Assembly: GCA_000310025.1 (NCBI GenBank)
Contig: FN649749.1
Coordinates: 2,325,209-2,389,208, forward strand
Origin: Ectocarpus siliculosus
Taxonomy: Eukaryota > Sar > Phaeophyceae > Ectocarpales > Ectocarpaceae
Reading direction: 5' to 3'
Length of the DNA: 64,000 bases
Both the position numbers and the translations under genes were made by a program. The notes below the pieces were generated by a model. That model saw only the letters and a list, made by a program, of their open reading frames with translations, was not told where the DNA came from and did no database searches. Positions 1 through 64,000 of the stretch are shown piece after piece (the stretch's first letter is position 1; every line of letters begins with the position of its first letter).

Positions 1-3000
1 CCGCTCCTGTCCCGCACCTCCGCCAGGCTGCTTTGCAGCTTGCGGTCGACCTCCCTCACCTGAGAAAGGGTTTGTTGTTGCAAGTGGCGTGCGTCGGGTG
101 TCTGCCGTTTCCATGAACGTATAGCCTTGGCGAACGGAGAAGAGGTTTTATCGCGCCAATCATGCCCTCCAGCTGCTTGAACGTCATCGATGGTACCATG
201 CCGTTTCATGTTGAAGGTGTGAGAAACTGATACTGTCGTGAGAGATACTTGTACGGAAACAGTCATTTAGATGCCACAAGGCAGGGCTAACACATCGCCG
301 TGTGCAAGGACAAGTACACCAGCTCCGACCGTGCCCTACTAGGCGAAAACCGTATCCATCCTTCGAAGATGCGCAAGAGAAGCCGTCTGCACATGCGACA
401 CACCGCATAACGGGGCACGCGTACACACATAGGAGAGAATACAACAACGGTGGGAACAGGACATACACAACAGGGCTCACTGTCCACGGCCAAGTCCAAC
501 CATAACATGAGGCTACGCATCAATCATAGCACACGCGTTCTTCTCGCGAGTATGCTGAGGTTCTACGATGTGAAAGGCGCACGTACATTATCCTTTACCG
601 GCTCTCCATTTTACCCTCCCTCTTATATATAGATATACATCTACCTCACTCCGGCACACGCACAACTTCTAGATGGTACAGGTCACGGACCATTTGGGGA
701 ACCGTTTGCGGAGGGCAAAACTGAATTGGTCTTGTTCCCTGCGATTGCTCCGTTCTTACGAGTACCATGCTTTCGGGCCTTTTCCCTCTCACACAGATAC
801 CAGACTCTCGACCAAGGTTCTCACAAAACCGAACGCATGTCCACTTTCCCGCCATGCTCTCATGATTCCCAACCACTTCTCAAAAACGCCAAACAGCAGG
901 AGCTCCCAGGTACTCCGGTTGCTACGTCTCTTCCTCTTGTCCCGCCCTCCGCCACACGCACCAACTTCTCGATGACGGGGTTGACGACCATGACAAACGC
1001 CGCCTCCGCCTCTTCCAAGCTCCGACTCCCCGCCCCCCTGCCGTCCTTGCCCGCGTCGCCCCCTCCCTTGGAAGAGGACGAGTCGCTCGCCTTCAGGGCC
1101 CGCTCCCACAGAAGCCTCTCCGCCGTCACGAGCTTCGTCGAAAAGTCCACGTAAAATCTGCAGTTTTTCGGTGGAGCGCATCTTCAAGACGGTTTCTTAG
1201 AAAATGCTTCGATGTATGCCATGACCGGAAGACTACTATCCCGTTCAAGACATAACCACAGCAGTTGAACGGGTTTGTGCCGTTCCTGTTCACGTTGTTG
1301 AAAACGAAAACAAGCATGCAGTTGGCGGGTGGAACGTTGTTTGCCGGTTGGCATTGGCTTCCGTGTTCCATTCGCTGAGGAGGGCAATGGGATGGTGGAT
1401 CCGTCTCCGATGGTTCGACCGCAATACCCTCGCCTAGGCAACAGGCAGTCAGATTGCCTCGCTCTACCCTACCCTCCGCCCCACACGTGTACCTGGTAGC
1501 CAACTACGGTACACACGTATTCGTGCCTACTTTACTGGCTGTGGCTCTCAACACACCCAAGAATCTACGATATCCAAAGAGAAGTAGAACAAAACAAATT
1601 GTACCGTATTCCCTTGTTTCCGGAGCGAGTTGTCGGTGTCTTAACCTGGGTTATTCTGTTTTTTGTTTTTTTCCCCACAACCTGGCTCTCTGCGGTCAAA
1701 GATCTTCCGAGCATGCGTGTACACCCATAAATCACGGCGGCAAGGATGGTGCAGCAGTGGGTCCATGTGTGGGGCTTACAGGGATGGGGACGCGGTATAT
1801 GTAAGGGTGACGAACAGGAGTACAGTAGTACTACTGCTGTACAGCAGTAGCAGCTATGCGGAGAGAAATAGGTCGTACAGCAGCAGTAGTTCCTGAGCAG
1901 GTGTGCATGCCTGTCTCCGACAGTAACCGTCCGCACAGAGGATGTACCTGTGCAAGCAATACCTGTTGGCACATCTTCTCCACCTCATCCTTGGACAGGG
2001 CATACGCAAGCGCATATACTAGCGGCGCTAGATGCGAAGACGCTGACGGGAAAACGCTTCACAGGAGCGCCAGATCGACGGAAAAAACGATCCGCTCATC
2101 AGAGAATCGAGACCATCATCCACTATCGCACAAAATGCATACAAATCATGATAAAATAGAGAGCTGTGATCGGAGCTGTGATCGGAGCTGTAGTCCCGAA
2201 AACCCTTGCCTTTGAGCGAAATTTTGCACAAAGCAGACGAACCACCCTTCACTCCCAATACTGGGAACCACACGCACCGCAATCACAACAACATCAAGCA
2301 CCGAGGGAGAACGTTAGCATCGGCTCCGGTGTGCGCTTTCTCTTCTCTCCTCCGCGGATGCGGCACCGGGTTGATCACATGTTCAGGGTGCTGTATGTAC
2401 CCTCTCCGGTGATAGTTTGCGTTAAAATCTTACAACACCGGTAGGCAGTAGATTGGATTTGGAAAGGATATCTGCCCCACGTCAGAGAGATTAGGCATGG
2501 GTGAATAGTATTGTACTATGTGAGTCCTGTGCGCATTGCTGATAAGCGTGCTTTTGGGGGTGGGCTGCCTGTGTCTCCTTGCTGGTCTCTATGGAGTATG
2601 TTTTTTGCTCTTTAGCCGAGGCACAACGGCGATCTTTCGGCACGTAAAGTGATCGGAGCTGAGAACGGAGCTGAATCGGCCTGTAGTCACGTAAGGATTA
2701 ATACTACCATATATACCATGTCGCGAATTTTCCGCCTACCTTAGCCAGGGCCCCCCTCCTCGTGCTTGCTGCCCTTTGGGGGTGATCTCGAACTTTGACT
2801 CCCACTTATCCAAGGCTGTCTTTACCGCCACTCTGCGCAGAAGAAAAAATGGGGGTGCATCCAAACCCAGACGGGATCCAGGGGATCAGGAAAGACAAAG
2901 ATCCTCCCGGGCATGGAGTTATTCCGTTAAAAAACGGGATAGACGCACATTCAACACCCGGCCCAACGACCGGGGGACTGATCGCAGCAATAAGAGAACG

Positions 3001-5506
3001 TCACCCATACAAAAGAGAGAGAGAGAGAGAGAACGAGAAATGCGCTTGCGAAATGTACCGGTAAGCACACGAATGGGAGAGAGAATGCACGGAAGGGTGA
3101 GAGAGGACACGACGAAAAATAGAAAGGAGCAAAGCAACAAAGAAACAAACGAATAAACGAACGAAGGAACAAAGAAACAGACGAAAACGAAAGAGAGAAA
3201 ATGAGAGAGCTCTCGAGTGCACTCACCTTCTCGCGGCGGTGTAGTTCTGCCGGAGCTGTCCGCTGTGTCTGAGGAGCGTGAGGCACTCCCCGATGGCCGC
3301 GAGGCTCTGGGCCACGTTGTCACTCAACGTGTTCACCGACTCGAACGTGTTGGTTTGCGTCTGTTCCCATGCGTTTCGATCCAATTTTGTCGCGAAGATG
3401 TTACCGCCAGGGTAAAAGGTGTTTTGTGCAAGGAAGGCGCGGGCAAGAAAGGCGCAGCGAGGACATCAGCGGATGGAAATGTCAGTGAAACCAAAGGCGT
3501 ACAACCGTCAGGCAAAAAACTGTCGGGATATTTCGCACCCCTTGGCGCCAAAGACCGTTTGAAGTTCCGCCAAAAGCGTTGCGCACACTCCAAAATACGA
3601 CGAAGAACACAGAGGAGCCTCACGAACTGTTGGTTGGTTCGCGCCCCTCCGTTTAGGATAGTTGCGCAGACTCGAATCCCAGACATTCACGTAAGTTGAA
3701 GGTCATCAGTTTCACCGCGGGAAACGACTGACGTCGGCTGGCAATACCACTAAGTGAAACTGCTGTGCATTGCGATCACGGCAACAATCTGCGAAGGCCA
3801 TGACGCTACTGCCTACTGTTGTGGGTCTATGTGCTTTCATGGTGCTAACTGGGTGGGCGGTATGCTGTTAGCTGGGGAACGTGATACCTATTTAGCACGC
3901 CAACAATGTGTGCCCAAGTCGACCGGTCACCAGACGCTTCGAACCCTTCCCCCGCGAGAGGTCGACACCAAAATCATGTTCCACTTTCTGCTGTGGTGTG
4001 CATTCGTGACGGATAACACAACCCGCGTGCTGTAGGGTGTTATTGCTATGGTCAGCTACGACGGCGGCATGCTCGAAAAGACGATCGCTCTGGACCCTGC
4101 TGCCCAAGAAAGCTGTCGTCGTCGCTTCCGGCCGACCGATGTTCGGCAAACCAGCTTGCGTTTGGACACAGGCGAACCCGATATCAAACATTCTACGCAC
4201 CATACGCACAGGGTCGTTAAGCCCTACTACAGTACCTGGAACTGGACAGCGGGCCCGACGGTGCGCATGAGCCTGTTAAACTCGTCGATGCACTCCTTGG
4301 CGGCCATGCTGGACAGCTCCTCCAGCCCCTTTATTGCCTCCTTCTGCGACTTGAGGCTGGGCCACTTTCGGAAGTACGCGATGGCGTCGTCGATGCGCCG
4401 CATCTGCGCCCGGTTGCGACACACCACGACACAATTACGCCGCATGTTCGACGAGAAAAAATCGTGCCTGGGCTTGTTGGAGACGAGTTATCCCGTAACC
4501 CCGCGGACTGCGCAAGGTTGTCAGTGTTTGTGCGTCTGTGTCTTTCATTGTAAGCATCGACCGCTCCAACTGCCTGACCAACGAGAACACATCAGTTTCA
4601 GTGCGGGGTAGGAAGAGGAAAACCCTTATGCAGGTCCTGCGAATGGGGAACCCGTGGATCACGGGCGAGGCTAGGCCTTCTCTCCGGGTTGAACGCATAC
4701 ATCTACTCGTCTTCGTTTTGGGCTCCCTCCGCGCACTGCTGCTGGTTCCGTTATCCTCCTTGTGCCCACTGCTCTCATCGCCAGCAGTGTGTTTTGCGTG
4801 TTTCCTCCTCTCAACCATGTACCTACCTCCTCGAGATACTCGACGGCACCGACGTTGCCGCGCATGCCCTTCTGCACGACGCCCCTCAGCTCCTTCTCCA
4901 GCAGGAAGCACTCGTTGATGCTCTCCATCTGTGCACGAGTGTCGCGGCGGACAGGCGTTATCATTTCCGGATAAGCTTGGTGTTGCCGGTCATATCTCCA
5001 AGCCCCCTCCACCTCAACCTCCTCCCGCCCGTTTGGACTAGGAAAACCACCGCCGCCTTTTCAGGCTACACGCGGCCGGTGTCCCGTCGGAGTTTGTATA
5101 CCGTAAGAGGCGGAGAGAATGGCATCCCCCCAGACCGCCTTTCGAAGTTCCATTGCTCGACCAAGGGAGTGCGGAAAGAGCCCGATACATTTACGAAAAG
5201 CCCGATTTTTCCAAAACCACCATTTTCGGTGTTGGCACAATCTGGGTTATGGAGCAATCTAGCTTTGAGAATCGCTCTACTGTAGGGGGGGTGCCGTTTC
5301 TCCGCCTCTTACGGCATACAGCAGGAGTGCACCGGACAAAGCGGACAGTACCAACATTGCACATTGCCGTCGTCTGCATCGTACATACATCGATTGCTCT
5401 AGACATTTGTGCCCTTGAGAGTAACGCAAGTGGCGACCAACGTGCTATCCCTCAACGTGTTCACGTCGCCAGCAGGAGACAGGGGCCTCATCACCTGATT
5501 CTGTCC

Positions 5507-5582
<76 letters not shown>

Positions 5583-6063
5583 GGTCCTCTCTAACCTCTG
5601 CTGCGAAGTGCAGCATGGAATGATTGACAACCCCGCCCAAGCGACAACCCCAGGAGAAGTCAGAGAATGGGTGGTGCCTTGGCTTGCACTTCACAACCAT
5701 TGTACATCGTACAACCCTCAACGGTGAAGTGCGGTATGCATAGTGCGGTGGAACAGCAGTGCGGCCGGACCTTATCAACAAGTGCCATGAAACTCCGCAC
5801 AATCACCCGACCACATCCTTAACGGCAGGGACTCTCACCTTTTCGATGGCACTGATGATGTTTCGTCGCGACGTGCTCAGCTTCGCGCTGATTTCCTTCA
5901 TGGGAAGCATCTCCCGCTCAAGCTTGCCGAGCCTGCCCTCGAAGTCCTCGCATATCCCCTTCATCTGCCGGGTCGACGACTCGAAGCTCGTCAACCCAGC
6001 GCCGAGAATCTCCACTCCCTTCGCCAGAGCCGCAGCGTTGACGATCTCTTTCTCGGCGCCCAT
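1..6063 (-). CDS. EXO70: EXO70-like exocyst subunit, 5' six exons (gene runs off the left edge)
   Basis: Exo70 belongs to the octameric exocyst complex, which tethers secretory vesicles to the plasma membrane through phosphoinositide and Rho contacts made by its C-terminus. Exons on the minus strand: 6063-5839, 4928-4827, 4403-4236, 3360-3227, 1157-962 and 59-1. Every junction has GT/AG ends and compatible phase, giving 275 codons up to the last exon plus 19 more. The N-terminal helices (residues 1-75) show the heptad-rich Exo70 start, with FESSTRQMKGICEDFEGRL followed by LEREMLPMKEISAKL. Exon 3 carries the family pattern RRIDDAIAYFRKWPSLKSQ followed by EAIKGLEEL. Exon 5 contains a low-complexity Ser/Gly insert (SSSSKGGGDAGKDG). 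The start is the first ATG of the first exon. The C-terminal domain lies outside the window. The family call rests on the N-terminal pattern only, so it is good but not certain. Confidence 0.78.
2163..2200. repeat. Three tandem copies of a 12-bp GATCGGAGCTGT unit
   Basis: GATCGGAGCTGT appears three times head to tail in an EXO70 intron. Two related, imperfect copies follow about 480 bp downstream near 2650 (GATCGGAGCTGA, GAACGGAGCTGA). No function is evident. Confidence 0.8.
3014..3036. repeat. (GA)n microsatellite in an EXO70 intron
   Basis: A short GA run inside the intron between EXO70 exons 4 and 5. It is followed to about 3200 by purine-rich sequence. Reading frames across it are artefacts of the repeat. 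Confidence 0.9.
5507..5583. repeat. (CT)n microsatellite in EXO70 intron 1
   Basis: About 37 CT dinucleotides with one interruption, between EXO70 exons 1 and 2. The Ser/Leu and Arg/Glu reading frames across it are not genes. Confidence 0.97.
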
Positions 6064-6252
6064 TCTGCGGGATTGTTGCTAAGCTTACTGTTCCTCAGGC
6101 GGCCGTCTGTGCAGCAGCACACAGCTGTGCTGCTACTGTACTTGTGCAGCTCGCAGCTCATCAAACCGCGCACGGAACATCTCAGGGGGTGACGCAGTTT
6201 GCAGAACCGCCACTCGCTCGGTGTGCTTATCGCTGATTGGTTGACATGTCAC

Positions 6253-6345
6253 GTTGATTCAGGGTGTCGGGCGTGTACGCTCTCATGGATTATCGCCACG
6301 CTCACGGGTTCTTGTCGTGAGCGTCTTGCACAGAAGATGATTCCA
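6253..6345 (+). repeat. Degraded solo-LTR-like fragment
   Basis: By eye this stretch aligns with the first 80 or so bases of the LTRs at 40770 and 42781. Shared blocks are GGGTGTCGG, GCGTGTAC, CACGCTC, TCTTGTCG, GAGCGT and TTGCACA. A hairpin centred on TTCTTGT is kept in both. Similarity fades after about 6345, so this is at most a truncated relic lying 190 bp upstream of the EXO70 start codon. Confidence 0.55.
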
Positions 6346-7388
6346 CATCCTTCTTTTTGACCCTGCTTGAGCACCCGCTGTATATGTTTTGTCTTGAATG
6401 CAGACTGGTCGAATTTTCGTCTTGATTTGAAACAAGGACGTGTGGAGGTTGGTTCCGCGAAACGCTGTGGGTATCTACATACATACATGTACAGACATTT
6501 GTCGGGGAACGGTCTCCTCTTTGTCTATTGTGTCCCGCGTGTGATTGCTGCCCCATCGGTTGTTGTCAAAATCTGTCAATATCAATTTCGAACAGCGATG
6601 AGAACACAGCTGTAGCTACCTGTACCAACGTTTGCCTCCCGGTACTTGTGCTTGGAGGCGGGCAGCTTGTTGTCAAAGGCGCAGAGAAGAAAGATTGACT
6701 CAGTGCGCCGGGCATACTAGCCCATGCACAGCAGAAGGGGATCGCCCCTCTACCAACACATACCGCCAATGATACACGAAACCCCCTAAATCCCTGTTGA
6801 TCAGTATCCAGTGCTGAGTATCCCTACAAACACATTGTGCATATTTTAGCACAAAACTCCGACACTCACACCACTTACCCCGGTGTTTCTGTAGTAATTG
6901 CGGCATGTAGGTAGCGCGTTGGGTGTGTGTTCGCTCAATAGAATTTTGTTGTTCGCTCTGATGTTCCTTGTGAACCTCTTTCATCAAAGCGCCCTTAGTC
7001 TCTCTCTCCAGACTAATGCAGATATAGTGATGTGCGTGTGAGCCCGTCTGATGCATTGCAACAAAATAATAGAAACGCGTGCAAATTGACGAACACAATG
7101 AACAGGATACAACAAGCGCCAGGGTTGTTCGGCAAGTTACCGAAAATCTATTCATCGACAAAATGTGTCGACTTCCGAGTACAACTTCAGGCGAAAATCC
7201 AAGGGTGCATCAAACAATGGACTCCCACGGTCGATTCGGAGGCGAGCGCACAAAGCCACTGACGCCAAGCCTGCTGCACATGCACACGGTGCTCTGTAGT
7301 ATCAATTGTCTATCTAGTGGTTTGTAGTTGAGTCCTCCCCTTAGAAAACTCTACCGCAGTCATCGCAAGCGATTGAGGCAATTGGGAC

Positions 7389-7389
<1 letters not shown>

Positions 7390-7431
<42 letters not shown>

Positions 7432-7438
7432 TCTCTCT
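7390..7438. repeat. (CT)n microsatellite
   Basis: About 24 CT units just beyond the fumarase stop codon, with one CCCT interruption. Confidence 0.95.
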
Positions 7439-7604
7439 GACACTAGGGAAAGCAGGTGACGAAAAAGCAAAGATTGCGCAACACGAGAAACAACGAAAGC
7501 ATCCCCCGACGACCTACAACCAACCCAAACAACGACGACGACATCTCCGAATGTTTCCCGTGGAAGGCAGGCGCCTCTTCGCATCCCCAGTCCCCGCCCG
7601 GCAC

Positions 7605-16318
<8,714 letters not shown>

Positions 16319-16759
16319 TCGCGGTAAGCGGCCGATTGTCGTGAAGAATACGGCGGTGCAGGCTCTACAGCAGTGCCTACGTCGGGTGGAGGTGGAACAT
16401 GACACCACCCACAGCTGCAATTGCGGCGGAACTACTGTGTACACAAGGAGCACCAGGTTCGGCGCAGGGGTATACCAGCGAATTTCTATTCCAATCTGCG
16501 GAGCTTCCTACAAACACCGCACGAGATGTGACCGCACAGTCCACAACAGAAGCCCTGACTGGGTATACCAGCTGGTTTCTATAAGCTCCTGCTGCTGCAT
16601 CATTCGAATCAACAGCACAGCCATATCAGAGGCAGCACATAATGGACCCGTTCGCTAACAACGCGCGTGGGTGGCGTCGAGCGCATTTGAACCCACTACA
16701 CACTGCTGCCCTTCCTTGCTGGTTCCCTATGTATGTAGAGCGGCGCACTCTAGCCGTTC
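16319..16759. other. Region between the fumarase 5' end and the ankyrin pseudogene
   Basis: It should hold the fumarase promoter and 5' untranslated region. It is rich in CAGCTG/CAGCAG words and contains a direct repeat of TATACCAGC(G/T)(A/G)(A/G)TTTCTAT near 16470 and 16562. No coding exon can be defended. Confidence 0.5.
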
Positions 16760-17950
16760 GTGCTTGCAAAGAGCAGGATCGGTTGACATCGACCAAGGCG
16801 ATGCTCAGCGTTGGGTCACTCCTCTGATGATGGCCACTCACGTGGGTAACTTCCGCATAGGAAAGGCCCTGATCGCCAACGGAGCCAACGTGTCAATGGT
16901 GGCCGTCGACAGCAGTCACACGGCCATCCATGCTGCACTATAATACTGTGCTGATGATCGGGGCTGGTGCCGACCTCGAGGTCATGACATCTCAAGGCTC
17001 CACACCGCTTCACAAGGACGCATTAGAAGGGAGATCTGAAGTGGTGGGAGTGATGATCAGGGCACTCGCGAATCCCAACAGTCGGATGTTATGCGGAGCG
17101 GCACCGTTGCACATCGCGGCTCAGTTCGGACCCGCGAACGCGACGGGGGAGCTGCTTCGTGGGAAGGCGAACCCGTTCTTGACCAAAAAAGGGAATTCAT
17201 CATCGGGGGATACTGCCATCCCAATGGACGTAGCCGTCCAAAATGGGCACTCGGACGTGGTGCGCAAGCTAGTCCAGTGGAGAGGTTGTGGTGTCGCAAA
17301 TGCCGGCAGTCAAGCTTGTCAAGCGCTCTTTTTTGCTGCGTCGGAACAACACCTGGTCATCATGGCCATTCTGACTGGAGCAGGCGTGGTGGACTGGGTG
17401 GGCCTATCTCTCTTGGGTGCCGCCGAAAGTGCCCTTGAGGCATCCGTCAAGTTTCTCTTGCGGCAACGGTACCACGAGAGCACACGGAGCGTTGAATACT
17501 CGTACGTCAACGCCAGCGACACTGACGGCTGGACGCCCCTGGCTCATAGTATTCAGCGGTGCTGTTCGCACGCCGCCAGGATCATACGTTTGCTATTTGA
17601 CGCGGGAGCAGATGTGGCATCGGCTGTTCGAGTCACAAATTCGAATGGACAACAGGAATACTCCGGGACGCCTCTGGCTGTCGTGACGTCGTGCATCCGT
17701 GAGAAGGTTTTAGCGAACGGCACGCCCGCTACGGAGGAGCACCTGTACATGCTGGAGGCCATCGGTCGCCTGCTGCTGTTGGAAATCGAGGGTGTCTTGG
17801 ATGTGGGCAAGCGACGCTCCCCTCATCGGCCATGCTGGACCACCGCTGATGCTTATGTTGCCGACCCTGCAGCTACGGAAACAGCGACGTGGCGTGCTTG
17901 CGGCAGCGATCTTGAGGTGGGGAGGGCGACAGGTCACTGAATGTACGACA
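16760..17950 (+). pseudogene. Ankyrin-repeat protein pseudogene (coding sequence split over three frames)
   Basis: Ankyrin repeats bind protein partners. Here the repeats can be read only by changing frame. Frame one (about 16780-16935) reads DIDQGDAQRW, TPLMMATHVGN and ALIANGANVS, ending HTAIHAAL then stop. The next frame (16940 to about 17810) resumes with GAGADLEVMTSQGSTPLH and continues through GAAPLHIAAQFG, AIPMDVAVQNGHSDVVRKL and IIRLLFDAGADVASAV. A third frame (about 17830-17950) carries a basic C-terminal block, PTLQLRKQRRGVLAAAILRW. At the first break, part of one repeat is missing between HAAL and GAGAD. Two frame changes with lost residues and no splice sites between them indicate a dead copy. 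An alternative is one or two sequencing errors in a live gene of about 380 residues. An intron acceptor near 16770 may mark the exon start. Confidence 0.8.
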
Positions 17951-20368
17951 TGAAGCGTTCGGTAGACGGAGCCCACCGCCAGATGACAACCGCTTCTGAT
18001 GCTCGAGAATCGCGGCGTAATAATAGCCAAAACCAGCCACCTCGTTGCCAAGTTCTGGTTTCGGCCAACCATTGGCGCTGAATCGATTGTCGGTGTATCA
18101 TGTACTTTAGACGACGAGTGGCCCCTTCATGACAACGTGGTGACTCTTCACTGGTTGCTTTTGGTGGGAGAGTATCCGTACAGTAGGTGGTGGCCGATAG
18201 GTTCATTTCATTTGCAGGAGGACTTTCTTCGGTTTTTGCCGCCACGCTGAGTGAAGCGAGTCACAAGACGAAGGTTGTTGGCGTTGGAATTCTTGACTTC
18301 TTCATGTTGTGCGTCGTTGTGTACAGGGAGTTTCAGCTGAGAGACGCACGTTTTTCGGACGTTTCTTTTTTCAAGATGATTTTCCTGCTGCCGAAAAGAG
18401 AAATTTCCGCAGTGCAGAGAGAAACAATATTCGTCTCCGTGCCATGCACGATAACAGCGGAGACGGTGATGCCACCCCAGAAAAAGGGGGCGACCCCTTC
18501 CACACAATCCACAGGGGTGCTGTAGCTGAAAAGCGCCTGTGGGTTGACCAGCCGTAGCCCAAGCACACGTTGGTAAGTTGCGCGAAGGATACATGCCTCA
18601 TCAGGAGCCCGAAAAGTGGAGACCAGCAGCTTCCAGTCCTCCCCGAGCATAGCCTTGCCAGAAGAAAATCCGGGCGGCAGCGTGTCCCAGCACCACGGGG
18701 AGCAATCCCCCGCGACCAGTTTCTTTCGCGTTCTGAGGCCAGCAGCGTGAGCGGTGTGCCGCTGGGGGCCTGGTTGGCCTGAAATCGAGGCTATACGCGC
18801 CAGCCTCGATCGCAGCGGGTGTCAACTACGGTAGCAGCCCTTGGAGATCTCATCCTGTGGCGTATGCGAGAAGGTGCGGAGAGTCTTCCCCGATGCTGCC
18901 GTGTTCTGGGAGCTCGGCTAAGCCGGCTGTGAACTCTGGCGTGCTCCGTCGGGGATGGGCGGGACATTCTTCGTCGGCTTGCTTGTTGCTGCTGGGCTTT
19001 GATCTCACGGCACGCCGCAGCTGGCCTCGACTGCACGCCGACAAGCCCAGGTGAGACGGATTTCTACCCCTGCTGCGGTTTCGACACCCTCACACACCCT
19101 AGGATCGAGGTAAAATCGGACTGTTCGGCCGTTCCTTGCCCGTCGACCAGCAGCTGATCGAGTCTCTGCTTCCTCACTGCAGCAAATTGGGTCGCCGTTT
19201 TTTGCTGTGTGGTGCACTAGGCGTGTGGAGTGCGTTTCGAACCTTGCTGAGGGCGCAAGGTTTGTTTGTTCTGCCTGCACCAAAGGGCATCCGCAGCCAG
19301 GAGCGAGGAAACGCAAAAAATATATATGCCGGTTTTTTTAAAGTCAGCGCCCCCTCTCCTATCACATGCCTTCACAAAAAATAAGTCAACCGTGTCTGCA
19401 CTCAACGAACAAATGCAATTTTTCGTTTACTAGTAATGCCCTGTGTGCTCTCGCTGCGTTCCCCTTGTGTTTTTCTCTGTTTTCGCATAGCATATCATGC
19501 CACACAGCAATCCGAGAGGCTTGTTAAAGCACGATAAACACATTGAATTTTGTATTCTCCGCCTCGTCTTGCCCTCGGCACGAAAAAAACAAGTGAAAAT
19601 TCAATCCCCTCCACAACCGCAGCCTATTTTTGGTACACTTTTGCACCGCTGCTGTGCCATGCGGTTACCGCTTTATTTTGCGTCTCTACTCTACTGCACG
19701 TCGAACGAACATGAAGCAGTGCTGAAATGTACATGCACCATCCAAAAAACAAGCACCACGCAGGGCTGGCTCTAAAATCATCGCAGCACCTCCGACCCGA
19801 AAACTTGTCTGATGCTTAGCATATGTTACTGTTGTGCTTCGTGAAAATAATGGAGTACTGGAGAGCGCGAAAGTTTCTTCGTGGCTTTCTCCTTCGTTCT
19901 GCGTCCTGCCTGCTGTCTCCCATACCTTGCCCCCCCCAAAAAAGGCAACCCCCCTGTTGAAGTACAGCGCATTACTGCTGTAGGATGTGTGTAGTAGAAT
20001 AGATGCAGCTGTATGATTGCTGTATACAATGATACGTACATGCGGTGTGATATGTGACGTTTGGTAGAACGTAACATGTGTGACGAGTTCTAGCGAGGAG
20101 CTCACGAATGAATCGATGGTTGAGCAGAGGATTGTATTTGTAGCGAGATCACGAGGTGTTGCGAGCCCCACCGGGTTCACTCCCCAACTATCCCTCAACA
20201 TCTCACCTCTGCAACTGAGCTAGGCTCCGGTGCCACCGGCAGGCAATAATGAAAGTCCCATTGAGGAAACAATGATACCAACTTCAGTCTCGCCGACTGC
20301 ACACAGGCTTAACCGCCTGCAGACACGACCCTTGGGTACAGGGCACCTCGACACTACACATTTCTACA
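17951..20368. other. Gene-free region, nothing recognised
   Basis: Reading frames here are short and show no family pattern or coherent exon set on either strand. A tRNA-like block at about 20140-20225 (minus) was considered and rejected. The sequence becomes AT-richer from 19300. Confidence 0.5.
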
Positions 20369-20432
20369 CCCCCACCCCCCCGCGTGGTGGAAGTAGTGGT
20401 GAAAACGTAGTTCGAGGAAAGCCTATGGCTTA

Positions 20433-20945
20433 AGATACCTGGGGAGCGGGGTGAGAACGATTTTGTTTCTAGGGAACGTATACGTCCCACCGTCGTCGAA
20501 GAAAGTCGCAAGCAAGGCGCAGGAAAACTTCGCACAAATTGGGGAAGATGTCCAGGGGTTTAGTAGGAAGGGAGAAGTTGTCATGGTTGGCGATTTCAAC
20601 TCCAGAGTAGGGAAAGCTTCCAGTAGAGGACAGGCGATCGGGCAGCACGGACAAGACAAAGTGAATGGCAACGGAGTGAGGATGCATGAATTCTTGGGAA
20701 GCAACGAGCTGATGGATTTTACGGTAGGAGGGAATGCGATAAGCCGGAGTTCCCCCGGCAAAGGGCAGTTTGCAATGAATACTCCATCCTCGACTACATC
20801 CTGGTAGATAGGGGAGCACACAGATCCCAGAGCTGCACGTAAGTGCGATAGATATAGGTTCGACCGACCATTTCTCATATGGGCAAACATTGACCGATCT
20901 AGAAAGACGGAGAGTGAGAAACAGAGGAAAGTATTCCGTTGGAAA
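20433..20945 (+). pseudogene. Frameshifted endonuclease (EEP/APE-type) domain of the LINE
   Basis: In the first frame GNVYVPPSSK, GEVVMVGDFNSRVGK and MHEFLGSNELMDFTV match the central part of the exonuclease-endonuclease-phosphatase fold that nicks the target, with the GDFN metal-site motif. That frame stops at 20805. The expected continuation (YSILDYILVDRGAHRS) lies in another frame from about 20775. The STDH motif and the following LIWANIDRS lie in different frames again near 20855-20880. At least two or three indels are therefore needed to explain it, so the domain is inactive in this copy. The N-terminal catalytic strand is missing. Confidence 0.8.
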
Positions 20946-20954
20946 GTAGAACGT

Positions 20955-23012
20955 TTGGGAGACGAGGGGACACGGGATGAATTCCAGAAAGGACTGGCTG
21001 GTAGTGTAGAACTCTTCAGGAAACTGCTGAGAAGCGTCGAAGACGGACAGGTAGACGTACAAGCAGCAGGGGACAGGGTGATTGAAGGATGGGAGTCCAT
21101 CGTGAACACAACGGCAGAGAGAGTAGTGGGAAAGAAGGTGGTACGATGTGGGGTATCGGTTAAGTGGTGGGATGACGAGCTGAAAGAAGAAATAGGGGAA
21201 CGTAGAGAAGTCTTCAAGCAGTACCTGAGTGAGGGGTCTGAGGAGAGATGGGAAACGTACAGGGCCAAGAGGAAACAGGTGAAGGGACTAGTGAAAAAAA
21301 AGAATAAATTCATTTGGGACGAAGTAGTGCAGAAGGCCGACGGAGGCCTGGAGGGGAACGCCAAGCAGATGTGGGAAGGGATTAGTGGAATGGTAAAAAA
21401 TACCGCGCAAGGGGGGGATACAGGGGTAGCAACTTTGCGAGGTGTGAACGGTGGATTAGTCAGCAGTGGGAAGGGAAAAAGGGAAGTTCTAGCAGGAAAC
21501 TACAAGAGACTTGGAGTGCCTTCGGAGAACGAAGCTTTTGACCAAGTGTTTAAGAAGGAGGTGGACGAATGGGCCCAGAAAGAAGAAGAGATATCGAAGG
21601 CAGACGTTGGGAACGTAGAACTAGAGAATGAGTTCACTGAGGACGAGGTTGAGGCGTGTGTGAACAAGTTGCAGTGCCACAAAGCAGCAGGGGCGGATGG
21701 GATAGTCAACGAGTTCATGAAGTTTGGGGGGAATGGGATGATCCAGTTGATGGTACTGCTGTACAACTCGGTGTGGAAAAACGAGTATGCGCCAAGTAGA
21801 TGGAGGGGAGGAGGAATTGTGAACTTGTCTAAGAAAGGAGACAAGACTGACCCAGGAAACTACAGGGGTATCACACTGTTGAACACAGTAGGAAAAGTGT
21901 TTTGTAAGTTGCTGAAAGATAGAATAGTGGGAGAATTGGAGAAGGAACGAGGCATTAGTGAGGGCCAGGCAGGTTTCCGACAGAAGAGGGGGTGCGAAGA
22001 CCACGCATTCACGGTAGGGAGAATCATCCAAGGTAGAAAGAGGGCGGGAAAGCCGACGTACTGCTTCTTCCTGGACGTGAAAAAGGCATACGATACCGTA
22101 TGGAGAAATGGGCTGTGGAAACAATTGTCCAAGTACGGGATCAAGGGGAAAATGTGTAGAGTGCTGAAGAAGATGACAGAGGGTACGAAAAGCGCGGTCA
22201 TGCTAGACGGAGAACTGTCTAAGTTCTTCGACATTGAGCAGGGGGTCCCACAAGGTTGCACGCTGTCCCCAACATTATTCCAGATGTTCATCAACGATCT
22301 GTTGGAAGTCGTAGAGGCAGTCCGGAAGGGAGTAAAAGTAGGGGACACGGAAACTTCGGTGTCGGGAATGCTGTTTGCGGATGATTTTGATGGTACGTCG
22401 GAAACCCCTGAGGGACTGCAACTTCAAATTGACGCGGCGAAGAAGTTTACTGATAAATGGAGATTGTCTGCCAACGTTAAGAAGAGTGCCGTCATGGTAT
22501 GCAACGAGGACAGGGAGGAACCAGTAGAACATAGATGGAAGTGGGGGGTCGAGGAGATTGCAGTAGTGGACCAGTACACATACCTCGGAGTAGAGATCGC
22601 AAACGACTGCTCGTGGAATGCACGCATGTCCAAGGTAGCGGAAAAGGGCAAAGCACGAGCAGGGAAGCTGCACCCAATACTCGCAAACCGGCACCTCGAT
22701 ACACGCATCAAATTGGCGGCTTTGAAGAGCGTAATCGTACCGCCGCTAGAGTATGCCGGAGAAGTATGGGAAGGAAATAAGAAGGTAGTGAAAGAACTAG
22801 AGGCGGCGCAGATGAAAGCAGCGAAAATCATCCTAGGATGCTCCAAGCGCACAAGTAATGCAGCCGTAAGGGCAGAATTGGGGATCCAATCCCTACGGTC
22901 GGGAAGAGACGCAAGGAAGTTGACATGGCAGTATCGCATGTGCGGGATGGGAGAGGAGAGGTTGCCGAGAATAGTATGGGAGGCGAAGTGGGCAAACAAT
23001 AAAGAGGGGTAG
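20955..23012 (+). CDS. LINE reverse transcriptase domain, open 685-codon frame
   Basis: RNA-templated DNA polymerase of a non-LTR retrotransposon. Blocks in order: KAAGADGIVNEFMK (fingers), GGGIVNLSKKGDKTDPGNYR, EGQAGFRQKRGCEDH, the metal-binding FFLDVKKAYDTVWR, QGVPQGCTLSPTLFQMFIND, the catalytic FADD in GMLFADDFDG, and YTYLGVEI in the thumb. The downstream region continues with LKSVIVPPLEYAGEVWEGN and LEAAQMKAAKIILG, as in LINE-like elements. FADD replaces the commoner YADD, which is normal for this class. The frame is open from about 20900; the Met at 20955 is a convenience, not a proven start. It stops at 23012, where the intact element would read on, so even this part is probably non-functional by itself. 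Confidence 0.88.
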   Translation: MGDEGTRDEFQKGLAGSVELFRKLLRSVEDGQVDVQAAGDRVIEGWESIVNTTAERVVGKKVVRCGVSVKWWDDELKEEIGERREVFKQYLSEGSEERWETYRAKRKQVKGLVKKKNKFIWDEVVQKADGGLEGNAKQMWEGISGMVKNTAQGGDTGVATLRGVNGGLVSSGKGKREVLAGNYKRLGVPSENEAFDQVFKKEVDEWAQKEEEISKADVGNVELENEFTEDEVEACVNKLQCHKAAGADGIVNEFMKFGGNGMIQLMVLLYNSVWKNEYAPSRWRGGGIVNLSKKGDKTDPGNYRGITLLNTVGKVFCKLLKDRIVGELEKERGISEGQAGFRQKRGCEDHAFTVGRIIQGRKRAGKPTYCFFLDVKKAYDTVWRNGLWKQLSKYGIKGKMCRVLKKMTEGTKSAVMLDGELSKFFDIEQGVPQGCTLSPTLFQMFINDLLEVVEAVRKGVKVGDTETSVSGMLFADDFDGTSETPEGLQLQIDAAKKFTDKWRLSANVKKSAVMVCNEDREEPVEHRWKWGVEEIAVVDQYTYLGVEIANDCSWNARMSKVAEKGKARAGKLHPILANRHLDTRIKLAALKSVIVPPLEYAGEVWEGNKKVVKELEAAQMKAAKIILGCSKRTSNAAVRAELGIQSLRSGRDARKLTWQYRMCGMGEERLPRIVWEAKWANNKEG

Positions 23013-23711
23013 ACAACCCACGGAATGGGTCAAGGTTGTAGAGGACGTATGGAAGGGGTTAGACATCAACGAAGATGAAACGCTGGAAACGGAGGGTCTA
23101 CAGGGGTTCAAGGAGAAGATATCTGTTGCTTGTGCCACGAGAGAAGAACAGAATCTAAGGAAAGAAACCAAGGATAAGGAGGGTCTAGAAGTGCACGGAA
23201 TGTTGAAAGAAGGAAAGGGTTCAAGGATTACCTACACGGACCAATGGATGCAGGGACAAAGCTTAAGGTTAAATTCAGGACCGGGGACATAGGCCTTCGA
23301 GAACGTCGACGAAGACATAGGACGGTAGACGACGAAGACGACAAGTTCAAATGTGATTGCGGCTTCGAATGCGAAGACCGTGTTCATGTAGTCGCGGAAT
23401 GTCCGTGGTACGAAGAGGAGGGGGAAGTGTACATGACCGAGCTGGGAAAAATACAAGGGACGTACAGGGAGACGTTTGAGGCATGGAATAGAGAGGAGAA
23501 GACGGTAGCTGTACTGGGGAGTAGGAAGTGGTTTGAAAAGGCGGGAAGGGATATCGTTAGGATAGACAGACTAGGGAAGACATTTTTGAGCCACCTTTGG
23601 CAAAGTAGGAAGGAACGATTGGCCATCGGTGATCGGTCCTGTGGGAACAATGCTCCGTCCCCTCGAGGACGCGTGGTCAATGGTCTAACCGCTAAGGCAT
23701 GCAAAACATAA
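23013..23711 (+). pseudogene. Frameshifted C-terminal part of the LINE ORF2 with a Cys/His motif
   Basis: Directly after the reverse transcriptase stop, a second frame reads WVKVVEDVWKGLDINEDE and continues to about 23215. A third frame, open to the stop at 23711, carries KVKFRTGDIGLRERRRR and CDCGFECEDRVHVVAECPW. The latter is the C-x-C...H...C arrangement typical of the tail of LINE ORF2 proteins. Two frame changes relative to the reverse transcriptase show decay. A GTGGTCAATGGTCTAACCGC stretch at about 23676 resembles a tRNA A-box by chance or descent. Confidence 0.75.
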
Positions 23712-23745
23712 GAGTACGCCCCCCTCCCCCCCCCACCCCCCCGCG

Positions 23746-25250
23746 CGCGCCTCTTAAGAGACGTCGTGCAGCAGTGTCCCCGACCCCTGACCCTCCACAA
23801 TTTGCGCACCTCGCCACCCTTGGAATGAAAATTGACCTGCGAATGAATGAATACAGGAGCTTCTAGAGGTGCCGAGAATTGCGATTGGCTGCTGCTCGAC
23901 GTGGTTCGTTGGAGCACATGGAGCTCGGGGCCGCCGCGGCGAAGAGAACACCATGGGGGGGGGGGGGGGGTCTGCAAGGCGAATGAGATGCAAGATTCAC
24001 TACTTCGTGCAGGGCGGGTAGAGGAGCCGTAGCAAGGCGTCGGGAAGGGGGTTATATTTTATTTGTTGGGCGTGGAGAGGCGCGTAGTGATGCCTAAAGT
24101 CGCCGCTCAGAGAGCAAGCTCAACGGTGGCACGTTTTTCATTCGTCGCCCCTGGCTGTTATGCAAGTTGAGGTCGCTTGGAAGTAAATGGTGCGTGTGAA
24201 TAAACGGGCGGTCGTTTTTTGTGTGTCGCTGTTCATTGAACGGGGACTTGGCTGTGTCGTTTTGAAAAGGTATTACCTGCTCAACAGCTCAGCAGCTGTT
24301 TACTGCTCTGTGGGAACGCACGGCATGTGTACAATGTATACACGCCCCAACGGACGGTGAAGTGAGCGTTGACACCGTAGCTGAGAGAGCGGCTGTGGAG
24401 TGTGCGTTTTCGGGAGGCACGAGAAAGAAGAGCATAAACAATTGCAACGGGAGCGAATCGGACTTCGCTGAGAATCAAATGGCTCTATATCCAAGTGAAA
24501 GGACGTGGTGGCCTGTCAGGTCTCGAAATATGGTGGTAGGAACGGCCGGAACTTGTAACGCTAAATCTGCCACGACGGACGGCCGTCTTTAGAACAAAAA
24601 AATTGTCACTCATTATCGGTGTCCTGTTCTCGGCGAGAGGGCAAAGAGGGTACCACATCAATCGTCAGATCAACTTTTGGTATTATCGGAGCGGTCGTAA
24701 TATCCGGTGTACAGCAGTGACACGCCATGCTGCTTGACACCGGTAAAAAGAGCCCAGAGTGACTTTCTCTCGACCGAAGTGCACATACATCCGAAATATT
24801 CGCTCGGACGTGCCGAAATGACGAACAGCGGCGTGAAAACGATTCTACCATCTTCTCTCCAAGAAGCACCGCCAAGGACCTTCGACACATTAAGCTACAC
24901 AGCCAGCGGCGGAGAAGCTTGAGGTGGGGAAATAGAGAACAATATCTTCTGAGATTCACGAGGGAGATTGTTGTAGAGGGTCAGCTATGTGGCATGGCTG
25001 CAAGGTTTGAAAATTGTTACAGACATACGTACCGTAGATGCAAGACACCGTCTGGCTCTGGAACGTCGTCCTTGTTCGATTGTGCCGGTCGTTTACTGAC
25101 ACGCCCACTCCTAGACACACCCGTTCTACGGTAGAGATCAATATGGAGAAGGCCGTTTGCTTTCCTCTTTCAGACGGAGAATCATGCCGAAGCGTTGCAC
25201 CGAATCAGCGATGCGCTTTTTTCAATGTAACGAGCTCACACGCAAATAGC
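23746..25250. other. Intergenic stretch, nothing recognised
   Basis: It contains a G homopolymer near 23955-23970 and no frame with a family pattern. It lies downstream of the two-exon gene on the minus strand and should contain its 3' untranslated region. Confidence 0.5.
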
Positions 25251-26981
25251 CTACCAAGAAGATCCTCGACATGAGTGAATGCGAGGGAGACAACTCTTCT
25301 GTCCGACACTGGCGTCCTTTCGTGTTCTGCTTCTATACTCCCAATCCGTTTCGGAAGAAAATTCTGGCACTTGGAACCTCCTTGCGGGCTCCATGACCAT
25401 GCTGATGAACTCGCCGTCTTGCTCTATCGGTGGCAAGGCTGGGTCTGCGCAGTACTGGGTAGACAGCGTTTTCCGAGAAAAGAAAATATGTGAGAAGTCA
25501 GTCCCAAAAATGAATCTAGTGGGTCGTGTCCGAACAGGCCCAGCAACAGGTAACAAGTTATGAGTCCCATAGATTGGAGCGGCAGCATGCGCGTCTATGT
25601 TACGAGGAACACCCTTCCAGGATTCATCCATGGGTTGCGGGGTAATCACAACACCGTCGCTAGGAATATCAGCAAGAGTCTGAAAGGCCTGACCGCACAC
25701 CTACTGTTGTATAATGAAACTAAAGGAGCCCCCGTCTTCGAATAAACGCCACAGCAAAAAAGTATATTCATGTCAACATAGGCTTACCCGAACGCATTGC
25801 ATGTAGAATGTTTTCAGCATCAAATGGCAATCTCGCAAAGTTCTTCGTCCGGGCAACGGCTGGTCCTGTTTGTGGTTCTCTCGGGCACGCAATTTAACCG
25901 GTTCTCCTCCCCGTAACACTTGTTTTATGTCCCGAACCACACCCTCCGCGTAGGAGGGATCCTTTAGGGCTTGCTGCCAGTCCAGGTCGTCAAATATGCT
26001 GTAGTAGCGGGACTCATCGTGATCTCGATGGTCTTCAGCACACTGTCGCACAGCAATGCGGCTTTGCCTTGCAGAGGATATGCTTCCCGTCATCATGGAC
26101 TTGGCGTCGTCGGCCACGCTGCGGCAATATCCTCCATCGGGAGACTCGAGGCACACATCTGACTCGGCAAGTGTGTCACTAGTTTCAGCGTGGGGAAGCT
26201 GACGATGATACTCCCGGCCATTGCCCTCCTTCGCCCCAGAGGCTAGCAGAATCGAAGCAGCTAACGTTGCCCTTGCTAGGGGACCTGCTTCCGAGCGACC
26301 TAACCGCCACCACCGGCGCACCTCATCCATCGCTTTTTCTTTTTCCCGTTCATGCCGCTCCCGGTAGAGGCTTCGGATCGCGGACACACTCACCCCACGG
26401 TTTCGTTTACCACCGCCATCAAACGCGCTCAGCATGGTGGCTTCTACGTCAGGGTTGAACTTGCGGGCATCGTCCGGTTCGCCCCCTGACCTTGCGTACT
26501 TCCCAGCAGCTAGACGGTGGTCGTTGGACTTGGGTCGCCTTCTGCAAGAGATGGCGCCATTACCTCCAGTGTTTCTGGTGCTGATGTGGGGACAGCCAAT
26601 GTCGCTGCCGGCGCGTCTCATCTTTTTCCCCGTCGTGCGAAGAGCACGTGGGGCGGCATGTGCGCTGTCCGAACGTGGCTGTCTCTTGACCTCATCAGCA
26701 GTCATTACTTCTTCTGCAGCTCCTCCTGATATTACTGGCGGTGGTGACGCTTCTCGTGCTGCTGCTGCTCCGGCTGCTGCTGCTGGGCCTGCACGCGATT
26801 CTTTTGGCAATGACGCTGCTGGCAAGTCGGGCGGCCGAAGCACCTGTTTTTGTGCGGGTTGGGCCGACCGCGCAAGACGTTGACGAGCCCAAACCTCGTT
26901 TGCCAACAGATTGAAGTCCGAGGGGCCAGGGCCCCCAACGCTGCTGAAGAAAGCTGGAGACAGGTTCCGCTCGTACATCAT
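25251..26981 (-). CDS. Protein of unknown function, two exons, 547 aa
   Basis: Not recognised. Exon 1 is 26981-25788 (398 codons from an ATG-ATG start). It is joined in phase 0 through an 87-nt GT/AG intron to exon 2, 25700-25251 (149 codons and stop TAG). The two open stretches abut in the same phase, and the 402-codon frame has no competitor, which argues for a real gene. Residues 1-110 are low-complexity, rich in Ala, Pro and Ser (GPAAAAGAAAAREASPPP). Residues about 150-180 are basic, and a charged helical block (SLYRERHEREKEKAMDEVRRWWRLG) follows near residue 200, written here only to show its character. The C-terminal half is mixed and globular-looking (YSIFDDLDWQQALKDPSY). No signal peptide or membrane span is seen. 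The short intron is smaller than most in the neighbourhood. It could be a lineage-specific or TE-derived gene. Confidence 0.62.
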
Positions 26982-27859
26982 ACCCCACCATGCGTATGAC
27001 GCGATCGTGTCAGAGGCCTAGACTACACAGATTTTGTCAGAAACTACAGTCAGTCGTTCCCGGTCGAGGTATTTTCACGCACAATTGCAATCGCGCCGCA
27101 TTTCCTTCAGCAAGTGCCGATTCGAGCAAGGCAGCATGAAACCGCAACAAATATTAGTGAAGAAAGATGTGATGCCGTAATGAAAACAAACGCAGATATA
27201 CAAGTACCACCTCCTTATTATGATTTCAGTGGTACTGATCGGACTCTTTGCCTATTCGTAGAGATGAAAATCCATTTCGTCTGCCACGCATACTCTGTAT
27301 GAATGAAGAAGACTTTGTCGCCGCAAGTACAAACTGTAGACTACACTTTTGAACAATCGGATGTTTCTTGCGAGCGGGAGAAAAAAAGCAGACTACATAC
27401 AACAAACCTACCATTTGTAGTCCGTGTTGGTTCAAATCTCATGGGTCGAGTTTCAGGGCCTCGAAGATGTTGTTGATCATTATTTTTTTGCGTCGCCGCT
27501 CCGTGCGGCAGATGTGTGTGTCGCCTGAATTAAGTGAAATGAAGTACATAGGAAAGCAACTGATAGTCAAGTCGAAATGCAGATAAATAGCAAGGTACAG
27601 CAAAACGCGGTATTATCCTTCCAGAGTTGGTACGACCCCTAGCCAAACGTTGCCTTTCTCCCGTCCACCCGCTCTGGAAACAATTTCGAAGGTGGAGGGG
27701 CGCAGGTGTTCACTGCATGTTTCTACAACTGCACAATGGAAATACAGTAGAAGTTCCTCCGTGCGCAGTAGCACAGGTCGTGTGGGCGAGAAACGATAGA
27801 TATTTTCTGTGGCTTTGCTTTGAGGTTCGAATACCACATATATATGCGACCACCCCTAG
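26982..27859. other. Gene-free region upstream of the two-exon gene
   Basis: It should carry the promoter of the minus-strand gene starting at 26981. No exon, RNA gene or repeat of note was found. Confidence 0.5.
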
Positions 27860-27861
27860 AG

Positions 27862-28205
27862 GGTACAGTTTTCCCAAACGACCCATGGAACTCCCATGCA
27901 TGGGTGACCCAGAAGTGACCTATGGGCCCCCGTTAGGCCCATGGGCAAGCACAACCCATGGGAAGCCCATCGGCGGCCAATGAGAGCCCCAGTGTACTCC
28001 TAAACAATTTGCACTCTGCTTTGGAACGGGCACTACAGCGGTTACTACTGAACCCTAACGCAAACATTAACCCTAACCCCAAGCCTTGGAAGCCCATGGG
28101 CAGCCAATGAGAGCCTTACAGCCGAACCAGTGTTCGCCTAAACAAAAGGCAATCTGCTTTGAAATGGGCACTACAGGGGCTACTACTGTAACCCTCACGC
28201 ACTTG
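27862..28205. repeat. Second, rearranged copy of the CCCATGGG-palindrome element
   Basis: Starting at GTTTTCCCAAACGACCCATGG it matches the left inverted repeat and body of the 43250-43685 element. Shared blocks are CCCATGGGAAGCC, CGGCCAAT, GCTTTGGAACGGGCA and a CCCTAAC-type stretch. The second half (GAAGCCCATGGGCAGCCAAT to GGGCACTACAG) is repeated once more at about 28087-28175, so this copy contains an internal tandem duplication. It has no clear right inverted repeat. Confidence 0.75.
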
Positions 28206-28997
28206 TTTAAAGGTACCTACCTGCGTTGCAGCATAGTCCACACAAAACTCGCTCATACGTATATCCCCGACACGACCCCACGTTGGGGGAAACACTGCAA
28301 AATGTCCTACGTCTGTGTCCAGGGAATCATTAATTCAAATAAATAAATGCAGAACACGAAGGAACTAACAAAACATGTATTTTCCCCGATACGCCCCGAC
28401 GATGAAGGGAACACTGAGAAACAAATACGTGTGGCTTCAAATGTTCTCTGATCATGTTCAATGACTCACGGATCACTTTGGAGCCGATGAATCAGCGTTG
28501 TCACAATTCATCTCCCCCGCCCTCGATTCTCTACCTTAGTCATATCCATGTATGCATGTCTACTGGCTACATGTACACACCATGATCAATATTTACCACT
28601 CCTACATATATATATATATATATCCCTTTCGAACCATCAACTATCTCGAAGGCCTTTTTTCCACACGCTTCTATCGATCTGTAGACTATGTCTCTCACAG
28701 TAAATCTGCATAGCTCTTACATGGGCGAGGATGACCGGGTTCTCGTGTTTGCGTGTCCTCGGCTTGTCTTGCCCTTCGGCTGAATATTTCATAGAACCAA
28801 TGCTACGATCTCAAGCAACGAAATGAAATACGTGTTTCATGCCCGGGCATGCTTTACTAGTGAAATGAGGTGATCCTCGTTTTTTCCACCTCTGAGTGTA
28901 ACATGTGACAGGTATTGCACGACGTTTAATGGTCTTGCCTGTGGACGTTGGAGCGACCCCAGACTCGTTTATTCCATGGCCCCTAGGGGATCTCCAC
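28206..28997. other. Gene-free region with an AT dinucleotide run
   Basis: No exon is supported. An (AT)n run lies at about 28607-28622. Confidence 0.5.
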
Positions 28998-29521
28998 CTA
29001 TCCCGGCCATATAACGTCTCCTGTCATCTCGACAATCTTGGAGCAGCTTGAGGTTTTGACAGGGTGATCGTCCTCCTCCGAGAACCGTTGCACCTGCTTT
29101 TCAGCGTGGAGTACCAAGTACGGCTCTGGACAAGGGCAACGGGGATCCATCATCACAGTGTTGAAGATCCTCGGGCCCTGCGCGCCTAAATAGTGCGATT
29201 CCATCCTTGCCGTGGGCGGCCGTCCACCCATGAAGATGAACGTGGATGGGGCTTGCCGTCCTTGTTTGGGGTGTTCGGTTGTGCCTCCTGTTTGTATTTC
29301 TCTTCCTGGTAGACGTCGCAATCGATGCGGAAGATACTTAGCTCCTGTCCAGTGTACCCGCCGTTCTCGCCGAACCGCACGTGCTCCATCAGGCGCCCAT
29401 GTGAAGACGCCTCTGCCATGTTGTGCGTGAACAGGCAAATCTTTTCCTCGTGCGCGAAGTCGTCGCCGTCCGTCCACGCGGCAATGCACCTCCCGCCGTC
29501 TTCGACCGCCGGGCATACCTT
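28998..29521 (-). pseudogene. Broken fragment of an unrecognised gene
   Basis: Two overlapping minus-strand frames each look protein-like over half of the interval. The first, from about 29521 to 29310 after a possible AG acceptor, reads CPAVEDGGRCIAAWTDGDD, HEEKICLFTHNMAEASSHG and YTGQELSIFRIDCDVYQEE. The second takes over from about 29300 with MESHYLGAQGPRIFNTVMM, DPRCPCPEPYLVLHAEKQ and KIVEMTGDVIWPG, then a stop at 28998. A single indel around 29290-29310 would join them. The 5' side ends within 30 bp of the start of a dispersed repeat at 29553, so the rest of the gene may have been cut off or displaced. The family is not known to me. It could also be two short exons of a live gene. Confidence 0.4.
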
Positions 29522-29552
29522 CAGAACGAATTGATATCATGTTATCATGTTA

Positions 29553-30905
29553 TGTATATACTTACAGGATGGTCATCGTGACGTGACACATTTCTTGTTA
29601 TGAGTATGGAAAAAAATAAAAAAAAAAATGGCTGTGATAATTTTTTTCGTACAGCGGTATGGACCAGACGCCGACTGTACATAGAAGTTGGCGAGTGTCG
29701 ACTGAGTTGTGTTGTGACGGCATCTTCCACGCACTTCTGCCAGCGCTGCTTTGTTGTTTGGAGTCTTGTAGGTCGAGATACAGCCGTGGGATTCTCGAGT
29801 TGTGGAGGCAAAAGTATGCCTGCAGCCACAGCAAAAAATTGCATGCATAGCTCGACTACCGTGCTGCTCTGTTTTTACTACAGACCAACTGGATGGGATA
29901 CTTCCTGCCACGGCTAACCATACTACAACGCGATGTAAACATCCGTTCTTGTGTCGTGCGGCTGCTTCGTGTATCGACGACAGATACACACGCAGGGCTC
30001 TCGCGACGTTGTCGTTATTGCGCGGGAGGACCCCCCCGAGATCTTCCACATATATATATGGTGCTCCGACGACGGCAGTACTACTGTGCATCTAGATGTT
30101 GTAGGAGAGTGGAGTTGTGCTGTCACGGCATCTTTCCCGCACTCTCCTACCGGTGCTTGCGTCATGCAGTCTTCTACGCCGGAAGACGAGAGTGGTTTGG
30201 GTTCCCGTGTTGGTTGTGCAGCAAACGTGCCTGCAACAACAGAGGATACGGTGTTCCATTTATTATTATCCCGCTCACCTTTTTTTTTTTTTTTGCGACA
30301 TGATGCAATTTTTTTTTTTTCTGAATATGACACAAGGAATCCATCTCTGTCATAGGCGAGTCAGAGTCAGATTAGCAATGAATTCATAGCGTCAGAAAAA
30401 GCTACCTGTATGTCTACGATTTCCCAGACAGCATATAGGGACATGTATGTCCCCTGCGGCATTTTTCCATTGTCCTTTGGCACTGCCAAGAAGACCGCCG
30501 TATCTTTACGCAGTCCAACTTTTGCTTTTATAATTTTACATCGAACGACGGGGGACGGGTCGCGACCTTCATCATGCCCACCTGCGACTATCGTATCGAC
30601 GAGACGCCGACTGATCATGGTCGTAAGAGTGTGGAGTTAGCTGTGTTGTGACGGTATTTTCTACGCCCTACCCCGTCCGATACATACAGCGGCGACTAAT
30701 GCAAGCAAGTGTCCGTGCAACAACGACAAAAAAAAAACGCGTCCATGCATATGTAGATAAGTCGATATATATATATATATCTGTTTTGCTTCACAGCAGG
30801 ACAACTGCAGGTTGACATTTTTGTTTGACACCACCGGAGGCCGGTGGATCTTTACGAAGTCCATGTTCCGTTTTATTTTTTTTAACGATCTTACCCCGGC
30901 GACGC
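29553..30905 (+). repeat. 5' portion of the 1.7-kb non-coding repeat (copy 1)
   Basis: From TATACTTACAGGATGGTC onward it parallels the sequence beginning at 33078 for about 750 bp at high similarity by eye, for example ACCAGACGCCGAC, CACGCACTTCTGCCAG, GGAGTCTTGTAGGTCGAGATACAG and GGATGGGATACTTC. Similarity continues in patches (CTTTACGCAGTCCA, CGGGTCG). The 3' half seen in copy 3 is absent. Poly-T tracts near 30280 and 30310 match one in copy 3. Confidence 0.85.
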
Positions 30906-31713
30906 AGGAAAGGATAAAATGAATGACAACATGTACCACTTCGTGACGTCACATAGATAGGATGACAAAAGAAAAGTTGGAAAAGAAGAATACGGTAACC
31001 TGTAGTCTATTTCACATTAAATTTGTTAGTACACGCCGGACTTCTTCCACACATCTGGGTTCGAATCCAAACACCAAACTGAAATACCCTAATATTATCG
31101 ATCGCCCTCGACAATTTGGGACGTTTGCCACCAGTTCGTCGTGCTCCGGCGTCCGACCCATTGAATATACCTCCTGGAGTGAGTACGCGAACAACTCATC
31201 ACAACACTACACCGTAGTTCTCCACCAGAAGACCCAAAAACGTGTCGCAGGCGCTGCCAATTGAAATGGCTTTCTTCTTTGATGTACCCGCGAAGATTTG
31301 CATCTTTTGGGGACGGCTGCAGTGGTTATTCAATCAACTGCCATCACACTAGACACCCCGTGAGGATGATGCGTACTGCGGAATTACAGGAAAGACCGAG
31401 TACGTGTTGGAGTCCATGCCAACTGCAAAGGGCAACAAAAACCATGATCGTGCGCCTGAGTGTCCCAAACATGTAATACTATCAGGTTGAAACAGCCGGA
31501 CGCCAAGTGTGGAAAAAGGCTCGTATGACCCGACTTTCGGTGCACATCAGCATCAACTGATGAAGTAAGCAGTATGACACCGACACAGCAATCGGGAAAA
31601 TTTGAATATTAATTGGGCCTTCCTAAAGATTCCGAAAGACGACACGCACGTCGTTCACACGTCCAGCCCCACCAATAGGTTTCTAGAGCTCAACCCTGCC
31701 ACACAGCAACCCA
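30906..31713. other. Gene-free region between repeats
   Basis: No coding frame is supported. A GGGTTCGAATCC block at 31048 resembles a tRNA B-box, but no cloverleaf can be drawn around it. Confidence 0.5.
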
Positions 31714-32100
31714 GTGCTTTACCACGCACTGTACACCCCAACTCATGACCGATTCAAGAGATCGCGGCAACAACCGCCGTCGAGACGACACAAGCACAAG
31801 GAACCGCCGGTATACCGAGTTGTCAACGCCACCGACATAAACACGCGTCGAGGGGCTCAGCGTGCTGCCTCCGCCGATGCCCTCAACGCCCATCGTAGAG
31901 CACAATATTCCGCGTCGGCAGAGGCCATCAACAGCCGTCGTAGAACCGCCATGCCGACAGAGCACAACAGCTCAACGCCGCACGTCGACGGCGTAGAGCG
32001 ACCGTCATCAACAACAAAAGGGGGTTGCCCTTCAACGACATCTTTCACGCCGAGGACGACTCCACCTCACTACGAGCCATTGTTGGAGACCGCCAGCGAT
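31714..32100 (+). CDS. Arg/Ala-rich short tandem-motif ORF, possibly transposon-derived
   Basis: An open frame (it continues to 32238) encodes three imperfect copies of a 15-16-residue unit: NATDINTRRGAQRAAS, ADALNAHRRAQYSAS and AEAINSRRRTAMPTE. Units of the form (A/P)EAIN-x-RRR-x-x-YxA are known to me from the N-terminal region of some Helitron-encoded and related transposon proteins. That link is from memory and was not checked. The frame has a Met at 31714, but the repeats start at about 31825. After 32050 it runs into a Pro/Thr-rich tail and then into the repeat family described at 32085. No helicase or Rep domain is present, so it is at most a fragment. Confidence 0.4.
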
Positions 32101-33072
32101 CTTCTTAGCCGGCCTTCCGACTCCTCCCTGATAAGTCTCCGTGTCAGCTTCTCCGCGCGTGAATCATGTCCAGTTATGACCTTCGCTTTGACTTTCACAA
32201 TGGGTATTTTACCTCCGGGTCTTGCATTTCTACTGTAGTGTAGGTACCTGCGTTTTGAGGAAGGACTGCGTTCAAGTACCAATTTCTACCCCTTGCGTTT
32301 CCTTCCCCTGTACCTCTTCGCGTACCACATGTGTGTCCTTCATCGTCGTCGGCTTCCATACTTGTGGATTGCCTCTTGGAAATTCTGGGAATCCCTCCAT
32401 TCCAAGACAGCCATAGGTCGGCATCCGGCATTTTCTTTTTTTGTATGCATTTTTCTTCTTGTGCACTTTTTCCGTTGCGCTTGCCATCGTATGTTTGTGT
32501 CTTCAAACTTTCGCAGCCGGCCTTAAAACTTCTTCTTCATGAGCCTCCGTGGTAACTTCTCCGCGCACGGGTTATATGTAGTTATGTCCTGCGCTTCGAC
32601 CTTCATGATGGGTATTTTACCTCCCCGTCTTGCATTCGTGAATACCTGCGTCATACAGAAGGTCGTTCCACGACGCAAACATCGACGTCTCTTTTTTCTT
32701 TTCTTCCCTTCGCACTCCTTCCTTCCGGCACTTCTCACACCAACTTCGAACGTGGGGTGCAATTTCCTCTCTTCGTACCTTTCTTGTCGGCAATCTCCAT
32801 CATAATGTGCATAATTTGTACTTCGGTTTTTCGGCTTTACAATTTCCGATAGACCAGACTATGGACTCACACGTCCCTTCCCCCTCCGCAGGACCGCGCG
32901 CTCGTCGAGTGCCGAAAATTCTTCACAAATTCCTTACCTCTCCACTTCTTCCCCCTACAAATCCTCTACCCTTCTTCTTCTTCTTTGCTTCCCCACGGAC
33001 ACTCACTACCATCGGGCCGGGATGTTGGCCCCCAGGCCCATTGGGGGGCGGGGGGGCAATCCTTAACCCTAG
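32085..33072 (+). repeat. 3' portion of the 1.7-kb repeat (copy 2)
   Basis: It parallels 34190-34778. Shared blocks are AGCCGG, GTCTCCGTG, ACTTCTCCGCGC, GATGGGTATTTTACCTCC, TTCGAACGTGGGGTGCAATT, ACCGCGCGCTCGTCGAGTGC and the terminal GGGGCAATCCTTAACCCTAG. The motif CTTCTCCGCGC...GGGTATTTTACCTCC occurs twice (about 32148-32220 and 32558-32628), so the copy itself has an internal duplication. It ends in CTAG at 33069-33072, directly followed by copy 3. Confidence 0.85.
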
Positions 33073-34778
33073 TATATATACTTACAGGATGGTCGTCGTG
33101 ACGTGACACATTTCTTGTTATTAGTATGGAAAAAAATAAAAGAAAAATGGCTCGATTTTTTAATTTCTACAGCAGTATGGACCAGACGCCGACTTTACAT
33201 GGAAGTCGTACGAGTGTCGACTTAGTTGTGCTGTCACAGCATCTTCCACGCACTTCTGCCAGTGCTGGTTTGTTGATTGGAGTCTTGTAGGTCGAGATAC
33301 AGCAGTGGGATTCTCGTGTTGTGGAGGCAAAAGTGAACCAGAGCAAAAAATTTCATGCATAGCTCGATTACTGCTGCTGTGTTTTTGCTACAGCAGTATG
33401 GACTAGACGCCGAACGACGTCCGCGTGCTACAAGTACCGCAACGACCTAACGGGATGGGATACTTCTTGCCACGGCGAACCATAGTACAATGCGATGCAA
33501 ACATCCGTTCGTGTATCGCGCGGCTGCCACATGTGTCGACGACAGGTACACGTAGAGCTCTCGCCATCTTGTCGTTACCGCGCAGGAGGACGCCTCGGAG
33601 ATGTTCCACATGCATGCTACAACGACAGCAGTACTACTGTACATAGATGTCGTAGGAGAGTGGAGTTGTGATGTCACGGCATCTCCCACGCACTCTCCTA
33701 CCGGTGCTTGTGTCGATTGGAGTCTTGTAGGCCGAAATACAAGAGTGGGTTGGACTCCCGGGTTGTGGAAGCAAACCTGCCTGCAACAACAGAGAAGGCG
33801 GTGTTCTATTTACTATAATAGAGTAATTCCGCTCAACTTTTTTTTTTTTCGCGGCATGTGGTCGCATATTTCTTTGCCACTGCCGAAAAAGACCGCTGGA
33901 TCTTTACGCAGTCCACCTTTTGCATTTATCATTTTACACTGAACGACGCAGGACGGGTCGACCTTCATCGTTGTTGTTGTTGCTGTTGTCTCCACATTAA
34001 AAACCGTTCCGACGTCCTCCTCGATACTTGTGGACTACCTGTTGGAAATTGTGGGAATCCCTTCATTCTGAGAGAGAGAGTCGTAGGTCGCCATCCGGCC
34101 TTTTCTTTTTTTGTATGCACTTTTTTTCTTCTTGTGAAGTCTTGACGTGGCGCTTGCCATCGTCGCCGCGTAAGTGTTTGTGTCTTCAAACCTTCTCAGC
34201 CGGTCTTCAAACTTCTTGTTGATCAGTCTCCGTGTGGTAACTTCTCCGCGCATGAGTCATATGCAGCTATGACCTGCGCTTTGACTTTCACGATGGGTAT
34301 TTAACCTCCCCGTCTTGCGTTGGTGAGTACCTGCGATATACAGAAGGATCGCTCCACGACGCAAACGTCGACGTCTCCGTTTTTTTTTTGTTCCCTTCGC
34401 ACTCCATCCTTGCCGCGGTTTTCACACCGACTTCGAACGTGGGGTGCAATTTCCTCTCTTCGTACCTTCCTCGTCGGCCTTCTCCGTCGTTGTGTACATA
34501 ATGTACAATACCTCCATTTTTCGGCTTTTCGATTCCGATAGACACAAGACTACGGACTGACATGTTCCTTTCATCCCCGACAGGACCGCGCGCTCGTCGA
34601 GTGCCGAAATTCTTCATCACTTCCTTGCCTCTCCCAACACCGTCCCTTCTTCCCGCCCTTACAAATCCTCTCCCCTTCTTCTTCTTCTTCCCTTCCTCCC
34701 GGACACTCACCACCATATCCGTTCTGGATGTTGGCCCACAGCCCCATTGGGGGGCGGGGGGCCAATCCTTAACCCTAG
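33073..34778 (+). mobile_element. Complete copy of a 1.7-kb non-coding repeat with a Helitron-like 3' end (copy 3)
   Basis: The 5' half matches copy 1 (29553) and the 3' half matches copy 2 (32085), so this is the only full-length unit here. It has no long reading frame. It contains two direct subrepeats of about 165 bp (33168-33330 and 33627-33790), each running from a GCAGTA word through a GAGTG..GTTGTG..GTCACGGCATC core to GGAGTCTTGTAGG. The 3' end has a GC-rich hairpin (TTGGCCC paired with GGGCCAA, 34733-34766), then nine bases, then CTAG followed by T. That agrees with the hairpin-plus-CTRR end of Helitrons, which insert between A and T. The 5' end does not start with the expected TC, so Helitron membership is a hypothesis. 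Arrangement with copy 2 is head to tail. Confidence 0.65.
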
Positions 34779-37700
34779 TAGACCATAATAGTTAGTTGCT
34801 GTATGCTACTATAGGCACGCATGCCGTGAGATGAGTGGTGCGGGTCGAATGTGTACACAACAGCTTAGAGACAAAGCACGTGTAGTGTACATGATGTACA
34901 CATATCGGATGATGCATGTATTTCTGCTGTATATTGTTGTGTTGTGTTCGCATTCAAATGGTGTGCCAATGAAAAGCCTTGGTGAGTGAAATGCTGTCCG
35001 GGTCAAGTCAACAGGATACGGCACGTACCTCAACATTCCATTTCGGTGTATTTCAACCATCATCAGCAACAAAACACTCCCAGATAGAGACCATCATCAA
35101 TCTCGTCTTCTACACGCACGCACGGGGTATACTTTAGGCGCGTAAGGAGTCAAATATGCCATGTACGTATTGTAGTACATGGACTTGGTCGTGCGCGTGC
35201 GTTGACGTGCGAGTACCTGTGTGTATATGCTCAGCCTGCTAATTGTAGGCTAGTTAGCGTTCAAACTTGAAACTGTGGGCTGGAGATACGTCACACGTGT
35301 ACTGCTGTATGCTGCTGCTGCTGGTGTGGCCTCAGCGTTGATTACGTTTGCGAAGAGGGAGAAAAAAGGCCCGTCGAGAACAGAATGGGTGATGACGTTG
35401 TTGTTGTTTTCTTCACATTAAACTCGTGTCAGTTGCTAATCCCAAAATCTAGCAAAGACTCGGCCTGTGGTCACAAAAATGCTAGAGCCATCAGAAGATC
35501 TAAAGAACACGCAAACTATTAGCAAGAAAAGGGTACACAAGCCCGAGGAGGTACACCTACAATCAATCCCTGCAGCACGTTTGCGTGCTCACAACTGAAC
35601 TACACGCCCGCACACTACAATTCGACTACAGCAGCGGCATCACCCCCCTTGTCCCGCACTTCACCAAAATGAATGTTTGTCGACTACAGCGTACTGCTGT
35701 CTGAAGTGCTGTCTGTACAAAAATAACACCATGGTGTATGGTACACAACAAGCTCGGGGCATGCAGCTGCTGTCTGAAGTGCTGTCAGAATGGGTCCGTG
35801 GACATACAATGAAGAAGAACAACCAACCAAAAAGCCATCATTGCAATTGACAATCGCCAGAATCTATCCAGATCATCTGTGTTAGATACAGCAGTGTAAA
35901 CATCGACACTGTCTAGGAATCGTTCCACATTGAAGGGGTCTTCCACGATGCAGGTACACAATTAAGGCACCCGGGTTATCAGCGCCATCTCTGCCGCGTC
36001 TCTCTACAAAACCAGTGACGTCATCACACATACGTAACACCTATATTCAGGAACAAACGGAAAATAATTGACAACACAAGACAAGAGACGTTACTCGATG
36101 TTGAGGTTCTCCGCCGAAAGCCCTCCAATCGGAGTCCTTAATCCTTTATGAACGAACAGCCCGGCGTAGACTCTCCGGAACGCAGCGGGGAATCGGCCGG
36201 TTTCGCCCGATTTGGGCGCTCTTCGCGGTGGTGCAGTGCTGGGGGCGCGCGAAAGCTCAGCCCCGCGACGGGCGGGCGGCCGTGGAAAGACTTTGCTGGG
36301 GACGCCCTGAAGAGGAGACGTCCGCCGGAGCTCTGTGGCGGGCCCGCGGAAGAATCGGCGCTAACGTCTCGGGTTTAGTGTGGAGCCTTAACTGGCCGCC
36401 GCGCTCTCAGCGCTCCGGTTCTGCGCTCTCAGCGCTCGAGAGCTCAAGCATAATTGTCTACACGTCTATATCAGAAAATTGTACCTCTAGGGAATAGCTG
36501 TCTGCGACCATGGAAGACTCCCGAGTCAGTTAGTTGGATCTACGAAGATTTAGAAGGTACTTGGTACTGACTATAATAGAGACCGGACCGAACTTGTTGT
36601 GTGAAGTCAACAACAATATCAACAACATCCCTTCTCAGGGCCATCTATCTCTCTCTCGGAGGGTACTGAAGATCCAAAGGTATGCTCCGGAGGTTCTTCA
36701 AACGTGACTTTTGGGATAACGTGTGAGGTGGAGTATTGTTGGTGGTTACCGTCAATACGTGTCCATGAGCAAGCAGAGTAAGTGGGACACACGGCCAGCA
36801 GGCCCACAACATCACCACCCTGTCTTCCTACCGCTGCTGCAGCTAATTCTTCAGGTTACTTGGCCGAATCTCTGATGCGCTCCGCGAATGAATATTCTTC
36901 TCTCGCACTTTCTTGGCAGGGTTAAAGGGTCCTGTGCCCGACGCCCTGGCGAAGTTTAAGAAGACGCCAAGCTGGTTTGGGCTGATACCGTGAGCGGTCT
37001 TACCGCCGACGCCAGGGCTCTCCGGTAGTGCAACACCCTCCCCCAACTACGGAGGGCGCGATCCGAAACCCACAATTTAAACGGACAATATTTCCGATTG
37101 CGGGGGGAACTCCGCCACCAGCGGCTCGCCCGACCGCCGCCCCGCGAGCGACTCAAGCACCCCGCCACCCAGGTACAGCATCGGGGGCCGAGGAGGAGGG
37201 GCTGGAAGAGGATGAGGTCGCGGCGACAAACCGGGGACGGTGAGGGCCCAGCTTTCATGAAGTGGGGCCGACATGCAAGGAGGGGGAACGAACGTGAAGC
37301 GGGTTCGATCGCCGCTGCTGACAGTAGGAGGACCCTACAAGCGAGTGCTGGAGCTCCTGTTCGATGCCGTTGGCGCCTCAGGTATGTAAAGGTGGCAGCC
37401 AGATTTCCGACCCAGTAACAAAGATATCTCCGACAAATGACTGCTTTGATACGATCTCATCCCGGAGCGTGGCAGACACCACGTGCCGTGAAGGTGGACC
37501 CCCCTTTGCGCTATCTGTTGGTGACAGAATAACGGCGGACATCAGATGTTTTCGCAGGAAAAACGTGCAATATGACACACACACATGGCGGACCCCGCGT
37601 GCGAAAGTATCTCTCACCCACAACGGACGGCGGACACCGTTCGTGTGGAAAACAGGACCAAAGACAAAAGGATGGCAGACATGTAAAACTTTTACTCCAA

Positions 37701-38034
37701 CACGACACACACGCCTGCTAGGCGACCATGCCAGCTCCTGACTGGTGTTCCGCTGAGAAGTGCGAGAGATTTTTCCTGAAATAAACCATTCCTCATCACG
37801 GGGGATCGCTCTCCTCCATTTTACCCGCATCCTGAAGAAGATTGATGGATGTGTGCCAATCACCAAAAGTCAACGAGGCAAAACAATTCGGCGAGTTGGA
37901 AAGGCAGAAAGCAGGGAGCTCGCCTAAACGCTGTCCAGATCAAAGTTTCTTTGGCGAGGAAAGACAGATCGTTAAACAGAACGTACGATGGTATTCCTTG
38001 ACAACGGAATACAACAAGAACGAACGTCGAACTA
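34779..38034. other. Gene-free region left of the 807-aa gene
   Basis: No exon set is supported. A 20-bp direct repeat CTGCTGTCTGAAGTGCTGTC lies at 35694 and 35767. A GC-rich island at about 36140-36430 holds a 76-codon frame without family features. Several TACTGCTGTA/CTGCTGCTG words lie at 35300-35700. The 3' untranslated region of the minus-strand gene should lie just left of 38035. Confidence 0.5.
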
Positions 38035-41000
38035 TCACCCTGCTCCGCTCCCGCTCCCCAAGACGGCTTTCACGGCCGCCTCCCCTGCTCTTGCCGCTTC
38101 CGCCGCCGCAGTTGCCGCGGCTTCCACCTCGATCAATACCGCTTCCGGCGGCATTGTGCCGCCAGCCGCGGCTCCTGATTGTGGGGCTCCGTGGGCCTCA
38201 GGCCCACCTTCGAGGAAACTCGCAGCAGCATGTGTGAACGATGGTGTCGTTGATCTGCAACAATTAAAGCCGTGCAAGTGCATAGTCGTATCGTTGATGA
38301 ATGCAGTCAACAAACGGATTCTCTTCTGTTTTTTTGCATTAGCATGTTCTCCAGTGGTTCACCGCTCTCGTTCCGTCCAAATCGGCTCCAGACGAAACAT
38401 GCATACCCGCGTTTTAGGCGACTACAGACGTTGGACTTTCCTCAAACACGGACATGCCATTACCTAATCTATGCGTGAGGCACTAATTTCCACCGTCTAC
38501 GTGAATTGGAAAACTTTTATGCCGCCGCCTACTCCGCCGACAGCAGCACTACCTGGCGGCCGCGCGGTCGAGCATCTCGTCGCCCTCCTCCGGCGTGAAC
38601 ACCCTCGGCATGCGCGACGGCGGGGGCAAGACGTGCGACATTTTGGCGAAGTAGCCGCCTTCCGTCCAGACTCGAGAAAGCCGCCCGAAGCTTCGGAGAG
38701 CGATGACGTGCTTGACGGCTTGTAGGCGGGTGCCGTACGTCCTTCGCTCGTGTTGCAGCAGCAGCTCCACCATACATGGGAATATCTTCGTGCATTTCAG
38801 ATTCAGTGGGAGTTCGAGGGAAGAACAAGACTGATCAGCCAAACACGCAAGTCGCGCCCAACACTGAGTGATTGAGGGACACCGCCTTCTCTGTAAGTCG
38901 TGTATATATTGTTTGTTCGGGTCGAAAGAGCGACAGGCGTCAAACATCATGAAATTCATTAAAAGACTATCTCAATGCTCGGCGAGACCGAATGGTGTAG
39001 AGTCTGATCGAGAGAGGCGAGAGAGAGAATAAAAATACAGCATCCGGCGACGCTCCCGAAACACTCATGCGGGACGACATCGAACAGCCGCGCAAGCGCG
39101 CACCACACATTGTCGGGGACACGTGTTTTCGATTTGTCTTACCCACGTTGTCGCAGCTGGGCGCTACCAAACCTAGGAAACCATCGCTGGTGGGAGAACA
39201 GGTGGCTCAAGCTTTCGCTAGGGGTCGTACCGTGAAACGCTCGTAGTTGATGACGTCCCTGCAATGCTTTGCCCTCGTCCTCTGCAGCCATGAAAGTATC
39301 TCTCTGTGCTTCGCCTCGCTTGAGACGTACACAGGGGGCCTCCTGGGTTGCAACGCGTTCTTGGGGGGCGCACTAGTGCTGTCAGCCGTCTCTGGCACCG
39401 TCGACGCAAGTGTTGCACGTGCGGAACCCTGGCCGCCACCACCACCAGTATCATTTTCGACCTTCTTTTCTCGACCGACCACGCTCTTCTGGCGCTTCGG
39501 ACGGGTTCTTCCTTTCTTTTGGCCCCCCTGCCCCCCGGCGCCTTTTCGCCGATTTGGGCGTTTGTTGCTGCTCGGCGAATTTGATGTTGCCGGGGTCGTC
39601 TCTGCTGTTCCAGGTCGTGACGGGGGCAGTGAAGCTTTGGATGGCGGTCTTAGCATCGCCGTTGTCATCAGCGGCAAAGGAACAGGAGGGTACAGGCGGT
39701 CCCAGTGCCGATTGAGAAGTGTGAGGTGGGACGTCATGCAGGCCATGCGCCGTCTCACCACGGCCTGGAGGTGTCGAGTACCCCAATTGACCCGTTGAGC
39801 GTAGCGGCCGATGGCGTTCGAGTTGGTAAACGCGCTCAGAGCCCCGATGATAATCTTAACCGCTCTATTGCGCCGACGCTTGAGGGCCATCTGGCTCATG
39901 AACCTTGTTACGATGGCCATGCGGCTGTGTGGTGCCGTAAGAAACGGGAAACAGAACGGGGCATGAAGCGCATTGACGGGACAAGCAAGGATGTGAATGC
40001 GATTCAGGAGAGTTCGACTGGAGTACCGTTTCCTGACATATCTCGATGCCTAGGTGATGTGCCAAACCGCCCCAATCCATCTGCAGACTATTGTGGCTCT
40101 GATTTGGCCGATAACAGAAAGGAAAACAGATTATCCCCGTTCGAACTTGGAACTTGTCTCACTTCATGTTCGCTTCCAACAGATGTTGACGGGCGGCCCT
40201 CTCCACCGCTCCTTGCTGACACAATGCCGTACGATCGCAGGCAAATGGAGATATCGTTATCGTCCGCGCCATGCACAATATGTGGCATTTTCTCATCATG
40301 TGTAGCCTATAGTTGGGAATAATGGCCATCATGACCTCGGGAATAGCGCACGCAACAAACCTTTTGCGGACAACACTGAAGTCTGAGGTGTTTTTCGAAG
40401 GAGAGAGTGCAGAGTCGAGAAAAATAACGAGTAGTGCGTACATAACGTGATTTTTTTGCATGTACAGAACTCACCAAGAACAAGAGGCGCTTGATGTTGG
40501 CGATGATAGCCGTCCAGGTGCGAACGATCCCACCTGTGCGGGTAAACAACCTTCCGTGCACAAGCTCAGCAAAAGCGCGATCCCGTTCCGCCTTGCAAGT
40601 GCGCATCTCTCGGTTGGCCATAGCCCTCGTTGAGATGAGGGACAGTTGTGTGGTCTCCCGAGAGCGCATGACTTTCGCTCGCCTGCCCAAGCAAGGAAGT
40701 ACCTTTGAAATACAAATCGTGGGGTACTGCAACACAGAGAGACATGATCGTTTTCATAGGAATTATTTCTGTTTGGGGTGTCGGCGCGTGTACTATGTTA
40801 TCACGCTCGCGGGCTCTTGTCGAGAGCGTGTTGCACAAAGGAGTGACTCAAGTTCCTTGATTATTAGAGGGGTTTAACGAGTGACAGACGTGAGCAAGAA
40901 GAGGCAAAGCCTGCTGCACCAAGTCTGTCTATCATACCCATATCTATCTCATCTGCGTAACCCCCTCGGAGATCTCGGATAATTGTATCCTGCCGTGTAC

Positions 41001-44000
41001 ACACACAAACAGCCCCCCTACTCGGTACGAGATACGATCTACGAGATCCTCCGTACATAACGCCAGGTAAAACGGCAACAAATCTAAAAACCATTCATCT
41101 TTCGTATCGACAAATAAATCATCTCAACTCCCGGATCTATCGAATATTCAAGTTTCAGGTTACTACTCCTCCTACGACTATGGAACTTCACTAAGAGTCT
41201 TAACAAGCACCCCTCTCGGGAAAATGTCGTCACCACATTCTCAAGTAGTCAAACACAAAGATTTATCCTTGGAATATTACTCAGCAAAGATCAACATTAC
41301 ATCAGAGCCACGTCATAAAGACTCTGGACGGACAACTCTGGCAAAACGCGTCAACAAATACCTCGAACAAAACCCTCGCACAAAACTGTGTTTCAACTCA
41401 TTGACCAATTTGAACTAAGCTTCGGAAGCACATAGGCCTCAACCATGTCTTACCAAAATATGTCAAATCCTTCCTCCAATACATCGTTCAGAACAGTCAT
41501 CAATACCTAATACATGCGGCACAATTAGACAAACGTTAAAAACCCGGCGTTCAAAGACGCCAGAGGAAACTTTCGCCAATTATTATGCCGTTTCTCAAAC
41601 ATCCAGACATGGACTTCTTGACAGCCCCCCTGCTGCATCATCGCCCAAAACATAAAAATTTAACAGCCCCCCTGCTGCATCATCTCCCAAAACACAAACG
41701 CTAACAGCCCCCCTGCTGCAACAACTCTCGGATCCAAACAACGAGAAATCAAACGAATATCATGAAGTTACCTCCGAACTCCGCGGGAAAAACGCGGAAT
41801 CGCGAATAAACAAGAAATAAATGAATTTCTTATCCTAGCAACGAGGAATCAGACAAGTATCATGAAGTTGCCTCAAACTCCGCAGGTAAACGCGGAATCG
41901 CAAACAAACAAGAATTGAGGGCTTCTCCTCATTTTCCGCAGGTAAAACGCGGAAAACGTGAACAAAATGAACAATCAAACCCGAACGTCCGCTAGAACTC
42001 TGCTTGTACTGCGGCGAAGATCATGGCATCTGAGCATCACATTCATCCCCCCCCATGATTTTCGACAGCAGTGCTAGCAGTGACCCAACAACATCAACTG
42101 CACCATTCGGCGCGGTGAAGTCCTAGACTATGCACACCATATCCTTGACAAATGAAAAACACGTGTACCACAGACCATAAACACCACTTTCGTTCGTGCG
42201 CATCGCAACACAGCAGCCTACGTCGACGCAGTTCTCAAACTCATGGCTTTCAACAAACAAAATCGACCCAGAAAATAGAAAAACCAAATGAACATAATTC
42301 TCACGAACGTGCCTGAATCGCGCTTAGACTCATGGTGCAACCACCGGTCATCTCGCACGGTAGCTCCCGAACACGTAGCCTCTCAATTCATGCCGCACCC
42401 TTCCAGCCACGATCGAATGTCCAGCCCTGGCATTACCCCCCATCGTCCCGCACCACGCAGATACCATTGTACACGGTCGGATGGGCGCCGGGATGCCCCG
42501 CACCCGCACCCGCACCCGCAGACAACGCCACGAAGCTGCCGTCGCCGCTGCCGCCGTTGCTGTTGCCGCCTTCGCCGCCATTGTCCAACCAACAGCCATC
42601 CTCATCGCACGCGTCCTCCGCTTCTTGCGCTGCTCGTGCCGGTGTAGCTGCCGATGTGGGCACTGCGATCGCCCCCCCAGTTGATACGGCGGGGGGTATC
42701 TGGCCGCAGGTCGACGAAACCTCCAGTGCCACCGTTCCTGCAGCTGACGGCGTCCCGGCCGTTCCCCCCATCGACGATCGTGTTTGGGGTGTCGGCGCGT
42801 GTACTATGTTATCACGCTCGCGGGCTCTTGTCGAGAGCGTGTTGCACAAAGGAGTGACTCAAGTTCCTTGATTATTAGAGGGTTTAACGAGTGACAGACG
42901 TGAGCAAGAAGAGGCAAAGCCTGCTGCACCAAGTCTGTCTATCATACCCATATCTATCTCATCTGCGTAACCCCCTCGGAGATCTCGGATAATTGTATCC
43001 TGCCGTGTACACACACAAACAATTTCAATAGATGCTCACTGCTCTATGGGAGTATTCAGTGCTTTCGGCATGATCGTCGAAAGCGCTATCAGTTCTTCGA
43101 AAGGATTGCCGACGTCCCTCGAGCCCATCGATTTCCGTGTTCAACGCCAGGTCTACATGTGGAACACCCTTGGGTGAACCAAGAGTCTTCCGAACACCAG
43201 CAGGTCTCCAGAGGACCCTGGCTTGGCCGGGTTTCCCACCCATTCTAAAGTTTTGCTAAAACGCCCACGGAACACCCATGGACCGCCCATGGGCACTTTG
43301 TTGCCCATGGTTGACCCATGGGAAGCCGATGGGCGGCCAATAAGAACCCTTCTACCGGAACTAGTGTGCTCCTAAGCAATAGATTACCTGCTTTGGAACG
43401 GGCATTATAGCGGCTAATAACCCTAACCCTAACCCTAACCCTAAGCCCACACGATACATGCTAGGTTGGCGCTGGTGGCTAAGTTCTAGGTTGAAGGGCA
43501 AGCTGAGGTCTAGGTTGACATGCTGGTGGCGCAATTCTAGGTTGAAGTGCTCACGGTGGACACTTCATGGGCCGTCCATGGGCATGCCCATGAGTCACTC
43601 ATGGGCAGCACATGGGCGGCCCATGAAGTACCCATGGGCAGCCCATGGGTGACTCATGGGTGTCCCGTGGGCGGTTTAGCAAAACGGGTCTTAATGCGAT
43701 GTCGTTACATCGGCTACCAGAAGCAAACCCTCAACGTCATCTGTTAAACAAGTTTTCAAGCTAGCAGCCCTGGGCAGGGACGTACCTGATCGTGTTTGTT
43801 GGAAGTTGTTGACGACTCAAGTGCCTTGAAGGCTACGGCTCTAGAAGACAGTTCACTTGCACGATTCAGTGCAGCGTATTCGTACGTCGAGACACCAGGC
43901 TTAGTTCGTCGACCAGATGTCTGTGTTTCCAATCCGATTATTTATGGTCCGGCGAAAATATGGGTTTCGATAACAGCCGGAATGAAGATCGAGATGAAAG

Positions 44001-46117
44001 ACCTATGGTCGAGCGGTTTTTTCGGGTCTCGGGTGACATGACATTTCGGTTGGGACGTCAACAGCTTCCATTGTAGACACGAGAGGAAGGGTGCAACCGC
44101 TCCATCTTCTGCTGATTCGGGTAGCCCCGAAAACAGACTACAGTTGTCGATGGAACCTACCTTCCCTCTCGCGCACTCTTGGCGTGCTGAGAACGCTCGA
44201 GCTCCATTCTTCTCCGGCAGCACGGACGCCCGACTGTTTGACATCGGTTCTCGCTGACAAAGTTTCTCGATGAGTTCGCCCATCTTCCGAGGGCCTCCCT
44301 GCGCCCGCACAGTTGTTTGCCGGCAACATAAGCAGCCACGTCAGAATCCTCTCGGAGGCCTCAAATGACGGCAAGACAGCGATCGCACGGTGCAGCACTT
44401 CGGTTTGAACAGAGACCGCAAGCATGGCCTCGCGAAACACCCTTCGTAGGGTTCGCTTCGTTCTGGTCCTGAAGTAAGGAGAGTGCTTGACCGGTAGCAC
44501 GCCGCAGTTGTCCATTACCCTCCACGTCCGTCGCAGACGCGGGGCCTCGACAGCCACCAGTAAGGTGTTATCTGCCTGCTGACTACTGGTTCTTTTACAA
44601 GTGCGAGGCCTCTTCGTGGCAAGAGTCACGGCCAGGATACGGGAAAACGAGCCAGCCAAGTGTTCGTGTCTCACTTTCGTCGGAGGTGAAGAACCTGTTC
44701 TGCCGTTTTCAATGCGCTCTCCACTTGGTTGTCTTCTTTTACTTGAAGGATGCGATTCTCCACTCTCGCCAAGAGGCTCCGAGGTCGAGATCTAAGCAAT
44801 TCTCCGTTGTTGTTGTTTGACGGTGAATCAATTGCCCCGACCTCGACAGGTGGGAGCTGTAGGACGGGCAAGCTCTGCCATGCCCACCTGATGTGGATGT
44901 GGTCGAAAATCGACATCAGCTGAACACGAGACTATCTATACATAAAATTCTCCCGACGGTTGCTTGCGATGAATAGAGGTTGGAGACATTCTACGGAGTT
45001 ACCTGAAGCACCCCCGGTTGTTGGAGCTGGAGACAAGAAACAGGGGCAGTGCCAAAAAAGAAGCATGACGCGTTTCCACGCTCACCGGTGGTCACTACTT
45101 TGAAGTACAATAGTGAGTCACCTCGAGGATCTCGAGAAGCTCTTGTTGCACTCCGGGGTCGATTTCAGTAGCGCCCCGGTTGCAGGAGGAGGGATGAATG
45201 GGAGCTGCCAACCAGTGCTGTTTTCTTGTTGAAGATACAATATTGTAGCCGAGACCCACTAGTCTACACTCAACACGCAAGATATGCATAGCTCTCAGGA
45301 ATATATCGATCTGTGGACAGTACGCACACCGGCGACTGAGCGAGTAATCCGTAATGGCGGTCTACTGTTGATTCTGAGTCGGGGACGGATCCAATCCTGA
45401 AAGCACATGCTTTTTTGTACGAGACAGCTCATGGAAATATTTAGCATATTTACTCTACTGAGGTGTAAAACCGAGCATGATACATGCGCACAGGCCAAGA
45501 ACTCAACAGTGCGATGTTCGCAGTACGTCAGGTACGGCACTGCTTGTGGTTGTTGTAGCAATACTGCAACATCGTCCGAGCGCCTGTCTAGCTTATAACT
45601 ATCCAACTCCCGAGCTTCGGTTATCACAACGTAACCCGGGATACAACGTAGCTGTGAAATGCATCTTGCCTCTGTGCGCCGCAGGTGGCATTCTTAGTGT
45701 CAACGGCCACTTGATGGCGCCTTGTTTCTTATTCAGGGAAAAGTCTTTACCTATTTTTGGGACACGAGGACAGAGAATGAGGGTTACAGATATAGAAGTA
45801 CACTGCATCGACCCTTCTTCATTGTTCCTGGCTCACCTACGGCGCTGGTCGCCGTCGCCATTTCCTAACGTCGAGGTACGGGTCCTCGGTGTTGTCGATG
45901 ACTTCATTGGACGAGAGAAACGATTGTTGTCAGACTGCTGAATGTTCGACAAGAGCCGCTCGTGTGAGGGAATGCCCCGCGGGGCCTGTGTGTGAGGACT
46001 CTGAGAGATCCCGGCGGCGTGTGGGTATGTGTGCATGCTCCGTGTCGCCTGCTTCCCTCGAATTGTTTTTGCGAATCGGGACCAATCCCTCCGCATTGCG
46101 GGGGAATCGGCATTCAT
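38035..46117 (-). CDS. Unrecognised 807-aa protein with a basic IQ-like helical region, 10 exons
   Basis: Function not recognised. Exons (minus): 46117-45837, 45224-45122, 44919-44888 (32-nt microexon), 44791-44675, 44468-44161, 43152-43040, 40726-40475, 39890-39231, 38890-38553 and 38254-38035. All phases agree, and the total of 2424 nt is 807 codons plus stop. A TGA directly precedes the ATG. Residues 145-200 are helical and charged (ARVENRILQVKEDNQVESAL, TRTKRTLRRVFREAM). Residues 320-480 are strongly basic with aromatic and Arg spacing reminiscent of IQ or Sfi1-type calmodulin/centrin-binding helices: IVRTWTAIIANIKRLLFL, MALKRRRNRAVKIIIGAL, GRYAQRVNWGTRHLQAVVRR. Residues 500-590 are a Lys/Gly/Ser-rich linker. 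Exon 9 ends in DEMLDRAAAR, and the last exon is Ala/Glu-rich. Intron 6 holds a young LTR retrotransposon and intron 5 an inverted-repeat element. The first two exons are the least certain. Confidence 0.74.
40770..41011 (-). repeat. Left LTR (downstream LTR in the inferred orientation)
   Basis: Starts TGTTTGGGGTG and ends ACACACAAACA on the plus strand. It contains a hairpin, CACGCTC...GAGCGTG, at about 40802-40832. It differs from the other LTR only by GAGGGG versus GAGGG. Confidence 0.95.
41620..41727. repeat. Three tandem copies of a ~42-bp unit inside the LTR element
   Basis: Each unit begins ACAGCCCCCCTGCTGCA, at 41621, 41663 and 41704, so the periods are 42 and 41 bp. The intervening sequence CGCCCAAAACA / CTCCCAAAACA is also conserved between the first two copies. 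Confidence 0.92.
41739..41915. repeat. Two tandem copies of a ~100-bp unit inside the LTR element
   Basis: Both copies share CAACGAG(A/G)AATCA, TATCATGAAGTT, CCTC, AACTCCGC and CGCGGAATCGC, followed by an A-rich tract with ACAAGAA. They start at 41739 and 41839. A further CCGCAGGTAAA(A)CGCGGAA piece recurs at about 41936. Confidence 0.85.
42781..43021 (-). repeat. Right LTR (upstream LTR in the inferred orientation)
   Basis: Near-identical partner of the 40770-41011 LTR, followed at 43022 by the second ATTTC of the target duplication. Confidence 0.95.
43250..43685. mobile_element. 436-bp inverted-repeat (MITE-like) element with CCCATGGG palindromes
   Basis: The two ends are inverted repeats of at least 31 bp with two mismatches. 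Each outer end reads GTTTTGCTAAA(A/C)CGCCCACG and continues (A/G)ACACCCATG. The interior holds many CCCATGGG-type palindromes near both ends, a (CCCTAA)4 block at 43421-43445, and two copies of a TTCTAGGTTGAAG motif. It has no coding capacity and no obvious target duplication. It sits in intron 5 of the 807-aa gene, about 100 bp from exon 6 in gene direction. A second, rearranged copy is at 27862-28205, which shows that it is dispersed. Confidence 0.85.
43421..43445. repeat. Interstitial telomere-type (CCCTAA)n block
   Basis: About four CCCTAA units, the complement of TTAGGG, lie in the centre of the inverted-repeat element. A degenerate version lies at the equivalent place in the 27862 copy (CCCTAACGCAAACATTAACCC). 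It is therefore part of the element, not a chromosome end. Confidence 0.9.
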
Positions 46118-48658
46118 TCATGAGATCCCGCACACAGCACTTGAGCGGCCACAGCCATACGTACATGGAATGTACACGCTCGCAAATCGAAGCTCCGCGC
46201 GGACCTCACGCCGGATTCCTCTTCGCGAGGTTGTCGTCGGCGCAGGAATCTTGATGCAGGCGTGTGCGGCATTTTGCCCAAATGTTGTTGTGCGGAATAA
46301 CAAGAAACGACCAGAGCGAGAGCCGAATTTTGCTCCCACTCATTGCAAGACTTGACCACATCCCTATCCACTGTGGCCATATCTCGAACGCCTATTTCTT
46401 CTTTCTGTGTTCGCGTGTACGTTCCCAACACACCAGGTAGGCGTCACGGCACGAACGCCCTGGGACTGAAATGAAAGCATGGTGCCTTGTGTTTAGCGAG
46501 ACAAAAAAAAAACGACTAAGCCGAACACATGAAACGCGGCCTGCTTATTCACCTCGCCGTCCCCTCGGAGCTACACTCAGGGCGTACTGCAAAGTTTGGT
46601 GACACTCAACTGGATGAGAGGTTCAGTTGATGGTCGGGAAACGTCGGGATCTGGGATGAGGCTTCGAATCCCTCCGGAGTGAAAATCGGGAAAAAATGCA
46701 TTTATTGTGAACGTTCACGGGTTACAATGGGGGCTGATATGCCCTTCTCGTATGAAAAACTGAAGCCAGGCGCTGCTGGAGGAAGGTGGAGAATTCCTCT
46801 GGTTTGACCACATGCTGATGTCTCTTGCATATACCGAGAGGGTGTAAACTAGCACCCAGCAAAGATGACACAGACAAACATGTAGCTACCATACATCGTC
46901 TTTCAGAGTCACGACATCGCTGCCTTAGTCTAGAGTCCCAAACGCATGCGACGACATGGAAGCAAAAGACACCAGCAGATGGCTCCTAGTGAAACAGGCG
47001 CATGCTTCCAAAGTGTGCTGGCCGGTAGCAATGAGAAATCCTTGGTGATCCCCGCGGAGAACGAGAACATAAGCCAACGTTACACTCCTACCATAAACCG
47101 TCTCTTGCCTAGCAGCTCGTCGCAGTTTACGTTCGGTACCGCCTTGCCGCCCAGGTGAAGAGCTCCGACGAGAGGTTAAGCCACACTGACTTTTCTTTTG
47201 CGGTTCATTACTTCCTACAATGCGGCAAGGAGTAGGAGTTCTTCCAAGTACGGACAACATGAACATTAAATGCGATAAATACGGCATTGAGCCTCTAACA
47301 CATGAACTGCCAAGTACGCTAGACAATCGAGTTGGACACCCCGTTGCCCTTAAGAACGCCCCTATTGCTGCGTGATGGTCATAGAGTTGATACCTAATGA
47401 AGTTTCTAGATATCCGCAGCCGATGCTCTACAGGACCTTTCTGCAGAGTTGCAGATGGGCCAAACCTTCATTACGTTGCTACAGAAGTGAATTCCCACGT
47501 GGAAGTAGAGAGGATAGGTGTCCACCGAAGGCACAAGATACATGGAGCAGTACGCCCTTCATACGGCGGAAGGAACGGCGCTACTACGACAAAGTACGGT
47601 TCTTCATGACAAAGAGTAACACCACCGGGAGCACGATAAATGACTTTCACTACAAGTCTCCCTTGGAATCCTTTTTTTTCACGTCAAGATACTGCTGCCT
47701 TGAGGTTTTACCTGGTTGCGGAAGGAGAGATCCGGCAGGGAATTCAGAACATACCCTTTCGACTACCAGAAAGCGAGGAAGGGCACCAGGCATGGTCCCC
47801 AGTCAGAATACGTTACTCTGACAACACCTCGAGCGTGCCCACGAAAAGCCTGTAGCCCACTTTCGGACTACATATCACAACAAACGTGGTTGATATGAAC
47901 CAATCCTGTCGTGGCGATATCAGTGATGCCACGGTTCTTCTGCTACTCTATTTGTTTCCACGAGAGGTACTTCATTTCCCCCCGCTCTTTCGCTCGATCA
48001 TGTCATCCTCCCCTGCTGCATGGTCATAGTATCCCGCGGGTTCGTCGTCGCTCTGCCACGCATTAACGACGAACACGCCGGCAACGGATTGAGATGTGTC
48101 GAACGCGTCTCATGTAGGCCGATTGCTCTCCGTATCACTTCATCGACAGACACAAGCACATTTGATATCGCTTTGCTCCGATGTGAAGGCCACCAACGTT
48201 TTGGAATGTTGCACCAAAGGTGTGCATCTTTTGTTCGAAGAGTTTAAGGTATTTGCGGGTTTTCGCGGCCTCACAATGTCTGTTGAAAACGCATCAGCTC
48301 ACGCTATCGCAAGGCGTCTCTGTCGCTTGCGGCTCATCGGAATGGGAGTTTTCTTTCAACTAGAGCGAAGAGTTATTACAGTAGGGTAAAAAATTGTTGC
48401 AGAACTGGCACTCGTTCGTCGCGTACGGTGGAAAATTGGCGTCCCATGTTCAACAATCCTTCATGGTGCTCAGCAGAAGAACTTGGCTTTTATTTTTAAT
48501 CACGTATCCGTACCAAAGCAAGAGAGAACGTGACGACGGTCGGCGTCCAACCTCCGGCCTACTACTGCCCTGAGTTTGACAAGTCTGCCATGTGTAAGGC
48601 TGGGAACATTGACAAGTAAATTCAAGCACACATGAGATTATCAAATATGATACTGAGG
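46118..48658. other. Gene-free region between the 807-aa gene and the phosphatase
   Basis: It should hold the promoter of the gene starting at 46117 and the 3' untranslated region of the phosphatase. No exon with coherent splice sites or family resemblance was found on either strand. Confidence 0.5.
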
Positions 48659-51600
48659 TCAACACTTCCACTTTTCCCTTCGCATACGCAGAATTCTCCT
48701 TCGAGCAAACGGAAAATAGTCGGCGTCTTTGTGGCATTCGATCAAAGAATCACGGAGGGATAAGAGCGAGAAAGAAACGATGCCATGTTTCACGATATTT
48801 TCTCGATTCTCTTGATAGACAAATGTCCTCCGTGTACCATGTTCGATGTTTACCTCGTCCTCGGAGTCTGGCTGCACCACCAGGCCGAGGTCGACCTGGG
48901 CCTGGAGCTCCTGCAGGGTGAGATTTGCCAGGGACATGCTGTCCCTGCGGTGTACGTACTTGTTCTTGTACTTGACCGATCGGTTAATTACCAGCAGGCG
49001 GTAGTAGTCCACAAGAATGCAGCCGCAGGTCGCGCCTTTGCCCTGACCGTGGTCTTTGGACGTCGAGAAGACCGTGAACACCTAACAAAAACAACCCATA
49101 GGCAAATGCTTATTTGTGCGATAAAAGCGAAGTTGGTCTGTCATGGTTCGTTGGTCGGAGCCTGTTGCCGTCCATGCTGTGGTTGCTGCCTTCTGCGCCG
49201 TGTACGACACTTGGCTAGGTCTAACGCAATAGCAGTCGGAAGAAGCTCGCCGTTGATACGCATGCTACCAAACGTCGTTCAAGAAACAGTTCGTGATAGT
49301 CTAGCTTGGGAGGAATACCCTTGTTTCTCCGTGTTCCTTGGCGGGTTAGTCGAGACGAACCGCATGTATCATATTCCGTTTCGGAGTGTTCGTCGCTGCT
49401 TCCAATAGCTGCATTGTACATGCAGTACTCTCGAAAGGTCCCATCCATCCATCCATCTACAAGAAATGCGGCAAAGACCATTGTCGACACGCTTCCGAGG
49501 ATCGTTATGTACATCTCCGTACCAAGTTTCGAGCAAAACGGAGGGGCCTAAACGCGCACCTTCGCCCCCTTGCTCAATGACACCCCCTCCGAATGTGCTT
49601 CATGTGCGCGCACGATATAGCTGAGGTTGCCCTGTGTGAGGAAATCGTCGATCGCCTTCGTACCGAAGCAGATTGCTCCACCTCCCCGCAAGCTTTCGCC
49701 GAATCCTGAATCTTCCAAGGCTAACTCCTACGTTCCCATGTGAAATCAGTTCACGAAGTTCAGAACAAGACGAAAGCTAGCTTTCAGGTAAGAGACCGAA
49801 CACAAGATCTGAAACACGGGACTCAAAACGTGGCACACCACGCAAGCAGAAAACCAGGATCAGCAAACGCGGCAATCAAACGAAAGGGGGAAAGCTGGAG
49901 AAGGGGAGAAGTCAGGTTCCAAGCCAAGATTGGTGCCCTTGCAACGAGATCTGACCACATCGAAAAAAAGTACTGATTTACTATTGAGGCATCGATGTCA
50001 GAGAGTGGCGCCTAAACCAACCGCTCATTCGAAGGCTACCCTGCCTCACAATGAGATGCGTCCATATTACCTGCTCGTCCTTAGCAGGGTCTGACCACAT
50101 GCAGTCCGAGGCCACCTGCTGTGACTCGAACGTCTCGCACTCGTTCGGAGGGCACACGCTCGCCACCGGCGGCACGCACATGATGTCCTGGGGATTAACA
50201 CACCAAGGGTCACGTAAATGGTGCTTCCGTTCCAGAAGTTATTTCATCTTCCGCCCACCGACCGCGGCGAGGTTGTTCCGGTTTGGAGACTGCGAATGCG
50301 ACCGGAAGCAGATAGTCATAAATTGATAAATAGCAAGTGCTCTTGCCGTACTCATTCACTTCGAGGTTTATTACTATGTAGATGGGATCTTCCGGGGGGC
50401 TGACCTGTATACGAGAAGTCGAGCCCTCAAGCGGGCGCGGGATGCCGCCGTGCACGCAAAATATGTCCTGATCAATCACCCCCGCGAGAGGCAGCCGGTC
50501 GAAGACGGCGTTGCAAGACTCCCACACTTTCTCGCCAAGAGCCTCGCCGAAACGGTTCTGACCGAGGAAGGTAAACGCGGGGAGGAAGGAGTCCAGCGGT
50601 GCACCGAGAAATAGCACCAATGACGGCATTTCGGGAGCAAACCGTTGAGTCATCACTTGTTGTAGCACATTCAGGCAGGCAAGTATAGCAGGGTAACGCT
50701 GGAGGCAGGGACACATAGTACACATTCGAGTAGCGTTGCAAATGAGACACAGCCAAGCAACGTTCACGTCGACTAAGGCCATAACGCAACTGAAACGAAT
50801 AAGAATCAGTCTCCTGTCGTATTGGGGTAAGACCGAAAGCGAATGTCAGATATTGGTTAGTCCGGAGGATCACATGCGTGTACTGCGGTAGGTCTCGACA
50901 TTGGCGCGAACGCACACCTGGCATTGCCACAAAAATGACCTCTCCCCGTAGTGCTCGATCCAGCCGTTCACGTCTCTCAGCTCGTGATTGCCCCGGAGCA
51001 TGAACATTTTGTCGGGGTTCTCGATCTGTCGCGAAGGCAGCAGGGGTGGACCTTACCGAGATGTCAACAACATCGGTACCGGGACTAGACGACAATCCTG
51101 GCTGGTCATCTTCACCTCCGTCAGAGCGCAGAGACAGGAATGTGGTAGATAGAATAATGGAGGCGAAGACCATAGCTACAAGCCGGGCACAGAGGCCAAG
51201 TCAAGGTGAAGGGTGCTGCGATCGACGTGCCTCGCGTGCAAACGTTTTGCCTTGTCCATGCTGGGACGCCACTTTTCAGCATGAGAGTGAATGTGCACCT
51301 CCATTAAAAGTTCTACACAGAAAGGTTGTTCTAAACATCGTCGGGCGCGCAAACGAGAGGCGTAGGCTCGGTTTGCTGCACATGCGTTGCAGCATCGTTG
51401 TGTCCGATACCTCCCCGAACTTCCCTTACCTTGAGGGAAAACAGGTAGGCCAGACACTCCAGACCCTGCATCCCTCTGTCCACGTAGTCTCCCAGGAACA
51501 GAAACTTGCCGGCGGTTACATTCATCCCCAGCTTCCACATATTGTCGGCAAAGAAATTAAGATCCTGGATGGAGCCACGATAGGTTATGGTAGCGGCGGG

Positions 51601-54600
51601 TATCGGGAAGGCAGGGACAATAGCGGATATGAATAACCACGTTTCGTGTTTAGTTAAATGTACTTGCAGGTGCGGGTTTCTGCACCCTTCTCACAGAAAA
51701 TTATCCCTGGAGCTTCTGGTGAGGACATACCGCACCGTATATTTACTGCGACCGGGAAATATCGTACACTAATTACGCTGCCCATCGGTCGTTAAGCCTC
51801 AGCTCTGCCAAGTTCAACAGCCCCCGAAAAATAATCCAAGATGGTGCCACTGACGACCGGGGACGAAAGGCAAGACAACCGACGCAGGCAATGCGTTTCA
51901 ACTCCTTCAACGCTGCGCAATAAACCCAGTGGGCACACAGGCGGATGGAATAGATGGGAAAAGATAGCAGGTCCGGTGCGGTTAGCGTGCGGCTTTGGCG
52001 AGCCGAAATACGCAAAGTGGGCGACGACGTTGACCATGACCCGGCCGGCGAAGGATTTAAATGTGTAATCTAGCGGGCTGCTGATCGTACGTCGTTTGGG
52101 AGCCGTGGAGACCGTTGTCGAGCTTACCGTTGTAGTTCCACCATCCCCCTACCACGCAAAGAGGGGCCTCCTAGCCAAGTCGCGAGTTTATGGGGCAGTC
52201 GTTGTTGTACACATATCTACATCAAGCAGGATTCATCCATTCTCTACACTTTCAAGCTCACCTCGAGGTTGCCATGAATATCCCCGAACACGTACACTGG
52301 GGATTGCAGCAGCACGGCTCTCGGCTCCGCCTCAAAGATCGGGGCCACCCGCTGGCACACCTGGGCAGCAGGAGGGCGCGTTCAAAATGACTCCTTATCC
52401 TGAAGGGGACATAAGGATTTTCCAGGGCAGTGTTCCTCGGATCCGAAACTTCAAAGTCAAAGCTGCAGCGCTAGCTACGGACGACAGAGGAGGTGACGAG
52501 CACGTGCGCAAAGGTTCCTTTCTCTCCTAGGAAGCACAAGGATCCCGATTACCTGCTCATGATTCTAATAAGTTGTCCTCTCCTGTGGCATTGTTTTGAA
52601 TTCCTACAGCAAACTCGAGTACGGCACCTTGATGAGGTCAAGGGCGAACCGGGAAGAGGTTAGGAAGGCCGCATGCGTGTCGGGTGTCTTGAACATTTTG
52701 GTCATCTTTCTGGCCATGGAATCCCGCCTTTGCATTGGTGCGAGGTCCTCCAGAGCCGATGCGGTCGCCATGCTCACCCTTCGCCTGCGTTGCGACGAAG
52801 ACATGATAGACATGATAGACATGACATCTTACGGGCAGGTATCTTTTGTCTACGGCGCATATCTCGGCTGTCGGGAGCTCTGCGTATTGCTACTACTACT
52901 GGTGCCGATAGCGCAGGGCCTCGATGCCTCGCCTCTCATTGCATTTCACATGCCCCTCCACGTTTTGTGTGATCTCGACGAAGATTCGAGGGAAGATAGA
53001 ATCGTGTTCAGGAAGACAGGTACTAGCGTCGGGAAACTCTTTCAACGCCGTGCAGACATGTTGAGCTCCAACCTCGTGTCGGTGGTGGCTACAACCAAAG
53101 GTACGACACGCATCGACAGCAACTCACTTCCAAAGCCTTGCAGTCACAACTTTCAATATCGCTCCTTCATCTGCTTTCTCTCGACATAATTGCGAAGAAA
53201 GGAAGAGGTACATCATCGCTCAATTTAGGTTTTCGTGATTTTCTAGCTATGTTGCCTTCTGTTCTTGCGATGAATATTAATGGCTGCTTCCCAGGAGAAG
53301 AGCGTAGCATACCGCCCTCCAGCGATTGAACTATACTTTCCTGCTGCTTTCCAACACCACATTCTTATCACCGGTGATGGCGTGTCTTTCATCGGCTACT
53401 ACTTGCTGCAGCTCACCCGATGGCATAGTGCTTGGTTTTGCTGTCGCCCACGAGGTGGATCACCGGCTCTAAAGGGTGCGCAGATTTCTGGACTTCACCC
53501 GAGCCCCCGGACGTGAGCTCCCGAGTCAACCGTTTCACCTTTTTCCAGCAGATAGTTGACACCCAGCCAAAACGAAGCACGCACGGGAGGTCAAAGGAGA
53601 TTGATTCGTCCGTTATTGCCCACGATATAAGACGTCAACCAGGAGTTTAGCAACCTTCACGACCGTGGCCTGGTCTCAAAACTAGTTTCTCTTTCATACA
53701 TTGCACACACTTGCCCGGTTCTAGGGCCCTTAAAATCTCTGCGATATCCACCCCATGCCAAGACAAGTCGGGCGTCCGCCGAAGATGTGTTCTTGCTGAA
53801 GAGCAATAATGGAAAACCGGGCACTCGGGTGGGTCTTGATTTGAGTCTTGGAAAAGGATAAGGTTGTCCAGCCTTCCAGGACGCCGTTTTTGAAGTAGCG
53901 GTCAGAAGTTGTTGTCTCTCTAACATTCGTCGACATGTAGCAACGTCCGATTCACGTACTTGTCACTTACCACCGATGCGACTTCGAAAATCCTGCTACT
54001 CTGTGGTTTCGATGAAATGTGGTCGTGCCGGACGTGTTGTCGGGTTCGCCCCTCTTACCTCTTTTTGCAGCGCTAGCACGGCTTGTTCCTTGTCGTCGAG
54101 CACACCCTCCAACTCTTGCAGCCGTTCTTGTTGTCGACCCTTCGCGTGGGCGTAACGATGGACGTGATTTGCGTTGTAGGTATGTTCTCAATGATGCATG
54201 AGGTATGACCTGGTCAGTTTCCATCAAGACTGTGATGATGGTTTACCGACTGAGTGGGACGAGTCTGGAACCCACCCCATGTACCGGTAATTTTTGCTCG
54301 GTTTTTCAACAAGATCAAGATCTTAAGCTGGTGCTGCAAACCAGCAGTGGATTGGCCTGTGATGTGCTACAGTGGTAGCATAGCATTGAGAAGGCGAAGG
54401 CAAGCAGAAACAACGTACTTGCCTTTGCGTTTGTGTGTACCACAATCTGTTCAGATGGGGTTGGTCCATCTACCGAGCTGGTAGAAGGCGAAGCCTCCAA
54501 CGAAAGCGCAACGTTGAGGTATTTACGCTGATGCACTATTGTCATGATTTTCGAAGTCATTGGCGTCTTGTAGTACAGTCAGCAGTCTATCTACAATTCA

Positions 54601-55360
54601 CTACATATGCGAGGTTGTTCTCCCTCGCAAGACATTGTATACGTGATTGCAGGCCGCAGTCGAACCACACGCTGCCAATGGACGATGTACTCTGGATTCC
54701 AGGTACTAATGGCGTGTCAGAGGAGGACCTCAGCTGTGGAGTCATTATTTTAGGATGAAACGGGGCTGGAACGCAGCATACCGTAGGCGTGTGGCAGAAC
54801 AAGCGAAGGATATACATGCATCCAAGTACATGTATTACATAGTGTGTCCGTCGATATTGCCGGAAAACCTCGCGTTGCGCACGCACAGCAGAAACTTCAG
54901 GTGGTGAAAAATTCTCCAGGCAACGCGCACGATGATTGAATTTCTCACGACCCTATTAATGTTGCTGATCGCGGGCGTTGCAACTCGATATGTAGCGAGA
55001 CGTTGTCATGCCCCACGGTATGAGATCGTGGTCGTCTAGTCTACATTGTATGCATACGAACGGCAGCACTGGTACAAGATTCACCAGACGCCCGACTGAA
55101 CGTTTCCACCGACCATGGTGAGCCCCACCGGAAAGAAACTAACCACTCGCTAAACCCTCACAGCTCTACCGTGCATCAAATAGATCTACTGTGCATCAAA
55201 TAGAACGGGATGTCACAAGTCTCACGAGGCGGCGTGTATCTCCAGACGGCCATAACCATGCCTGAACCCTGCCGCTAGGGACGAGGTTCTTTTCAGGTTT
55301 GGTTTGGCATTCGTCATCGCCAACTGTGGTGCTTACCTCCTGTGAGCTCGATGAACTCAT
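48659..55360 (-). CDS. PPP-family Ser/Thr protein phosphatase with N-terminal coiled coil, 11 exons, 528 aa
   Basis: Removes phosphate from Ser/Thr using two active-site metals. Exons (minus): 55360-55337, 54139-54059, 53538-53417, 52784-52628, 52360-52262, 51564-51430, 51025-50918, 50557-50405, 50187-50071, 49727-49560 and 49081-48659. They total 1587 nt, 528 codons plus stop. All PPP motifs are present: GDIHGNLE (154-161), GDYVDRG (186-192), RGNHE (217-221), HGG (278-280) and RAHEAHSEG (372-380). [12 protein letters not shown] follows at about residue 390. Residues 9-50 form a coiled coil ([20 protein letters not shown], then [10 protein letters not shown] across the splice). Exon 9 adds a Cys-rich insert absent from PP1/PP2A. 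The subfamily is unclear, and it is neither plain PP1, PP2A nor calcineurin. The four 5' exons rest on phase agreement; a shorter start at the Met at 52822 is possible. The last 70 residues are not conserved, and the true end could differ. Confidence 0.9.
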
Positions 55361-55902
55361 GGCAGAGGCTGCTGGACTGTTGGACTCCCAGTCCCGACAA
55401 CTGGCCACCAGGTGCTCTCTGATCCTTCCTCCTTTCCCAGTTAACGTGCCTCTCTGTGGTGGGCAGGTTCGTCCTTACACACCACATGTACATCGTCCGG
55501 CCGACCAGCCAACAAATGATTTTGGCGTGGCAGTTTCAAAACGGAGTTTCACCACCGAGGCGTGTTTGGAACCCGCCCCCGCCCCCCGCCCCCTTTTGAA
55601 TCATATTTTTTCGATAGGTAGAGGGAGGGTAGCCCCGTAAATCAACCAACTGCCACATTGATCGCAATAGCAACGACCCACGCCGAGCAGCAAAGAGGCA
55701 AAGAGGAGAGGACTGAAAACGCACACGGCTGTGCAAGCACCAACGAAAGCACGTTGCGCGGTGGCGAATAGCACAGCAAGACGGCAGGGTCCGAGAGGGA
55801 ACGAAAGGCGTACGCGCAATTGACTTCGGCGAACTCGGGGCTCGGTGCACGTCACAGCAGCAAGCGCAACGCAACCGAGGTGCTGTTTTGGCGCGAAGGA
55901 CG
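55361..55902. promoter_or_regulatory. Shared upstream region of the phosphatase (minus) and kinesin-5 (plus)
   Basis: The two start codons face away from each other across 542 bp, so the interval should contain both promoters and both 5' untranslated regions. It contains a C-rich run at 55573-55594. No TATA box in a convincing position was seen for either gene. Whether expression is coupled cannot be read from sequence. Confidence 0.55.
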
Positions 55903-58900
55903 ATGGCCGACAAGGAGAGCTCGACGGGCACGAACGTTCAGGTCGCAGTGAGATGCCGCCCACTCAATAGCAGGTGTGTTTTTGGGCCTCCGTTTCTGCC
56001 GCTGTACGATGTGCATAGTGTCCAGCAGCAAACCGCGGACTCATTTTATATACATGGTGTCATCTGCCAGCAGGAGAAGCGCTTCGAAAACGGTGCTGCC
56101 GCCGGCCGCCTCCCTCCTCTGTAGGATGCTCCTGTCTGTGTCGGTGCTGTGGCCAAAGAAGAATATACTAAAGTAGGACGATAAACCCTGGCGTGAGCAC
56201 TACGCAGAAGTGCGACGTGTGAACGATCGACACTGAAACTGGCTGGTGGCATCCGAAGAAAAGCTCTGCTCTGTTGTAGCTGTGCAGCCTCGGGTGGGGG
56301 GGTTTTCTGCTGCACGCCGACTTGTGAACATACCATTTGGACTGACCGCTGACAACTGCGGCGACACCGTCGTCGGCGTAGCCAGATGCAGCTCCCACCT
56401 GCTCACCCGAGCTGACGAGCAATCCCCTTGGCTCCACCCGCTGTAGAGAGTTTTCTTCCCGCAGATACCTTCACCCCGGCGCTCCGACAGCAGTGTTCGA
56501 AAATTGCCGTATCGAAAGCGCGCTCTCCTCTTTTGTTCTGAAAAACAGCAAGCGTGAGCTCCCCACATGCCCCGTGGACAGCAGTATTGTACGGAAGTAC
56601 AGCAAGCCAGCGGTCTGTTAATTGCATCACGGTTATGAGGGATTGATTGTATTCATCCCGACGACAAGCCGATGTATCGTACAGGTCTCACAAGATAGAG
56701 TATCCGCACCAAACTCTTCCAAACGCTCATGTTGTAACCGAGGTATACATTGGTCCGTCTTGCGATCCCTGGCGGCAGTTTGACTCGGTGCTGACGCGCC
56801 TTCTGCTAGCTGCAACCATGTAGGGCGGCTCACGACACACGACTCAGCGGGCGCAAGTGTTTGGGGGCAGCAGAGCAGGCATCCCATGGTAGCAAAGAAA
56901 CAGCATGCCATAGTGTCTGCATGTGAAGATTTAGTTGACGAAGCACTGCTGTCGTAAGAGTTGTATTAGACACAAATGGCGGGTTCGATTTGCAGCGATG
57001 ATCAACATCCGAGAGAAGTTATCGGGCGGGTAGGCTTGGTGTGTTGGGCGGGTGAAACTCCTGGCACAAATAGAACAATCAAAAATGATCATGTTATCGG
57101 GTGTGCACTCTCCTGCGGAGAAAATGGCGTGGTACGTTCCCGTCGTTCAGAGGGCCCATGACTGCTGTACTGCTCCGCCGACGTTTGTCCGCTATTTAGA
57201 GTAATGAGCGCTGACGGGTTCTCCTATTTGCGAGTACTGTATGTAAGTCAGCGAGCCCTCTTTGCGAAAGCATCTTTTTTTTTGTAGAAACATAGCATCT
57301 GGTGCTGTCAGGCGTGCTTTTGTAGACCTACATAATCGTTGCTGCCGAAGCACCTTTGGTCAAAACACGGCTGTGACCTACAACAGCGACTCGATTCGCA
57401 CCACCCAACGCTATGCAACAACAGAAAAAAAGCTTGGTGTCCTTTGCCTGCTTGGGTGCAGCTATTTATGTACTGCTGTTGTAGGCGTTTTCTTGGCGCG
57501 CGTCCCTGTTTGCGTCGGGCCGCTGATTTTCACCCCAACAACGTGACAATGGGAAAACTGCGGGCGCGTCGATTGTGACCTGCTGTTTGGTGGTGTATCC
57601 TCGCTTTGTACCTCTCTAGTCTACAGATGAAATATTGCAGTACAGCAGTAATCGTGGCTCCTATACTACAGCAGTAGAGGGTCGAAAATTGGTTGTCACG
57701 GACTCGACCCCGCTAAGTAAGGAGTAAGCAGTTGGGTACCCACATTGTTCCGGTCTAAGTGAGGGCTTCGATACAAGAGAGTCGAAGGCCTTTGCCACAC
57801 CACCCTCTTATATCGGAGCCACGACTACTGTATGGGGATGTAAGAGCTGTCAGGCCATGAGCATCGTTTTGAGGTGTAGCTTTTTGTGTGGGCCTTGTTT
57901 TGGGCCTTGTACGGCAGGGAGAAGGCGTCGGGAAACCTCCACGTGGTCAATACGGAGCCTTCCCACAACCGCATCCGCGTGGCTCACAAGAAGCTGGACC
58001 GGACCTACCAGTACGACCATGTGTTCGGGCCGTTCGCCTCCCAGGAGGAGGTGTTCGTGTCCACGGTGGAGCCGATCGTACGCGAGATGCTTCAGGTATA
58101 GCGTATTCCAAAATAGATGGTAGATGTTGTGCAAAAACATTGTGTCGGTGTTTCTCCCCCGTAACCACCAAGGGATGCCGCCGCCGCTGCCGGAATGTTG
58201 AATTATTCCTGTACCTTCTCATGTGAAGGCAACAACGACGACAACAGCAGCAGCAGCAGCAGCAGCAGCTGTCGTCCGGCATGGAACGACGGAATGGTCA
58301 CTATCTTGTATCGCTGGTGCAAAGTCTTCGTTGGTCTTTCATGTGGAAAGCAAGGTGGCGAGGTTCCCAACTGCGCACTACAGCGTCAAGTGCAACCCTG
58401 TAGGGCAGCCGCAGTTGCAAGTTGATGCTTTTCAGGTGGCGAAGAGCTTTTGCCTGATGTGTCCGTCGCTGATTGCATTTCGATCTGCCTTTTTTTCGAA
58501 CGACCCCTCAACAAGCCCTGCGTCGGGTGCTCCTCCTTGCTGCCCTGCACATTGGTTAATTCTTGATTTTTTTTTTTTTTCAGGGGTTTTCTACCACCGT
58601 GTTTGCCTACGGGCAGACGGGGACAGGAAAGACACACACGGTGAGTGGAAGGATTGTTCAAACCCAGGTTGCACCTGGGGTGGGAAACCGGCACGGTCGC
58701 AGGAGAGGAAAGAGTGTTGTACTTCTGGCATTTTCTCTTGTAGTGTCGGTAGGTAATTGGATGTTCGCCATGTCGCAAACGTCTCGTGTCTGCTTTCAAA
58801 CATCGAACGCTGCTATCTCGCAACGTCTGAGTCGATCGAGATCAACGAAGTCCTTCTCGAGAGCTTGTTTCGGCAGCAAGTAACCCGGTTTTGGCCTTGT

Positions 58901-61900
58901 CCATGAACAGTTTGTACGTGGGTGAAAGAGCCTCGTTTCTTCGGGCTTCGTGAACGGACCGACCCCACGACATGTTGCTCTTTGCTTGGGAGGAGTTTTT
59001 TCGGGAACATGATTATTTCGTTGTATCACTGGCCGAACTAGTTATTTTGGGCCCGCTGCTTGGGGCCGGCTAGATTTAACGGGAACGGGTTTGTTCCGAT
59101 ATCACTGATCAATCCTTCCTGCGTCCGCCGCCTGGGGCCAGTTAGATTTCTCGGGAAGGAGGTTGTTTGATGTATCACTGACTGACCTACTTACAATTCA
59201 CTTGCGTCCACTCGTTGGTTGGGGGGCGGTTAGATGGAGGGGGACATCACCAGTGCTGAGGGTATGGGCGTGATTCCGCGGTCTGTGCACGCGATCTTCG
59301 ACTATCTGGACGGCATCAGCGCTGACTACACCGTCCGGACGTCGTTTCTAGAGCTTTACAACGAGGTGGGGTGTTGTGCATGTAGCCGTCGCGATACTGA
59401 GTCCTAATTCTAGCAGGCAGGCTCGTATATCAAATATGTCGGTGTAGCGTTGGGGGTCTATTCAATAGTTACTACAATACCTCGAAAACCTTCGTTGTGG
59501 CCGCTAGGCTTGGAGAACTTCAGGAAGGGGCGTCTTTCCGCTGTGTACCTGGGTTTATGATGGTGGTGACAGCTGTTTTTTTGCTTTTTAACGCAAGGGA
59601 GAGGATTGCTGAACTCGTCCCCGCGATATTGTGAAGGCATGCACCGCAGAGGGATAAAAAATCCTTGCGGCTTGAAGGACGGTGGTCTATTCCGTTGATG
59701 GTCGAGACGATGTTGCTTTCGGCGTTGACAATGCTTTCGATGGTGTCAAGCGGTCATTTTAACATCCGTCCGCGTACCGCACCGTGATGGCAGGCTTGCT
59801 CACTCTCGCCGCCTGTGGTATCACCCGCCAAACCGACGACTTGCGGTTCACAACATCACGTCTTGTTTTTGGTTCTCGCGTGCTGCTGGGCTCTTCTTTT
59901 TTGACCCTTGTTTCTTGCGGCCACCGTCATGCAGGAGCTGGCGGACCTTCTCGCTGATGGTAGCTCTAAGAGTAAGGTGGTCCTGCGGGAAGACAGCAAG
60001 CGCGGTGAGCAACAGAACACGACGTTGGCACCGCGGTGCTATTCGCGGTCAGTTGTTTCATGTGGCCTGCCTGTTGTTCGAGGCGCTTTTCTGTCCATGT
60101 TTTCCGCTGCTTGTCTTGCTCAGCGTTAGCACACGACGATGTTCATGGTGTTTCGCTGGTGCGGATGCTCTGCTGGACCTAGCGCTTACTTTTTACCACA
60201 CGCGTTATTACAAACGCCCGTACAATGATACGTTGTAGAGGGGGTAGGGATTACCCCCCATCCGTACAAACCGGTTGTTGTCGTTAAACAAGTGGAGCGA
60301 GAGTGTCCCACCGTTGGAAGAGATGAACACTTGATGTCCTCGGACAGAAAACTGATGGAGTTGAGAGCCAAGATTGGGCAGGGGCGTCCTTCGGCGGCGG
60401 CCTGAAAAAGGTATCGAGACAGGTGCTGAAATCTTGTGGAATCTCCTGCCCCACGTTGTTGGTATAATACAATGAATAACCTACTTGGACGGGGGCTAGA
60501 ACGGACTTGTCCATGTACAAAGACAGCGCACCTCTCCCCCCTCTCATTGAATAGAAGACGGTGCACCGGTGCCTAAACCTCTGTATCAAAAAAAATTGCG
60601 TCTCCTCCACGAGGCAGGCGTTGTGTGCTGCGGCCTGGAGGAGGTGCAGGTGCTGACCGCCAAGGACATCTTCAACATCCTCGGCAAGGGCATCCAGCAG
60701 CGGAAGACCGCGGCCACGCTCATGAACAAGAACTCCTCGAGGAGCCACTCGATCTTCACTCTCAAGATCATGATCAAGGAGTGCATGCCGGACGGCCAGG
60801 AGGTGATGCGGAACGGGCAGCTCAACCTGGTGGACCTTGCGGGGTGAGGAAGACCGAAAGGCCCGACACACACGCCGTTGTTGGGTTTTTTATAGTGGTG
60901 TAGCGTTTTGTGGGAAGAGGAAATGGTCGTCCTCGCGCCGTTTTAAGGTCATCTCCACAGCAGCGACGTTTTGTGGCATTCGAGCTCACTGATTCGGACA
61001 GGGACACTCAATATTGGGTAGTTGTTGAGGCTGTTTGCAGGGTTCTAGTGTTCTGTTTTTTAAGAGATAGAGGCAAATGGTGTTCCAAGAGGAAGAGATC
61101 CATTGTCACTGCTACCAACTGCTATTGTCTCTCGCGCTTTCTTGGCCCCTTGTCGTGGTTCTTGTACTGTTAATTTTTTTGGTTTCGTGCTCGGCATGTG
61201 TTCGTTTTGTTCCCCCCACTACTAGCATTTTTTTTCTTGAAGTCTTGCGTGCGTTCTTGAATCTCCCCTTCTTTTTTCTTTCTTTTTTCTTCGTTGTGCC
61301 CTCAGCCTGCCTTCCTTCGTCGAACCTTTCGTTTTTATCCTTGTACAATAATAACAACAACAAAAAAAAAAATGCTTCATTCAAGGTCGGAGTGCGTGGG
61401 CCGGTCGGGAGCCAAAAACGTCAGGGCCAGGGAGGCGGGGAATATCAACCAGAGCCTGCTGACGCTTGGTAGGGTCATCACCGCCCTCGTGGAACACCAC
61501 CCACACGTGCCCTACCGGGACTCTAAGCTGACGAGGCTGCTGCAGGAGAGCCTCGGGGGAAGGGCTAAGACCTGTATCATCGCCACGGTCACCTCTTCCT
61601 CCGTGAGTGCTCATGTCGTTCGCGTTTGTGTGATGTACAGAGCGGGACCGCAAATAGACTATTCTTCCATTTGTTGTGATATTGCTTCGCCCCGATTGTA
61701 CTGAAGATAGAGGGAGAAGGCTCAAAGCCCCACGGAAATTAGAAAATCGGGATATGCGAAAGACAGCTCAGGCGTGGATCTTTACGTGCAAGGCTATGTA
61801 ACCACCTGTGGTCGGCGGTGGCGGCGAAAATGAAATTTAGCCTCGACACAGACTCGGGGGGGGTAGCGGGCCGTTACGTGCATATATGTACATATAGGAT

Positions 61901-62679
61901 TTGGTCACTTTTCATGCTTCGGCGTTTCTTTCTCTCGCGGCAGCGAGTCTTTTCTCGCGGTTCCTTCTCAGGAGCACGCAGGAGGCTCGTCGGTACATTA
62001 ACGCCCGTGCCCGGAGCTCCGTAGGCCTCCGTGGCGCGTGTGGTTGACGGCCAAAGTTGCGAAAACTGGCTCAAAACCCCGGGGACGCGTTCCGCGCTGA
62101 CAAAGCCTGGCGAACCAATTCTGAAACCTATCAAACCCATCAAATACGACGGTTTGAAATATTTGCCTCTTGCTTCTCCACTTTCATTCGTTCATTCATT
62201 CATTCATTCGATGATTCATGGCTGTGAGTCTTGGTGTCATCGCATTGTCCAACAGCAGTACCTACGTTTACTACACTTCGCAGCGGGCCAAGTGTAGACA
62301 AGTCTGAGAGCATGCACATCCAGCGGCAGTGTTGAACATGTCCCATTTGTGGTGTCGTTTCGGCTTGAAATTCGGTTCTCATCGGAAATCTGCCATCATC
62401 AATCAAAGACATCATGGAAATCTGAGTTTTCGCTGCCAGAATATTGTCCGCTCGAGCTGGCTCCAATGTAGAATAACAACGTGCGCGATGTTTTGTGCGG
62501 AAATACAAGCGTAGCGTTGTAAGACACACAGTGCGCATGTGGTCTTGTGTCGCCTGAGGGAGGGTAGACACCCACGTCCCGAAGGGAGACCTTGTATATA
62601 TATATATGCATTGCATGCGACGGGGAACCATTTTTATTTTCTCTCGCAACAACCCATCGCTTCAGGGACCAGTCTGCCA

Positions 62680-62718
<39 letters not shown>

Positions 62719-64000
62719 TTGTTGGGTAGTATGCTTTTCGACTACACCACCCCTAAGGCATGTTCTCGTGCCACGAGCGAACATCCGTCGGCTGCTTCCG
62801 TACGCATGTTCCGTGGAAACTCACACGACCATGTGGAATACCCCTCTGGTTTGGATGCAGGATGCGCTGGAAGAGACCCTGAGCTCCTTGGACTACGCCC
62901 TTAAGGCCAAGAGCATCCAGAACAAGCCGGTCGCCAACCAGAAGCTCAGCAAGACTCATCTTCTCAAGGAATATGCCGGCGAGGTGACTCATGCCGTTGG
63001 TCGCAATAGGGCCTCGAAACCGGTGGGGGGGGCGTACTCTCATGTTTTGTAAGTGTTCCTTAGCGGCTGTACCACCGGCCACGCGTCCTCCAGCGGGGAG
63101 GGTTGAACCCCGGTGTGATTATCGTTGCGAGGTTCTAGGCTCTTGGCCTCGGGGTGAGGTTGTGCGGGGCGTTGTGACCGCGAAGTGTTTTCTGTGTCTC
63201 ATCTCTGTGGCTGCGTTTGTCAGTAATTTGTAGCTTGTCCATCCGTGCCATGCTGTCAGTACTGTCAATAATGTCGTTTCGTGCTTTTGTTCTTTTTTTT
63301 CTCTCCTTGGTGTGCCGTAGTTATTGACGGGCTGGGTGGTTTCACGCGCTAGGTAGACCGCAGGGTCGAGCTAAGTAGTCCTGCGTGCTTTGTTCGCTTG
63401 TGTGGTCGGCAGGTGGAGAGCCTCCGGTCGATGCTGCAGGCCTCGAGGGACAAGAACGGGGTTTACATTGAGCCGTGGCGTTTCGATCAGATGGAGAACA
63501 CCCTGGCCTCCCAGGGGAACCAGGTACCCCCCACCACCAACAACAGAAACAGCGACTCTCCCTGTGTGACTCGTCGGGTAGATTATGATGGGGGACTTCG
63601 CTTGCAGCGCATGCAATGCCTGTATAGTCGGTGAAAACATGAAGTGTGTCGTGCCGGCTTCTCTCTTGATGAAAAGTGGAGTCCATCCCCGTAGCCATGC
63701 ATCATGAGAGTATACCGGCGGTGTTCGAAGTTGATCGAAGTAGCGATGCAACGTATGAGTCTACCAGCCATGTTCGACAGTCGATCCAAGTAGCCATTCA
63801 ACATAAAAGAGTCTGCCGGTACAACCGCCGTGCCCTTCTTGGAACCACTGCGTGTTCCTGGCAACATTTACACACGAAACCGTTTATCGCGCTCGTCCCT
63901 TCGCGCTTGTGTCGGTGTCAATTGGTTGTTAACCCACACCCTGTTCTGAGACTAAATGTGTGTGTGTTGACGCTTCTTGGCCGCGTGTGTGCGTTGTTTT
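55903..64000 (+). CDS. Kinesin-5 (BimC/Eg5-type) motor, first nine exons (gene runs off the right edge)
   Basis: Kinesin-5 forms bipolar tetramers that slide antiparallel microtubules apart in the mitotic spindle. Exons (plus): 55903-55973, 57918-58095, 58584-58640, 59234-59365, 59935-60004, 60618-60843, 61386-61602, 62861-62983 and 63413-63523. That gives 395 codons in continuous phase with GT/AG introns. The motor has [11 protein letters not shown] at the N-terminus, the ATP P-loop GQTGTGKT (93-100, exon 3), switch [10 protein letters not shown] (208-216), switch II DLAG-SE across the exon 6/7 junction, and [19 protein letters not shown]. The neck region [21 protein letters not shown] and the following [11 protein letters not shown] are characteristic of the kinesin-5 family rather than kinesin-1. 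The start is the first ATG, 13 codons before the conserved motor start. The stalk, tail and BimC box lie beyond 64000. The frame after 63523 is intron sequence to the window end. Confidence 0.95.
58242..58270. repeat. (AGC)n microsatellite in a kinesin-5 intron
   Basis: About nine CAG/AGC units in the intron between exons 2 and 3. Confidence 0.93.
62675..62722. repeat. (CTG)n then (TTG)n triplet repeat in a kinesin-5 intron
   Basis: About 13 CTG units followed by three TTG units in the intron between exons 7 and 8. It is pure enough to be length-polymorphic. Confidence 0.95.

Follow-up and report, generated by a model that had tools for sequence, protein, structure and literature searches.

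A leaderless Ty1/copia derivative in a putative intron of a probable Ectocarpus gene, and the junctions of its relatives

Introduction

The window analysed here, a 64,000-nt stretch of contig FN649749.1 of Ectocarpus siliculosus, carries a two-LTR element between two proposed exons of a minus-strand gene. The preliminary description of this locus read the element as a very young insertion that had enlarged a minimal 56-nt intron between exons 6 and 7, and offered it as a clean test case for the effect of an insertion on splicing. Two questions arise: what kind of element was inserted, and what kind of intron, if any, received it.

Structure of the element and its insertion site

The element occupies 2252 nt (40770-43021) on the minus strand, in the same sense as the proposed gene, its orientation being given by the polypurine tract and the remains of gag (Table 1). 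The GAGTAGGGGGGC stretch at 41012-41023 is presumably that polypurine tract. The coordinates and length first given for the element, and the difference of its LTRs by one indel, were all confirmed in the sequence: over 241 aligned nt the LTR pair shows no substitution and a single 1-nt gap, and the left LTR carries an extra G at 40869 that is private when set against 12 other aligned copies. The 5-bp duplication was found as described, and GTGAGCATCTATT does precede GAAAT at the insertion point, 13 nt inside the proposed intron. The interval from 43039 to 40727 measures 2313 nt and leaves the claimed remainder once the element and one duplication are subtracted (2313 - 2252 - 5 = 56). A good acceptor is preserved 38 nt downstream of the insertion (AG at 40728-40727). 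A recent insertion of an LTR element, flanked by ATTTC and with its target duplication intact, is supported.

Table 1. Features of the element and of the proposed host gene (window positions; a slash marks the splice site)
Feature	Position	Strand	Basis or detail
3' LTR in sense (left in window)	40770..41011	-	242 nt, TG...CA
5' LTR in sense (right in window)	42781..43021	-	241 nt, TG...CA
Target-site duplication ATTTC, copy 1	40765..40769	.	5 bp
Target-site duplication ATTTC, copy 2	43022..43026	.	5 bp
Presumed polypurine tract adjoining sense 3' LTR (GAGTAGGGGGGC then TGTTTG)	41012..41023	-	sequence read directly
Internal region: gag end and 3' non-coding part	41012..42777	-	99% identity to the corresponding stretch of L019 and L020
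Deletion junction: 3-4 nt of spacer CGATATCG beside 5' LTR, then gag, 1 nt common	42777..42780	-	comparison with relatives
Three tandem copies with CAGGGGGGCTGT, similar to polypurine tract and LTR border	41618..41739	-	sequence
Exon 7: good acceptor and donor; frame best from ~40690-40660 down to donor	40475..40726	-	coding and splice scores
Proposed exon 6: open frame, unremarkable splice sites, without coding signal	43040..43168	-	coding and splice scores
Alternative donor CAG/GTACGT, phase 0, in frame with exon 7	43784..43785	-	splice score
Older fold-back repeat, dispersed in genome, within alternative intron	43229..~43706 (right edge estimated)	.	arms 43250-43294 and 43641-43685, 87% complementary

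Relatives with the same LTR

Relatives were sought in the genome (189 Mb, 492 contigs), where the LTR query gave at least 40 scored matches among 195 candidates and a 19-mer taken from the sense LTR end has 69 exact hits. The survey of LTR ends described below is limited to LTRs with this exact 19-mer, 68 of the 69 having been read. Twelve other two-LTR copies were also read; they are 3522-4824 nt long, their LTR pairs show 0-5 mismatches, and all 12 are flanked by 5-bp duplications. These duplications and the abundance of the same LTR argue that the window element is no chance structure. In one relative, L021, the duplication sits within a G run.

The window copy holds only the end of gag, whereas its relatives L019 and L020 contain long gag-like ORFs of 683 aa and 727 aa, respectively, with matches to Retrotran_gag_2 (8.4e-6 and 2.2e-4) that both fall below the Pfam cut-off. 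A 472-aa ORF is present in L021, L032 and L033; in L033 it corresponds to RVT_2 (5e-42), with rve upstream (7.5e-9), which is the copia order of integrase before reverse transcriptase. Since pol is absent from the window copy yet present in L033, which has the same LTR, the window copy is best classed by comparison as a non-autonomous Ty1/copia deletion derivative and not as a complete member. The TG...CA LTRs, the 5-bp duplication, the polypurine tract and the gene order of L033 are shared with Ty1/copia elements (Pseudoviridae), from which the window copy differs in having neither pol nor leader. The region after the 5' LTR that would hold the primer-binding site is deleted in the window copy, and for the leader of its relatives a search with one exact pattern found no matching tRNA 3' end.

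TRIM and LARD are non-autonomous LTR elements in which two LTRs surround an inside without an intact gene, as is the case for the window copy. It differs from them as a single deletion copy of 2.25 kb with gag remains, there being no amplified uniform family among the 68 LTR ends. Its identification as a TRIM was rejected, given the 12 relatives of 3.5-4.8 kb, the long ORFs in the three of these listed for ORFs (L019, L020 and L021), and the window copy's own junction, which was seen once among the 68 LTR ends. Gag-only Copia families with a single ORF homologous to gag, such as Copia-N1_Ec32 and Copia-11_Ec32, are reported to have been recently active in Ectocarpus sp. 7 (PMC12477816). Compared by description, they resemble the window family as recently active brown-algal Copia elements with a gag-homologous ORF (here in L019 and L020). 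Unlike them, the window copy lacks its leader along with most of gag, and pol-bearing copies have the same LTR.

Age of the insertion

Against the 12 copies, six private substitutions of the window copy were listed in 2010 columns covering the left LTR and the inside. Those at 42778 and 42781 were set aside as lying at the junction edge, which left four substitutions, plus two 1-nt insertions. Assuming the mutation rate reported for Ectocarpus, 4.07e-10 per site per generation (PMC10254074), four substitutions correspond arithmetically to about 5 million generations, and an LTR pair without substitution gives a 95% bound of about 15 million generations. Figures of this size make "very young" a relative term: it holds with respect to the family, while the absolute age is only loosely bounded.

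Loss of the leader

The left 2008 nt and the last 245 nt of the window copy match L019, which has about 2 kb between them. By this alignment the window copy has lost some 2 kb adjoining its 5' LTR, namely the leader and the greater part of gag; with these parts gone, it is probably no longer able to move. At the joint, part of an 8-nt spacer is kept beside the LTR (Table 1).

When the 68 LTR ends were classed by script, 20 were followed by leader, 5 by jumps and 43 by other sequence. The five jumps comprised the window copy, L021, L023, L028 and L064. The leader and the upstream coding part are likewise absent from L021, L023 and L028, which keep 1-7 nt of the spacer and whose inner breakpoints differ from one another within a repetitive region that precedes the RVT_2 frame. 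In these three and in the window copy the joint falls within the 8-nt spacer, with 0-1 nt common to both sides. Together with its borders, the spacer CGATATCG makes up a perfect palindrome of 12 nt (CACGATATCGTG), inside which all four leaderless copies break, at most 8 nt from the 5' LTR. In L064, a 31-nt duplication of LTR end and spacer precedes a leader. Two members of the class "other", L061 and L111, are older head-to-head LTR pairs (68-82% identity) joined via CGAT; their inner breakpoints are nearly identical, and they may have a common origin. Abnormal inward junctions thus defined amount to 7 of 27, and all seven break at most 9 nt from the LTR.

The leaders of L080, L095 and L113, which were counted as leader and may belong to related copies, carry CGATATCGTGTTTGGGG, which forms a 26-nt palindrome with the LTR end. 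Seven leader alignments end at 170-186 of 200 nt.

The ~2-kb loss could have arisen by ordinary recombination after integration, unrelated to reverse transcription and compatible with any intron model. An internal deletion at a later time would have left LTRs and duplication just as intact, and L118 has lost part of its leader further in, with a break near leader position 60 in a repeat-rich stretch. We nevertheless hold this origin to be unlikely, as the four leaderless copies found break no more than 8 nt from the same edge of the LTR and differ in their inner points; under uniform breakpoints over 180 nt, the chance of four out of four in the first 9 nt would be about 6 in a million, a figure meant as an illustration. 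Repeated breakpoints within one 8-nt spacer point to a specific failure of plus-strand transfer, as judged from the junctions. We tentatively suggest, as a possibility below even chances, that the palindromic LTR-leader border makes cDNA ends pair mutually or re-anneal wrongly, which would give a steady output of leaderless, tandem-bordered and head-to-head copies that integrate yet are immobile, the window element among them.

Deletions beside the 5' LTR have been ascribed to template switching in reverse transcription in HIV-1 proviruses, where they span 21-22 nt, lie further into the leader and, in one case, are favoured by short GAG repeats (PMC10014112). The losses are alike in their position and proposed origin, and unlike in that ~2 kb is missing here and the break ends in the spacer against the LTR. 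Among titles and abstract openings on such junctions, joints clustered in the LTR-leader spacer were not described, a weak negative. The intronic insertion itself is an ordinary event in a transposon-rich and intron-rich genome, since one or more transposon insertions are reported within 81% of Ectocarpus genes, whose expression they affect little (PMC12477816). The family's mode of leader loss is the less ordinary part and carries more weight, as failure of plus-strand transfer would be readable from genomes alone through spacer breakpoints.

The proposed host gene and its probable intron

The claim of a minimal intron depends on exon 6 of the proposed gene. In its favour, the 56-nt intron would have GT...AG ends and a good acceptor; the frame is open from 43255 through the donor, that is, up to 43040, and again from 40726, so that the phase of 0/0 across the intron was borne out. 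Retention of the 56 nt would bring a stop at codon 5, and they would therefore need to be spliced. The splice sites themselves were ranked within the window. The acceptor of exon 7 (TGTCTCTCTGTGTTGCAG/T) is equalled or bettered by 118 of 7629 AGs, and the donor of exon 6 (GCA/GTGAGC at 43039) by 919 of 8141 GTs. Among nine AGs tested as acceptors of exon 6, the best (43152) is equalled or beaten by 822 of the 7629 and the next by 906. Only 17 of the 8141 GTs are as good as the donor CAG/GTACGT at 43785, and a strong donor is also found at 44160. The splice-site matrices were generic, and these ranks make the 56-nt model less probable without disproving it. Joining exon 5 directly to exon 7 (43785 to 40726) gives phase 0/0, so exon 6 is not needed. 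By arithmetic, the resulting intron is now 3059 nt long, and subtraction of the element and one duplication leaves 802 nt.

A first coding profile was rejected as biased by dynein composition. The training set of the coding model consisted of 2000 dynein codons. Exon 6 scored -4.8, against a median of -6.3 and a 95% point of 4.7 for random open frames of equal length, and exon 5 scored -5.8 against a null of -5.8. The score of exon 4 was -22.5 over 209 codons, per codon similar to the nulls of the other exons, and neither exon 4 nor exon 5 scored higher per codon than exon 6. Exon 7 reached +2.0 against a null median of -10.5, a value matched by 15.2% of random open frames, and in finer steps its score drops just beyond the donor. 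With exons 5 and 6 scoring like random open frames, and exon 4 close to them per codon, the whole upstream gene model is shaky.

Unpenalised gene finding gave too many tiny exons, and some parses ended an exon at 43040, joined to spurious exons inside the element. At an intron penalty of 6, both printed paths across the element connect 43786 with 40726; at a penalty of 9, both printed spanning paths use other upstream exons (44161 to 40682 and 43388 to 40726); and at a penalty of 12 there is no spanning path among those printed. None of the paths printed under a penalty uses exon 6. Intron length was also considered. The median on Ectocarpus autosomes is given as 524 bp (PMC12477816) and the averages for three species of brown algae as 530-740 bp (PMC6418280), far above 56 nt; the available text of PMC4476162 holds no figure for intron length in Ectocarpus. 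Here, gaps between dynein exon matches measure 220-605 nt in five cases.

The splice ranks, the coding scores, the gene-finder paths at penalty 6, the long introns of brown algae and the dynein gaps all favour, at modest odds, a predicted host intron of ~802 nt over one of 56 nt. A minimal 56-nt intron with the element 13 nt inside its donor is, in our estimate, improbable: it needs an exon with an ordinary donor, ordinary acceptors and no coding signal, which can be skipped without loss of frame. Of the original interpretation there remains a recent insertion, with intact duplication, near a surviving good acceptor; the pairing of 43039 with 40727 as two ends of one intron belongs to the gene model and is no observation, and use of the insertion as a clean test case for splicing is premature. 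If true, the 56-nt model would provide a neat natural test of intron definition versus exon definition.

The coding profile also bears on a further reading, in which coding exons upstream are lacking altogether. Either exon 7 would hold the gene start (ATG at ~40668 or 40620) or the model would be wrong, and the element would lie in a promoter, a 5' leader or intergenic DNA. Consistent with this, the score of the exon 7 frame climbs only from ~40690-40660, exons 5 and 6 resemble random open frames, as does exon 4 per codon, and none of the top gene-finder models printed at penalties 9 and 12 extends across the element. Spliced upstream exons are suggested, however, by a strong acceptor (40727) and by two strong donors (43785 and 44160), and we regard this reading as rather doubtful.

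Overall, we lean, with somewhat better than even confidence, towards insertion of a shortened copia cDNA into an ordinary ~802-nt intron of a minus-strand gene. A Ty1/copia family of the brown alga, presumably mobilised by pol-bearing members, would have delivered one cDNA in sense, upstream of the good acceptor. This cDNA would have been shortened before insertion, minus-strand synthesis having halted within gag and its halted end having been joined to that of the plus-strand LTR copy (LTR and 3-4 nt of spacer), so that the copy, without leader and most of gag, was probably dead on arrival. The host intron most likely ran from CAG/GTACGT at 43785 to the AG at 40727 and would already have held the fold-back repeat, and the element would be spliced out together with it. 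The sequence shows the insertion, the family it belongs to, the absence of the leader and the junctions; we infer when in reverse transcription the deletion took place, where the intron ends and that it is spliced normally.

Searches for homologues and an empty site

An empty site was sought with the right flank (43022-43330) against the genome, and the matches listed were the flank itself and pieces of the fold-back repeat only (44 matches; 40 of 66 candidates scored). Pfam was searched with seven ORFs of the window, two from the element and five from elsewhere; no match passed the curated cut-off (best E 0.086-0.22). Two ORFs were compared with the PDB, with one non-significant match (E 0.66) for one and none for the other, and one ORF had no match in phage records. 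In viral contigs, a 237-aa piece gave three pattern matches and no relative, and the LTR pattern was not found. The 280-aa ORF at 39207-40049 had itself as its sole match in the genome. The genome looks brown-algal in its content of EsV-1-7 cysteine motifs, a family expanded in brown algae: at least 150 of these motifs were scored among 880 candidates.

Results and discussion

In the leaders of three family copies, those at loci L080, L095 and L113, TGGAG was found to be replaced by TGTTTGGGG, and it is because of this replacement that a 26-nt perfect palindrome spans the LTR border in these copies. Two further loci carrying the family's LTR, L121 and L122, each hold an old head-to-head LTR pair, and these CGAT-joined pairs resemble snap-back products of reverse transcription (see table). 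Inside the element itself (40770-43021), a unit with a polypurine-tract-like core was observed three times in tandem at 41618-41739; these cores are possibly additional plus-strand priming sites.

Other features of the window and head-to-head LTR pairs of the element family
Feature	Location	Strand	Detail
Head-to-head LTR pair, old	L121 518-852		CGAT at joint
Head-to-head LTR pair, old	L122 640-1074		CGAT at joint
Ankyrin-repeat open frame	16873-17940	plus	Ank_2, E 6.3e-16
Open frame	20808-23012	plus	734 aa
Fold-back repeat	43229-43706		arms rich in CCCATGGG
Exon-like stretch	48854-49081	minus	coding score 19.1 over 75 codons

Judged by eye, the 734-aa frame resembles reverse transcriptases of the non-LTR (LINE) type. 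The exon-like stretch gave the top coding score among the seven exons tested, and may belong to another gene than the exons near 40 kb. A sequence search of the genome revealed dispersed pieces of the fold-back repeat elsewhere, with 69-97% identity, and an interstitial CCCTAA run lies within the repeat at 43421-43444.
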